Positions 1 through 64,000 of a DNA stretch of 64,000 bases are shown here, in pieces (the stretch's first letter is position 1; each line of letters starts with the position of its first letter). Position numbers and translations under genes: made by a program. The stretch comes from Caryophanales bacterium (GTDB lineage Bacteria > Bacillota > Bacilli > Bacillales > Bacillaceae_J), in the NCBI GenBank assembly GCA_012840465.1, contig DULJ01000067.1:101957-165956 (forward strand), read 5' to 3'. The notes below the pieces were generated by a model. The model did no database searches and had not been told where the DNA came from. It worked only from the letters and a program-made list of their open reading frames with translations.

Positions 1-257
1 AACAATTTATTATCATTGATGAGGCGCAAAACCTTTCTAAGCATGAGGTAAAAACAATCTTAACGAGAGTAGGGGAAAGAAGTAAAATTGTCTTAATGGG
101 TGATCCGGAACAAATTGACCATCCATACCTTGATGAATACAACAATGGTTTAACCTATGTTGTTGAAAAATTCAAACAAGAAAAGATTAGCGGACATGTT
201 CGTTTTTTGAAAGGAGAACGATCATCTTTAGCACAATTGGCAGCTGACCTGTTATAA
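1..257 (+). CDS. ylaK: PhoH-family ATPase, C-terminal fragment (YlaK-like), truncated by window start
   Basis: Frame reads QFIIIDEAQNLSKHEVKTILTRVGERSKIVLMGDPEQID...LAADLL*; DEAQN and GDPEQID are PhoH motifs; followed by ylaN as in Bacillus. Confidence 0.85.
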   Translation, partial: QFIIIDEAQNLSKHEVKTILTRVGERSKIVLMGDPEQIDHPYLDEYNNGLTYVVEKFKQEKISGHVRFLKGERSSLAQLAADLL

Positions 258-442
258 GAAAAGCGGAAGCACCCGTTTAGCGAAGTTTACTAGTCGCTGG
301 GTCCCAGAGCTAGACAGCTATAAAAATCCCTCTTTTACCCGTATAATTATTATGCGGTGTCCATTGATATTCCTTGCATTTTTGCCTATAAAACGATAAG
401 ATTGAAAAATAGAAATGGACTTGTTTTTATTGGAGGGATTAC

Positions 443-727
443 ATGTCTAGAGAGGTTGCCTTAGATCATAAAGAAAAGGCATATGCCCTTCTTAAGGCTG
501 ATGCTGATAAAATATTGAAGCTTATTAAAGTGCAAATGGACAATTTAACAATGCCCCAATGCCCTTTATATGAGGAAGTTTTAGATACCCAAATGTTTGG
601 GTTGTCACGGGAAATAGATTTTGCTGTACGGCTTGGGTTAGTGAAAGATATAAATGGGAAAGCATTACTTGAGTCATTGGAAAGAGAGTTATCAGCCCTA
701 CATGAAGCATCTTTAAAAAATAAGTAA
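443..727 (+). CDS. ylaN: YlaN family protein
   Basis: 94 aa ORF with YlaN-like sequence; position before ftsW; RBS GGAGGG. Confidence 0.85.
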
Positions 728-728
728 T

Positions 729-764
729 CGGGCTGTCTTAAACGGATAAGACAGTCTCTTTTCT
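729..764 (+). terminator. Rho-independent terminator after ylaN
   Basis: GGGCTGTCTTA...TAAGACAGTC then TCTTTTC. Confidence 0.6.
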
Positions 765-770
765 TTTAGG

Positions 771-1937
771 TTGGTGAGACAAAAGAGTATGGTAAAAAAA
801 ATGTTAAGATCCTATGACTATACACTTGTATTAGCGCCAATTATTTTGAGTTTATTCGGGCTTGTAATGATCTACAGTTCAAGTATGGTTGTGGCTGTTA
901 CCGAAAAATATGAAGGAACACCGGATTTGTTTTTCATGAAACAATTAAAATGGTTTATCATTGGGATATTTATGTACATAATCGCATTGGCTTTTCCATA
1001 CAAAGTGTATAAAAGGTTTTTAAAGCTCATTTTTTTCGGTGCACCCATAATACTTTTAGGTGTTTTGCTTTTTGGGACGACAACTAATAATGCGACAAGA
1101 GGGTTTCTGGGTATTCAACCGGCAGAGTTTATAAAACTTGGTGTTATTATTTATTTAGCTGGGGTTTTTTCAAATAAACAATCGTATATTGAAAGGTTCG
1201 TTCCGGCTTTTGGTCCACCGTTAACATTTATTATTATAATATTTTTACTAGTATACAAGCAGCCGGACCTTGGAACAGGTCTCTTAATATTAGCAACTTC
1301 AGGGATGATTATAATTTGTTCAGGTATTCGCCTTAAGCATCTTGGCCGCTTGATCCTTGTAGCTGTAGTAGGAGTAATGCTTTTATATCCATTTTTATCG
1401 GACGAGCAGTTGGGACGAATTGAAGCTGCATATAATCCTTTTCATGAAGATATAGCTGAGTCAAACGGTTACCAACTCATTAATTCCTATATCGCTATAG
1501 CAGCAGGCGGTGTTACAGGAGAAGGATTAGGCAAGAGCATCCAAAAATTCGGCTATCTTCCCGAGCCGCATACCGACTTTATTATGGCGGTTGTTTCGGA
1601 AGAACTTGGCATCTTTGGTGTTGGTTTTGTTTTATTCATGTTACTGCTTATTATTTGGAAGGGTTTTACTGTAGCGATGAAGGCGAATGACCCGTTCGGT
1701 AGTTTAATAGCAATTGGAATTTCGGGTATGATTGGTATTCAGTCTATCGTTAACTTAGGTGCTCTTACAGGGTTACTTCCGATTACAGGTGTTCCGTTGC
1801 CATTTGTAAGTTACGGTGGTTCATCCCTTGTCATATTAATGATATCAATGGGGATCTTGAATAATGTTGCGATGTATTCTAGATTAAAAGGTTCAGAAAA
1901 ACAGAAAAATGAAGACAAAAAGATTGCCTACCTCTAG
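771..1937 (+). CDS. ftsW: Cell-division lipid II flippase/glycosyltransferase FtsW (SEDS family)
   Basis: SEDS protein; motifs VYKQPDLGTGLLI, LPEPHTDFI, PLPFVSYGGSS; true start may be a few codons downstream. Confidence 0.93.
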   Translation: MVRQKSMVKKMLRSYDYTLVLAPIILSLFGLVMIYSSSMVVAVTEKYEGTPDLFFMKQLKWFIIGIFMYIIALAFPYKVYKRFLKLIFFGAPIILLGVLLFGTTTNNATRGFLGIQPAEFIKLGVIIYLAGVFSNKQSYIERFVPAFGPPLTFIIIIFLLVYKQPDLGTGLLILATSGMIIICSGIRLKHLGRLILVAVVGVMLLYPFLSDEQLGRIEAAYNPFHEDIAESNGYQLINSYIAIAAGGVTGEGLGKSIQKFGYLPEPHTDFIMAVVSEELGIFGVGFVLFMLLLIIWKGFTVAMKANDPFGSLIAIGISGMIGIQSIVNLGALTGLLPITGVPLPFVSYGGSSLVILMISMGILNNVAMYSRLKGSEKQKNEDKKIAYL

Positions 1938-1951
1938 GCAATCTTTTTGTC
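1914..1951. terminator. Bidirectional terminator overlapping 3' coding ends of ftsW and ctaA
   Basis: Perfect 17-bp inverted repeat GACAAAAAGATTGCCTA-CCTC-TAGGCAATCTTTTTGTC. Confidence 0.85.
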
Positions 1952-2872
1952 TTTGTTCATTTCATTTTTCTTGCTTCTTGATGAAAGAAGGACAAGATAG
2001 CTTAGAACACAGAATAAAACTGTTATGAAAGTAGCGTGTGCTAATGTAACAAATAGATTTACCCTTGTGTAAATGATTAACGCCCCTGATAAAGGCTGAA
2101 GGATTATAAGGACAATAGCGGAAATCGCACTCCAGAATAATACCCGTTTGGACCTGTAATGTTTAATAATATAAACCGACAGTATAATAACCCATGTGAA
2201 GAAAAGTAAGGCTGCAAAACGATGTCCCATTTGCACCCATTCAAATTCATTCGATGGTAAAGAGAAAATTGCGCTATTATCGCAGAATGGAAAATCCAAA
2301 CATGCCAAATGCGCCTTTTTATGACGAACGAGTGCGCCTGTGTAGACGACAACATAACAATAAATACTGATTGCATAAATTTGAGAACGTATTTTTTTAT
2401 TGATAATCAACGATTCTGCGTCAAATTTTTTATCCACTTCAAAAATGAGCAAAGTTAATAAAAAGACGGATGCAACCGAAACTAAAGAAACCCCAAAATG
2501 CAGAGCCATTATAAGTGGATCTTGTCCCCAGATAACAGCACCAGCTCCAAGTAGCGCTTGAACGATTAAGAAAAAGACCGACAAAAATGCTAGAAATTTC
2601 GTTTCTCTTATATGTCCTATCTTTCTCCAAGACCAGATTGCAAGCGACGTCACAAGAATGACCGATAATCCTGATACAAGCCTATGCGAAAGCTCAATGA
2701 GTAATTCACTATTTATTTCGCTCGGTAAAAATTGACCATGACAAAGCGGCCACGAACGTCCACAGCCCATCCCTGAACCAGTCTTTGTAACAAGGGCTCC
2801 GCCAATTAATACAAAAAGCATGACTATACTTGAAGCAACAGATAAAATTTTTAAACCTCGATTCAAGTCCAT
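1934..2872 (-). CDS. ctaA: Heme A synthase
   Basis: Multi-TM protein with CGRSWPLC motif and conserved His motifs (ELSHRLVSG, QMGHRFAAL); divergent from ctaB; start chosen at MDLNRG with RBS. Confidence 0.92.
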   Translation of the reverse strand: MDLNRGLKILSVASSIVMLFVLIGGALVTKTGSGMGCGRSWPLCHGQFLPSEINSELLIELSHRLVSGLSVILVTSLAIWSWRKIGHIRETKFLAFLSVFFLIVQALLGAGAVIWGQDPLIMALHFGVSLVSVASVFLLTLLIFEVDKKFDAESLIINKKIRSQIYAISIYCYVVVYTGALVRHKKAHLACLDFPFCDNSAIFSLPSNEFEWVQMGHRFAALLFFTWVIILSVYIIKHYRSKRVLFWSAISAIVLIILQPLSGALIIYTRVNLFVTLAHATFITVLFCVLSYLVLLSSRSKKNEMNKDKKIA

Positions 2873-3397
2873 TTCACCTTCTTTCTTATACTGATTTCCA
2901 ACAAAAATGATAATAATCAGTGCAAAAAAGTAATTATTCAATCCCTACTTTACGTTAAATATATCACACATACTTTGATGGAAACAGGATTTGTTTATGT
3001 CAAAAGTGTGAACACGATTATAAAAGTAACCGTATGAACATATATTTCTTAGCGAAAGCACTATTACAACTATATTAATATCACTTTTTAACTTTTGAAA
3101 TTAACTATAATAAAAAATATAATAATAGTAGTTTACCAAAAGGGATTACGTGGTACTATGATATATGTGATAATTTTGTTAAATATGTATCTTTGGAGGT
3201 GTAAATAGTAAATTCTAGTATAAATGTAAAAATAATTTCATTATTATTTAACAAATTCTTCATGATTTATGGTTTAATAAAGTTGAAGAATCAATTTCTA
3301 TGATATTTATCACATTAGCCATATTTTTTTATGAATGTCAAAGTAGGCTATTTTTGGTCGACGTAGCTTTAGACAACGGTAAAGGAGGGAATAGTCG

Positions 3398-4339
3398 ATG
3401 GACAACTCTAGAATTATAAATAACGCTCGGAATCCTATGTTTGAAGCTACTACTCATAGAGAGAGTGATATACAAACGACTTCATTATGGAATGACTTTC
3501 TATCACTTATTAAGATTGGAATTGTAAATTCAAATCTAATCACAGCCTTTACTGGGATTTGGCTTGCACTTTATTTTACTAACCAGACTTTTATTGAATC
3601 AATCGACAAAGTCTTACTTGGAATGTTTGGAAACGCATTGGTTATTGCCGGTGGATGTGTTTTAAACAATTATATTGATAGTGACATTGACCATATAATG
3701 GAAAGAACAAAAACGAGGCCAACTGTGACTGGAACTATAGGAAGAACGAAGGTTCTAATACTTGGTCTTTCCTTTTCAATAATTGGTTTACTGTTATTAT
3801 TAGCGGCTTCCATTCCAGCGGCGATTTATGGCTTTATTGGCTTATTTACGTATGTTGTATTATATAGTCTTTGGACGAAGCGACGCCATCCGATCAATAC
3901 AATTGTGGGAAGTATTTCTGGTGCAGCTCCTCCGTTAATTGGTTGGGCAGCAATTGATCCTAATCTTTCAATGGAAGCATGGATATTATTTCTTATTATG
4001 TTTATTTGGCAACCGCCACATTTTTATGCATTAGCAATGAAAAAATGTGAAGAATACCGGAAAGCGGGAGTTCCTATGCTTCCTGTTGTGCGCGGATTTG
4101 CTGAAACTAAAAAGCATATCATTGCATTTGTTGCTTGCTTAGTGCCATTACCATTTTTCTTAACATCATTGGGACCAGTCTTTTTAATTGTTTCTTTGCT
4201 ACTAGGCGTGGGCTGGCTAGTGATCGGGATTTATGGGTATTTCATGAAGGATGATTTAAAATGGGCGAAATGGATGTTCATTTATTCGCTGAATTATTTA
4301 ACCATTATTTTTGTTTTGATGGTTATTGTAACAATTTAA
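3398..4339 (+). CDS. ctaB: Protoheme IX farnesyltransferase (heme O synthase)
   Basis: UbiA family; NNYIDSDIDHIMERTKTRP motif; upstream of ctaC. Confidence 0.93.
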   Translation: MDNSRIINNARNPMFEATTHRESDIQTTSLWNDFLSLIKIGIVNSNLITAFTGIWLALYFTNQTFIESIDKVLLGMFGNALVIAGGCVLNNYIDSDIDHIMERTKTRPTVTGTIGRTKVLILGLSFSIIGLLLLLAASIPAAIYGFIGLFTYVVLYSLWTKRRHPINTIVGSISGAAPPLIGWAAIDPNLSMEAWILFLIMFIWQPPHFYALAMKKCEEYRKAGVPMLPVVRGFAETKKHIIAFVACLVPLPFFLTSLGPVFLIVSLLLGVGWLVIGIYGYFMKDDLKWAKWMFIYSLNYLTIIFVLMVIVTI

Positions 4340-4376
4340 TGGGGTGCTAGTGAGAAATATCTCACTAGCAGTTTTT
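4337..4376 (+). terminator. Terminator after ctaB
   Basis: GCTAGTGAGA-AATA-TCTCACTAGC followed by AGTTTTT. Confidence 0.75.
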
Positions 4377-4577
4377 CGACAAATTTTTTATATATTTTTA
4401 TTTACTTAATATAGCAAGTATCAAAAGTCTGCAAAATACAACAAAAAGAATACATACAATATTACGACAAGCTTCTTAGTCATAAGCAGGTTATAAAATA
4501 CCTATCAATTTGTTAATACTGTTGAAAGGTATTTAAAATAAATAGATTTTTTTAAAAGAAAGAGGGGTTAGGATGTA

Positions 4578-5621
4578 ATGAATCATGTAGGAAGGAAAGG
4601 CCGTTTGTTTGTGGTTGTTTCAATGCTTTTGCTAGTGTTAGCCGGCTGTAGTGGGAAACCATACTTGTCTGCTCTCACACCACAAGGGGAAAATGGTGAG
4701 ATGTTGTATGACTTAATGATGTTAACAACAATACTCATGACAATTGTTACTCTTGTAGTAGTTTTAATTTTTATTTATGTTTCAACGAAGTTTCGTAGAA
4801 CAAAACAGAAAGAAAATATGATTCCAAAACAAGTAGAAGGAAGTCACAAACTTGAGATTACTTGGACTGTTATTCCTATTATTCTTTTACTAATTATTGC
4901 TGTACCGACAGTATCAGCTACATTTAAATTGGATCCTAAACAAATTGACGTTCCAGAGGATGCAATCCATGTCAATGTAATGGGCAAGCTTTATTGGTGG
5001 GAATTTGAATATCCAGACGAGAACATTATTACTTCTCAAGATTTAGTAATCCCTGCTGGTGAAAGAGTTTATTTATCATTAATCGCCGGCGACGTTAAGC
5101 ATTCGTTCTGGGTACCAGCATTAGCAGGTAAAATTGATGTAAATACTGACAACGAAAATGAAATGTGGATTCATGCGTATAATGAGGGAGTTTACTACGG
5201 GAAATGTACAGAGCTTTGTGGTCCTTCACATGCGCTAATGGACTTCAAAGTTAAAGTATTATCAAAAGAGGATTACAACAAATGGTTAGCGGATATGCAA
5301 AAGCCGACTGAAGTGCCTGTAGATGCTACCGCAAAAGCTGGTCAAGAAGTTTTTACAAAGAGCTGTATTGGTTGTCATGCGGTAGATTCGAATGATCCAC
5401 GTCCTGCACCTGCAAGACTTGCGCCTAATCTATCCAACTTTGCAGATCGTGAACGCGTCGCTGGAATTAAAGAATTGACTCCTGAAAATGTTCACGCTTG
5501 GATTGCAGATCCTGAGGCGATCAAACCAGGAAATAAAATGAGCAATACTTATAAATTAAACCCGGATGAAATTGAAGCGGTAACGCAATACTTGCTTACG
5601 CTTACAAAAGAATCTAAATAG
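4578..5621 (+). CDS. ctaC: Cytochrome c oxidase (caa3) subunit II with fused cytochrome c domain
   Basis: Lipoprotein signal (LVLAGCSG), CuA motif CTELCGPSHALM, heme c motif CIGCH. Confidence 0.95.
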   Translation: MNHVGRKGRLFVVVSMLLLVLAGCSGKPYLSALTPQGENGEMLYDLMMLTTILMTIVTLVVVLIFIYVSTKFRRTKQKENMIPKQVEGSHKLEITWTVIPIILLLIIAVPTVSATFKLDPKQIDVPEDAIHVNVMGKLYWWEFEYPDENIITSQDLVIPAGERVYLSLIAGDVKHSFWVPALAGKIDVNTDNENEMWIHAYNEGVYYGKCTELCGPSHALMDFKVKVLSKEDYNKWLADMQKPTEVPVDATAKAGQEVFTKSCIGCHAVDSNDPRPAPARLAPNLSNFADRERVAGIKELTPENVHAWIADPEAIKPGNKMSNTYKLNPDEIEAVTQYLLTLTKESK

Positions 5622-5640
5622 GGTTAGGGAGGTTTAGATT

Positions 5641-7509
5641 GTGAGTACATTGGTACAAAAAAGGGGTGTCGGTGCAGTTATATGGGATTACTTAACGACA
5701 GTAGACCATAAAAAAATTGCTCACTTGTATCTTTTTGCAGGTTTACTACATTTTGTCATTGGTGGAATTGAAGCATTATTGATGCGTATTCAATTAATGT
5801 ATCCAGAAATGAACTTTTTAGTAGGTAATTCATTTAACGAAGCACTTACAGCTCATGGAACAACAATGTTATTCTTTGTTGCCATGCCAATTATCTTCGC
5901 CTTAGCGAATGCAGTTGTTCCGCTTCAAATTGGTGCCCGCGACGTAGCGTTTCCATTTTTGAATTCGCTTGGTTTTTGGCTGTATTTTTTTGGAGCTTTA
6001 TTTTTTAACTTTGGTTGGTTTTTAGGAGGTATGCCAGCAGCAGGTTGGACGAACTATGCATCGCTTGCGTTAGCTGACCCAACCCATGGTGTAGATTTTT
6101 ACTTAATCGGTTTGCAGATTTCTGGTTTCGGTACATTAATCTCAGCGATTAACTTTTTAGCAACAATTATTACGATGCGTACGGCTGGTATGACGTTTAT
6201 GCGTATGCCGATGTTCACATGGACAGTTTTTGTTTCATCATCATTAATTTTATTTGCGTTCCCACCGTTAACAGTAGGAATTTTCTTAATGACGTTTGAC
6301 CGTTTATTTGGAGCAAAATTCTTTGATATTGCCCTGGGTGGAAACACGATTCTTTGGGAGCATTTGTTCTGGATCTTTGGACATCCAGAGGTTTACATCT
6401 TAGTATTACCGGCTTTCGGAATTTTCTCGGATGTTATATCTACATTTTCAAGAAAAAGAATCTTTGGTTATACATCAATGGTATTTGCAACAGTGTTAAT
6501 TGGATTCCTCGGCTTCATGGTTTGGGCGCACCATATGTTTACAACAGGTATGGGTGCTGTAGCGAACTCAATTTTTGCTGTAGCAACAATGACAATTGGT
6601 GTACCTACTGGTATTAAAGTGTTTAACTGGCTCTTTACAATGTGGGGCGGTAATATTCGTTATACAGTACCAATGTTATATGGGGCGTGGTTTGTTCCAA
6701 CGTTCGTAATGGGTGGGGTAACAGGTGTAATGCTTGCGTCAGCTGCACAAGATTACATTTACCATGATACTTATTTCGTTGTTGCTCACTTCCACTATAT
6801 TATTGTTGGTGGTATCGTCTTGGGTTTATTTGCCGGTATCCATTTCTGGTGGCCGAAAATGTTTGGTAAAATGCTGAATGAAACTTTAGGTAAAATCACA
6901 TTCTGGGTATTTTATATTGGTTTCCATTTAACTTTCTTTATTCAGCATTTCTTAGGACTTTGGGGTATGCCACGCCGCGTATTCACATACTTGCCAAACC
7001 AAGGTTGGGATACAGCAAACTTTGTAAGTTCGATCGGTGCTTTTTTAATGGGCATTGGTGTTCTAACACTCGTTATAAACATGGTTATGTCATTCTTTAA
7101 TAAAGAAAAGCTTCCTAACGATCCATGGGGAGATGGACGCTCACTTGAATGGGCAATTGCTTCTCCGCCACCAGAATATAACTTTAAACAATTGCCGCTT
7201 GTACGTAGCTTAGACCCGGTTTTCTATGAGAAAATGAACGGAAATAAGGAACTGATTCCCGCCGAGCCACTTGGTGATATTCATATGCCAAATGGATCAA
7301 TTAATCCGTTTATCATTTCGGTAGGCTTGTTTATCGCAGGATTTGGATTTATGTACCATGATCTTGGAACTAACAAGCTAGCCTTAGCGGTTGGAATTAT
7401 TGGATTAGTGATTATGTTTGGAGCAATGTTTATTCGATCTGTTAAAGATGATCACGGTTACCATATCCATAAAGAAGACCTTGAACGTGAAGGAGGGGTA
7501 AATGCGTAA
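5641..7509 (+). CDS. ctaD: Cytochrome c oxidase subunit I
   Basis: 622 aa; HPEVYILVLPAFGIFS and WAHHMF motifs. Confidence 0.96.
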   Translation: MSTLVQKRGVGAVIWDYLTTVDHKKIAHLYLFAGLLHFVIGGIEALLMRIQLMYPEMNFLVGNSFNEALTAHGTTMLFFVAMPIIFALANAVVPLQIGARDVAFPFLNSLGFWLYFFGALFFNFGWFLGGMPAAGWTNYASLALADPTHGVDFYLIGLQISGFGTLISAINFLATIITMRTAGMTFMRMPMFTWTVFVSSSLILFAFPPLTVGIFLMTFDRLFGAKFFDIALGGNTILWEHLFWIFGHPEVYILVLPAFGIFSDVISTFSRKRIFGYTSMVFATVLIGFLGFMVWAHHMFTTGMGAVANSIFAVATMTIGVPTGIKVFNWLFTMWGGNIRYTVPMLYGAWFVPTFVMGGVTGVMLASAAQDYIYHDTYFVVAHFHYIIVGGIVLGLFAGIHFWWPKMFGKMLNETLGKITFWVFYIGFHLTFFIQHFLGLWGMPRRVFTYLPNQGWDTANFVSSIGAFLMGIGVLTLVINMVMSFFNKEKLPNDPWGDGRSLEWAIASPPPEYNFKQLPLVRSLDPVFYEKMNGNKELIPAEPLGDIHMPNGSINPFIISVGLFIAGFGFMYHDLGTNKLALAVGIIGLVIMFGAMFIRSVKDDHGYHIHKEDLEREGGVNA

Positions 7510-8129
7510 TGGCAGCGGAACAAGTTTTAACTAAAGAAAACTTCCCGGCGGAACCGGAAAAGGCGACGATGGAAGGAAGAAATAAATTTATTGGTTTTTG
7601 GTTGTTTCTTGGTGGAGAAACAGTCATGTTTGCATCGCTGTTTGGTACATTCCTTGCACTTCGGAATTCAACAATAAATGGACCGACATCACAAGAGCTT
7701 TTCTCAATACCACTAGTGTTTTTGGCAACAATGTTTTTATTATTTAGTAGTTTGACTAGTGTATATGCTATGTATCAAATGAAAAATAATAATTACAAAG
7801 GCATGTTAACTTGGATGTGGGTTACAGTTATCCTTGGTGCTTGTTTCCTTGGATTAGAAGTTTATGAATTTACGCATTATGTTCATGAAGGCCTAACCTA
7901 TACAACTAATGCTTTTGCATCAGCTTTCTTTACATTAACTGGTTTCCATGGTGCTCACGTTGCATTTGGTCTTTGCTGGATTATCACTCTGTTAGTTCGT
8001 AATGCAAGACGTCCTCTTAGTCTTTACACAGCACCAAAGTTTTATCTTGCTAGTTTATACTGGCACTTTATTGACGTTGTTTGGGTATTCATCTTTTCAG
8101 TCGTTTATTTAATGGGAAAGGTGGGCTAA
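7509..8129 (+). CDS. ctaE: Cytochrome c oxidase subunit III
   Basis: 206 aa; FFTLTGFHGAHV, YWHFIDVVW motifs; overlaps ctaD stop. Confidence 0.94.
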   Translation: MAAEQVLTKENFPAEPEKATMEGRNKFIGFWLFLGGETVMFASLFGTFLALRNSTINGPTSQELFSIPLVFLATMFLLFSSLTSVYAMYQMKNNNYKGMLTWMWVTVILGACFLGLEVYEFTHYVHEGLTYTTNAFASAFFTLTGFHGAHVAFGLCWIITLLVRNARRPLSLYTAPKFYLASLYWHFIDVVWVFIFSVVYLMGKVG

Positions 8130-8134
8130 GCTAA

Positions 8135-8467
8135 ATGGATATGAATTCGAATTCAACTCCTGATACAAAATGGGAACTTCGTAAGGCAGCCAATAAGGAA
8201 GAAATGAATCAACAATTCATCGTCTTTGCGTTAACAATATTGTTAACGATTCTTGCCTTCGCGGCTGTAGTCTTTACGGATACTGTTAGTATGTGGTTTG
8301 TAGCACCATTCATTTTTGTTTTAGCAGTTGTTCAAGTCATTTTTCAGTTGTTTTACTTTATGCATATGAAACATAAAGGACACGAAGCACCTATTCTGTT
8401 TATTTTCTCAGGTGTTCTTGTAGCGGCTGTTAGTATCCTAGCATTGATGACAGTTGTTTGGTGGTAA
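8135..8467 (+). CDS. ctaF: Cytochrome c oxidase subunit IV (CtaF)
   Basis: 110 aa, 3 TM; VIFQLFYFMHMKHKGH; operon position. Confidence 0.88.
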   Translation: MDMNSNSTPDTKWELRKAANKEEMNQQFIVFALTILLTILAFAAVVFTDTVSMWFVAPFIFVLAVVQVIFQLFYFMHMKHKGHEAPILFIFSGVLVAAVSILALMTVVWW

Positions 8468-8476
8468 AAATTAACA

Positions 8477-8514
8477 AAGCGGGACCTCAGCTTTTAAAGC
8501 AGGGTCCCTTTTGG
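8477..8514 (+). terminator. Terminator after ctaF
   Basis: AAAGCGGGACCTCAGCTTTTAAAGCAGGGTCCCTTTT hairpin. Confidence 0.5.
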
Positions 8515-8534
8515 AGTATAATGAGGTGAATATT

Positions 8535-9416
8535 GTGCTTGAAAATCTATCTATTTTTGGGTTTAGAGCTTTGTGGAGTCCTTTGTTTTTCCTTTGGTTA
8601 GCTGGTATTGCTGTTCTGTATTTTATGTTTGTTAAAAATCCTACAAATAAACAAAGAATATTGTTCATAACTTCACTTGTCTCGCTATATATTATAAAAG
8701 GAAGCCCTATTGATTTACTTGGACATTTAAATTTTAGTATTCACATGGTGCAAATGTCGGTTCTATATTTAATCCTACCGCCGTTATTTTTGCTTTCTAT
8801 TCCGAGTGGGTATTATCGTAAGTTATTGTCAATGAAGGCGTTTAGCCGTCCGTTCTTATTTTTAACAAAACCATTATTTGCCGTTCTTTTATTTAACGGT
8901 GTTTTCTCCATTTATCATTATCCGTTTATTTTTGATGGGATTAAAACAAATACAATCCTTCATGGAAGTGTAACTATTTTCATTTTTATTACAGCTATGA
9001 TTATGTGGTGGCCACTAGTATGTCCATTACCTGAATATCGAAAATTAAGCGGCCTGCAAAAGTTAGCCTATATTTTTGCCGATGGTATGCTGCTAACTCC
9101 AGCATGTGCATTAATCATCTTTTCAGGCGTACCAATATATGAAACATATACTAATCCTGCTGCTTGGGCTCAAGCCTTGGAATTATGTGTTCCGGCAAGT
9201 ATGCTTGCCAATATTGATATAAACAGTGTGCAAATGTTTTCCTGGCTGTCACCGTATGATGATCAACAGCTTGGTGGGGTAATTATGAAAATTATGCAAG
9301 AGATCTCTTATGGAACGACCCTTGGCTATGTATTCTATCAATGGGTACGCGAAGAAAAACAAAAAGAACAGCAGCAACAAACGGCTGTATTACCTTCTCC
9401 ACAACCATTAAAATAA
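8535..9416 (+). CDS. ctaG: Cytochrome c oxidase assembly factor CtaG
   Basis: CtaG-type polytopic protein; GTG start with AGGTG RBS; after ctaF. Confidence 0.88.
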   Translation: MLENLSIFGFRALWSPLFFLWLAGIAVLYFMFVKNPTNKQRILFITSLVSLYIIKGSPIDLLGHLNFSIHMVQMSVLYLILPPLFLLSIPSGYYRKLLSMKAFSRPFLFLTKPLFAVLLFNGVFSIYHYPFIFDGIKTNTILHGSVTIFIFITAMIMWWPLVCPLPEYRKLSGLQKLAYIFADGMLLTPACALIIFSGVPIYETYTNPAAWAQALELCVPASMLANIDINSVQMFSWLSPYDDQQLGGVIMKIMQEISYGTTLGYVFYQWVREEKQKEQQQQTAVLPSPQPLK

Positions 9417-9437
9417 AAGAAGACTGGTACAAAGGAG

Positions 9438-9947
9438 ATGTTGATTTTGGCTCAAATTTTTACAGACCGGTTACTCTTAATGGAGTGTCCGTTAGATTTG
9501 GCAAAATCAATCATTTTAAACCGTAAGCAATTGGAGGAACGGTCGCCTATTTTTATACCCTTGGATTGGCCGTCGATCCAGTTGAAAAGTATTTTTCCTT
9601 ATTATATCGAAATGCTTGAAAATTCACCTTTGACGAACGATCTGAAAATATGGTTGATCATTGATGCCTACGAAAAAAAGTTGATTGGTTCAATAAGACT
9701 TACATGTTCTTTAGATGATCCTAAAACCACCGATATTGGGTACGAAATCATTGCTTCCTCTCGTAATCAAGGGTTTGGTTATGAAGCTGTTCAGGCTGTT
9801 GTAGAGTGGTTATTGAAAAGTAAAAAGGGGACAAAAATAACGGCAGAATGCGACCAAACGAATACGGCCTCAATCAGAATCCTCGAGAAGCTTGGAATGC
9901 GCTGTATAGCGAAGGAAGCACCGTTTTTGAGATGGGAGTTACATTGA
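9438..9947 (+). CDS. GNAT (RimJ/RimL-type) N-acetyltransferase
   Basis: Acetyl-CoA binding region RNQGFGYEAVQAVVEWLL and C-terminal EKLGMRCIAKEAPF. Confidence 0.8.
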   Translation: MLILAQIFTDRLLLMECPLDLAKSIILNRKQLEERSPIFIPLDWPSIQLKSIFPYYIEMLENSPLTNDLKIWLIIDAYEKKLIGSIRLTCSLDDPKTTDIGYEIIASSRNQGFGYEAVQAVVEWLLKSKKGTKITAECDQTNTASIRILEKLGMRCIAKEAPFLRWELH

Positions 9948-9980
9948 ATATCATCAAAGGTAGTATCAATTAATGGGGGA

Positions 9981-10343
9981 ATGAAAATGATTAAGAAAGT
10001 GCTGGAAAGGGGAACTTTAAACATTTCAGAGGATGTTTTTGCGATTATATCATCCATCGTCATAGACGAAATGGAGGGAATCGCTAGCACTGTTTCCGAT
10101 TTTAAAGATGATTTTATCCGGGTTGTGAATAAAAAGGGAAACCAACGAGGAATTAGCATTAATCAAAGCGACGAAGAACTATTAATTGATGTAAAAGTTT
10201 CTGTCTACCTTGAAGAAAATATTTGTGATATATGCATTGAACTCCAAAAAAGAATTATTGATGAAATTAAAATAATGACTGGCATTGAGGTCAGCAGTGT
10301 AAACATAATGATTGATTCAATTCGGATGAAAGAAGAAAAATAA
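9981..10343 (+). CDS. Asp23/Gls24 family protein (putative)
   Basis: GTLNISEDVFAIISSIVIDEMEG...VKVSVYLEENICDICIELQKRI resembles Asp23/Gls24 fold proteins. Confidence 0.65.
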   Translation: MKMIKKVLERGTLNISEDVFAIISSIVIDEMEGIASTVSDFKDDFIRVVNKKGNQRGISINQSDEELLIDVKVSVYLEENICDICIELQKRIIDEIKIMTGIEVSSVNIMIDSIRMKEEK

Positions 10344-10344
10344 C

Positions 10345-10382
10345 AAAGACGCATGGGGTTTTTCCTCATGCGTCTTTTTGCT
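10345..10382. terminator. Convergent terminator
   Basis: AAAGACGCATG...CATGCGTCTTTTTG. Confidence 0.75.
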
Positions 10383-10386
10383 ACTT

Positions 10387-10752
10387 TTATTTAGCAAGTT
10401 CCACTAATTGCTTGTTTACAGCTTCTAGAATTGATTTTGACTTTTCTGTTACATTATTTGGTATTACTTCATCCTCACCATATTCAACACCATGTGGGTA
10501 ATAATGTTTACCAAGGATGGGTGTTAAAAGCTTGATTTTAGCATGATTAGAATCAACATTCCCTTCTACTGCATACCCTTGAACACGTAAATAAAATACT
10601 TCTTTTGTATCTAATTGTTCAAATTTACGGTCAAATGAAACACGTTCATAATCCCATTGTTCTCTAGATAATAATTGATATTCACCTAGTACTCTGCGAA
10701 GCAGTGAAATATCATATACTTTATCATCTAACCCCGTTCCTTCAAATCTCAC
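10387..10752 (-). CDS. ylbA: YugN-like family protein (YlbA)
   Basis: 121 aa; similarity by recognition to YugN family; position between ctaG and ylbB. Confidence 0.7.
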   Translation of the reverse strand: MRFEGTGLDDKVYDISLLRRVLGEYQLLSREQWDYERVSFDRKFEQLDTKEVFYLRVQGYAVEGNVDSNHAKIKLLTPILGKHYYPHGVEYGEDEVIPNNVTEKSKSILEAVNKQLVELAK

Positions 10753-10909
10753 TATGTATCCCTCCTAAATTTCAAAACACTCTAAATCTATAATAGAAGA
10801 AAAGCGTTTAAGATGCAATAAAGACTCGAAAAAAGTTATTTTTGAAAAAATTTTGTATGAGAAATTTATACTATTTTGATCACAATATAAATGTCAAAGT
10901 AATTTTTTT

Positions 10910-11545
10910 ATGAAAGGAGTTTTTCACCTGAAAAAAGTTATTGTTTCCATGTTGTTTTTTGTAATGCTCGGAGCAGGAGCCGCTATCGGGAATGCACAAA
11001 CGCAAACCTATATGGTTCAACCAGGTGATACCATGTGGAAAATTGCTGTACGGTATCAAATTGGTTTAAGTGAATTGATTCAGGCAAACCCGCAAATTAA
11101 AAATCCGGCATTGATTTATCCAAATCAAAGATTGACTATCCCAACCGTTAATGGCGAAAAAAGTATTGAAACAGAGGTTATTCGATTAACAAACCAACAA
11201 AGAGCTAAATATGGGCTCCCAGCTTTAGTAGCTGATTGGGAACTATCAAGAGTGGCACGTTATAAATCCATTGATATGAGGGATAAGAATTATTTTAGCC
11301 ATACGTCACCAACTTATGGGTCACCATTTACGATGATGAAAAACTTTGGTATTCGATATTCAGCAGCAGCAGAAAATATTGCAGCGGGTCAAGCCTCACC
11401 ACAAGAAGTTGTAAACTCTTGGATGAATAGCCCAGGACATCGCCAAAATATTCTAGATTCAAGAATGACCCACATTGGGGTTGGTTATACTAACGGTGGT
11501 GGGTCATACCGTCACTATTGGACACAGATGTTTATTAAAAAATAA
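10910..11545 (+). CDS. Secreted LysM + CAP (SCP-like) domain protein
   Basis: Signal peptide; LysM YMVQPGDTMWKIAVRYQIGLSELIQANPQI; CAP motifs YFSHTSPTYGSPF, NSPGHRQNIL. Confidence 0.9.
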   Translation: MKGVFHLKKVIVSMLFFVMLGAGAAIGNAQTQTYMVQPGDTMWKIAVRYQIGLSELIQANPQIKNPALIYPNQRLTIPTVNGEKSIETEVIRLTNQQRAKYGLPALVADWELSRVARYKSIDMRDKNYFSHTSPTYGSPFTMMKNFGIRYSAAAENIAAGQASPQEVVNSWMNSPGHRQNILDSRMTHIGVGYTNGGGSYRHYWTQMFIKK

Positions 11546-11562
11546 TCTTTGGAGGGACCGAT

Positions 11563-11985
11563 ATGAAAAGTGTTCGCGATGTAATGTCAACAAATGTTGA
11601 GTATTGTACACCAGTGGATAATGCATTTGAAGTAGCGACAAAAATGAAGGATTTAAATGTTGGCGCTATTCCAATTGTAGAAAATGGGAATTTATTAGGG
11701 ATGATTACGGACAGGGATATAGTAATTAGGGGAATTGCGGAAAAACGTTCTGGTTCGGATGCCGTAACCGATCTTATGAGCCAAGAATTAATCACTGTTT
11801 CCCCGGTTTCCTCTGTTCATGAAGCAGCACAAATCATGGCAGAAAAACAAATCCGTCGTCTTCCTGTAGTCGAAAATGGTCAGTTAGTAGGAATTGTGTC
11901 ACTAGGTGACCTTGCGGTTGAAAATGATTCAGACCAAAAAGCAGGCTATGCTCTTAGTGAAATATCCGAACCACCACAGATGTAA
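11563..11985 (+). CDS. ylbB: CBS-domain pair protein (YlbB-like)
   Basis: Two CBS repeats: MITDRDIVIRG, RRLPVVENGQLVGIVSLGDLA. Confidence 0.88.
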   Translation: MKSVRDVMSTNVEYCTPVDNAFEVATKMKDLNVGAIPIVENGNLLGMITDRDIVIRGIAEKRSGSDAVTDLMSQELITVSPVSSVHEAAQIMAEKQIRRLPVVENGQLVGIVSLGDLAVENDSDQKAGYALSEISEPPQM

Positions 11986-11995
11986 GATATAAAAA

Positions 11996-12032
11996 AGCGG
12001 AGGTACCTTCTTAGGAAGGTACCTCTTATTTT
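11996..12032 (+). terminator. Terminator after ylbB
   Basis: GAGGTACCTTC-TTAG-GAAGGTACCTC followed by TTATTTTTTTT. Confidence 0.85.
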
Positions 12033-12101
12033 TTTTAGGAATAAAATTAAATCCCATCTATATAATGGTATAGAAAGTAAGGACAAGCAGGGGGGCTTTT
12101 T

Positions 12102-13145
12102 ATGGGGAAAAACATCCTTTCTTTTTTTATACTAGTAACATTAGTGTCCGTATTAGCTATTATCTACGTTCAATTACCTGGTGCAACATTCCAAACGACT
12201 TCTACCAAATTGATGATTCCTGAAATGGTAGAGAAAGAAACAGAGTCGCCATTTCCGAAGGAAACAAGGAAGATGTACGAGTTAATTGGAAAGGATAGGG
12301 AAGAAGTAATTAAATTACTTGGACAACCACGAAGAATAGATGCATCTGAGTATGATTATGATTGGTGGATCTACAATGAATCTATCACTAATTATTGCCA
12401 AATAGGAATCGAAAATGACAAAGTAGTCACCGTCTATGTAATGGGTGAAAACAATGAAATTGCTCCCTTTCATATTGGCCAAACCCGAAATACCCTCGAA
12501 ACAATAGTTGATCTATCAGATAAAGTAGCCTTGGAAGTTGATAAAAATTTATATCAATTTGAATTAACGAAAGAAGAAGTAGATACTGTTCCGCTAATCC
12601 AATATAAAAATATTTGGGCACAAATCTATATTGATAAGTTTAGTGGCACGATTTCAAGTATAAGGTTCCTTGATGCGGAAACTTTAGTTAAAATTAGACC
12701 GTATGAGCTTGTATATCGAGGTAATTTAATTTCTGCAAAGGAAATTGCTTCTAAAAGGTGGTATGAAATTGAAAAGGGGAAGGCTTTGCAGATATTAGAT
12801 ATGACGAATGTATTAAGAGAACGTAATGGGTTAAGCGCTGTGAATTGGGATGAATCCGCAGCTGTCGTTGCCTATGACCACTCAAGGGAAATGTTTGAAG
12901 AAAAGTATTTTTCGCATAATTCACCTACTTATGGGGATTTAGCCGATCGTTTGGTAAACGGTGGTGTTGATTTCAGAGTGGCGGGAGAGAATATAGCCGC
13001 ACGTTATGTTGATGCCATCTCAGCGGTAGAAGGATGGTTGAATAGTGAAGGGCATCGTACAACCCTTTTAAATAAGGAATTTACCCACTTAGGGGTTGGT
13101 GTGTATGAAAAGTACTATACTCAAAATTTTATAAAGGCATGGTAA
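12102..13145 (+). CDS. ylbC: CAP-domain protein with CAP-associated N-terminal domain (YlbC)
   Basis: Signal anchor; IGKDREEVIKLLGQPRRIDASEYDYDWWIY; CAP motifs YFSHNSPTYGDLADRL, NSEGHRTTLL. Confidence 0.85.
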   Translation: MGKNILSFFILVTLVSVLAIIYVQLPGATFQTTSTKLMIPEMVEKETESPFPKETRKMYELIGKDREEVIKLLGQPRRIDASEYDYDWWIYNESITNYCQIGIENDKVVTVYVMGENNEIAPFHIGQTRNTLETIVDLSDKVALEVDKNLYQFELTKEEVDTVPLIQYKNIWAQIYIDKFSGTISSIRFLDAETLVKIRPYELVYRGNLISAKEIASKRWYEIEKGKALQILDMTNVLRERNGLSAVNWDESAAVVAYDHSREMFEEKYFSHNSPTYGDLADRLVNGGVDFRVAGENIAARYVDAISAVEGWLNSEGHRTTLLNKEFTHLGVGVYEKYYTQNFIKAW

Positions 13146-13218
13146 AATGGGCGGACATTTGAGCGTAGATGTTAATAACCTATAGTAGGCCAAATATGTA
13201 ATTTATGCCAAGGCATAT

Positions 13219-13260
13219 CTGATACTATAAAGTATAAAAATTTATGGATTATAGTATCAG
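13219..13260. repeat. Perfect 12-bp inverted repeat upstream of ylbD
   Basis: CTGATACTATAA-(18 nt)-TTATAGTATCAG. Confidence 0.85.
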
Positions 13261-13327
13261 AAAAGACATCGCAAGTTGCCATTATCGGCAAATTACGTGT
13301 TTTTCTAATAATATTGAGGTGAATATT

Positions 13328-13753
13328 ATGGGGAAGCTACATCCGAAAGTTGCTGAATTTAAGAAGTTTGTAGAACGTCATCCTGGAATAGTGAAAGAAG
13401 TCCGTTCAAAAGAGAAAGGCTGGCAGGAGATTTTCGAAGATTGGTATATGTTTGGAGAAGAGGATTCGATGTGGGAAAAGTATAGATCTGGTTTTGAAAA
13501 TGGAAGCGAAATAGCAACTAAAAAGGACAACCCAAAAAAGGATTCTGACTTCATGGGCCAGATTTTATCAATTGTTAAAAATATCGATATGAATGAAATG
13601 CAAAAGCATATTAGTAATGTAAGTGGGGCCATTGCGAACGTCCAACAAATCATTGAACAATTCCAAGGTTTTAAACAAAACAACACAAATAATAATCCAC
13701 GAATGAACGGTCCAAGAAATTCTCGTCAGCCTTTTCACTATAATAAGGATTAA
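13328..13753 (+). CDS. ylbD: YlbD family putative coat protein
   Basis: MGKLHPKVAEFKKFVERHPGIVKEVRSKEKGWQEIFEDWYMFGEED; start reassigned from the ORF track to the ATG with GAGGTG RBS. Confidence 0.85.
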   Translation: MGKLHPKVAEFKKFVERHPGIVKEVRSKEKGWQEIFEDWYMFGEEDSMWEKYRSGFENGSEIATKKDNPKKDSDFMGQILSIVKNIDMNEMQKHISNVSGAIANVQQIIEQFQGFKQNNTNNNPRMNGPRNSRQPFHYNKD

Positions 13754-13776
13754 ATCTGTCTGGAGTTGTTTGAAAA

Positions 13777-14016
13777 ATGCGCCGCGAAATCCAATCTTAT
13801 TTACAAAGTAGACCTGATATGCTCATGTTTGTCCGTGAAAGTCCAGGATGGTATCGTAAGTTATCAAGAAGCCCTGAAAAGGTATTTGAAATCGAACAGG
13901 AAGCAAAAATTTTTTATGGCAGAACTTTCCCGCAAAGAATGGATCGGCTAAATGAAAGTATCCAATTTGCCAACATGCTGCTTGGTATGATGAATGTGAT
14001 GGGCAATAATAATTAA
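13777..14016 (+). CDS. ylbE: YlbE-like protein
   Basis: 79 aa; MRREIQSYLQSRPDMLMFVRESPGWYRKLSRSP; position after ylbD. Confidence 0.82.
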   Translation: MRREIQSYLQSRPDMLMFVRESPGWYRKLSRSPEKVFEIEQEAKIFYGRTFPQRMDRLNESIQFANMLLGMMNVMGNNN

Positions 14017-14126
14017 AACATAAATTGGGCCAAGGGCCCTTTTTTTATTTGTCCGTTTAAGATTAATTTCGGCTATCGAAGACAACAATAAGATAAAGAA
14101 ATAAACATTTAAAGGTGGGATCTGCT

Positions 14127-14480
14127 GTGAAAAAAGTAATACTTGTCATCACCTCTTTGATTTTCTTTATGATGGTCAATCCGGCAATCGCTTCAAATAT
14201 AAATCCTATGTCCGTTAAGCATCAAGTGAAGGGTAAGGACATTTACGTGGAATGTGTAATTTCCGATTTTACTTTCTCAAAAAGGGACCATAAAAAAATT
14301 AATAAAAATGGATTCGGTTACCTTCAACTATATTTAAATAATCAAAAAATCGATAATATTTATACGGCAGCATTTATTGTTAAAGGCTTGCCAGCAGGGA
14401 AGCATCAAATCAAACTGGAACTCGTTCATAATGATGGGACCCCCTATAATATACAGAAGGAATTTGATGTAACAATATAG
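14127..14480 (+). CDS. Small secreted protein of unknown function
   Basis: GTG start after GGTGGGATC RBS; signal peptide KKVILVITSLIFFMMVNPAIAS. Confidence 0.7.
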   Translation: MKKVILVITSLIFFMMVNPAIASNINPMSVKHQVKGKDIYVECVISDFTFSKRDHKKINKNGFGYLQLYLNNQKIDNIYTAAFIVKGLPAGKHQIKLELVHNDGTPYNIQKEFDVTI

Positions 14481-14490
14481 CTTTCATGGT

Positions 14491-14955
14491 ATGATTATGT
14501 TGGAGGTGCTCAAAAAGGTGTTAGCAACAGAAGAAAGAATGAACATACTCGGTATTACGGATGAGTTGTCTGAAATGATTCTTAAATCTGATGTAGTCGA
14601 TCATTATTATCAGCGTTTATATAAATTGAGACAAGATGAAAAGGCAAGGAACTTAATCCAAGCTTTTACGAAGCAAAAGGAAATATATGAAGAAGTTCAT
14701 CGAATTGGAAAATACCACCCGGATTATTTAAAGGTGATCAAAGAAACAAGAGAATTAAAAAGGGACATGGACCTATTAGAATCTGTATATGAATTTAAAA
14801 AGGCCGAAAATGCATTGCAAAGTCTTTTGGATGAAATTAGTGTATTAATCGGTCATTCTGTGTCTCGGCAAATAAAAGTACCGACAGGCGAACCATTTTT
14901 CGAGTCGGCTTCAGGCTGTAGTGGCTGTAGCGGTGGAGGCCATAGCTGTGGTTAA
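14491..14955 (+). CDS. ylbF: RicF/YlbF (Y-complex, RNase Y regulator)
   Basis: YlbF family with [21 protein letters not shown] and Cys-rich tail [14 protein letters not shown]; start codon ambiguous. Confidence 0.88.
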
Positions 14956-15032
14956 ATATGTTAGACTTGCAAAAGAATAGATTATCATGCTACTCTGACA
15001 ATGCGAGCGTTTTGATTAAAGGAGATTTAATT

Positions 15033-15311
15033 ATGAACTTTGGAAATCGACAAGGAATAATAGTTTGGGTACATTCATTAAAACAAGTTAAGCAATTAAA
15101 ACGTTATGGAAATATCCATTATGTTTCTAAAAAGCTTAAATATATCGTGATCTATATGGATATGGAGCTAGTGGAAGATGCAGTTGATAAGATTAAATCC
15201 TTGTCGTTTGTAAAAAAAGTGGATCTTTCCTACAAACCTTTTTTGAAAACTGAATTTGAAAACTCTAAGCCTGATAAGGCAAAAGAGTATGATTATAAAA
15301 TTGGAATTTAA
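15033..15311 (+). CDS. ylbG: YlbG family protein (DUF2129)
   Basis: [50 protein letters not shown] upstream of this ATG. Confidence 0.85.
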
Positions 15312-15314
15312 CTT

Positions 15315-15354
15315 ATAACTAAAAGGGCTAACTCAAAGAGTTAGCCCTTTTAGT
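15315..15354. terminator. Convergent terminator
   Basis: AAAAGGGCTAACTC-AAA-GAGTTAGCCCTTTT. Confidence 0.85.
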
Positions 15355-15744
15355 TTAGTGCATTGGCGGGATAAAACGATTCATTCTTAGAATGCCAATT
15401 AAATGCTGATAATAAATATCTGTTTCAGCAAAAGTTGTTGAAGGTTTTACCTCAAATGAAATAATTTCTTTCCCCAGCTCCTCGGCTAATTGCTTAAATA
15501 AATCAAAGCGTTTATTTGGCTTTTTTTCTGGATTGGGGATTCCTTCTCTACAGATATAAATTGGTTGAAAATCGCCTGTTGTTGTTGGATTTAAAACAAC
15601 AGCCAAAGAAGTAACATCCCTTTCGTTGATTTTCGTATGAAATGCCATTAAATGAATAAGTCTATGTTTGTTTGTTCTGGCAATTTCCAGCAGTTCATAT
15701 AGGTCAGAATATCCTTGTCCAAGTTCGATAAATCGCTGAATCAT
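15355..15744 (-). CDS. Conserved Bacillus-type hypothetical protein
   Basis: 130 aa ORF, good RBS (AAAGGAG) 8 nt before ATG; no confident family. Confidence 0.65.
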   Translation of the reverse strand: MIQRFIELGQGYSDLYELLEIARTNKHRLIHLMAFHTKINERDVTSLAVVLNPTTTGDFQPIYICREGIPNPEKKPNKRFDLFKQLAEELGKEIISFEVKPSTTFAETDIYYQHLIGILRMNRFIPPMH

Positions 15745-15889
15745 AATTAGGGCTCCTTTCAATATGAATCAAGTTTCACTTTACCAATTGATTGAAAAAA
15801 CGTCAAAATTTTTTTCATATTCGTATATAAAATACCTCTTATTTTTGGTATCGTAATAAAGAGTCGTAAGCTACGGTCTGGGGGTATGT

Positions 15890-17320
15890 ATGGTAAAGAA
15901 AATTTTGATCATTTTGGTATTCTTATTAATTATTATAGCGGGATTAACAGGATATCAATGGCTGATGTATGACAAACTTGGAAAAACGACTGAACGAGTG
16001 CAAACAGAAAATTTAGAGATTGAAGCTGAACTAGTACATAAAGACGGCGAACTTTCGATCACTCAAACGGTTTCAAAACTAGGTCAAGACAGCTTTTTGA
16101 TAGAGATTCCTAGGGGAGTAAAAGATTTCGAATGTCACTTTGGAAATGGTGAGAACTGTGAAATAAGGGAAGACTCAAACTACTACCGTATCCCAGTTGG
16201 AAGCGAAACACTTATAACATTTAAATATTCAATTCCTTTTGATGAAGGGAAAAATGACTATTGGCTCGAGAATGGTTTTGTTCAACTTTTTTCAAATAAC
16301 GAAACACCACTATTTGGGAATTTTACGGTAACCATATTAGAGGACGTTAATAAATCAAATAGATGGTTTTCAGGTGCCTTAAGTGAGGTACATGTCGATA
16401 AAGAACATATTTCGTATTTTGCATGGACGAAAAAAGATACAAAGAATTTCCCTCTGTATATGTCAAAGGCCCAACTAAATAAAATTGAAGGGTTCGAGCC
16501 TCACCTTTCTTTATTTTTATTAAATTCGACCGATGAAGAGGTTGGCTTTACTAATAATTGGCATAAGCAATTACATTCTAGGAATGGACTTACGATCGTG
16601 CAATCTAATAGTGAACAAGTTTACATAGCACCATTATTAGTCGTTATTCCCAAAGACTATAACGTTGAAAAATGGGAGGAACTAGCTATTCAGGCTTATT
16701 TACAAAATTATAAAAAGCCAGATACACAAGATATAGAATGGGTCTGGAATGTGCTGCCTTCCTTTATTCTAGACCGCCCGACGGGAGAAGGAAAAGAATT
16801 AGAAATGTCTAAAGAGTTGCTCGAAAATCTTCAACCAGAGAGTAAGAACGCCTTTGCTTCATGGCTGCTTAAACAAAATAAGGACAACTTGACAGGAATA
16901 ACATTGGCTGATCTTGATAAACAGTTATCAGAATTATGTAGCTTAAAAGTAATATTTTTTGAAAAAAATGAAAGTAAGAATAGTCCATTCGTTCCATTGT
17001 ATTTTATTGATCAAAGAAAGGTTTTTTTCGGGAATAAAGAAGTGAATTTGAAATGGAATGCGGTGATAAAAAACAATGATCTCCTTTTCCCTTTCCAAGA
17101 AACACTGGAAATCACTGGATTTGATATAAATGTTGTAACAGAACTAGAAAAATACGAAGTAATGAAGGATGAAAAACGTTGGACATTCTCATTAGAGGAG
17201 GGAACAAGTCCAAGTCCTTTAGAGTTAATTGGAGAAGAACTATATATATCTGAAAACGGGCTTGAAAAGTTTCTGAATATAGAAGTTATTAAACGAAATG
17301 AAGGAATTTATTTACGATAA
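15890..17320 (+). CDS. Membrane-anchored extracytoplasmic protein of unknown function with possible C-terminal stalk-like domain
   Basis: 476 aa, single N-terminal TM; C-terminus INVVTELEKYEV...ELYISENGLEKFLNIEV is stalk/copper-amine-oxidase-N-like. Confidence 0.6.
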   Translation: MVKKILIILVFLLIIIAGLTGYQWLMYDKLGKTTERVQTENLEIEAELVHKDGELSITQTVSKLGQDSFLIEIPRGVKDFECHFGNGENCEIREDSNYYRIPVGSETLITFKYSIPFDEGKNDYWLENGFVQLFSNNETPLFGNFTVTILEDVNKSNRWFSGALSEVHVDKEHISYFAWTKKDTKNFPLYMSKAQLNKIEGFEPHLSLFLLNSTDEEVGFTNNWHKQLHSRNGLTIVQSNSEQVYIAPLLVVIPKDYNVEKWEELAIQAYLQNYKKPDTQDIEWVWNVLPSFILDRPTGEGKELEMSKELLENLQPESKNAFASWLLKQNKDNLTGITLADLDKQLSELCSLKVIFFEKNESKNSPFVPLYFIDQRKVFFGNKEVNLKWNAVIKNNDLLFPFQETLEITGFDINVVTELEKYEVMKDEKRWTFSLEEGTSPSPLELIGEELYISENGLEKFLNIEVIKRNEGIYLR

Positions 17321-17332
17321 AGTACAAAAAAT

Positions 17333-17372
17333 AAAAAAACCCCTGCTTTCGCAGGGCCCTTCTATTTTTCTT
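17333..17372 (+). terminator. Terminator after 476-aa ORF
   Basis: AAAAAACCCCTGC-TTTC-GCAGGG...CTTCTATTTTTC. Confidence 0.65.
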
Positions 17373-17468
17373 GAAAGCCTATGTTGACTTCCATTACAAG
17401 AAGGCAAAGGGAGAGGAGAAACCGGAGGAAGAACTTATGGGGAAACGTAAGTCTTCTCCGCGGTTGGC

Positions 17469-17493
17469 AACAACATCAGAAAATGATGTTGTT
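17469..17493. repeat. Perfect 10-bp stem-loop in intergenic region
   Basis: AACAACATCA-GAAAA-TGATGTTGTT. Confidence 0.7.
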
Positions 17494-17680
17494 ACTATCC
17501 ATTATGACCAAAACTTTTTTCTATATACATCTTATTTCGCCGTCACTATTGTTGATGGTTGTATATTTATGGTAGGATGGAAAAGTTAAAGCCTCCGGCG
17601 AGCCTTGCGATTTTCAGAGGTAGTTTTTCGAGCAGATCAAAGACTAAGAACGCCACATCCTGTGGGCCTAAAAATCTGGG

Positions 17681-17711
17681 CACAAATAAATACGCCAAGG
17701 CGCATTTGATC
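17681..17711 (+). repeat. Interspersed repeat, family B copy (ATACGCCAAGGCGCATTTGAT)
   Basis: Same core seen at 30384-30410 (inverted) and 48749-48787. Confidence 0.75.
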
Positions 17712-17736
17712 TATTGGAATTACGTAAGGATTATAG

Positions 17737-18829
<1,093 letters not shown>

Positions 18830-18965
18830 CCATAATTTGGTCAGCCTTTGATCTACTATCGGAATTTATATGCTAATTTGTAGACAGTATAAGAAAGGGC
18901 ATCGAGGGCCTTTAGGTCATCCCCTTGCGGGACTTCCGTCGTTATTGGCGGCAAGTCGTGTCTTT

Positions 18966-20186
18966 TTATTGTTGAAAATTTGCTTTTATATAAAAAATAA
19001 TGTACAAGCATAATGAAGTAATCGTAATCAAGGCACCGTATTGCAATAAAAAGTCCCAATACACAGAAAACCAGGAAAGACCCTGATCATTTGCTAAAGC
19101 GGGAAGGGCTTCTTGCTTATCACTCATAGTATAAAGATTAACATAAAGTGGTCTCCACAATAAAAATACAAAAGTTGATGAAAATATACCTTGCATAATT
19201 CTAGCGATAAAAAATGGCTGAAAACGAATGTCTGTTTCCGCTAAAATACTTGCTACTTGTGCCTGAACAGAAAAGCCACTAAATGCGAGAATGAAGCTGG
19301 TTATGATGACTTTAAACAACAGTTCGACATCTTCCGTTTGACTAGTAAGTTGACTCCCCATCGTTATTTCAAACATCCCCGATATAAGCGGCAAAGCTAG
19401 TTCTGTTGAAATATGAAATAATGAAAGTATATAGCCGACAAAAACAGCTACAACATCGGTGATATTCACTATGTAAAGCAAACGGTTAAATACTGAAAAC
19501 ATAATAATAAAACCACCAATCATTAAAAGGGTGTGGATCGATGAAGTAACTGCATCTCCCAACATTTGTCCGATTGGTCTTCCATTCTTTATTCTTGTTT
19601 GATGAAGCGATTGAAAAGCTTTTTTTACTGAGAAATGATCACTTTTCCTTAAGCTTTCCTTCTCGACTTTGTCCCCGCCGTGAAATCTCATTAGAAGGCC
19701 GACACTAAAATTTCCTAAATAATGGGAGGCAGCTAATAAAATTCCGATATTTGCATTATTAAAAAAACCGACTGATACTGCTCCAAAAATAAATAATGGG
19801 CTTGATGCGTTGGTAAAGGAGACTAGTCGTTCTGCTTCAATTGCTGTTAATTGTTGTTCCTGTCTAAGACGGGCAGTTAGTTTTGCTCCTGCGGGAAAGC
19901 CCGACGCCATGCCCATCGCCCAAACCACTCCTCCTATACCAGGAACTTTGAATAAAGGACGCATAAGGGGTTCTAGGAGGATTCCAATAAATTTCACTAC
20001 ACCATATCCAATTAATAGTTCTGAGACGATGAAAAATGGCAGTAAGGATGGGAAAACAACCCCCCACCACATTTCTAAGCCACGCCTTGATGCTTCTAAT
20101 GATTCTTTTGGAAAAAAAATCAATCCGAATGCCACAAGTGAAATTGAAACGGCAAGTAGGATTGTTTTTAGTTTAGAACGTGTCAC
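18966..20186 (-). CDS. ylbJ: Sporulation integral membrane protein YlbJ
   Basis: Nucleoside-recognition (Gate) type membrane protein; synteny coaD-ylbJ-ylbK. Confidence 0.88.
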   Translation of the reverse strand: MTRSKLKTILLAVSISLVAFGLIFFPKESLEASRRGLEMWWGVVFPSLLPFFIVSELLIGYGVVKFIGILLEPLMRPLFKVPGIGGVVWAMGMASGFPAGAKLTARLRQEQQLTAIEAERLVSFTNASSPLFIFGAVSVGFFNNANIGILLAASHYLGNFSVGLLMRFHGGDKVEKESLRKSDHFSVKKAFQSLHQTRIKNGRPIGQMLGDAVTSSIHTLLMIGGFIIMFSVFNRLLYIVNITDVVAVFVGYILSLFHISTELALPLISGMFEITMGSQLTSQTEDVELLFKVIITSFILAFSGFSVQAQVASILAETDIRFQPFFIARIMQGIFSSTFVFLLWRPLYVNLYTMSDKQEALPALANDQGLSWFSVYWDFLLQYGALITITSLCLYIIFYIKANFQQ

Positions 20187-20341
20187 ATATAGCCCCCCAG
20201 CGAATTCTTGAGTTCTTAATTCTATACTTGCTGAATATAGAATGATAAAATAAGGTCAATTCAATCTCGTCCTACTATAAATATACGAATTTCAAATTAG
20301 AATAGACCAAATTTAAGGAAAAGGGCAACGGAGGGAAACAT

Positions 20342-21133
20342 TTGAGAAAACCAAAAATAGGCTTAGCGCTAGGTTCAGGAGGAGCTAGGGGGTTTGCTCA
20401 TCTAGGTGTAATAAAAGCTTTACATGAAGCTAATATTCCCATTAATTGTATGGCGGGCAGCAGTATGGGAGCATTAGTTGGTGGATTATATGGGGCTGGT
20501 CACGATTTAGAGCGTCTCTATAAGTTGGCAGCTGCATTCAGAAGGAAATATTACCTTGACTTCACAGTGCCTAAAATGGGCTTTGTAAGTGGCCAAAAAA
20601 TAAAAGAATTTATCCGTATTTTTACTATGGGGAAAACAATAGAGCAATTATCCCCCACACTTTGGATCGTTGCCACTGATATTAAGACTGGAGAAAAGGT
20701 TATCTTTAAGGATGGTCCTTTAGCAAATGCCATTAGGGCAAGCATCTCGATCCCAGGTATCTTTGTTCCCGAAAAAATAAATGGGCGGCTCCTTGTTGAT
20801 GGGGGAGTTGTTGACCGAGTTCCTATCTCTGTGGTGAAAGAAATGGGGGCGGATATCGTAATAGCTGTCGATGTTTCGCATGTGAAAGGCGATGTAGAGA
20901 TTACATCGATATTTGATGTGATTCTCCAAAGTATTGACATCATGCAGAATGAATTAGCCAGATTAAAACAATTCGATGCAGATGTTATGATTAAACCGCG
21001 TGTAGAGCAATATAGTGCTAAGGCCTTTACGAATACTGAAGACATCATCCGTATCGGTGAGGAGGAAGCACTGAAGCAAATTCCGTTAATAGTAGATGTT
21101 ATACAGAAGTGGAAGGAGTCGCAACATGAATAA
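20342..21133 (+). CDS. ylbK: Patatin-like phospholipase family protein (YlbK)
   Basis: ALGSGGARGFAHLGVI, GSSMGALVGG, DGGVVDRVP motifs. Confidence 0.92.
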   Translation: MRKPKIGLALGSGGARGFAHLGVIKALHEANIPINCMAGSSMGALVGGLYGAGHDLERLYKLAAAFRRKYYLDFTVPKMGFVSGQKIKEFIRIFTMGKTIEQLSPTLWIVATDIKTGEKVIFKDGPLANAIRASISIPGIFVPEKINGRLLVDGGVVDRVPISVVKEMGADIVIAVDVSHVKGDVEITSIFDVILQSIDIMQNELARLKQFDADVMIKPRVEQYSAKAFTNTEDIIRIGEEEALKQIPLIVDVIQKWKESQHE

Positions 21134-22193
21134 GCTGAAAAGTATGTCAAAGAGCTGGATCATCATTCTTGTCATAACCCTTTTACTAACCTTCGTTCAG
21201 CTCCCTTATTATATCTCTTCACCCGGAATGGCGACAGAACTGGCTCCTATTGTAAAAGTGGAGGGTGGAAACAAGGAAAGGGGAAGCTTTTCTTTAACAA
21301 CGGTTCGGTTTGGGAAGGCAAACGTAGTTCAATATGCATGGGCAAAGGTAAATGATTATTATGAAATTTATCCTGAGGACTATATACGACCGGATGGTGA
21401 AACGGAGGATGAGTATTCCAATCGTCAGCTTCATATGATGGAGAATTCGAAGGAACAGGCAACTGTTGTTGCTTACACAAAAGCAAAAAAAGACATCAAT
21501 ATCAAATATAACGGTGTTTTTGTTATGAATGTTATACCGGGAATGCCGGCGGAGAAGGTTTTAAAAGTTGGTGACCGCTTATTTTCTGTTGACGGTCATG
21601 TTATGAAGTCCTCAGAAGAGTTTATTAAATATGTTTCAACAAAGAGTAAGGGAGACACAGTAACGCTGAAATTAGAAAGAAAAGGGAAGACGATGGAAGT
21701 AAAAGTACCTTTAGCTGTTTTTCCTAAAGAACAAACCGGTGAACAAAAAGATAAGGTAGGCTTGGGAATCCTTCTTGTTACGGATCGTAAAGTCGAAGTG
21801 AATCCTCCTGTCACGATTAATACAGAAAAAATAGGCGGACCGTCTGCAGGATTAATGTTTTCACTTGAGATATACAATCAGTTAATTGATTCGGATTTGA
21901 CAAAGGGCTATAAAATTGCCGGTACCGGTACCATCGGTTACGAGGGAGAAGTCGGTCGTATTGGCGGTATCCACCAAAAAATTGTTGCAGCAGATAAATC
22001 CAACATTGAAATTTTCTTTGCGCCAAACGAAAATGGTAAAACACGTGTTGATAAAAATGGAGAAAAAATACTAACAAATTATCAAGAAGCACTTGAAACG
22101 GCGAAGGATATAAAATCCGACATGAAGATTATCCCGGTCAATACGTTTGACGAAGCAGTTGCCTATCTAGAAAAATTACCACCGAAAAAATAA
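21126..22193 (+). CDS. ylbL: PDZ/Lon-type serine protease (YlbL/SepM-like)
   Basis: PDZ domain (IPGMPAEKVLKVGDRL) plus Lon-type PSAGLMFSLE and GTGTIGYEGEVGRIGGIHQKI; start chosen at 21126. Confidence 0.9.
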   Translation: MNKLKSMSKSWIIILVITLLLTFVQLPYYISSPGMATELAPIVKVEGGNKERGSFSLTTVRFGKANVVQYAWAKVNDYYEIYPEDYIRPDGETEDEYSNRQLHMMENSKEQATVVAYTKAKKDINIKYNGVFVMNVIPGMPAEKVLKVGDRLFSVDGHVMKSSEEFIKYVSTKSKGDTVTLKLERKGKTMEVKVPLAVFPKEQTGEQKDKVGLGILLVTDRKVEVNPPVTINTEKIGGPSAGLMFSLEIYNQLIDSDLTKGYKIAGTGTIGYEGEVGRIGGIHQKIVAADKSNIEIFFAPNENGKTRVDKNGEKILTNYQEALETAKDIKSDMKIIPVNTFDEAVAYLEKLPPKK

Positions 22194-22248
22194 AAAAGCG
22201 TAAGAGGCTGTTAGGTTACATCATTTGCCTCCTGCGCTTTTTCTTTCA
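22194..22248. terminator. Convergent terminator ylbL/ylbM
   Basis: AAAAAAGCG...CGCTTTTTCT hairpin. Confidence 0.6.
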
Positions 22249-22250
22249 TA

Positions 22251-23486
22251 TCATAAAAATTGCTTGTTATTTTGATCATATCGTACTGGTGGATTTGAAA
22301 ATTCAGCTTTCATCATATTTGAACGATAAGGCTCCTTTAAACACGCTGCATAAACATTTGAAGCTTTTATATCAAGATTGATCTGTTCATTAGAAAAAGC
22401 AGATAACTTAGAAATGATCGGAATAGCTACATTTTTTTTGATTGAATGTAAATATTCCTGGCCAGCGAGCGAAGTACCCAATAAACGAATATAGGTCGGA
22501 TATTCACTGTTTGCTTTCATTCGTGATTTCGAAGTGTTTGTTAGTATATGTATACAGAGACGCTGTAATCTTGTCCATGTATATCGCTTTGTTTTTATCT
22601 TTTCCATAAACTCCTGAAAAGTTGCAGCAGATGCTATATATTGCAATAGGCGATTTTCTAGACCTTCTTCTACTTCATAGATTTGTCGAAGTTCTTCAGG
22701 TGTAGAGGTAAGAAGTTTGTATTTAAAATAAGCGTAGTAATTTTCCCAATGATGGAACATACCAAAGCTTTTCTTGTAGGTCAAAAGATGTGAGTAAGTA
22801 GTATCTGGAATAACATTTTGTATTTCTTCCAAATTTGTTCTCTCTGAAAAAAGGCTCGAACGTATGCTTGTCGCACTTGCAATATATTGGTCCGCAAAAT
22901 GCTGATCATGATACTGAGCCTTTGTACGTTGAATCGTAAATGGTTGTATGTTACTGCCCAGTTTATCGATGGCTTCTACATAATGAAACCCCAAAATATT
23001 ATTCGGTTGTGAAAGATCAACCGCTGAATCTGCAAACTGCAAAGAATGAAAAGCATCTGAGGCTGCTCTTGGATAGCTTTTCCCTTCTTCCAAAGCTTTT
23101 TTAATGGATTGATCAAAGGATCCTTTCCTTGCTTTCATTTCTTTTAGTGTAGTTTGAAAAGAATGAATATCACCGCTTTCACTGCCAAAGCAAATACTAT
23201 CAATCTCCAAGGCATGCAATAAACTAACAGCACCAAATGCAAAAATTTCAGCCTTTTGGGTCGCAAATACATAAGGCAGTTCAATCACAAGGTCTGCTCC
23301 ACCTTCAAGTGCCATGTTTGTCCGTGCCCATTTTGATACTAACGCAGGTTCACCACGCTGCAGAAAATTACCGCTCATCACCGCTACAACTAAATCTGCC
23401 TCTGTTACTTTTCGTGATTCTTGGATATGATAGTAATGTCCGTTATGAAAGGGATTATATTCCACTACGACACCAACAGCTCTCAT
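22251..23486 (-). CDS. tmcAL: tRNA(Met) cytidine acetate ligase
   Basis: YlbM family: MRAVGVVVEYNPFHNGHYYHI, SGNFLQRGEPA motifs. Confidence 0.92.
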   Translation of the reverse strand: MRAVGVVVEYNPFHNGHYYHIQESRKVTEADLVVAVMSGNFLQRGEPALVSKWARTNMALEGGADLVIELPYVFATQKAEIFAFGAVSLLHALEIDSICFGSESGDIHSFQTTLKEMKARKGSFDQSIKKALEEGKSYPRAASDAFHSLQFADSAVDLSQPNNILGFHYVEAIDKLGSNIQPFTIQRTKAQYHDQHFADQYIASATSIRSSLFSERTNLEEIQNVIPDTTYSHLLTYKKSFGMFHHWENYYAYFKYKLLTSTPEELRQIYEVEEGLENRLLQYIASAATFQEFMEKIKTKRYTWTRLQRLCIHILTNTSKSRMKANSEYPTYIRLLGTSLAGQEYLHSIKKNVAIPIISKLSAFSNEQINLDIKASNVYAACLKEPYRSNMMKAEFSNPPVRYDQNNKQFL

Positions 23487-23522
23487 ACATAAATTCCTTT
23501 CTTTTATAAGTATTTTTCTATG

Positions 23523-23577
23523 TCTAGCTTCAGTGCCTAGTGAACTTCGCTATTGAGGCGCTTGCGCTTTTCTATAG
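23523..23577 (-). repeat. Interspersed repeat, family A short copy
   Basis: Reverse complement AGAAAAGCGCAAGCGCC...GCTAGA resembles copies at 258-321, 27914-28078, 46463-46617, 54104-54138. Confidence 0.6.
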
Positions 23578-23582
23578 TATAG

Positions 23583-23595
23583 TGTAAAGAAAAAA
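23583..23595. repeat. Candidate attachment-site direct repeat (left)
   Basis: TGTAAAGAAAAAA, repeated at 27120-27132. Confidence 0.4.
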
Positions 23596-23627
23596 ATTAC
23601 ACAATAAACCGCATGGTAGCACTAGTG

Positions 23628-24751
23628 TCATATGGTTTCGTCGGATTGATTTTCGTCTTTGACCACAACATGACCACGGAATAGAATTTCGTCTATTTTT
23701 TCACTCGCTTCTACTTGACGCTGGTCAAATACATCGGTATAAATGTTAAGAGTGAAAGATACATCGCTATGACCTAAGCGCTGTGACACGACCTTGGGAC
23801 TCACACCCTCGTCGATCAGGATGGACGTGTGAGTTCTTCTTATGTCGTGAAATCTGATCACTGGTATTTTTAATTCTTCAGCTATTTTCTTTAAGATGTA
23901 TCTCAAAGTATAAGGATCCACGATTTTCTTCTTCTTGGTCCTGAACACTAAATCCTCAGAAGTATTCTTGCTAAACTTTCTGTGCTCCTGGAATTGTTCA
24001 ATCAGGAAATCACTGATAGGGATATAGCGGTCGCTCGATTCTGTTTTAACGGGTCCGATAACATAATCACCTTCAACTAATGTAATCGTGTGTTGGATAT
24101 GAATGACCTTGCTGTCAAAGTCGATATCAGACCAATGTAATCCCAATACCTCGCCGATTCTCATCCCAGTGTAGAAAGCTAATAAATATGTTAGAAAGTA
24201 ATTTGACCGCAGTTTTGCAGCTTCCAAAAAGATCAATGCTTGTTCTTTAGTCCAACTTTTTTGTTTTGTTTTAGACATTTTCGGTTTGTCCACATTCTCC
24301 ACAGGATTTTTGTGAATCAATTCCATTTGAACACCTTTTTTAAAAATAGAGCCAATGATCGTGCCGATATACGATATATACTTTTTAGACATGCCCTGAT
24401 TTTTTAGTTTTTGATAGAAATTGTGGATGTGTATTGGTTTTGTCTAATCGTTCGAATGTGGGCATAATACGAGCGTTTAGCGCACGCTTATAAGAGTACA
24501 TAGTCGATTCTCTGACGTCACCTTGTTTGCTGGAAAGCCACAAGTCTGCAAGTTCTTTAAAAGTGAATTTTGATGTAGGCATGATAAATGCCACGTTCAT
24601 AATCGGCCATCGCTAAAATCATGGCTCTTTCAGCTTCTTTTTCGTCTGCAAATCAACCTTTTGATATTTCTTTACGTTTATTCGTTATGGGATCTTTAAC
24701 ATGAAATCGATATTGATACGTATTTCCCCGTTGTCTTACGTTTCATTTCAC
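23628..24751 (-). pseudogene. Tyrosine recombinase/phage integrase, disrupted
   Basis: C-terminal 254 aa carry the catalytic core (TGMRIGEVLGLHW, HDIRRTHTSILIDEG, LGHSDVSFTLNIYTDV). The N-terminus is split over two further frames with in-frame TGA at 24743-24745 and 24653-24655. Confidence 0.88.
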
Positions 24752-24884
24752 GGAATCACCTTCTTGTAGTTATCCCTCAGTTATTGTGTCTTTTTATATA
24801 TGTTCAGAATCACGTTCTGTTATTTTGATTCTTCTTCTGCAGATGCCAGTTGCGCTTCTTTCTTTGATAACAAGAGCAGGCAAA

Positions 24885-24906
24885 TGGGCCTGCTCTCGAT
24901 GGTTTT
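24885..24906 (-). terminator. Terminator-like hairpin downstream of fic
   Basis: GAGCAGGC-AAATGG-GCCTGCTC near the fic 3' end. Confidence 0.45.
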
Positions 24907-24930
24907 AATTAATTAGCGCTAATTAATTAA
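24905..24930. repeat. Perfect 26-bp palindrome
   Basis: TTAATTAATTAGC|GCTAATTAATTAA, 5 bp from fic stop. Confidence 0.85.
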
Positions 24931-24935
24931 TAGTT

Positions 24936-25652
24936 TTACTCCGTTGTTTCTGGTGGGATCTGTTGGTTTTCTTTATTTTGAAATCTACATAGGCGTTCTT
25001 GTTCTTCTGCCAACATCTTTTCGATGAATTGAGTGAAATGCACTACATCTTGTTCGGATAATAAACGTAAATAGCTTGCTTTATCTTGGCTGTTAATGAT
25101 GAGTGGTTCGAAATCATGTTGCATAAGGGAATAGTTCATCACTATTCGTCCTGTACGCCCATTCCCATCTGCGAATGGGTGAATACGTTCAAAAGCAATG
25201 TGAGCTTCAGCGATGATGCTTAATTTTTCTTTCGAATCTGTTGCTGTGTCTAAACGATAGTTGAGATTATCCACCCATTGTTGCATAAGCATAGGTGTTT
25301 CCTGTACACTTGCTGTCATGAAATCAGCACCCACAATCGCATTTTCAACAGACTTAAATTGTCCTCGATCGTATTGCAGACGATCCATCAATAAAAAATG
25401 AATTTCTTTGACTGTATGCAGTTGTGGCGGCTCATTGTTTTTTAGTGCTTCAAGTACATAGCGGAATGCCTGTTCATGATTTTTGATTTCATATACTTCT
25501 CTTAAATCAAGACTGCGGTTACTCGACACTTGATTGTGCAGTATGATAGAAATGGTTTCTGCTAATGTAATTGTGTTGCCCTCTAATGCAGATGAATGGT
25601 GGGCCAACCGTACAAGGATGTCGTCTAGATATTCTTTTGACCACTTTTTCAT
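24936..25652 (-). CDS. fic: Fic family protein (class II, N-terminal inhibitory motif)
   Basis: Catalytic HPFADGNGRTGR; N-terminal inhibitory-type motif SSALEGN; flap GADFMTASVQETPMLM; intact 238 aa ORF with RBS. Confidence 0.93.
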   Translation of the reverse strand: MKKWSKEYLDDILVRLAHHSSALEGNTITLAETISIILHNQVSSNRSLDLREVYEIKNHEQAFRYVLEALKNNEPPQLHTVKEIHFLLMDRLQYDRGQFKSVENAIVGADFMTASVQETPMLMQQWVDNLNYRLDTATDSKEKLSIIAEAHIAFERIHPFADGNGRTGRIVMNYSLMQHDFEPLIINSQDKASYLRLLSEQDVVHFTQFIEKMLAEEQERLCRFQNKENQQIPPETTE

Positions 25653-25669
25653 TCTCTTTCCCTCCTTTC

Positions 25670-26326
25670 TTAAGATAGGTCCCTTGTTACACGTACCGCT
25701 TTTCCGATAATTCTTGCTGGATTGTTTTCATCAACAATGATGGGACTATGTATCGGATTGTCTGGCATCAGCATAATATAATCGCCTTGTTTTCTTACTC
25801 TCTTCAAGGTTGCTTCTATATCACCATTAACAAGCACAGCTGCAATCTGCCCGTATTCCACTTCTGGTTGTTCACGTATGAGTACATGCGACCCATCAGG
25901 GATCGTTGGCTCCATCGAATCACCTTTAGTTTCGAGGTAAAAAACATTTCCACTAGGCAAGGTGTCCGGGGATTCGTACCGGTAGCCTTTGAAATTCTGT
26001 TCATCCAACAGTGGATCCTCACAGGCGATTGTGCCCAGAATCGGTACAGGTACTGTCATTGGTGCGATAGGTATTAGGTTGGTTGGTTTTTCTTCTGTTT
26101 GTTTGAAGCTAGGGTCTATTTCTGATTTTGGAACTCCGAAAGCTTCTGATAATTTCTCTACGTTTCCTGGACTAATCAATGTTCTGCAATTTATATAGTC
26201 AGAGAGCGTGCTTTTTGAAATACCTGATTTCTCACTAAGTTTCAGTTGGGTCCAGCCTCTAGCGGTTCTTAATCGCGTTATATTATCTGATATCCGCTTT
26301 TTTAAAGGTAAGTCTCGATCGATCAT
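25670..26326 (-). CDS. XRE-family transcriptional repressor with S24/LexA-type peptidase domain (CI-like)
   Basis: HTH RTARGWTQLKLSEKSGISKSTLSDYINC; S24 domain KGDSMEPTIPDGSHVLI with catalytic Lys region ATLKRVRKQ; ATG with RBS AGGAGGTGATGTA. Confidence 0.92.
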   Translation of the reverse strand: MIDRDLPLKKRISDNITRLRTARGWTQLKLSEKSGISKSTLSDYINCRTLISPGNVEKLSEAFGVPKSEIDPSFKQTEEKPTNLIPIAPMTVPVPILGTIACEDPLLDEQNFKGYRYESPDTLPSGNVFYLETKGDSMEPTIPDGSHVLIREQPEVEYGQIAAVLVNGDIEATLKRVRKQGDYIMLMPDNPIHSPIIVDENNPARIIGKAVRVTRDLS

Positions 26327-26360
26327 TACATCACCTCCTTTCCTTTGTAATTCCATTATA

Positions 26361-26376
26361 TCCGAAAAGATACGGA
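26361..26376. promoter_or_regulatory. Candidate repressor operator O1
   Basis: TCCG-AAAAGATA-CGGA overlapping the leftward promoter (TGTACA-N17-TATAAT on the minus strand). Confidence 0.65.
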
Positions 26377-26390
26377 ATGTACACGATATT

Positions 26391-26406
26391 TCCGAAATAA
26401 ACCGGA
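26391..26406. promoter_or_regulatory. Candidate repressor operator O2
   Basis: TCCG-AAATAAAC-CGGA, 30 bp from O1, just upstream of rightward TATAAT. Confidence 0.65.
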
Positions 26407-26446
26407 TACCCTATAATTACACCGAGCAATAAGGAGGTGAAATACC

Positions 26447-26608
26447 TTGGAAATGAAAATAACTTTAAAAGTTACGAGAGTAAACTCAGGACTTAAATTA
26501 GTTGAAGCTACCAATAAATTCGGGGTTAATAAAGATACTTTATCCAAGTATGAAAAGGATTCTTACAACGTGCCTCGATCTTTTTTTGCAAAAATTGAAG
26601 AAGTGTAG
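26447..26608 (+). pseudogene. Cro-like XRE protein, probably truncated/frameshifted
   Basis: TTG start after AAGGAGGTGAAATACC; LEMKITLKVTRVNSGLKLVEATNKFGVNKDTLSKYEKDSYNVPRSFFAKIEEV then TAG; family-like C-terminus (LGPKSYFFRKSKTA) continues in another frame. Confidence 0.65.
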
Positions 26609-26732
26609 GGTGTCCGGTGGAAAATATTTTCTTGGACCTAAATCCTACTTTTTTCGGAAATCAAAAACAGCATAGCGAGGAGGTGAGGGAGATGGAAAGA
26701 AACAATCAAAAACACCAGTTCACACTGGTGTT

Positions 26733-26951
26733 TTGATTAAAGATAATCAGGAACCGGAAGAAGATGAACTTGAAGAGGAAACCGAGATTTCAGATTATAC
26801 AATAGAAGATCACGACACTAAAAAAGGAAGGCTTGTACCTTTGGCTTGCCAGACATGCCATAAACTAAAAAAACATCGAGAAATTGAACGTGACTTATAC
26901 CAATGTACCAAATGTAAAAGATATGTTGACTTAAGAAGAAAATCTTCCTAA
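26733..26951 (+). CDS. Small acidic/zinc-ribbon protein of unknown function
   Basis: 72 aa; CQTCHKLKKH...YQCTKCKRY four-Cys ribbon; start codon uncertain. Confidence 0.5.
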   Translation: MIKDNQEPEEDELEEETEISDYTIEDHDTKKGRLVPLACQTCHKLKKHREIERDLYQCTKCKRYVDLRRKSS

Positions 26952-27119
26952 CCACCTAAAGGGAACAAAGCTAATTATAGAAAAAAGCGTGTGACCACTT
27001 GACCATAGTTATGACCACACACTATATTCTAAACATGCATAAAAAGACACAATAACAAAGGTTAGTTTGAACACGAATGCTAATAAATCAACATTATGCG
27101 CATAATACACAGTGCGGAC

Positions 27120-27132
27120 TGTAAAGAAAAAA
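27120..27132. repeat. Candidate attachment-site direct repeat (right)
   Basis: TGTAAAGAAAAAA, 2 bp upstream of ylbN -35. Confidence 0.4.
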
Positions 27133-27134
27133 TA

Positions 27135-27163
27135 TTGACAAATATGTTGGTGAAAGCTATAAT
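27135..27163 (+). promoter_or_regulatory. SigA promoter for ylbN-rpmF
   Basis: TTGACA-N17-TATAAT, consensus. Confidence 0.85.
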
Positions 27164-27190
27164 TACCTTTGTTGCCTTGAGGTGAAATGA

Positions 27191-27715
27191 ATGAAATGGT
27201 ATATGAATCAATTAAATCAACTCCGAAGTAAAGGGATCTTTGTTGATGAAATGGTTGATGTAAGTGAACTTATCGATATATCTGATATTAGAAGAATTCC
27301 GCCTGTCCATGTAAAAGGGCATGGCGATTTTGGCTCTAATAAAGTTACATTTACATTAACAATGGAAGGGACAATGATTCTTCCTTGCTCTCGGACATTA
27401 AAGGATGCTACGCATTCATTTAAGATTGAAACAACCGAAACCTATTTATTATCACCGGAAGGCTATGGCCATCCGGATGAAGAAAATCTTCATCAGGTAG
27501 AAGGAGAAGTTCTTGACTTATTGCCGATGATCAAGGAAAATATCCTCTTGGAGATCCCTATTCAAATCTTCTGTGATGACCCTTCTGGAGAAGGAGGAGC
27601 ACCACAATCAGGACAAGACTGGGAAGTGATCACGGACCATGATAAGAAGGAAAGAATAGATCCTAGATTGGCAGGCCTGAAAGATTTCTTTAATGAAGAC
27701 AAAAACAATGAATAG
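27191..27715 (+). CDS. ylbN: YceD/DUF177 family protein (YlbN)
   Basis: DUF177-like; immediately upstream of rpmF. Confidence 0.9.
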   Translation: MKWYMNQLNQLRSKGIFVDEMVDVSELIDISDIRRIPPVHVKGHGDFGSNKVTFTLTMEGTMILPCSRTLKDATHSFKIETTETYLLSPEGYGHPDEENLHQVEGEVLDLLPMIKENILLEIPIQIFCDDPSGEGGAPQSGQDWEVITDHDKKERIDPRLAGLKDFFNEDKNNE

Positions 27716-27740
27716 TTAACCTTTTAAGGAGGTGGGAATA

Positions 27741-27914
27741 ATGGCTGTACCTTTTAGAAGAACATCTAAAACTGCAAAAAGAAAGCGTCGTACACACTAT
27801 AAATTACAAGTGCCTGGTATGGTAACATGCCCAAACTGCGGAGAAATGAAACTTGCTCACCGCGTTTGTAAAGAATGTGGGACTTACAAAGGTAAAGAAG
27901 TAGTAAACGACTAA
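27741..27914 (+). CDS. rpmF: 50S ribosomal protein L32 (zinc-binding, four-Cys form)
   Basis: [26 protein letters not shown]...CKEC. Confidence 0.97.
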
Positions 27915-28078
27915 TAGAAAAGCGGAAACGACCGTTTAGCGACGTAAGGACTGGAGCGCATCAACTGAGATAAAGGAAACACGAATCGTGTAGCGATTCG
28001 ATGTTGACTTATCGTAGGGAGATGTGTGAAGTCCACAAGTCGCTGGGAGTTGGAGCTGGACAAAGAAAAAGCGGGGAG
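27914..28078 (+). repeat. Interspersed repeat, family A long copy with internal structured module (27969-28013)
   Basis: AGAAAAGCGG...; GATAAAGGAAAC-[CGAATCG TGTAG CGATTCG]-GTTGACTTATC. Confidence 0.8.
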
Positions 28079-28184
28079 AATTTGATTCTCTGCGCTTTTT
28101 TGCATATTTAATGCAGGAATTCGGGAATATAAGTCTAATATTTAATAAATGGTTATTTTTACATAAAGGAAGAAGGGTAAGGGA

Positions 28185-28946
28185 ATGGGAAAGGTATTAG
28201 TAGAAAGAACTGAAAATGGGGTTGTACGGCTGACGATTAACCGTATGGAAAAAAGGAATGCAATAGATTTTGATGTAATGGACAGCTTTAAAAGAGTTAT
28301 CGCTGAAGTTGCCAATAACAAAAGTGATAAAGTGTTAGTAATTTCAGGCGCTGGGAAGAAAGCCTTTTGTTCGGGCGGGGACTTATCGGTATTTCATAAT
28401 CTTCGTACCAAAGAAGAAGCCTATCAGATGCTTGCTAAGATGGGAGAAATATTGTATTCATTAGTAACGTTAACAAAACCAACAGTAGCTCTTGTAAATG
28501 GTGCAGCGATTGGCGGTGGTTGTGAGATCGCTTCTGCTTGCGATTTTCGAGTTGCAAGTGAAAATGCCCAGTTTGGATTTGTTCAAGGCAAGTTAGGCAT
28601 AACAACAGGCTGGGGAGGAGCATCTATGCTTCTGGAAAAGCTCTCCTACGACAAGGCGATGACACTACTTATGACTGCAAACCGATTTTCAGCCCAGGAA
28701 GGGAAGGAACTTGGCTTCATTAATAAAATATTTTCAGAACAAAACCTTAAAAGGGAGTTCGAAGAATGGATTCAAACCTATGTTGAACAAAGTTCTGGTG
28801 TACTAGCAGCTTATAAGCAAGCCGCGGTTAAAAAGTGGGAATGTGCAAATTTAAGAGACAGGATGTTTGCAGAAATTAATCAGTGCAGTATTCTTTGGGA
28901 ATCAGATGAGCACCATCAGGCAGTAAAATCCTTTTTGGATGCTTAG
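28185..28946 (+). CDS. Enoyl-CoA hydratase/isomerase family protein
   Basis: Crotonase motifs CSGGDLS, GAAIGGGCEIASACDFRVAS. Confidence 0.92.
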   Translation: MGKVLVERTENGVVRLTINRMEKRNAIDFDVMDSFKRVIAEVANNKSDKVLVISGAGKKAFCSGGDLSVFHNLRTKEEAYQMLAKMGEILYSLVTLTKPTVALVNGAAIGGGCEIASACDFRVASENAQFGFVQGKLGITTGWGGASMLLEKLSYDKAMTLLMTANRFSAQEGKELGFINKIFSEQNLKREFEEWIQTYVEQSSGVLAAYKQAAVKKWECANLRDRMFAEINQCSILWESDEHHQAVKSFLDA

Positions 28947-29063
28947 AATGCTTTAAATGATAAAAGTACAACTTATGTAGTGTTTTTTAACTAGATTTTC
29001 GATTCTATCTTTTCTATTTGTTGCATAGAAATAAAAATAAAAACATATAGGAGAGATAGGTAT

Positions 29064-29711
29064 ATGACGACATTAAGACAGGATGCATGGACGCAAGATG
29101 AAGATTTATTGCTTGCCGAGGTTGTGCTTAGACATATTAGAGATGGAAGTACACAATTAGCAGCTTTTGAGGAAGTTGGTAAAAAACTATCAAGAACAGC
29201 GGCCGCATGTGGGTTTAGGTGGAATTCAGCCGTAAGAAAACAATATAAGTCAGCAATTGAAATCGCCAAAAAACAAAGAAAAGGTGAAAAAGCTGAAAAG
29301 GTTTTAGAGCCACCAAAACCAGCCCTTGAAACCATGGAGAAAAAATCTAAAAGCAAGGAAGAAAAAGTCGACCAAACCGAGCTGCAAAATCAGTCAAAAC
29401 CATTAGTATCCTTCGATTCTATTATTGAATTTTTGTCATCAGTTGAAACAACCGTGAAGAATACTGAAAACCTCAGTGAAGAAAATGAAGTGCTAAAAAA
29501 TGAAATAAGCGAATTACAGAAAGAAAAAAATGAACTGCTTGTAAAAGTTGAAAAGTTGGCAGAAAATTACCACTTAATTGAAGAGGATTATAAAGCTCTT
29601 ATTGAAATAATGGAAAGGGCACGTAAAATGATTGTATTGCAGGAAGAAGAAGGGTCGCGCTTTAAGTTCCAAATGGACAAAAACGGAAACCTTGAGAGAG
29701 TGAAAAAATAA
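29064..29711 (+). CDS. gerR: RsfA/GerR-type sporulation transcription factor (YlbO)
   Basis: Myb-like N-terminus RQDAWTQDEDLLLAEVVLRHIRDGSTQLAAFEEVGKKLSRTAAACGFRWNSAVRK. Confidence 0.85.
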   Translation: MTTLRQDAWTQDEDLLLAEVVLRHIRDGSTQLAAFEEVGKKLSRTAAACGFRWNSAVRKQYKSAIEIAKKQRKGEKAEKVLEPPKPALETMEKKSKSKEEKVDQTELQNQSKPLVSFDSIIEFLSSVETTVKNTENLSEENEVLKNEISELQKEKNELLVKVEKLAENYHLIEEDYKALIEIMERARKMIVLQEEEGSRFKFQMDKNGNLERVKK

Positions 29712-29745
29712 AAGCTGACAAAATGTCAGCTTTTATTAAGTAAAC
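29712..29745. terminator. Convergent terminator
   Basis: AAAGCTGACA-AAA-TGTCAGCTTTT. Confidence 0.75.
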
Positions 29746-29752
29746 AACATCA

Positions 29753-30229
29753 CTAATTTATTTTGTTTTCTGTTAAATGATCAGGATACCAGACTAATAG
29801 TTTTTCAGGCATGTCTGTAATCGGTGTAAAAGGCATAAACCCCATTCTATTCCAGAATCCCCCTGAGTTAATTCTAGGGCTTGTAATAATTGGAAGGTTA
29901 AAGCTTTTAGCGAACCCAATTAAGTTCTTTCCAAAACCTCTTTCACGAAACTGCGGAAGTACTTCAAGTTTTGACAAGAGTAGGTAATCTCTTTTATTGT
30001 CAAATAAATAATCAAATTTTTTATCAGTATGATATAAGCTCATGCGTGCAACAAGCTTATCGCCATAATAAATACCATAGAACGGCGAATGTTTGCAATC
30101 GTTTTCAACAATGCTTCCTTTTAGGTCATCAAGCATTTGTAACTCCTGATTGCCATATTCTTTAAAACTCTTAAAATCCTCTAACGTTTTAAAATTAATT
30201 GATAACTTTTCAATTGGCATGATTTCCAT
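29753..30229 (-). CDS. ylbP: GNAT N-acetyltransferase (YlbP)
   Basis: LEVLPQFRERGFGKNLIGFA acetyl-CoA motif; synteny. Confidence 0.85.
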   Translation of the reverse strand: MEIMPIEKLSINFKTLEDFKSFKEYGNQELQMLDDLKGSIVENDCKHSPFYGIYYGDKLVARMSLYHTDKKFDYLFDNKRDYLLLSKLEVLPQFRERGFGKNLIGFAKSFNLPIITSPRINSGGFWNRMGFMPFTPITDMPEKLLVWYPDHLTENKIN

Positions 30230-30383
30230 GAAGGCAAACCTCCTTTTTCACACTGTTATAATTACATTATAATACATAAATAAGAAAATTTCTTCTAATT
30301 TTAAGAAAATAAATAATTCAAAAAACTCAGGAAGGGAATTATTGACACCCATATTCCCTGTTTTTTGTTAAAATGATACTATA

Positions 30384-30410
30384 AATCAAATGCGCCTTGG
30401 CGTATTTGTG
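30384..30410 (-). repeat. Interspersed repeat, family B copy (inverted)
   Basis: ATCAAATGCGCCTTGGCGTATTTGTG. Confidence 0.7.
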
Positions 30411-30469
30411 CCAATTATGGAAGTGTGGGACTTATACTGAATAAAGTTGAAATTTATGGAGGTTTTCGG

Positions 30470-31381
30470 GTGAAAGTTGCAATTATTGGCGGTGGTGCTA
30501 TTGGAATGCTAGTTGCCGCTTATCTTAATAAAGCAAATATTAATCCAGTCATTTATACTAGAAGAAGAGAACAAGCTCAAGTTTTGCAGGAAAAAGGCTT
30601 AGAACTTATAAAGAACGGGATAACAACAACATATAAAGTAAAGGCGATCCCTTTTTCAGAGGGTCTATTCGAGGCGGATGTTATTTTTATTACGGTTAAA
30701 CAATATGATTTGGAACCAATTCTTGATTGTTTAAATAAAAACAAACTCAAAATCCCTGTCGTTTTTTTACAAAATGGAATGAGTCATACTCTCGTTTTAT
30801 CCAATTTGTACACGGAATCGATTTATTTGGGTATCGTTGAACACGGGGTCCTTAAACAATCAGACAATTGCGTTATTCATACTGGTGAAGGCTGCCTTAA
30901 AATGGCAAACTATAGTAGAAAGTCGGGAAAAATCGAGGCAATGGCAGATGCCTTAAATTCGATTGGCTTTCCTATAATAATTGAGGGAAATTGGTATGAA
31001 ACACTTGTGAGTAAACTTGTTGTCAATGCGGTTATCAACCCTCTCACCACCCTTTATGGCATTCAAAATGGGAGTTTATTAGAAAATAATTTTTATTTAT
31101 TAAATATGAAAGCTGTCTTCCTTGAAGTGGTGCAAGCTCTTGCTTTAACTAAGGTTGACAGCTTATGGGATGATGTGATCACCATTTGCAAGAATACGGG
31201 AAGCAACTATTCATCGATGTATAAGGATATTGAACATGGTCGACCAACAGAAATCCAGTCTATATTAGGTTATATACTAGAAGAAGGTGAAAAAAGGGTG
31301 GTGTCGATGCCTGGACTTATGTTTTTATATAATAGTATTAAAGGTATGGAAGCCAAAGGGAAGGAAGAGAGGAATGATTAA
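30470..31381 (+). CDS. panE: 2-dehydropantoate 2-reductase family (YlbQ/PanE)
   Basis: VKVAIIGGGAIGMLVAAYL; KLVVNAVINPLTTL; GTG start with GGAGG. Confidence 0.9.
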   Translation: MKVAIIGGGAIGMLVAAYLNKANINPVIYTRRREQAQVLQEKGLELIKNGITTTYKVKAIPFSEGLFEADVIFITVKQYDLEPILDCLNKNKLKIPVVFLQNGMSHTLVLSNLYTESIYLGIVEHGVLKQSDNCVIHTGEGCLKMANYSRKSGKIEAMADALNSIGFPIIIEGNWYETLVSKLVVNAVINPLTTLYGIQNGSLLENNFYLLNMKAVFLEVVQALALTKVDSLWDDVITICKNTGSNYSSMYKDIEHGRPTEIQSILGYILEEGEKRVVSMPGLMFLYNSIKGMEAKGKEERND

Positions 31382-31757
31382 TTTATTTTCAACATTTGTA
31401 GCTACTATGGTTACAGTGCCGATCCTTGTTATTTTTATGGTGTATTGGATCAGCCGCATCGTCACAAAGAACAAAAAAAGATCGCTACATTTATCAGTGG
31501 ACATTTCTACTCTTTTTTTTATCTTTGCCGTCCATTTTTCTATTATGGTGATTTGGGAAAAATCAGTGTTGTGGATCATTCTTCTTTTATTAATATTTAT
31601 TGCTTCGATTTTTGTTTTTCTTCAATGGAAAATCAACAATGAGATTATTTTCAAAAAGGTATGGAAAGGATTTTGGCGGTTTAATTTTCTTTTATTTTCG
31701 TTTAGCTATTTTTCGCTCATTATTTTCGGTTTAATTCAAAGGCTAAATAATTTATAA
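31374..31757 (+). CDS. DUF3397-type integral membrane protein
   Basis: 127 aa, 4 predicted TM segments; position upstream of bshC. Confidence 0.7.
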   Translation: MINLFSTFVATMVTVPILVIFMVYWISRIVTKNKKRSLHLSVDISTLFFIFAVHFSIMVIWEKSVLWIILLLLIFIASIFVFLQWKINNEIIFKKVWKGFWRFNFLLFSFSYFSLIIFGLIQRLNNL

Positions 31758-31840
31758 GCATAATTTTTGAGGGTGTTACTTATTATTTGTTATACTCTTA
31801 TAAAATGTTGTGTTATGTATAGTAGAAAGGAAGTATCCGC

Positions 31841-33466
31841 ATGGAACTACAAGACGTCGCCCAGGCGTTAGCGAATAAAATTGCCTCTTCATATATAAGC
31901 GAGGAAGATGAAGTCGCCTCTTTTTTTGACTATCCTGATATTAAAAACAAAGAGACATACAAGAAACGATTAGAAGAGTTAAGTAATCGGCAGTTTCCGA
32001 GATGGCAATTGGTCGAGTATTTATTAGAGTTTCATAAAAACTTCGATGTTTCTGATAAAACGATTACAAATATTAAAAGAATGTTAGATCCCAAAAGTGT
32101 CGTTGTCATTGGCGGTCAACAAGCGGGATTGTTAACGGGTCCACTTTATTCAATACATAAAATTATTTCCATCATTAAGTTTGCGAAAGAACAAGAGCAA
32201 TTATTAAATGTTCCGGTTCTTCCTGTTTTTTGGGTTGCGGGGGAGGATCATGACTTTGCAGAAATTAATCACACTTACGTGTTGCGTAATGGTAGGGTCG
32301 AAAAACGTGTTATTAAACAAAAGCATTTCAAAAAATGCCCTGCCTCTCAGTTGATCATTGATCAAAATAAGGCTGAAGACTGGATTAAAGAGATTGTCGG
32401 CACATTCGGGGAAACGGTTTATACAAATGATATGTTAAATCATCTTTATGCCGATTTAAGAAAGTCCTCTACCTATGTTGATTTTTTTATCAATATTGTC
32501 TTTAGATTATTTAAAGAACATGGCCTCATTATTGTGGATTCGGGTGATACAGGCTTTAGAAAGATTGGATCGCCTTTTATAGAAATGATTATTCGCAACA
32601 ATTCGGAATTAGGAGAAAAGGTGCTATGTGGCCAATTGACTCTTCAGGAATTGGGCTACGGACAACCGATTGAAATTAATGAACAGAATGCCCATTTGTT
32701 TGTTATTCAAGACGGGGAAAGGATCCTATTAGAAAGATCCAAAACACAATTTGTTGGAAAGAATAATGAATGTAATTTTGAACATTCAGCATTATTAGAG
32801 TTGAATCGTAATCAACCTGAATTGTTCAGCAACAATGTTGCGACAAGACCGCTTATGCAGGAGTATGTGTTCCCGACATTGGCTTTTATTTCGGGGCCTG
32901 GTGAAATTGCTTATTGGGCGGCACTAAAAGAAGCGTTCCATTTGTTTGACTTTAAAGTGCCGCCTGTTATTCCAAGATTAATGATTTCTATCCTTGACAG
33001 AAAGTCGGGAAAATACGTGAAGGAACTGGGCTTGGATATAGCCGGGGTTGTTAAAAGTGGATGTCTAAATGAGAAAGAAGAGTGGCTCAAAAAACAACAG
33101 CCATTTCCAATCGAGCAAATGACAGAAGAAACAACAACCCGAATTTTGAATGTGCATAGACCTTTTAAGGAGTTGGCTATCCAAGTTGATCCCCATCTTA
33201 AAGATTTGGCCGAAAAAAATGCAGAGCTTATTCAATCGCAAATTTATTATTTAAAACAGAAAGTGGAAAAGAGGATACGTTTTCAACATAAAGTTGTCTT
33301 GGACAAATTTGACCATATCAACTATTTTATCAAGCCTTTAAATGCACCGCAGGAGAGAATATGGAATATTTTTTACTATATTAACCTATATGGTTACCAA
33401 ATTATCGATGAAATGGTAGATCTAAATTATCAATGGAATAACCAACACAAGGTTATTACTATATAA
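31841..33466 (+). CDS. bshC: Bacillithiol biosynthesis cysteine-adding enzyme BshC
   Basis: 541 aa; VVIGGQQAGLLTGPLYSIHK, FWVAGEDHDFAEINHT. Confidence 0.95.
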   Translation: MELQDVAQALANKIASSYISEEDEVASFFDYPDIKNKETYKKRLEELSNRQFPRWQLVEYLLEFHKNFDVSDKTITNIKRMLDPKSVVVIGGQQAGLLTGPLYSIHKIISIIKFAKEQEQLLNVPVLPVFWVAGEDHDFAEINHTYVLRNGRVEKRVIKQKHFKKCPASQLIIDQNKAEDWIKEIVGTFGETVYTNDMLNHLYADLRKSSTYVDFFINIVFRLFKEHGLIIVDSGDTGFRKIGSPFIEMIIRNNSELGEKVLCGQLTLQELGYGQPIEINEQNAHLFVIQDGERILLERSKTQFVGKNNECNFEHSALLELNRNQPELFSNNVATRPLMQEYVFPTLAFISGPGEIAYWAALKEAFHLFDFKVPPVIPRLMISILDRKSGKYVKELGLDIAGVVKSGCLNEKEEWLKKQQPFPIEQMTEETTTRILNVHRPFKELAIQVDPHLKDLAEKNAELIQSQIYYLKQKVEKRIRFQHKVVLDKFDHINYFIKPLNAPQERIWNIFYYINLYGYQIIDEMVDLNYQWNNQHKVITI

Positions 33467-33514
33467 AAATATATATAAAATGACGTGTTATAACAAATTA
33501 AGTTCCGAATTTGT

Positions 33515-33553
33515 CGAGCAAAAACCTGCGATGTATGCAGGTTTTTTTGTTTT
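33515..33553 (+). terminator. Terminator after bshC
   Basis: AAAACCTGC-GATGTAT-GCAGGTTTTTTTG. Confidence 0.75.
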
Positions 33554-33578
33554 TTTTCACGAATAATTCATAAAGTAA

Positions 33579-33624
33579 GTGGTGGAAAGTGGTGATTTGT
33601 GGTATTCTATGGTCAGAAAGTGGG
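33579..33624 (+). promoter_or_regulatory. Candidate MraZ-box array
   Basis: GTGGT/GTGGT/GTGGT/ATGGT at 33579, 33589, 33599, 33609 (exact 10-bp period), then GTGGG at 33620, upstream of mraZ. Confidence 0.65.
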
Positions 33625-33633
33625 GCGTAATGT

Positions 33634-34065
33634 ATGTTCATGGGGGAATATCATCATACCATTGATCAAAAAGGCCGTATGATTATTCCGGCTAAATTTA
33701 GAGAACTTCTTGGAGAAGGCTTTGTGCTTACAAGGGGTTTAGATCAATGTTTGTTTGGTTATTCCTACGATGAATGGCAAACCTTAGAAAATAAATTAAA
33801 AACCCTTCCTTTTACAAAAAAAGATGCTAGAGCGTTTACACGTTTTTTCTTCTCTGGTGCAACTGAATGTGAAGTGGACAAGCAAGGAAGAGTAAATATT
33901 GCTCCTCCGCTAAGAGATTATGCCAAACTAGATAAAGACTGTGTCATTGTAGGTGTTTCAAATCGTTTTGAGATTTGGAGCAAGTCAAATTGGGATACAT
34001 ATGTTACGGAGTCTGCAGATTCATTTGCTGAAATTGCAGAAAGTATGGTTGATTTCGATATTTAG
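33634..34065 (+). CDS. mraZ: Transcriptional regulator MraZ
   Basis: [37 protein letters not shown]. Confidence 0.97.
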
Positions 34066-34122
34066 ATGCAAAATAGCATTACAGAACAACAGGAAAAAGA
34101 CTAGGGTGGAGTAGATGTATAA

Positions 34123-35055
34123 ATGTTTGAACACATAACTGTTTTAAGAGAAGAAGCTGTTGAAGGGTTAAATATAAAGCCAGATGGAATCTATGTTGAT
34201 TGTACCTTAGGTGGAGCGGGACATAGCGAACTAATTTTATCGAAACTTTCAAAGTCCGGCAGACTATATGCGTTTGATCAGGATGAAATGGCAATAGAGC
34301 ATGCTGCAAAAAAATTAGCGGCCTATAAAGATCAAGTCGTCCTAATAAAAAGCAACTTTCGCCATCTAAAAGAAGAGTTGCAAGACCGGGGCGTAGAGGG
34401 TGTAGACGGAGTCCTTTTTGATCTTGGAGTATCATCACCACAGCTTGACATTGCCGAAAGGGGCTTTAGCTACCATCAAGATGCGCCGCTAGACATGAGG
34501 ATGGATCAAACAGCACCGATATCGGCTTACGATGTTGTCAATCACTGGAGTTATAATGATCTTGTTAGAATATTCTTCCAATACGGTGAGGAAAAGTTTT
34601 CGAAACAAATCGCAAGGAAAATTGAAGCTTTTCGTAATGTTAAACCAATTGAAACGACAGGGGAGTTGGTAGAGTTAATAAAAGAAGGTATTCCTGCACC
34701 GGCAAGACGAGCAGGAGGGCATCCGGCTAAACGGGTTTTTCAAGCCATTCGGATCGCTGTGAATGATGAGCTTAAAGTATTCGAAGAGGCGATAGAAGAT
34801 GCCATTTCGATTTCAAAACCAGGGGGAAGAATAGCGGTTATTACATTTCATTCGTTGGAAGACAGAATTTGTAAGACAACATTTAGTAAATGGAGTAGAG
34901 GTCCTGAATTGCCCCATGGGTTGCCAATCATTCCGGAGGAATATAAAGCTAAGTTAAAGCTTATAACGAGGAAGCCGATTTTACCTTCAGAAGAAGAAAT
35001 GGAGCAAAACAAACGAGCGCGGTCTGCAAAATTAAGAGTGGCCGAGAAACAATAA
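34123..35055 (+). CDS. rsmH: 16S rRNA (cytosine1402-N4)-methyltransferase RsmH
   Basis: [32 protein letters not shown]. Confidence 0.97.
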
Positions 35056-35080
35056 CAAATTATAGTAGGAGGTTTTAGTT

Positions 35081-35440
35081 TTGAACAATCTTGCTTACCA
35101 GGTTCAACCGAAAAAACATCAGCAGAATAAACCAAACTTGAAGCCTCAAGTAAAGGTAAAAAAGAAAAGTATTATTACAGCTGGTGAAAAATTTCTGCTT
35201 TCACTTTTGCTTATTTTTAGTACAATAGGTTGTACGATGATCATTTCCAAGCAAGCAGCTATTTTTCAACTCAATAATGATATTCAGGTTTTGGAATCCG
35301 AAATAACCGAACAACAAAAGATCAATAGTGGTTTAGCGGAGGAAATAACTGAATTGTCGAAACCACAGCGGATATTAAAAATTGCTACTGAACAAGGATT
35401 AACAATAATTGATAATAATGTCCAAGTAATCGGTAACTAG
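35081..35440 (+). CDS. ftsL: Cell division protein FtsL
   Basis: Bitopic coiled-coil protein between rsmH and pbpB. Confidence 0.88.
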   Translation: MNNLAYQVQPKKHQQNKPNLKPQVKVKKKSIITAGEKFLLSLLLIFSTIGCTMIISKQAAIFQLNNDIQVLESEITEQQKINSGLAEEITELSKPQRILKIATEQGLTIIDNNVQVIGN

Positions 35441-35475
35441 TTATGGTAATTAGTTTAATATAGTGTGGTGAGAAA

Positions 35476-37734
35476 ATGAGTAAAAAAACAACAGTACATA
35501 TTAGAGTTGGGGCGAGGATATTATCATTAATATTTGTCCTGCTCTTTTTTATTTTAACAGGTCGTTTTGTTTATATTCAAACTGTTAAAGAGGTGAAAGG
35601 ACATGATCTAACCGTTTTAGCCGATGAAAAGTGGGAGAAGGAACGGACCATCGAAGCTTCAAGAGGACAAATACTTGATCGTAACGGACAAGTTATTGCG
35701 AAGGATGTTCCTACCTATTCGTTGTATGTGGTGATTAGTGATAAATATTCAAAAAATTCTTCTGTCCCCCTTTATGTTATTGACAAACATGAAACGGCTG
35801 AAAAATTAGCTCCATTATTGAATATGCAAGCTTCAGAGATTGAGAGAAGGTTAAATCCTGCTAAATCCGATGCTGTTCAAGTAGAACTGGGTCCGAAAGG
35901 TAGGAATATTGACCATCAATTAATGGAGGAAATTAAGGCATTGAACCTTCCGGGCGTTTATTTTACCCGGGAGAAAAAGAGATTATATCCGAATGGTATA
36001 TTTGCTTCCCATGTAATCGGGTTTGCACAGCCTGATGAACAAGGAAAATTGGTTGGAAAAATGGGGGTTGAAAAAACCTTTGATGATCTCTTGCAAGGGA
36101 AAGATGGTCGTATTACCTTTCAGAGTGACCGTAGGGGCTTTAAGCTTCCTGATCCAAAAGAAATGATTGTAGCGCCCGAAAACGGGAAGGATCTATTTTT
36201 AACAATAGATCAGAGAATCCAAACCTTTTTAGAAAGTGCTTTGAGCTATGCCGAAAAAGAATATGAACCTGAAAATATCATCGGGGTTGTTGCAGATGCG
36301 AAAACGGGAGAAATATTAGCGATGGGAACTAGACCAAGCTTTGATCCTAATACTCGGGATATTTCAAACTATATGAATGAAGTTATTTCCTCTCCCTTTG
36401 AACCAGGTTCAACAATGAAAATATTTACGTTAGCCGCGGCGATTGATGCTGGTGTTTTTCGAGCTAACGAAACGTATAAGTCAGGATCCTATAGAATTTC
36501 GCAGAAAGATAAAGCAATTCGAGACCACAACCGCTCCGGATGGGGTACAATCACGTACTTAGAGGGGGTTCAACGGTCTTCTAACGTTGCAATGGCAAAG
36601 TTAGTCAATGAAAAACTAGGCGGCGATAAATTTCTCGAATACTTACAAAAATTTCATTTTGATAAAATAACGGGGATTGATTTGCCAAATGAAGTTCCTG
36701 GTAATATTTTGTATAGGTACCCGATTGAAAAAATTACGACTTCCTATGGACAAGGAACGACAATAACTCCGATTCAACAAATACAAGCAGCAACTGCGAT
36801 ATCAAATGGTGGCAAAATGATGAAGCCGTATATTATCAAAAAAATTGTCGATCCCAAAACAGGGGAAGTTATTAAACAGCAAGAGCCAACAATTGTTGAG
36901 GAGCCTATCAAAAAAGAGACGGCTCAGCAAGTTCTTGATATTTTGGAAACAGTTGTTTCTTCGAAAGCAGGTACTGGTAAATCCTATGCAATAGAGGGTT
37001 ATCAAGTTGCTGGAAAAACGGGTACTGCCCAAATTCCAAACCCAAAAACAGGGAAATATATGACAGGTCACGGAAATAATATATTTTCATTTTTAGGGTT
37101 TGCGCCAAAAGATGACCCGAGGTTAATTGTCTATGTATCTGTAAAAAGGCCGAAACTTGAGCCGACTGAGCTTGGTTCTGCGCCAGTATCCTATGTTTTT
37201 AAAACAGTTATGAAAAATAGTCTTAACTACATGAATATTGCCCCAACAGAAGCGGCTAATATTGAAAAACCGGTTGTGCAAGCGGGTATCGAAACTCCAA
37301 AAGTGATTGGAAAAGGGGTAGATGAAGGGATGAAAGAACTCTCGCAAGCAGGTCTTACCGTCATCAAGCTAGGGCAAACGGATCGTGTCATAAAGCAAAT
37401 TCCTTTGCCAAATTCGAAGGTGTTAGAAAAGGAAAAAGTTATTATCAAGGCAAAGGGTAAGATGAAAATGCCTGATATGACTGGATGGGCCTTTAGGGAT
37501 GTGGCAAAGATAGCTGATATTGCCAAATTAAAGCTGAATGTTATTGGAAAAGGCTATGTTACGAAGCAAAGCATCCAGCCAAATTCCGAATTTAAAGATG
37601 GAGATTATTTAGTGGTGGAGTTGAATCCGCCGTTTGAGGAGAAAGAGCCCGAAAAAAATCCTGAAGATGAAGTGAATTTAAAGGGAAAAGAGGATCAACA
37701 AATGTTCGAACTATTGAATAGTGTCCAAGATTAA
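35476..37734 (+). CDS. pbpB: Penicillin-binding protein 2B with PASTA domains
   Basis: Transpeptidase SSNVAMAKL, KTGTAQ; PASTA tail; position before spoVD. Confidence 0.93.
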   Translation: MSKKTTVHIRVGARILSLIFVLLFFILTGRFVYIQTVKEVKGHDLTVLADEKWEKERTIEASRGQILDRNGQVIAKDVPTYSLYVVISDKYSKNSSVPLYVIDKHETAEKLAPLLNMQASEIERRLNPAKSDAVQVELGPKGRNIDHQLMEEIKALNLPGVYFTREKKRLYPNGIFASHVIGFAQPDEQGKLVGKMGVEKTFDDLLQGKDGRITFQSDRRGFKLPDPKEMIVAPENGKDLFLTIDQRIQTFLESALSYAEKEYEPENIIGVVADAKTGEILAMGTRPSFDPNTRDISNYMNEVISSPFEPGSTMKIFTLAAAIDAGVFRANETYKSGSYRISQKDKAIRDHNRSGWGTITYLEGVQRSSNVAMAKLVNEKLGGDKFLEYLQKFHFDKITGIDLPNEVPGNILYRYPIEKITTSYGQGTTITPIQQIQAATAISNGGKMMKPYIIKKIVDPKTGEVIKQQEPTIVEEPIKKETAQQVLDILETVVSSKAGTGKSYAIEGYQVAGKTGTAQIPNPKTGKYMTGHGNNIFSFLGFAPKDDPRLIVYVSVKRPKLEPTELGSAPVSYVFKTVMKNSLNYMNIAPTEAANIEKPVVQAGIETPKVIGKGVDEGMKELSQAGLTVIKLGQTDRVIKQIPLPNSKVLEKEKVIIKAKGKMKMPDMTGWAFRDVAKIADIAKLKLNVIGKGYVTKQSIQPNSEFKDGDYLVVELNPPFEEKEPEKNPEDEVNLKGKEDQQMFELLNSVQD

Positions 37735-37776
37735 ACGACCGGGGTTCTACTGATCCTTCATGGGCTAATCCATGTT

Positions 37777-37803
37777 CTATTCCGCACCGTACAAGCATAA
37801 GAT
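37777..37803 (+). promoter_or_regulatory. Candidate SigE promoter for spoVD
   Basis: CTATT-N14-CATAAGAT, close to ATATT-N14-CATACAMT. Confidence 0.5.
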
Positions 37804-37836
37804 GAAACAAGCTAAGTCAAGGAGGTAAGACGATCT

Positions 37837-39759
37837 TTGAGAGTTTCGAATGTTACGGTGCGGAAACGTTTAGTTACGGTGTTATTAGTTGGATTATTCC
37901 TATTCTTGGTAATAGATGTAAGGCTGGGGTATGTGCAGTTAGTAATGGGAAATTGGTTGAGTGACAAGGCTATGGATTCCTGGGGGAAAAATATTCCGTT
38001 TGAGCCGGAACGGGGAGAAATTCTCGATCGTAACGGGGTTCCGTTAGCAACAAATGTAAGTGCTCCGACTGTTTATCTAATCCCAAGGCAAATAGAAGAC
38101 CCAGCAATTGCAGCCAAGAAATTAGCTGCTGTTTTGAATGCTTCGGAAGAAAAAGTGTATAAAACAATGACTAAGAACTCTTTAAATGAGCGTATTACGG
38201 AGGGAAGAAAACTTTCAAATGACAAGGCTAATGAAATCCGTGCTCTTAATTTGAAAGGGGTTTATATCGCTGAAGATTCCAAACGGCATTATCCGTTTGG
38301 GAGTTATTTATCCCATGTCTTGGGGTTTACAGGAATTGATAATCAAGGCCTAATGGGACTTGAGCTTTACTACAATGAAAAGTTGAGTGGAAAAAGAGGT
38401 CATGTATCGTATATTTCAGATGCAAAAGGACGAAAAATGCCCAATTCCACGGATCAATATACACCGCCGATCGATGGTTTAAATATGAAGTTAACAATTG
38501 ATTCCCGCGTTCAAACCATTATCGAAAGGGAATTAGATATTGCGGAGGCAACCTACAACCCGGATGGTGCAATTGCGCTTGCAATGGATCCAAAAACCGG
38601 TGAAATTTTAGGGATGTCATCAAGACCAGATTTTGATCCGGAAAAATATCAAAGTGTACCTCAAGAAGTATATAATCGGAACCTTCCGGTTTGGAGTACG
38701 TATGAGCCTGGATCTACTTTTAAAATTATTACTTTAGCGGCTGCACTGGAGGAAAAGTTAGTAGATCTTGATAAAGATCATTTTAATGATCCAGGTGCGA
38801 TTAGAGTCGAAGGTGCAACGTTACGTTGTTGGAAACGGGGCGGACATGGATCCCAATCTTTCCTCGAGGTTGTTCAAAACTCATGTAACCCCGGATTTGT
38901 AACTCTAGGACAAAGATTAGGTAAAGACCGTTTGTTTCAATATATAAAGAATTTTGGATTTGGCCAAAAAACAGGGATTGATCTGCAGGGGGAAGGAACA
39001 GGTATCCTTTTCAAAATGAATCGTGTTGGTCCTGTAGAGTTAGCGACAACGGCTTTTGGTCAAGGGGTGTCTGTTACCCCTATTCAGCAGGTAACAGCTG
39101 TTGCCGCCGCTGTTAATGGGGGTTTTTTGTATCAGCCTTATATTGCAAAAGAATGGGTTGATCCGATTACTGGAAAGGTTGTAAGCCGCAATACCCCTGT
39201 TATGAAAAGACGGATCATTTCTGAAGAAACATCGAAGCAGGTAAGGTATGCTCTAGAAAGTGTTGTAGCCCAAGGTACAGGGAAAGGTGCGTTTGTCGAT
39301 GGGTATCGTGTCGGCGGCAAAACCGGTACAGCCCAAAAAGTGAAAAACGGACGTTATATGGAAAATAACCATATTGTTTCTTTTATTGGATTTGCTCCAG
39401 CGGATGATCCGCAAATTGTTGTCTATACGGCGATAGATAACCCAAAGGGTACAGTTCAATTCGGAGGAGTCGTCGCTGCTCCAATTGTAGGGAATATATT
39501 AGAGGATAGCCTTAGAGCACTTGATGTTAAAAAAAGAGGCGGGCAGATTGAGAAGAAATACACATATCCTGATCCAAGAATGGTTACAGTGCCGAACATT
39601 GTTGGTTTAAAAACGAATGAATTGCAGAAATACCTACTTGATCTAAGGATAGAAAAAAGTGGTGAAGGTCCAATTATCATCGACCAAACACCAGAACCTG
39701 GAGAAAAAGTTGAATCTGGTGCAACTATTCGCATATTATTAGGTGGAACCGAAAAATAA
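37837..39759 (+). CDS. spoVD: Stage V sporulation protein D (class B PBP, PASTA)
   Basis: YEPGSTFKIITLAAALEE, KTGTAQK; one PASTA domain; paralog directly after pbpB; TTG start. Confidence 0.92.
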   Translation: MRVSNVTVRKRLVTVLLVGLFLFLVIDVRLGYVQLVMGNWLSDKAMDSWGKNIPFEPERGEILDRNGVPLATNVSAPTVYLIPRQIEDPAIAAKKLAAVLNASEEKVYKTMTKNSLNERITEGRKLSNDKANEIRALNLKGVYIAEDSKRHYPFGSYLSHVLGFTGIDNQGLMGLELYYNEKLSGKRGHVSYISDAKGRKMPNSTDQYTPPIDGLNMKLTIDSRVQTIIERELDIAEATYNPDGAIALAMDPKTGEILGMSSRPDFDPEKYQSVPQEVYNRNLPVWSTYEPGSTFKIITLAAALEEKLVDLDKDHFNDPGAIRVEGATLRCWKRGGHGSQSFLEVVQNSCNPGFVTLGQRLGKDRLFQYIKNFGFGQKTGIDLQGEGTGILFKMNRVGPVELATTAFGQGVSVTPIQQVTAVAAAVNGGFLYQPYIAKEWVDPITGKVVSRNTPVMKRRIISEETSKQVRYALESVVAQGTGKGAFVDGYRVGGKTGTAQKVKNGRYMENNHIVSFIGFAPADDPQIVVYTAIDNPKGTVQFGGVVAAPIVGNILEDSLRALDVKKRGGQIEKKYTYPDPRMVTVPNIVGLKTNELQKYLLDLRIEKSGEGPIIIDQTPEPGEKVESGATIRILLGGTEK

Positions 39760-39920
39760 CACCCAATTTTCACCAAAGCGCGCCTAGCAATTATAAAGCT
39801 AGGCGTTTGCACTTTCAAAAGGAAACAAATGTGCATTAAAAAGCATATATTATACAAGCCTACTTTTGATATAATGGGTGAAGTGAAAAATTTATATTTT
39901 CGACAGAAAGGAAATCCAGA

Positions 39921-41399
39921 ATGGAGCTAAAATCTTTACTTTCATGTTTAACGCATTATAAACAACTACAAATTGGAAATCCTCTTATTTCATCCATTGA
40001 AATGGATTCAAGACAGGTCCAGGCTGGTAGCTTATTTGTCTGCATTAATGGATTTACAGTTGATGGCCATGATTTCATGGAGCAGGCTATTCTTAATGGG
40101 GCAAGTGCGATCCTAGCCGAGCGTGAATTACATAATCGCGATATAGAGGTCCCTTATATTGTCGTAAGTGATACCAAAAGAGCATTGGCGCAGTTGGCCG
40201 ATTATTTTTATAATCAACCCACAAGAAAACTACGTTTAATTGGTGTCACGGGTACAAATGGAAAGACGACAACGACCCATATTATTGATGAAATATTTAA
40301 AGCGAATGGTGAACTGACCGGTCTAATCGGTACAATGTATATCAAAATTGGCAATCAAATAATCGATGTTAAAAATACAACACCGGAATCGTTGGTATTA
40401 CAAAAAACATTTAGTGATATGGTTGAACATAAGGTTACCACAGCAACTATGGAGGTGTCTTCCCATGCACTTGATATGGGTCGAGTTCGGGGCTGTGATT
40501 ATGATATTGCTGTATTCACCAATCTCACTCAAGATCATTTAGATTATCATAAAACAATGGAAGAGTATGCCTATGCTAAGGGAATTTTATTTGCCCAACT
40601 TGGCAGCACTATTAATTATGAGAAGCCTAAGTTTGCCATTGTAAACAATGATGACTCAGTTTCAGAGCTGTATAAGAAGCTGACGGCAGGTGCCCAAATC
40701 TTAACCTATGGAATAGATTCTGAAAGTGATGTGAGGGCTACTAATATCACTATGAGTGGGCAAGGTACTACGTTTACCTTAACAACACCTGTCGGGGAAG
40801 CTCGAATTTCAATGGGACTTGTTGGAAAATTTAGTGTTTATAATGTATTAGCAGCTATAAGTACTACGATTGCAGCGAAAGTTCCATTCGAGGTTATTAT
40901 CGACATGGTTCATAAGATGGAAGGTGTAGCAGGTAGGTTTGAATTGGTGAATGAAAATCAAGACTACACTGTGATCGTAGATTATTCCCATACACCGGAT
41001 AGTTTAGAAAACGCCTTAACAACAGTCAAACAATTTGCTAAAGGAAAAGTGTATGTCATTGTAGGCTGTGGAGGAGACCGTGATAAAACAAAACGTCCAA
41101 TTATGGCGCGAATTGCTGTGGAAAATAGTGACGAGGCTATATTTACCTCCGACAATCCAAGAACAGAGGATCCAGTCCAAATCCTAAAGGACATGGAAGC
41201 CGGCGTTCAAGGTGAGCATTATCAGGTTTTTGCTGATCGGAAAAAAGCGATTTATTATGCAGTTGGCAACGCTCGGAAAGATGATATTATTTTAATTGCC
41301 GGTAAAGGGCATGAAACCTATCAGATTATCGGCAAAGAGGTGCTTGACTTTGACGACCGCAAAATAGCACGAGAGGCGATAAAGGGGCGAGGTAAATGA
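39921..41399 (+). CDS. murE: UDP-MurNAc-L-Ala-D-Glu:meso-DAP ligase
   Basis: [22 protein letters not shown] (DAP-specific DNPR motif). Confidence 0.96.
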
Positions 41400-42757
41400 A
41401 ACTCTCGTTAGGTGAGATTGCTGAAATATTTCCAGCGAATATGGGAGCGAAAGATAGCGATATTTTTATACAGGAAATTACAACCGATAGTCGTAAACAA
41501 GTGAGTAAAGGAATGTTCGTTCCGATCGTTGGAGATCAATTTGATGGTCATGACTTTATTAAAGACGCCATCAATAGTGGCGCAATTGCAGGCCTTTGGC
41601 AGGAACATAAAGAAGTACCGTCCTTTATACCTACCGATTTTCCATTGTTCTTTGTAAAAGATACAATCGAAGGGCTGCAGCAGCTTGCTAAATTATATTT
41701 GCAGAAGATTAACCCGATTGTCATTGGTATTACCGGATCTAATGGGAAAACAACAACAAAGGATTTAGTTTTTTCCGTCTTGCAAAAGAAATATAACACT
41801 TATAAGACTCAAGGTAATTTTAATAATCACATCGGCTTGCCGTTAACGCTTGTTTCGATGCCTGAAAATACGGAAGTCGTTATTTTAGAAATGGGAATGA
41901 GTAATTTTGGGGAAATTTCACTTTTGAGTAGACTTTCTAATCCTGATTATGCGATTATTACAAACATTGGAGAATCACATATTGAGTTTTTAGGCAGCCG
42001 TGCCGGTATTGCGAAGGCAAAGCTTGAAATTATCGATGGCATGAAGCCAATCGGAAAGATCATTGTAGATGGAGATGAACCATTACTTTCCACCATTGAA
42101 AAAGGACCTTTAGTCATTCGATGTGGATTTAATCCCGATAATGATCTGTTAATAAGCAATGTGAAATTTGAGAATGATCATCATTATTTTATCGTTAACG
42201 GGAATCAGTTTGAACTTTCCCTTCTTGGTAGGCATAATGTGAAGAATGCCAGCTATGCGATTGCCCTAGCAATGGAATTAGCTGTGCCGATCGAAGCCGT
42301 TAAGAAAGGGTTAGAAAAGATAGAATTAACCGGAATGCGGCTTGAACGAATGATTGGAAAAAAGGGTGCCTTGATTATTAATGATGCTTATAATTCCAGT
42401 CCTACCTCAATGAAAGCAGCTATTGATACGATTAAGGATTATCAACAATATGATAGAAAAGTTTTGGTATTGGGAGATATGTACGAACTTGGTCCTAATG
42501 AAGAAGAACTGCATCGCAGTGTTGCCGATGTTATTAATGAACCGATCACAGATGTAATTGCGATTGGTGAAAAAGGGAAATGGATTGCGGATGAAATACG
42601 AGAGCGGGAAATTCCTGTACATGTTTATAGTTTCCTTAGAAAAGAGGAAGCTTTGCCTTTTATAACAGAAATATTGTCTCCAGAGGCTGTCCTTTTATTT
42701 AAAGCATCAAGAGGGGCGAAGCTTGAATCTTTAGTTAACGAATTAAAACAACAATAG
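41396..42757 (+). CDS. murF: UDP-MurNAc-tripeptide:D-Ala-D-Ala ligase MurF
   Basis: [30 protein letters not shown]; overlaps murE by 4 bp. Confidence 0.95.
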
Positions 42758-42830
42758 GTGTCAGCTTTGTTTAGCAAGGGTGTCTGACACCCATAAAGAA
42801 TTTTTTTTGCAGAAGAAGGGGGGCTTTGGG

Positions 42831-43805
42831 ATGCTTGAACGAAGTATGTTGATGACGATTATCATGGCTTTTCTAATTGCTGCACTATTATCACCAATTA
42901 TGATACCATTTTTACGTCGCTTGAAATTCGGGCAAAGTATTCGTGAAGAAGGGCCAAAATCTCATCAGAAAAAATCTGGGACACCGACAATGGGCGGTGT
43001 GATGATTTTAGTTTCAATTATAATTACAACTTTAGTGATGACGGGTAAGTTTGCAACTCCGACGATGGAAGTTTATTTACTTCTATTTGTAACGATAGGA
43101 TATGGAATTATTGGTTTTCTAGATGATTTTATTAAAGTTGTGATGAAAAGAAATCTTGGATTAACCTCCAGACAAAAGCTGTTAGGTCAGCTAGTGGTTG
43201 CTATTATTTTCTTTTATTTTTTAAACAAAATGGGCTTTTCTACATATATTAAGATTCCTGGAACAGAACTTTCGGTTGATATTGGATGGACTTATATCAT
43301 TCTACTTGTCTTTATGCTTGTGGGAGCGTCTAATGCGGTAAATTTAACAGACGGTCTAGATGGGTTATTAGCTGGTACGGCTGCTATTTCCTTCGGAACA
43401 TTTGCTATTTTGGCTTGGAATGCATCCCAATATGAAGTCGCTATTTTTTCAGTTGCGGTCGTAGGAGCTGTATTAGGTTTCTTAGTATTTAATGCACATC
43501 CGGCCAAGGTATTTATGGGGGATACCGGGTCTTTGGCACTTGGGGGTGCCATTGCTGCAGTTGCAATCCTGCTTAAATTGGAAGTATTGCTTGTCATTAT
43601 TGGCGGTGTTTTTGTAATCGAAACATTATCGGTTATTATACAAGTAATATCCTTTAAAACAACAGGAAAACGGGTATTCAAAATGAGCCCTTTACATCAT
43701 CATTACGAGCTGGTTGGTTGGTCAGAATGGCGTGTCGTTACAACCTTTTGGTTTATCGGGCTTTTGTTTGCATGTATCGGAATTTATTTAGAGGTGTGGA
43801 TTTAA
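42831..43805 (+). CDS. mraY: Phospho-N-acetylmuramoyl-pentapeptide transferase
   Basis: [35 protein letters not shown]; start chosen at ATG after GGGGGG. Confidence 0.96.
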
Positions 43806-45164
43806 TTGAAAACAACAATAGAGTATCAAGATAAAAGCATATTAGTATTAGGTTTAGCTAAAAGCGGATTTGCAGCAGCGAAGATTTTAACACAATTAGG
43901 TGCGATCGTTACAGTAAATGACCAAAAGCCGATAGACAACAGTCCTGAACTTCAAGAACTTCACAACTTAAATATTGAAGTAATTGGAGGCGGTCATCCG
44001 CCCGATATACTGGAACGCCATTTTGATTTAGTTGTAAAGAACCCTGGAATTCCATATAGTAATCCAGTCTTACAAAAAGCGCAGGAGAAGGCGATTCCCA
44101 TTATTACTGAAGTTGAAATTGCCTATCATATTTCCGAAGCAGAGATTATCGGAATTACCGGTTCTAATGGAAAGACGACGACAACGACCTTAATCTATGA
44201 AATATTAAAGGAAGGACAAAAAAATCCGCTTATTTCAGGGAATATCGGAACCGTTGCCTGTGAAGTAGCTGCAAAAACATCTAAGGATGAAGTACTTGTG
44301 ATGGAGCTTTCATCTTTTCAGTTGATGGGTACGAAAAACTTCAAGCCTAGAATTTCAGTTTTATTAAACATCTTTAACACCCATTTGGACTATCACGGAA
44401 CGAAGGCGGAATATGGTAAAGCAAAAGCAAACATTTTTAAAAACCAAACCGAACAGGACTATGTAGTTGTGAATGCTGACGATCCGTTTGTGATGGAATT
44501 AGTAAAAGATACTAATGCAACCATTGTACCGTTTTCTCTGACAAAGAAAAAAGAAAATGGTGCCTATATTAAAAACGGACAAATCATTTTTAAAAGTGAG
44601 CCGATTATCGATATTGCCGATATCGTATTACCTGGCAGGCATAATTTAGAAAATATTTTGGCGACTATTGCCGCAGTTAAGCTTTATGGAGTTTCAAATG
44701 AGGCGATTAAAAAGGTGCTGCAAACTTTTACTGGTGTTAAGCATCGTTTACAATATATAGAAACGATAAATGGGCGGAAAATTTTTAATGATTCAAAAGC
44801 GACAAATATATTAGCAACCCAAACGGCTATTGCCGCTTTCTCTGAACCAATCCTATTACTTGCAGGCGGTTTGGACCGTGGGAATAGCTTTGATGAATTA
44901 ATTCCAAGTTTAAAGAAAGTAAAGGGCGTCATTGCTTTTGGGCAAACAGCTGATAAAATTTTGGATGCAGCAAGAGAAGCGGGGATTAATCTCTTAAAAC
45001 GTGTCGATAATGTGGAAAAGGCAGTAATAGCAGCCTATGACATGTCTAGTGAAGGTGACGTCATATTATTATCACCTGCATGTGCCAGCTGGGATCAGTT
45101 CAAAACATTTGAACAGCGGGGAGACATGTTTGTAGAATCTGTGCATAAACTTAAGGTAGACTAG
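43806..45164 (+). CDS. murD: UDP-MurNAc-L-alanine:D-glutamate ligase
   Basis: [34 protein letters not shown]. Confidence 0.96.
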
Positions 45165-45215
45165 TCCTCTTAAAGATTTTACTGCATAGAAAAAAGCGAT
45201 TGAGGTGTCGGAAAG

Positions 45216-46316
45216 TTGCAGAATAAAAAATCCCCGCCTGATTTTATTCTTATTCTTGCTACTTTGTCCCTTTTAGCTGTAGGGATGATTATGGTTTATA
45301 GTGCAAGTGCTATTTGGGCCAATTTTAAGTTTGATGATTCCTTCTTTTTTGCAAAAAGACAGCTATTATTTGCAGGAGTAGGGGTTATTGCAATGTTTGC
45401 CATTATGAATGTTGATTATTGGACATGGCGAACGTGGTCTAAAGTAATCTTACTCGTATGTTTCTTATTATTAATTGCTGTCTTGATTCCCGGGGTTGGG
45501 CTTGTTCGTGGAGGAGCACGCAGCTGGCTGGGAATAGGAGCTTTTTCGATACAACCTTCAGAGTTTATGAAGATAGCGATGATCGCATTCTTAGCGAAAT
45601 TTTTATCGGAAAATCAAAAGCTTATTACATCTTTTCGAAAAGGATTAGTTCCTTCTTTATCATTAGTTTTTTTGGCATTTGGTCTAATCATGTTGCAGCC
45701 TGATTTAGGTACAGGCGTTGTGATGGTTGGAACCTGTGTTGTCATGATTTATGTAGCTGGAGCTAAGATCAGTCATTTTATGGGCTTAGGGTTACTAGGG
45801 GTCCTTGGCTTTGTAGGTCTGATTGCTTCAGCACCTTATCGAATGAAACGGATTACTGCTTTCCTAGACCCATGGCAGGATCCTTTAGGAAGTGGCTTTC
45901 AAATTATCCAATCCTTGTATGCGATCGGTCCTGGCGGATTGCTTGGAATTGGACTTGGTCAGAGCAGACAAAAGCATTATTATTTACCTGAACCACAAAC
46001 CGACTTTATTTTTTCAATATTGGCGGAGGAACTTGGGTTTATCGGCGGTACGTTTGTAATCTTACTTTTTAGTTTACTATTATGGCGTGGTGTTAGAATT
46101 GCACTAGGAGCCCCTGATTTATTCGGAAGCTTTTTAGGAATAGGCATCATTGCAATGATTGCTATTCAAGTGAGCATTAATATAGGGGTTGTAACAGGAC
46201 TTATGCCGGTAACGGGTATAACACTTCCATTTTTAAGTTATGGTGGGTCATCGTTAACGTTAATGTTAATGGCAGTGGGTGTCCTCTTAAATATTAGTCG
46301 ATACGCCAGGTATTAA
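45216..46316 (+). CDS. spoVE: Stage V sporulation protein E (SEDS family)
   Basis: SEDS motifs MLQPDLGTGVVM, LPEPQTDFIFSILAEELGF, LPFLSYGGSS; between murD and murG. Confidence 0.93.
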   Translation: MQNKKSPPDFILILATLSLLAVGMIMVYSASAIWANFKFDDSFFFAKRQLLFAGVGVIAMFAIMNVDYWTWRTWSKVILLVCFLLLIAVLIPGVGLVRGGARSWLGIGAFSIQPSEFMKIAMIAFLAKFLSENQKLITSFRKGLVPSLSLVFLAFGLIMLQPDLGTGVVMVGTCVVMIYVAGAKISHFMGLGLLGVLGFVGLIASAPYRMKRITAFLDPWQDPLGSGFQIIQSLYAIGPGGLLGIGLGQSRQKHYYLPEPQTDFIFSILAEELGFIGGTFVILLFSLLLWRGVRIALGAPDLFGSFLGIGIIAMIAIQVSINIGVVTGLMPVTGITLPFLSYGGSSLTLMLMAVGVLLNISRYARY

Positions 46317-46346
46317 CTTTATTCACCTAAATCTGAATAAAGTTAA
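46313..46346. repeat. 13-bp inverted repeat, family C copy, overlapping the spoVE stop
   Basis: TTAACTTTATTCA-(8)-TGAATAAAGTTAA then TGCCTCCG. Confidence 0.75.
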
Positions 46347-46423
46347 TGCCTCCGATTTTCAAAGGTTGTGACTTAATTAAGATTGACATTCTATCCATTT
46401 TTAGATGTAATATAAGGAGCTAA

Positions 46424-46453
46424 AACCCTGTGAAAACAGGGTTATCTTTTTTT
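46424..46453 (+). terminator. Intrinsic terminator downstream of spoVE
   Basis: AACCCTG-TGAAAA-CAGGGTT-ATCTTTTTTT. Confidence 0.75.
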
Positions 46454-46462
46454 AAAACATTG

Positions 46463-46617
46463 TCTAGCGCAAGCAGCCTATCGCCTCGCAAACTTCAGGT
46501 CTTCTCCCTACGATAAGTCAACTAAGAATTGCTAACGCAATTCAAGTTTCCTTTATCTTAAGACCGAAGACCCTCCAGTTTGTACGGCGATGAGCAAGGC
46601 GCTTGTGCTTTTCTAAT
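46463..46617 (-). repeat. Interspersed repeat, family A long copy (inverted) with structured module 46512-46557
   Basis: Reverse complement contains GATAAAGGAAAC-[GAATTGC GTTA GCAATTC]-GTTGACTTATCGTAGGGAGA. Confidence 0.8.
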
Positions 46618-46630
46618 AAGGGGGATGACC

Positions 46631-47722
46631 ATGAGAATTTTAGTCAGTGGCGGAGGAACAGGTGGTCATATTTATCCGGCAATTGCATTTATTAAAGAGG
46701 TTAAAAAACATCAACCAGACGCTGAATTTTTATATATCGGAACGGATAGAGGTTTAGAGAAATCAATCGTTGAACGAGAAAAGATTCCGTTTAAATCAAT
46801 TGAAATTACCGGGTTTAAGAGGAAATTGTCGTTCGAAAATATTAAAACAATTATCCGCTTTCTAAAAGGAACATCATTAAGTAAAAAGTATATCAAAGAA
46901 TTTAAGCCTGATGTAGTGTTAGGAACTGGAGGCTATGTATGCGGACCAGTTGTCTATGCTGCAGCTAAGCTTAACATTCCAACAATAATTCATGAACAAA
47001 ACAGTGTTCCAGGTTTAACAAATAAATTTTTGAGCAAATATGTTGATAAGGTGGCTCTTTGTTTCGAAGAGGCGAGTCAATATTTCCCCAAAGGAAAAAC
47101 GATATTAACCGGAAACCCAAGGGCGTCTGAAGTTATCGGCAATGATGGCAATAAAGGAAAAAAATCCGTTGGCCTTGATCCAACGAAAAAAGTCGTGCTA
47201 ATTGTAGGTGGGAGCAGGGGGGCGAAGCCCATAAATGACGCCTTTATCGAAGTGTTGCCAAAAGTTCACGAAAAAAATTATCAAGTACTATATGTGACCG
47301 GTGACGTTCATTATCAAAATGTTCTTAAGGAAGTAAACAAAGTAGGAAACCTGGACAATGTTATTATCAAACCTTTTCTACATAACATGCCCGAGGTTTT
47401 AGCTGGAGTTGATTTAATTGTGGCTAGAGCGGGGGCAACAACTTTAGCGGAGATTACAGCACTTGGAATTCCAAGCATTTTGATCCCAAGCCCCTATGTT
47501 ACTAACAATCATCAAGAAAAAAATGCGCGGGCACTTGGTGATAACGGAGCAGCTATCGTAAGATTGGAAAAAGAAATGAATGGCATCACTCTTTTACAAG
47601 ATATAGACAAAGTCCTTTTAAACGAAGAAACATTGCAGGAAATGAAACAATCCTCAGCGCGATTAGGAATCCCAACCGCCGCTAATAAACTGTATGATGT
47701 AATGAAACAATTAATCAAGTAA
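46631..47722 (+). CDS. murG: UDP-GlcNAc:lipid I GlcNAc transferase MurG
   Basis: [42 protein letters not shown]. Confidence 0.96.
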
Positions 47723-47790
47723 TCAATGACTTGCTTCGTACGTGTCAAGCCTACGTATCATAAACTAAAACAACGGAAAGGAGGGGCAAC

Positions 47791-48708
47791 ATGGAAAAGC
47801 TGAAAAAGAAGCTTGAGGAAGCAAATATCGGCAAGGTTTTAATAAATGAACCCTTAAAAAATCACACAACAATGAAAATTGGTGGCCCTGCCGATCTCTT
47901 TGTAGAACCCAAGAACGTGGAAAGTATAATTAAAGCAATCAAAATCATTCATGAAGAGGGAATTCCAATTACACCAATTGGGCGGGGCTCTAATTTACTT
48001 GTACTTGATGAAGGGATCCAAGGAGTCGTCTTAAAACTCGGAGAAGGACTAAATCACTTAGAGGTTAATGGAACCGAGGTTCGAGTGGGAGGTGGATACT
48101 CACTTGTCTCATTAGCTACCACAATCAGTAAACAGGGGCTCTCTGGTCTTGAATTTGCTGGTGGTATTCCAGGTTCTGTGGGTGGTGCAGTCTATATGAA
48201 TGCCGGTGCACATGGTTCTGATATTTCTAAAATCCTTGAAAAAGCGCTGATTGTTTTTCGGAATGGCGACTGTGAATGGCTTTCCAATCAGGAAATGAAC
48301 TATACTTATCGTACCTCTGTATTACAAAAGATAAGGCCTGGTATTGTAGTAGAGGCCGTTTTTCAACTAAAGGAAGGCGATAAGGTTACTATCGTTGATG
48401 AGATGCAAAAAAACAAAGATTATCGACGCGAAACACAGCCTTATAATTATCCTTGTGCTGGAAGTATTTTTCGCAATCCATTACCCCATTATGCGGGTCA
48501 ACTGGTAGAAAAAGCTGGATTAAAGGGCTATCAAATTGGCGGTGCAAAAGTATCTGAATTGCATGGTAACTTTATTGTTAACACAGGAAATGCTACAGCT
48601 GATGATGTATTAGCTCTAATCAAACATATTCAGAATGTGATCATGGAAAAGTTCGGTGTTGAAATGAAAACTGAGGTTGAAATTATTGGCAAAACTAAAC
48701 AGAAATAA
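47791..48708 (+). CDS. murB: UDP-N-acetylenolpyruvoylglucosamine reductase
   Basis: [39 protein letters not shown]. Confidence 0.96.
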
Positions 48709-48748
48709 TAACAAAAACACGTAAACTTTGTTATAATAGAACCAAAAT

Positions 48749-48787
48749 CAATGCGCCTTAGCAAATACGCCAAGGCGCATTTGATTG
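48749..48787. repeat. Interspersed repeat, family B copy forming a hairpin
   Basis: ATGCGCCTT-AGCAAATACGCC-AAGGCGCAT. Confidence 0.75.
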
Positions 48788-48825
48788 TATTTTTTTGGTA
48801 TAAGTGCAGTGTGGGGGATTGTTAG

Positions 48826-49602
48826 ATGAAAAACAGTAAAATTATTGATATTGAGGATCGTATACCGAAACTAAAAGAGCAGCGCAAGCAAAAAGCAAAC
48901 AGAAGATTTATTATGTATATTTCTTTATTCTTTGTACTTGTTATCTTCATTCTTTATTTTCAATCCCCTTTAAGTAAAATTCAAACTATCCATATTTTAG
49001 GTAATATCCATGTCACGGACGAGGCGATAATAAACCTAAGTGGTATTGAAAAAGGGGCGAGCTTTTGGAAAATCGACCCTTCCGCAATTGTCAAAAAGGT
49101 TAATGAGCATGATGAAATATCACAGGTAGAAGTCATCCGAAAATTACCTAATCAATTACAAATTGTTGTAAGGGAACATTCTAGAGTTGCCTATTTAATT
49201 GAAGGTACATCCTATTATCCGATCTTAGAGACAGGGGAAATCCTTGAAAAGGATAAGTTGGAAAATATCCCGGCGGATGCACCTTTATTAATAAATTGGA
49301 AACAGAGTGAAGAGCTTCAAGAGATGGCAGCACAGCTTCGTAATGTGCCGGACAGCATTCTTAATCGGATTTCGGAAATTCACCTTACTCCGGAAGATAG
49401 TGATCCGCTTCATATCACCTTGTTTATGAATGATGGACAAGAGGTAAGTGCCACAATCCGCGGCTTTTCAGAAAAGATTAAAAATTATCCGATGATCATT
49501 GACCAGTTGACTGAAGGGCAATTTGGAGTCATCCACCTTGAAGTCGGTACCTATTTTAAGGCATATAAAAATGAGGGGGAAAAAAATGAAGGTGAACGGT
49601 AA
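48826..49602 (+). CDS. divIB: Cell division protein DivIB/FtsQ
   Basis: Single TM plus POTRA-like region IQTIHILGNIHVTDEAIINLSGI. Confidence 0.92.
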   Translation: MKNSKIIDIEDRIPKLKEQRKQKANRRFIMYISLFFVLVIFILYFQSPLSKIQTIHILGNIHVTDEAIINLSGIEKGASFWKIDPSAIVKKVNEHDEISQVEVIRKLPNQLQIVVREHSRVAYLIEGTSYYPILETGEILEKDKLENIPADAPLLINWKQSEELQEMAAQLRNVPDSILNRISEIHLTPEDSDPLHITLFMNDGQEVSATIRGFSEKIKNYPMIIDQLTEGQFGVIHLEVGTYFKAYKNEGEKNEGER

Positions 49603-50287
49603 ACATGTCGTTCTCTCATTCGTGGCTATTGTTTTAGGATTTTTAATTTCATTCTCCTATCAATTTACGAATAGTCATACTGGCACAGTTGCTGAAGGGA
49701 AGCAGTGGCAAAGAGAATTTGAGTATCGTGAAAAATTAATAAGATTGGAAGAAACGACAAAAAGTCTGCAACAGGAATTAACGGAAAAACAACAAAGTGT
49801 TCGTGAAATTGAGGCCAATTTTGCACAGCAGGAGAAGTCTTTTAAAACGTTAGTTGAAGACATTGAAAAACTACGTATGTTTGCTGGAGAAGTTCAGGTA
49901 AAAGGACCCGGCGTAGCTGTGACTTTAACTGATGCCTCTTACGTTAAGTTGGAGGACAATGCCAATAATTATATTGTCCATGAAGGACATGTTCATAAAG
50001 TGATCAATGAGCTTCGTACGGCTGGCGCAAAGGCTATTGCCATTAATGGGCAGAGGCTTGTTCAAAATAGTTATATAGCCTGTATTGGGCCAGTAATCAG
50101 TGTTGATGGCAATGAATACAATGCACCTTTTGTTATTTCCGCTATTGGTGACTCCGAAGTGTTATATAGCTCCTTAGTTATTCTACATGGGGTTCGTGAC
50201 CAGCTTGTTATGGATAATATTGAAGTGAAAATAGAAAAAAAGGGGGAACTAATTTTTGACCCATATTTTGAAGCAAAGGAAAGTTAA
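49586..50287 (+). CDS. ylxW: DUF881 family protein (YlxW)
   Basis: N-terminal TM, coiled coil, GPGVAVTLTDA...NELRTAGAKAIAINGQR. Confidence 0.88.
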   Translation: MKVNGKHVVLSFVAIVLGFLISFSYQFTNSHTGTVAEGKQWQREFEYREKLIRLEETTKSLQQELTEKQQSVREIEANFAQQEKSFKTLVEDIEKLRMFAGEVQVKGPGVAVTLTDASYVKLEDNANNYIVHEGHVHKVINELRTAGAKAIAINGQRLVQNSYIACIGPVISVDGNEYNAPFVISAIGDSEVLYSSLVILHGVRDQLVMDNIEVKIEKKGELIFDPYFEAKES

Positions 50288-50329
50288 ACAATTGTAAGGT
50301 TGCTGTGTAATGAAGGGTGATAGAAAAGA

Positions 50330-51058
50330 ATGAGGAGCAAAAGTAAAGTAACGCTAACAGTGATAACAGCAATATTGGGTTTTATGATGGCTATTCAATT
50401 TCAAACGATAAAAGAACCAGTTGTCCGGGATACAAGGGATATATGGGAAATTCGTGAAGCCATCGAGCATGAGCAGCGACTGATTTCAGAGCTGTATAAA
50501 GAAATAAGAACAAAGGAAGAGACATTAAGAAAATATGAAGAAACACCCCATAACAGTAAATATGAAGGAATAACGGAGCAACTTGAGGAATTAAAGCGAA
50601 AAATTGGATTAACTGAGCAAAAAGGCTCTGGAATAATTATAAAAATTAGTCCATCATTTAACCAATCCGTGATCGGACAACCATATCAAACTGTGCCACC
50701 TGATCTACTCATTCGACTGATCAATGAACTATACCGATATAAAGCATTGGCTGTTTCGGTTGATGATGAGAGAATTATTGTTACATCCCCAATCCGTGAT
50801 GTAAATGGTAAAACTTATATAAATAATACTCCACTTGGCCCTTTGCCAATTGAAATTAAGGTCATTGCCGAGAATGCTGAAAAACTGCATAATCAAATGC
50901 AGGTTTCGCAAATTGTCGATGAATTTTTTGCGTTAGAAAATTTGGAATTAACATCAACATTACAACAAGAGGTTACATTACCTGCTTATGATGGGGTTTT
51001 AAGAAATAAGTATATGCAACCTGTTGAACCTGTAAAATTAGAAAAGGGGAACAGTTAA
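50330..51058 (+). CDS. ylxX: DUF881 family protein (YlxX)
   Basis: Paralog of the upstream ORF; position before sbp. Confidence 0.87.
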   Translation: MRSKSKVTLTVITAILGFMMAIQFQTIKEPVVRDTRDIWEIREAIEHEQRLISELYKEIRTKEETLRKYEETPHNSKYEGITEQLEELKRKIGLTEQKGSGIIIKISPSFNQSVIGQPYQTVPPDLLIRLINELYRYKALAVSVDDERIIVTSPIRDVNGKTYINNTPLGPLPIEIKVIAENAEKLHNQMQVSQIVDEFFALENLELTSTLQQEVTLPAYDGVLRNKYMQPVEPVKLEKGNS

Positions 51059-51409
51059 ATGTGGTTACCGGTATTAGGTTTGTTAGTTGGTGCTTTATTA
51101 GGTTTACTAACTGATATACGCATACCTGATGAATACTCAAATTACCTTTCGATTGCGGTCTTGGCCGCATTGGATACTTTATTTGGCGGAATCAGGGCGC
51201 ATTTGCAAAATACTTATGATGATAAAGTGTTTGTTAGTGGTTTTTTCTCCAATATTTTACTTGCTGCAAGTTTATCTTTTCTAGGTGTACATCTTGGTGT
51301 AGACTTATACTTAGCCGCAGTATTCGCTTTTGGAGTACGCTTATTCCAAAATATTGCGGTTATCAGAAGACTACTTTTGTCGAAATGGTCAGCATCACAA
51401 GAAAAATAG
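51059..51409 (+). CDS. sbp: Small basic protein Sbp (DUF1290)
   Basis: GLLTDIRIPDEYSNYLSIAVLAALDTLFGGIRA. Confidence 0.9.
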   Translation: MWLPVLGLLVGALLGLLTDIRIPDEYSNYLSIAVLAALDTLFGGIRAHLQNTYDDKVFVSGFFSNILLAASLSFLGVHLGVDLYLAAVFAFGVRLFQNIAVIRRLLLSKWSASQEK

Positions 51410-51448
51410 AAAAAATTCTTATATTATTAAAGGGAAATAGTCATTCAT

Positions 51449-51495
51449 GTTGAATAATTTTAATGTTGAACAATTTTAAGTTGAACAATTTTAAA
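51449..51495 (+). repeat. Three tandem ~15-16-bp direct repeats upstream of ftsA
   Basis: GTTGAATAATTTTAAT/GTTGAACAATTTTAA/GTTGAACAATTTTAAA. Confidence 0.85.
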
Positions 51496-51565
51496 GAAAT
51501 CAAACAATAATGAAAATAACAACAATACTAAATGAATAGGAGTAACTTAAAGGAGGTGCCAAAGA

Positions 51566-52843
51566 ATGAACAGCAGTGAAATAATTGTAAGTCTAGACAT
51601 CGGTACATCCAATGTTAAGGTAATCATTGCAGAAGTTTCTAGTGATTCTTTAAACATTATAGGTGTGGGTAATGTAAAATCTGTAGGCATAAAAAAAGGA
51701 TCTATTGTTGATATAGATGAAACCGTGCAATCCATTAGGAAGGCTGTTGAGCAAGCAGAACGTATGGTGGGAATGGATATTAATCATGTTGTGGTAGGAG
51801 TTGCAGGTAATCATGTACAGCTTATACCGTGCCATGGGGTTGTGGCAGTCTCAAGTGAAAACAGAGAAGTTGGCAATGAGGATATTGCCCGTGTGATTGA
51901 TGCTGCCCAAGTCATTTCAATACCACCTGAAAGGGAAATTATCGGTGTGGTCCCGCATCAGTTTATCGTTGATGGATTAGATGGCATTAATGATCCACGT
52001 GGCATGATCGGTGTACGATTAGAGGTCGAGGGAACAATCGTTACAGGATCAAGAACGGTATTACATAACTTATTAAGATGTGTGGAAAAAGCAGGTCTTC
52101 AAATTACAGATATTTGTTTGCAGCCTTTGGCAACAGGTGCAATTGCTCTTTCCAAAGATGAAAAAAACATCGGAGTGGCTCTTGTTGATATTGGTGGTGG
52201 ACAAACTACTGTTTCCATTTTTGAACATGGACATTTGCAAGTGACAACCGTTCTTCCTGTTGGCGGGGATCATATGACAAATGATATCTCCATCGGTCTC
52301 AGGACTTCTACAGAAGAGGCTGAAAGAATCAAAATAAAGCATGGATATGCTTTCTACGATCACGCTTCAGAAGATGAAGTTTTCTCATTGCCTGTTATCG
52401 GAAGCGATAAACAGGAACAATATAGTCAACTTGACCTTTCTGATATAATAGAAGCTAGATTAGAAGAAATCCTTCTCATGGTACAGGATACCATTAAAAA
52501 ATTAGGTTATAGGGATTTACCAGGAGGCTATGTATTTACAGGTGGAGTCGCAAATTTACCAGGTCTGTTGGAACTGGCACAGCTTGTTCTACAGCATAAT
52601 TTGCGAATTGCCAAACCTGATTATATTGGCGTTCGGGATCCTATATATACAACTAGTGTTGGATTGATCCAATTCGCATATCGAAATGCAAAACTTCAAG
52701 GTGCTGAAGTTGCCGCTTCAGTTTCAAACCAAGAATCTGAACGACCACAAAAAAGAACACAACATGTTGTAAAGAAACCGAAAAAGAATAATACTGATGT
52801 GGTAAAGAAAGCTAAAGAATTATTTAAATCCTTTTTTGAATAA
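51566..52843 (+). CDS. ftsA: Cell division protein FtsA
   Basis: SLDIGTSNVKVIIAE; VDIGGGQTTVSIFEHG; TGGVANLPG. Confidence 0.96.
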   Translation: MNSSEIIVSLDIGTSNVKVIIAEVSSDSLNIIGVGNVKSVGIKKGSIVDIDETVQSIRKAVEQAERMVGMDINHVVVGVAGNHVQLIPCHGVVAVSSENREVGNEDIARVIDAAQVISIPPEREIIGVVPHQFIVDGLDGINDPRGMIGVRLEVEGTIVTGSRTVLHNLLRCVEKAGLQITDICLQPLATGAIALSKDEKNIGVALVDIGGGQTTVSIFEHGHLQVTTVLPVGGDHMTNDISIGLRTSTEEAERIKIKHGYAFYDHASEDEVFSLPVIGSDKQEQYSQLDLSDIIEARLEEILLMVQDTIKKLGYRDLPGGYVFTGGVANLPGLLELAQLVLQHNLRIAKPDYIGVRDPIYTTSVGLIQFAYRNAKLQGAEVAASVSNQESERPQKRTQHVVKKPKKNNTDVVKKAKELFKSFFE

Positions 52844-52885
52844 GGATCTTTGAATGGCAATTTGGATATTTAGGAGGATTTTGTG

Positions 52886-54037
52886 ATGTTGCAATTTGAT
52901 ACACATAGTGATCTGTTAGCTTCTATAAAAGTAATCGGTGTTGGTGGCGGCGGCAGTAACGCTGTTAACCGTATGATTGAGCATGGCGTGCAGGGTGTAG
53001 AGTTTATAGCGGTTAATACGGATGCACAAGCTTTAAATCTTTCCAAAGCTGAAATCACACTACAAATTGGCACGAAGCTAACAAGAGGGCTTGGCGCCGG
53101 AGCTAATCCTGAAGTTGGAAAAAAGGCAGCTGAAGAAAGCCGCGAGCAAATTGAGGAAGCACTGAAAGGTGCAGATATGGTGTTTGTTACTGCCGGTATG
53201 GGTGGTGGTACAGGAACAGGTGCAGCACCGGTTATTGCTCAAATTTCTAAGGAATTAGGAGCATTAACTGTAGGGGTTGTAACTCGCCCGTTTACTTTTG
53301 AAGGACGTAAGCGTTCGACCCAAGCTGCAAGTGGAATTGCAGCATTTAAGGAAAATGTCGATACTTTAATCGTAATCCCGAATGATAGATTGTTAGAAAT
53401 TGTGGATAAAAACACGCCAATGCTAGAGGCCTTCCGTGAGGCAGATAATGTACTTCGTCAAGGTGTTCAAGGGATTTCTGATTTAATTGCCGTACCAGGG
53501 TTAATTAACCTTGACTTTGCAGACGTTAAAACAATTATGTCAAATCAAGGGTCTGCACTTATGGGTATCGGTATTGCTACAGGCGAAAGCCGGGCTGCTG
53601 AGGCCGCTAAAAAAGCAATTTCAAGCCCGCTTCTGGAAACATCAATTGATGGTGCACAAGGTGTTCTAATGAACATAACTGGTGGAATGAATCTAAGCTT
53701 GTATGAAGTTCAAGAAGCAGCTGATATCGTGGCCTCTGCATCTGATGAAGAGGTAAATATGATTTTCGGGTCCGTCATTAATGAGAACTTGAACGATGAA
53801 ATTGTTGTAACTGTCATTGCTACAGGTTTTAAAGAAAATGTAAGTAATAAACCAATCCAAGCAAGCCGACCTGGTATGGTCGGAAATCGTCCAACCGTTG
53901 TTCCAAATCGTAATACGGCAAGAAAAGAGGAGCTTGTTCAACCAGAGCAGCCACAACCTAATAATGCAGGTCAGTTTAGTGCCGAGGATACATTAGATAT
54001 CCCCACATTTTTACGAAACCGCAACCGTCATCGCTAA
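52886..54037 (+). CDS. ftsZ: Cell division GTPase FtsZ
   Basis: [31 protein letters not shown]-terminal [13 protein letters not shown]. Confidence 0.98.
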
Positions 54038-54054
54038 CAACAAAGTGGAATAAT

Positions 54055-54092
54055 GAGAAAAGCATGTACCTAAAGGTATGTGCTTTTTTGTA
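54055..54092 (+). terminator. Terminator after ftsZ
   Basis: AAAAGCATGTACCT-AAAGGTATGTGCTTTTTTG. Confidence 0.75.
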
Positions 54093-54103
54093 TGCATTTC
54101 GCA

Positions 54104-54138
54104 GTCTAGCTCCAGCGCCCAGCGACTGGCAAACTTTA
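54104..54138 (-). repeat. Interspersed repeat, family A short fragment
   Basis: TCTAGCTCCAGCGCCCAGCGACTGGCAAACTTT. Confidence 0.5.
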
Positions 54139-54191
54139 TCGACAATAATCTAAAAAACATGTCAAAAACTCTATGATAGAGACGTCATAGT

Positions 54192-54224
54192 ATGACAGAC
54201 TTCCAATGAGGATGTGTATATACT
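54192..54224 (+). promoter_or_regulatory. Candidate Spo0A-activated spoIIG promoter with long spacer
   Basis: ATGACA-N21-TATACT; upstream 0A-box-like ATCGACA (54138-54144) and TGTCAAA (54160-54166). Confidence 0.5.
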
Positions 54225-54261
54225 AGTTTCATAGTACTTACAAATGGAAAGGGGAAAATGA

Positions 54262-55176
54262 TTGACCATTTATCTGGACGTTATATGGTTATTGAACTTT
54301 TTCTTTGATTCATTCTTATTATTTTTAACTGCCATAGTTTTAAAACGAAAAGTAAAGAAGTGGCGCATATTTTTAGGAGCATTAATAGGGTCATCGATCG
54401 TTCTTTTTTATTTTACGCCGTATCAAGCAATCTCGTCACATCCTGTTATGAAATTGCTCTACTCTATACTTATTGTATATTCGGCATTTGGATTCCTGAA
54501 ATTTCGTTACTTTATTAAAAATCTCATAACTTTTTATTTTATTACATTTATGGTTGGAGGAGGAATGCTTGGGTTACACTATTTTTTTCAAACAGATATC
54601 GCATTCATAAATGGTACACTTACGTCACAATCAAGTGGATTCGGTGACCCAGTAAGCTGGATAACAGTATTAATTGGATTTCCACTAGTTTGGTATTTTT
54701 CAAAGCACAACATGGAGGAAATGGAGATGACCAAGATTAACTTTGAACAACTTGTTAGTGTTCAAGTTAAAATTGGTGAGGATTACATGTATTTAAAAGG
54801 ACTTATTGATAGTGGTAATCAATTATATGATCCCATCACGCAAACCCCTGTTATGATTCTTGAAATACAAAGGTGCGCATCATGTTTTCCAGCAGCACTC
54901 ATTCATCAATCCCAAAATCCAGAAATGCTTGACTTTAGCACCATCGATCCAAGTTGGGCAAATCGTATTCGGATTGTTCCGTACCGGGCTGTGGGGCAGG
55001 ATCATCAGTTTTTGTTAGCGATTAGACCGGATCAGGTAGTGATTATGAACAATGAAAAAGAAATTATAGTGAAAAAAGTATTAATCGGGTTAAGCCATAC
55101 GATCTTGTCTTCAAACGGGGATTACGAATGCATTATCCATCCGAAGATGTTTACTAATACAAATATATCAGCTTAA
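54262..55176 (+). CDS. spoIIGA: Sigma-E processing peptidase SpoIIGA
   Basis: Multi-TM N-terminus; aspartyl protease motif [12 protein letters not shown]; upstream of sigE; TTG start. Confidence 0.92.
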
Positions 55177-55199
55177 CAACTAATCTAGGGGGAAGGAAA

Positions 55200-55919
55200 T
55201 TGGGGAAAATTAAAATTAAATTGACACTTATGTGGTACAAACTATTAATGAAATTTGGATTAAAAGCAGATGAAATTTATTATATTGGCGGTAAAGAAGC
55301 GTTACCACCTCCCTTATCAAAAGAAGAGGAGGAGCATTTGTTGGAAAAATTACCGACAGGGGATAAGGCCGCAAAGTCGATATTGATTGAAAGAAACCTT
55401 CGATTAGTCGTTTATATAGCAAGAAAATTCGAAAATACTGGTATTAATATTGAGGATTTAATCAGTATTGGCACGATCGGCTTAATTAAAGCTGTGAATA
55501 CATTTAATCCGGAGAAAAAAATAAAGCTTGCTACATATGCATCAAGATGTATTGAAAATGAGATTCTTATGTATTTACGGAGAAATAATAAAATTCGTTC
55601 AGAAGTATCCTTTGATGAGCCCCTCAATATTGATTGGGATGGTAATGAATTATTACTTTCTGATGTATTAGGAACTGACGAGGATATCATTACTAAGGAT
55701 TTAGATGCAAGTATAGATAGAAATTTATTATTAAAATCTTTAGAGCAATTAAATGATCGTGAAAAACAAATTATGGAACTAAGATTTGGTTTATTGGGCG
55801 GTGAGGAAAAAACGCAAAAGGATGTGGCAGATATGCTTGGTATATCCCAATCCTACATTTCGCGCCTTGAAAAACGGATTATTAAACGTTTACGGAAAGA
55901 ATTCAATAAAATGGTCTGA
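55200..55919 (+). CDS. sigE: RNA polymerase sporulation sigma factor SigE
   Basis: Pro-sequence followed by sigma70 regions ([42 protein letters not shown]). Confidence 0.96.
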
Positions 55920-55950
55920 AAATTAGGTCTACATTTCACTTTAAAGTAAG

Positions 55951-55979
55951 TGCATAAATTTCCCTCTTCCGGAGATACT
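55951..55979 (+). promoter_or_regulatory. Candidate SigF/SigG-type promoter for sigG
   Basis: TGCATA-AATTTCCCTCTTCCGGA-GATACTT upstream of sigG. Confidence 0.5.
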
Positions 55980-56016
55980 TTACTTGTACAGCAACCTCTC
56001 AATTAGGAGGGAAAGA

Positions 56017-56793
56017 ATGACACGAAATAAAGTAGAAATTTGTGGTGTAGACACATCAAAGCTTCCAGTATTGAAGAATGAAGAAATGCGCAAATTGTTC
56101 CGGGAAATGCAAAGTGGGGACATTAGTGCAAGAGAGAAACTGGTTAATGGCAACTTACGTCTCGTTCTTAGTGTAATTCAACGGTTCAACAACAGAGGGG
56201 AATATGTAGATGATCTATTCCAGGTTGGCTGTATAGGCTTGATGAAATCAATTGATAACTTTGATTTAAGTCAAAACGTGAAATTTTCAACATATGCTGT
56301 ACCGATGATAATTGGAGAAATACGCCGGTATTTGCGTGATAATAATCCGATCCGTGTTTCGAGGTCTTTAAGGGATATCGCTTATAAGGCATTACAAGTA
56401 AGAGAAAGATTAATGGGTATGACATCAAGAGAGCCGACAGCCGAAGATATTGCGAAGGAATTAGACGTTCCCCATGAAGAAATTGTCTTTGCATTGGATG
56501 CCATTCAAGATCCGGTTTCACTATTTGAACCTATCTATAACGATGGCGGGGATCCAATCTTTGTAATGGATCAATTAAGTGATGAAAAAAGTAAAGATCT
56601 TCAATGGATCGAAGAAATTGCACTTAAAGAAGGTATGAGACGCCTAAATGAAAGGGAAAAACTTATTTTAACAAAAAGGTTTTTCCAAGGAAAAACACAA
56701 ATGGAAGTTGCTGAAGAAATTGGAATTTCTCAAGCGCAAGTATCGCGTTTGGAGAAAGCAGCAATTAAACAAATGAATAAAAATATACAATGA
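56017..56793 (+). CDS. sigG: RNA polymerase sporulation sigma factor SigG
   Basis: MTRNKVEICGVDTSKLPVLKNEEMRKLFREMQSGD; sigma70 regions. Confidence 0.96.
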   Translation: MTRNKVEICGVDTSKLPVLKNEEMRKLFREMQSGDISAREKLVNGNLRLVLSVIQRFNNRGEYVDDLFQVGCIGLMKSIDNFDLSQNVKFSTYAVPMIIGEIRRYLRDNNPIRVSRSLRDIAYKALQVRERLMGMTSREPTAEDIAKELDVPHEEIVFALDAIQDPVSLFEPIYNDGGDPIFVMDQLSDEKSKDLQWIEEIALKEGMRRLNEREKLILTKRFFQGKTQMEVAEEIGISQAQVSRLEKAAIKQMNKNIQ

Positions 56794-56794
56794 T

Positions 56795-56828
56795 TGGACT
56801 TGCATGGATGCAAGTCTTTTTTTTTGGT
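56795..56828 (+). terminator. Terminator after sigG
   Basis: GGACTTGCAT-GGATGCAAGTCTTTTTTTTTGG. Confidence 0.75.
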
Positions 56829-56885
56829 TCACTTCAATCATAGTCCAAGCCTTTTATTTCATATATTTGTAGGGAAAGAGGTGGA

Positions 56886-57188
56886 ATGAATATGCTTACA
56901 ATAACTGACTTTCAAATTAAAGATGTTGTTAATGTTGCTGATGGTAAAAAATTAGGGAACATTACGGATTTAGATATAAATTTAGTAACAGGTAAAATTG
57001 ATGCGATCATCATTCAAACCGGTTCAAAAATGATGGGGTTTTTCGGGAAAAATGATGAGGTTGTAATCCCGTGGAGTAATATCGTAAAAATTGGCACGGA
57101 TGTTATTCTCGTCCGTTATTTTCGGACCACTTATCATGATGAAGATGAAATGGAAGCTGAAGTAAAAGCACCAAAAACTTTCTATTAA
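56886..57188 (+). CDS. ylmC: YlmC/YmxH PRC-barrel sporulation protein
   Basis: FQIKDVVNVADGKKLGNITDLDINLVTGKIDAIII PRC-barrel. Confidence 0.87.
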   Translation: MNMLTITDFQIKDVVNVADGKKLGNITDLDINLVTGKIDAIIIQTGSKMMGFFGKNDEVVIPWSNIVKIGTDVILVRYFRTTYHDEDEMEAEVKAPKTFY

Positions 57189-57230
57189 CTTTATTCAGTA
57201 AGGGTACACATTTAGGCTGAATAAAGTTAA
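57185..57230. repeat. 14-bp inverted repeat, family C copy, overlapping the ylmC stop
   Basis: TTAACTTTATTCAG-(18)-CTGAATAAAGTTAA then AACCTTCGGCGG. Confidence 0.75.
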
Positions 57231-57321
57231 AACCTTCGGCGGATATAATATTTCTCTTAATTTATATTGATGTTGTGGTAAAATATGAATAAAATATACT
57301 ATATTTACGGGAAAGGGGCTC

Positions 57322-58170
57322 TTGATGATAAAGGAACCATTTAAACTTCAAGAATCAGTTATGTTAATTGAACCATGGAACCCTATAAATCAAAAAATTA
57401 TTGCGGGCATTTCTACACGTAATGGTGGATTTAGCAAAGAGCCTTTTCATTCGATGAATCTTGGTTTACACGTGAATGATAGTTGGGAAGATGTTATTCG
57501 AAACAGAGAGAAGCTTTCCCAAATGATCGGCGCCCCTTTACATACATGGATTTGCGCGGAACAAATTCATGGTAATAAAATTGCAAAAGTCTCTAAAGAA
57601 GATATAGGGAAAGGTTCAACTCAAATGGAAACGGCGATAAAGGGTGTGGATGGTTTATACACAAGAGATCAAAACACTTTTCTATTTTCTGCCTATGCCG
57701 ATTGCGTTCCATTGTATTTTTTTGCTAAGTCAGAAGATATAATAGGAGTAGCCCATGCTGGTTGGCGTGGAACGGCGGCCAATATAGGCGGTAAAATGAT
57801 AGAAAAGTGGATGAGTGATGAAAATATCGCTGTAGAGGATATCGTAGTCGGTATCGGTCCTTCCATCGGGAAATGCTGTTATGTTGTCGATGATTATGTA
57901 ATGGAACAAATGGCCGAAAGCTTGGAGGGAGCGTTAACAACTAAATTATATGAAAAAGTGTCAGATGGGCAATATCGTCTTGATTTAAAAGCGGTTAATT
58001 ATGAAATGATTAGAAAATCAGGAATCCTATCTGAACATATTGAAGTATCTAACTACTGTACTAGCTGCCATTCTGATTTGTTTTTCTCACACCGAAAGAG
58101 TCAAGGTAAAACAGGAAGGATGCTGAGCTTTATTGGTATGAAGGACGGAGGTTCAGGTTTTGTCAGTTAA
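57322..58170 (+). CDS. ylmD: Laccase-domain/YfiH-type purine nucleoside phosphorylase family (YlmD)
   Basis: STRNGGFSKEPFHSMNLGLHVND; ADCVPLYF; HAGWRGTAANI. Confidence 0.93.
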   Translation: MMIKEPFKLQESVMLIEPWNPINQKIIAGISTRNGGFSKEPFHSMNLGLHVNDSWEDVIRNREKLSQMIGAPLHTWICAEQIHGNKIAKVSKEDIGKGSTQMETAIKGVDGLYTRDQNTFLFSAYADCVPLYFFAKSEDIIGVAHAGWRGTAANIGGKMIEKWMSDENIAVEDIVVGIGPSIGKCCYVVDDYVMEQMAESLEGALTTKLYEKVSDGQYRLDLKAVNYEMIRKSGILSEHIEVSNYCTSCHSDLFFSHRKSQGKTGRMLSFIGMKDGGSGFVS

Positions 58171-58837
58171 AGAGAATTTACACCTAATTCAAGCAAATAT
58201 CGCTGAGGTTTGCAGAAAAACAAACCGTGATCCAGATGAAATCAAAATAATTGCAGTAACAAAATATGTTTCAACCGAAACTGCGCAAAGTGCCGTTGAT
58301 GCAGGAATCAAGCATATCGGTGAAAACCGTGATAGCGGTCTAAATCAAAAATGGGAGACCATTGGTGAACGTGCCGTATGGCATTTCATTGGGACACTAC
58401 AAACGAGAAAAGTGAAAAATATTATCGGTAAAGTTGATTATATTCATTCACTGGACCGCTTAAGCTTGGCTGAGGAGATTAATAAGCGGGCTGATCATAT
58501 CATCAAATGTTTTGTTCAAGTTAATGCCGCTAATGAAGAAACAAAACAAGGATTATCAGTGACCGAGGTTGTTCCATTTGTAAAAGACCTAAAGGATTTT
58601 CCTAATATTAAGGTTGTAGGTCTTATGACTATGGCACCCTTTACAGAGGATGAAGGAGTTCTTCGTGGAACGTTCTCTAAAGTTAAAAAGCTTCAAAAAG
58701 ATGTACAAGCTTTAAACCTTCCCTATGCACCTTGTGAAGAATTATCAATGGGAATGTCCAACGATTATAAAATTGCGATTGAAGCAGGAGCGACGATGAT
58801 CAGAATCGGCACCTTTTTGGTCGGAAAGGAATTTTAG
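58160..58837 (+). CDS. ylmE: YggS-family PLP-binding protein (YlmE)
   Basis: IKIIAVTKYVSTETAQSAVDAGIKHIGENR; LSMGMSNDYKIAIEAGATMIRIGT; TTG start overlapping ylmD. Confidence 0.93.
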   Translation: MSVKENLHLIQANIAEVCRKTNRDPDEIKIIAVTKYVSTETAQSAVDAGIKHIGENRDSGLNQKWETIGERAVWHFIGTLQTRKVKNIIGKVDYIHSLDRLSLAEEINKRADHIIKCFVQVNAANEETKQGLSVTEVVPFVKDLKDFPNIKVVGLMTMAPFTEDEGVLRGTFSKVKKLQKDVQALNLPYAPCEELSMGMSNDYKIAIEAGATMIRIGTFLVGKEF

Positions 58838-58850
58838 GGGGTAATGAATT

Positions 58851-59288
58851 ATGAGCATTAAGTCAAAATTTAGAACCTTTTTCGCCTTGGACGATGAAGA
58901 AGAATATTTCGAAGAGCAAACTCCAATGGAAGAGGAGTATGAAGTCCCACGACGTGTAACAAGGTCACAAAAGCAAAATGTCGTCAGCCTACAAAGCATT
59001 CAGCAATCATCAAAGGTTATTTTATGCGAGCCCAGCATCTATGATGAAGTTCAAGAGATTGCCGACCATTTAAAGAATCGTAAAACTGTAGTTATTAATT
59101 TGCAAAGAGTAACAACAGACCAAGGAATGCGAATAGTCGACTTTTTGAGCGGTACCGTTTATGCTATAGGTGGAGATATTAATAAACTAGGTGCAAATAC
59201 GTTTATTTGCACACCGGAAAATGTTGATATAACCGGCTCTATATCTGATATGTCACAGGGAATGGGGTCAATGGAGGACAGGTGGTGA
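58851..59288 (+). CDS. sepF: Cell division protein SepF
   Basis: DUF552; [32 protein letters not shown]. Confidence 0.94.
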
Positions 59289-59292
59289 TTAA

Positions 59293-59559
59293 GTGGGGGT
59301 AATTGGAAGTATAATTTCACAACTAATTGGAATTTATAGCTGGGCAATTATTATTTATATTTTTATGTCATGGTTTCCTGGTGCTAGAGAATCATCGATT
59401 GGACAATTTTTAGGAAGAATTGTAGAACCATTTTTAGAACCGTTTCGACGAATTATTCCTCCTTTGGGGATGATTGATATTTCGCCAATTGCAGCCATTT
59501 TTGTGTTAAAATTTGCACAAGCTGGTGCAGTAAACTTATTTCACTTTTTTGGGCTATAA
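59293..59559 (+). CDS. ylmG: YggT family membrane protein (YlmG)
   Basis: [23 protein letters not shown]. Confidence 0.93.
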
Positions 59560-59635
59560 TTCATAAGCAGGGGTCTATAAAAGGATCTCTGTTTTTTTAC
59601 ATTTACCTACCAAATTAGGATTAAAGGTGATTTCA

Positions 59636-60409
59636 ATGTCTATTTATCAACATTTTCGTAAAGAAGAACGTGCTTTTATTGATCAAATTATCGAATGGCG
59701 GGAACAGGTTACCAATGAATATACATACAAACTCCTTGATTTTCATGACCCTCGGGAAATAGACATTGTTCAAAGTATAATAGGTTCAAAAGAAGACGTA
59801 AAATGTGCTTTTTGGGGTGGATATGACCAGGCGGAAAGGCAAAGAGCAATCCTTTACCCGGAATACTATGAAGTTCAGAATGATGATTTTGATATTGTTG
59901 CTTTTTCAATAAATTTCCCTTCTAAATTTGTATCACTAGACCATCGAAAAGTTCTAGGTTCAACAATGGGGTTGGGGTTAAAAAGGTCAAAATTTGGTGA
60001 TATCATAATTGATAACGACATGGCGCAAATCCTCGTAGCAGGTCAAGTCGCAGAATATGTCAGACTTCATTTCAATCAAGTTGGCAAAACAAATGTGACA
60101 CTTGAACAAATTGGGTGTGAGAAGATCATACCCGTGAATGATGAATGGCATGAGCATACGTGTACGGTATCCTCAATGCGGCTTGATGTTATTTTGGCTG
60201 AAGTGTTTAATCTTTCGAGAACAAAAGTATGGCCATACATTCAAAATCAAATGGTAAAAGTAAATTGGAGGATTACGGATGACCCCTCCTACCATTGTCA
60301 CCAAGGTGATACATTATCGATGCGGACGTTTGGGCGATGCAAGATAAAAAGGATTGAAGGGCAAACAAAGAAAGAAAAATGGCGTATTGTTGTGGCAAAG
60401 GCAAAATAA
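59636..60409 (+). CDS. ylmH: S4-domain RNA-binding protein (YlmH)
   Basis: C-terminal S4 domain SSMRLDVILAEVFNLSRTKVWPYIQNQMVKVN. Confidence 0.92.
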   Translation: MSIYQHFRKEERAFIDQIIEWREQVTNEYTYKLLDFHDPREIDIVQSIIGSKEDVKCAFWGGYDQAERQRAILYPEYYEVQNDDFDIVAFSINFPSKFVSLDHRKVLGSTMGLGLKRSKFGDIIIDNDMAQILVAGQVAEYVRLHFNQVGKTNVTLEQIGCEKIIPVNDEWHEHTCTVSSMRLDVILAEVFNLSRTKVWPYIQNQMVKVNWRITDDPSYHCHQGDTLSMRTFGRCKIKRIEGQTKKEKWRIVVAKAK

Positions 60410-60502
60410 TTATTGAAAATGTTGCAGGAATTAGAATAAATGTGTCGAAAAATATATAAATCATAACTTTGGATTTTTTACTAAACGTTGGAGGTGTCAC
60501 CT

Positions 60503-61000
60503 ATGCCATTAACACCATTAGATATTCATAATAAGGAATTTAGCCGTGGTTTTCGTGGGTATGATGAGGATGAAGTTAATGAATTTTTAGACCAAGTTAT
60601 TAAAGATTACGAAATCATCATTCGTGAGAAAAAAGACCTTGAAGAAAAAGTGAAAGATTTAACAGAAAGATTAACTTATTTTTCTAATATTGAGGAAACT
60701 TTAAATAAATCGATAATAGTAGCGCAGGAAGCTGCTGAAGAAGTTAGAAGAAACGCACAAACTGAATCAAAGTTGATTATCAAGGAAGCAGAGAAAAATG
60801 CTGACAGGATTATAAATGAGGCATTAAGTAAATCTCGCAGAATTGCGATTGAGATCGATGAACTGAAAAAGCAATCGAAAGTATTCCGCAATCGTTTCCG
60901 CATGTTAATTAAAGCCCAATTAGAAATGATTGAAAGCGATGATTGGGAGCATTTAATGCAATATAATGAAGAAGAGCCCGAAGAATTAACGGAATCTTAA
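60503..61000 (+). CDS. divIVA: Septum site-determining protein DivIVA
   Basis: MPLTPLDIHNKEFSRGFRGYDEDEVNEFLDQVIKDYE. Confidence 0.97.
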   Translation: MPLTPLDIHNKEFSRGFRGYDEDEVNEFLDQVIKDYEIIIREKKDLEEKVKDLTERLTYFSNIEETLNKSIIVAQEAAEEVRRNAQTESKLIIKEAEKNADRIINEALSKSRRIAIEIDELKKQSKVFRNRFRMLIKAQLEMIESDDWEHLMQYNEEEPEELTES

Positions 61001-61007
61001 AGAAAAC

Positions 61008-61036
61008 TTGACGTAAGCAAAATGTTTGAATATAAT
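61008..61036 (+). promoter_or_regulatory. SigA promoter of the ileS T-box transcript
   Basis: TTGACG-N17-TATAAT. Confidence 0.75.
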
Positions 61037-61054
61037 TTGGATATTCTTATTTTT

Positions 61055-61325
61055 AAACGATGACAGGGACAGTAGACTTTACAGTTCACCGCCAGCGAAT
61101 CGAGGATCGTGCAAGCTCGATGGAAGAGGTAAAGAAGAAGATCACCCTTGAGTTCTTAAGCTGAAATTAGGTTGGCTAGTAAGCTTGGGCGTTTTATTCA
61201 CGTTACGAATAGCAAAGCGAGCTGACTAATTCAAGTATAGAAACAATATACTTTTATTGCTAATTTGGGTGGTACCGCGGGAATACCTTCTCGTCCCTTT
61301 CTTGGGATGGAGAAGGTTTTTTTAT
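61055..61325 (+). promoter_or_regulatory. T-box leader upstream of ileS with terminator
   Basis: T-box GGGTGGTACCGCGG (61267-61280) followed by ACCTTCTCGTCCC...GGGATGGAGAAGGTTTTTTT terminator. Confidence 0.95.
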
Positions 61326-61349
61326 TGTGAAAAATAGGAGGATTTAAAA

Positions 61350-64000
61350 ATGGAATATAAAGATACGTTACTTATGCCAAAAACGGAATTTCCGATGAGA
61401 GGCAATTTGCCAAAACGCGAACCAGAAATCCAGGCAAAATGGGAAGAACAAAATATTTATAAAATGGTCCAAAAAAGAACGGAAGGACGTCCATTATTTG
61501 TCCTGCACGATGGACCTCCCTATGCAAATGGTGATATCCATATGGGTCATGCCCTTAATAAAATTATTAAGGATATCATCGTTCGTTTTAAATCAATGAG
61601 CGGCTATCATGCCCCGTATGTACCAGGTTGGGATACACACGGTTTACCGATCGAAACAGCGCTCACTAAAAATAAAAAAGTAGATCGCAAAAAAATGAGT
61701 GTTGCTGAATTCCGCAAGCTTTGTGAAGACTATGCTTATGAGCAAGTGGACCGCCAACGCGAACAATTTAAAAGACTTGGTGTTCGAGGGGATTGGGAAA
61801 ATCCTTATATCACATTAACAAAAGGTTATGAAGCACAGCAAATTAAAGTTTTCGGGGAAATGGCGAAAAAGGGTTATATCTATAAAGGGTTAAAGCCTGT
61901 TTATTGGTCACCATCATCTGAATCTGCATTAGCTGAAGCAGAAATTGAATATCAAGATAAGCGTTCTGCTTCCATTTACGTTGCTTTCCCAGTTAAGGAT
62001 GGCAAAGGTGTGTTAGCGGGTGATGAGAAAATCATCATTTGGACAACTACACCATGGACAATTCCGGCGAACCTTGGTATTTGTGTACATCCCGAGTTGG
62101 AATACAGCGTTGTAGAAGTGGACGGAGAAAAATACGTTCTTGCCTCTGCATTGTTAGAAACTGTTACAAAAACAATCGAATGGGAGAACGTAAAGGTTGT
62201 TAAAACTGTAAAAGGTGCAGAGCTTGAAAATGTAGTAGCTCGTCATCCGTTCTATGAACGTGACTCTTTAGTCATGCTTGGGGAGCATGTCACAACGGAA
62301 GCAGGTACAGGTTGTGTACACACTGCTCCTGGACATGGGGAAGATGACTTCTTAGTTAGTAAAAAATACGGATTGGACGTTTTAAATCCGGTTGATGATA
62401 AAGGATATTTTACCAGTCAGGCCCCTGGATTTGAAGGCTTATTCTATGATGATGCGAACAAGGTTGTATCAGAGAAGTTAGAGGAAGTTGGCGCGTTATT
62501 AAAGCTTACTTTTATTACTCACTCCTATCCACATGACTGGAGAACAAAGAAGCCGGTTATTTTCCGGGCTACAGCACAATGGTTTGCATCCATTAAAGAT
62601 TTTAGAGAAGAATTACTACAGGCGATTAAAGAAGTGAAATGGGTTCCTGCCTGGGGGGAAACTAGATTATTCAATATGATTAAGGACCGTGAAGATTGGT
62701 GTATTTCCCGTCAACGTGCATGGGGTGTTCCGATCCCGGTATTTTACGGTGAAGACGGTGAACCGATTATAACGGATGAAACAATTGCGCATGTATCTGA
62801 TTTATTTAGAGAACATGGTTCAAATGTATGGTTTGAAAGAGAAGCAAAGGATTTATTACCAGAAGGTTTCACATCACCACATAGTCCAAATGGCAAGTTC
62901 ACAAAAGAAACAGATATTATGGATGTTTGGTTTGATTCCGGATCCTCTCACCAAGCGGTGTTAGTAGAACGGGAAGAGTTGCAGCGTCCGGCTGATTTGT
63001 ATTTAGAGGGCTCTGACCAATATCGTGGCTGGTTTAATTCATCTTTATCAACTGGTGTCGCTGTAACTGGAAAAGCACCATATAAAGGAATTTTGAGCCA
63101 TGGCTTCGCGTTAGATGGTGAAGGTCGTAAAATGAGTAAGTCATTAGGAAATGTTGTTGTTCCTAATAAAGTGATGTCTCAGTTAGGAGCGGACATTCTT
63201 CGTCTATGGGTTGCTTCTGTTGATTATCAGGCAGATGTACGCGTATCCGATCCTATTCTTAAGCAGGTAGCAGAAGTATATCGAAAAATAAGAAATACGT
63301 TCAGATTCTTACTTGGAAACTTAAATGATTTTGATCCTGCTGTTCATAAGGTTTCTCTAAGTGATCTGCGCGAGGTTGATGTTTATATTTTAGCAAAGCT
63401 AAACAAGGTCATTGATAAAGTTCTGACATCTTATGAAAACTATGATTTCGCTGGAATTTATCATGCAGTAAATAACTTCTGTACAATTGAATTGAGCTCT
63501 TTTTATTTGGATGTGGCGAAGGATGTTCTATACATTGAGGCTGCAGATAGTAAAAACCGTCGGTCAATCCAGACAGTCCTTTACGAAACATTGCTTGCCT
63601 TAACTAAATTAGTAACTCCAATTTTGCCGCATACTACGGAAGAAGTATGGGCGTACATTCCGGGTGTTACAGAAGAAAGCGTACAGCTAGTGGATATGCC
63701 AAAAGTAACAGAAATTGAAAATGCTGTGGCTATTGAAGAAAAATGGGATACATTTATGGAAATTCGTGATGATGTTTTAAAAGCTTTAGAAAATGCTCGT
63801 AATGAGAAAGTAATCGGTAAATCATTAACAGCAAGCATTACGTTATATCCAAATGAAAAATATAAGGATCTTCTTCAAAATATTGAAGATTTACAAAAAC
63901 TATTCATTGTTTCACATTTAGAGATTGCTGGTGATCAAGCCAATGCTCCAAGTGAAGCTCAAAGCTTTGATACTTTATCAGTTGTTGTCAAGCAGGCTGA
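61350..64000 (+). CDS. ileS: Isoleucyl-tRNA synthetase, incomplete at window end
   Basis: [37 protein letters not shown] and KMSKS motifs; no stop before 64000, so absent from the ORF track. Confidence 0.97.

Follow-up and report, generated by a model that had tools for sequence, protein, structure and literature searches.

An intact class II Fic gene of a candidate phage-defence family beside an S24-type repressor in a putative phage remnant of Schinkia

In phages and satellites, the slot between the repressor and the integrase is a place for defence and superinfection genes, and in other Firmicute elements an ImmA-type protease occupies the place beside the repressor. Ltp of phage TP-J34, a surface lipoprotein that blocks DNA injection, is encoded by such a cargo gene of the lysogeny module and is transcribed in the prophage state (PMC3952083). 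Among Fic proteins, SoFic protects against T5, with abortive infection as the presumed mode of action (PMC12249575), and SoFic of S. thermophilus has a minimal to moderate effect (PMC11514479, PMC12322248). A further group, PDC-S04, is a single-gene computational candidate for phage defence in PADLOC that pools several Fic groups. Its frequency in a collection of S. suis is 55% (PMC12813430), and its deletion from E. coli NILS69 had no measurable effect with the 10 phages tested (PMC12409345). No literature on the exact repressor–fic arrangement described below was found.

The locus lies in a 64 000-nucleotide stretch of contig DULJ01000067.1 (the window) from the genome of a soil bacterium that groups with S. 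azotoformans LMG 9581 in the genus Schinkia. It consists of 3.5 kb of extra DNA between ylbM and ylbN, two genes that are adjacent in three other Schinkia genomes. Its features are as follows.

23583–23595, no strand: attL-like copy of the 13-bp direct repeat TGTAAAGAAAAAA, identical to 27120–27132
23628–24742, minus strand: tyrosine integrase pseudogene with one in-frame stop and two frameshifts
24823–24873, minus strand: scrap of a second integrase, 17 residues, of the S. azotoformans-prophage type (91% nucleotide match)
24873–24896, no strand: terminator-like hairpin of 9 pairs with a T-rich tail, after fic; segment kept in S. azotoformans
24936–25652, minus strand: fic, encoding a 238-residue class II Fic protein of the PDC-S04/phrog_11900 family
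25670–26326, minus strand: S24-type (CI/LexA-like) repressor, 218 residues from an RBS-preceded ATG at 26326
26355–26383, minus strand: promoter-like TGTACA-17-TATAAT before the repressor, overlapping a palindromic operator-like site, ATCCGAAAAGATACGGAA
26447–26680, plus strand: cro-like gene, reduced to 53 residues because one base pair present in S. azotoformans is deleted
27120–27132, no strand: attR-like copy of TGTAAAGAAAAAA, just upstream of the ylbN promoter

The repeat TGTAAAGAAAAAA is present as a single copy at the empty site in the three other Schinkia genomes. A perfect ylbN–rpmF promoter (TTGACA-17-TATAAT) is found at 27135–27163, 2 bp past the right repeat, and the insertion point seems to abut this promoter while sparing it. 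The C-terminal ORF of the integrase matches Phage_integrase (E = 6.5e-29), and three frames are required to span homologous integrases; a search of viral contigs gave no close intact relative (best 26% identity). The second-integrase scrap is 76% identical to residues 53–69 of the S. azotoformans-prophage integrase (E = 0.001), which points to an exchange of integrases. Compared with S. azotoformans, the window has small deletions that disrupt the cro-like gene and lacks part of the operator upstream of that gene, while its repressor-side promoter survives. The remnant has thus lost its lytic side and its integrase and retains an intact repressor–fic side, in line with the first-pass annotation, which had described broken integrase and Cro-like genes beside clean fic and repressor ORFs.

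The same annotation had called the fic product an intact class II Fic protein with an SSALEGN N-terminus and the autoinhibition motif of that class, and ORF and motifs bear this out. The protein (PHROG 11900) matches the Pfam Fic domain with E = 3e-20; its catalytic motif HPFADGNGRTGR (residues 158–169) fits the published consensus HxFx[D/E]GNGRxxR, and SSALEG (residues 20–25) fits the published inhibitory consensus [S/T]xxxE[G/N]. His158, Asp162, Asn164 and both arginines of the catalytic motif are invariant in alignment A1, as are Ser20, Glu24 and Gly25 of the inhibitory motif. An AlphaFold model (pLDDT 77, pTM 0.76, with low-confidence regions at residues 92–112 and 159–161) places SSALEG at the end of a helix formed by residues 6–23 and matches the folds of BT_2513, FICD and C. 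difficile Fic structures. FICD/HYPE, C. difficile Fic 0569 and BT_2513 (3cuc, 6i7g and 4x2e) are the best sequence and fold matches, at 20–27% identity and TM scores of 0.56–0.69, and differ from the window protein in their biology. By its class II family membership, the protein is a predicted AMPylase whose N-terminal SSALEG helix would obstruct the active site. The source genome has five more Fic-family matches (C65:60510, C70:99682, C25:5323, C80:41981 and C79:6075), with in-frame stops in those at C65 and C25 and only a short fragment at C80.

The protein matches the PADLOC PDC-S04 model PDLC04840 over its full length (residues 4–226 on model positions 3–224 of 227; E = 5.8e-91, 302 bits), and the locus is therefore not the undescribed system that it had first been taken for. 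SoFic is the next-best defence system in PADLOC (109 bits, 1.1e-31) and has the catalytic and N-terminal inhibitory motifs in common with the window protein, which, however, has 238 residues versus about 370 and leaves no room for the C-terminal domain of SoFic. No AS1-like small gene was seen at the window locus, and the SoFic model NF046030 of NCBIfam gives 37.2 bits against a curated cut-off of 550. The mobile mystery protein A/B pair (HTH plus Fic, TIGR02613) was likewise rejected, at 26.4 bits against a cut-off of 124.4. The likeness to Ltp is one of position in the lysogeny module, whereas the window gene belongs to an enzyme family. The window pair adds a well-kept case to a cargo type already known, from a candidate-defence Fic family, and is not a new system.

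The repressor stop and the fic ATG are separated by 17 bp (25653–25669), with the RBS AAGGAGGG shortly 5′ of the ATG; the RBS had been noted correctly at first, and the spacing had been given as 18 bp. The two genes probably form a bicistronic operon, as also proposed in that annotation, and the promoter-like site before the repressor and the hairpin after fic agree with a single transcript. Both signals are consensus matches, and promoter-like sites in the region are no commoner than in shuffled sequences. Between fic and the terminator, positions 24905–24930 form a perfect 26-bp palindrome, TTAATTAATTAGCGCTAATTAATTAA, which S. azotoformans shares almost unchanged.

The repressor contains HTH_3 (1.8e-13) and Peptidase_S24 (1.1e-25) domains, and its Ser/Lys dyad is kept, with Ser137 (in GDSM) and Lys175 invariant in the alignment. 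Position 103, which follows the conserved Cys102, is Glu in the window and Gly in all 11 relatives among the 12 aligned sequences, so that a Cys-Glu bond replaces the Cys-Gly bond and the Ala/Cys-Gly pattern of a cleavable repressor is lost. This position aligns with Gly85 of LexA, and the best solved-structure match, 1jhf, has Asp there. The G85D form of E. coli LexA (lexA3) is uncleavable (PMC6872733), and the Gly103→Glu change is of the same class, so the window repressor is predicted to be uncleavable. In the first-pass annotation fic had been proposed to be conditional on the repressor, which in this copy looks uncleavable. Given this change at the self-cleavage site, the operon is predicted to be insensitive to SOS and to stay on. 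What is new in the locus is the combination of Gly→Glu in the repressor and a partly deleted cro-side operator with a retained repressor–fic promoter and terminator.

A prophage of S. azotoformans carries the same cro–repressor–fic order with 90% nucleotide identity (repressor 93% and Fic 89% at the amino-acid level), so the repressor–fic pairing is not unique to the strain; other repressor–fic loci occur elsewhere. The shared stretch, from cro through repressor and fic to the terminator, covers approximately 24824 to 26696 of the window. The S. azotoformans cassette occupies a different location, beside suf genes, and its integrase is only 25% identical to that of the window. Up to the contig end, the element further encodes an anti-repressor and an SbcC-like protein (PHROGs) and, by sequence, a helicase, an SSB and replication-type proteins; no structural phage genes were found on this part. 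A search of GenBank phages for a close relative of the whole cassette returned partial matches of 67–68% only.

Comparison of the two Schinkia copies gives a dN/dS of 0.18 for fic (95% CI 0.10–0.29) and 0.09 for the repressor, similar to the host genes ylbN (0.20) and ylbM (0.12). This indicates purifying divergence of fic, not the value near 1 named at the outset as the mark of neutral evolution; as a comparison of two copies it carries no timing of selection, and the purifying divergence measured may largely have arisen before the window copy was trapped. These data bear on the reading that the remnant has merely not yet lost fic and the repressor, neither of which would have a present function. 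This reading is compatible with an origin as cargo. It is a serious possibility to which we give rather less than even chances. It is favoured by the ongoing decay of the element and by the radical substitution at the repressor's cleavage site; with only two Schinkia copies compared, the divergence may date from the living phage. Against it, the five lesions counted are confined to the integrase and cro (∼1.29 kb), with fic and the repressor (1.37 kb) free of them, a distribution with a chance probability of ∼0.027 from a small count made post hoc after the pattern was seen. The promoter, RBS and terminator are also retained.

Viral contigs with repressors ∼52–58% identical to that of the window show how close the tie between fic and the repressor is. 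Downstream of the repressor, fic was found in none of 11, and in ten the next gene with the repressor's orientation encodes a serine recombinase or tyrosine integrase; an opposite-strand ORF intervenes in one of these (L156), and another gene intervenes in the eleventh (L148). In Streptococcus satellites, fic accompanies both S24 and non-S24 repressors, sometimes with two other genes between, and across the loci of the Fic family the spacing from repressor to fic reaches about 1.6 kb. Since fic is absent beside the closest repressors and present with unrelated ones, it is slot cargo and not an obligate partner, and a dedicated repressor–Fic pair of the toxin–antitoxin or regulator type was rejected for the same two reasons. 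The first-pass annotation was thus right to see fic as cargo of the lysogeny module and wrong in its special coupling to the repressor, given that the closest repressor relatives are without fic and that satellites use unrelated repressors, often with intervening genes. The same contigs weigh against Fic as a regulator of lysogeny that takes the place of the ImmA-type protease and adjusts induction by modifying either the repressor or a host factor. In both Schinkia elements fic lies directly 3′ of the repressor and apparently shares its transcript, which would suit such a role. None of the eleven contigs has fic, however, the family also occurs beside unrelated repressors or none, at distances of up to ∼1.6 kb, and the window repressor has its own S24 peptidase; we regard this role as very improbable. 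The slot itself is exemplified by satellite phage Javan277, in which the interval between repressor and integrase (8539–13100) contains a ThsB-like gene (1e-13), fic (PDC-S04) and an AbiD-like gene (2e-26) and, judged by these matches, is a small defence hotspot.

The distribution of the family was surveyed by a profile search, with matches above 200 bits counted in a sample of 400 genomes of the class; a sharp gap in score, from 233 to 131 bits, separates the family from other Fic proteins. It was found in 9 of the 400 genomes, in 16 of 197 of genus g53 (Streptococcus, judging from the match to Streptococcus satellites), in 6 of 250 of family f20 and in 8 of 18 of family f55. The 58 loci collected, a sample biased by the seeking of satellite and viral records, comprise 18 with the order repressor–fic–integrase, two fic–integrase, nine parA–x–fic, seven type I R-M, one relaxase operon and 21 others. 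The repressor–fic–integrase label changes at least six times on the tree and falls in at least two separate clades; it includes Lysinibacillus and many Streptococcus satellites with other repressors. An integrase lies near 8 of 35 clusters of this family and near 2 of 21 other Fic genes, which is not a significant enrichment (Fisher p = 0.29). About half of the 35 dereplicated clusters lie outside any recognized element or defence locus. In six Streptococcus-like genomes, fic is embedded in a type I R-M operon (hsdR–hsdS–fic–partial hsdS–hsdM), with a serS-like gene beside one such locus (L103), a clear case of a gene embedded in a defence operon; the R-M-embedded Streptococcus relative matches PDC-S04 at 8e-113. 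The nine parA-associated loci, from family f55, form one clade; fic there comes after parA and a second, small gene of partition type, and many of the contigs are plasmid-sized. The relaxase-operon locus is on plasmid pLI100.

The plasmid copies, after parA and the small partition-type gene or in the relaxase operon of pLI100, suggest a different role, in which Fic, kept in check by its inhibitory helix or by a partner, would serve as an addiction or maintenance toxin that prevents loss of the element and would not shield the host from phage. Fic toxins that AMPylate gyrase are known (PMC13327609). On the other side, no partner gene is conserved and the neighbours of fic on both sides vary with context, in the window the interval from fic to the terminator contains no small ORF, and the family includes many solitary copies for which an addiction purpose is not obvious. 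We consider a maintenance role doubtful.

Taken as a whole, the locus is best explained as a phage remnant with an inserted Fic defence cargo beside the repressor, which we hold to be somewhat better than an even proposition. A temperate phage (or a related integrated element) would have inserted between ylbM and the ylbN–rpmF promoter and decayed to 3.5 kb, its lysogeny module retaining the repressor–fic operon while the integrase and cro died, with fic as inserted cargo in the repressor–integrase slot. Fic would be produced whenever the repressor is produced. By analogy to SoFic, a trigger such as infection or a competing element might relieve its autoinhibition, and the released enzyme may then AMPylate an essential host or phage protein and halt phage growth. 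In the window copy, the operon would stay on as a repressor-autoregulated pair. We favour this explanation because of the 13-bp att-like repeats and the unoccupied site of three other Schinkia genomes; the cassette shared with a differently located S. azotoformans element that carries another integrase and phage early genes; the PDC-S04 match, the repressor–fic–integrase order in 18 of 58 loci, the Javan277 slot and the R-M-embedded fic; and the low dN/dS of both genes with Gly103→Glu in the window only. Against it stand the PDC-S04 deletion without effect in E. coli, the roughly half of clusters outside elements and the insignificant integrase enrichment.

The most probable status of fic is that of defence cargo within a remnant that is locked and not inducible. 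A stronger reading, which we think improbable, is that of a domesticated immunity island: after the death of the phage, selection would have kept an uncleavable repressor and an autoinhibited Fic defence enzyme as one operon, the locking of the repressor being adaptive and not decay. If that were true, the uncleavable repressor would give constant immunity to related phages. The occurrence of one Fic family in phage, satellite, plasmid and R-M contexts, together with a minimal remnant of repressor and fic only, provides a natural comparison, and the locus is suited to a clean test of whether this Fic family defends the host, stabilizes elements or does neither.
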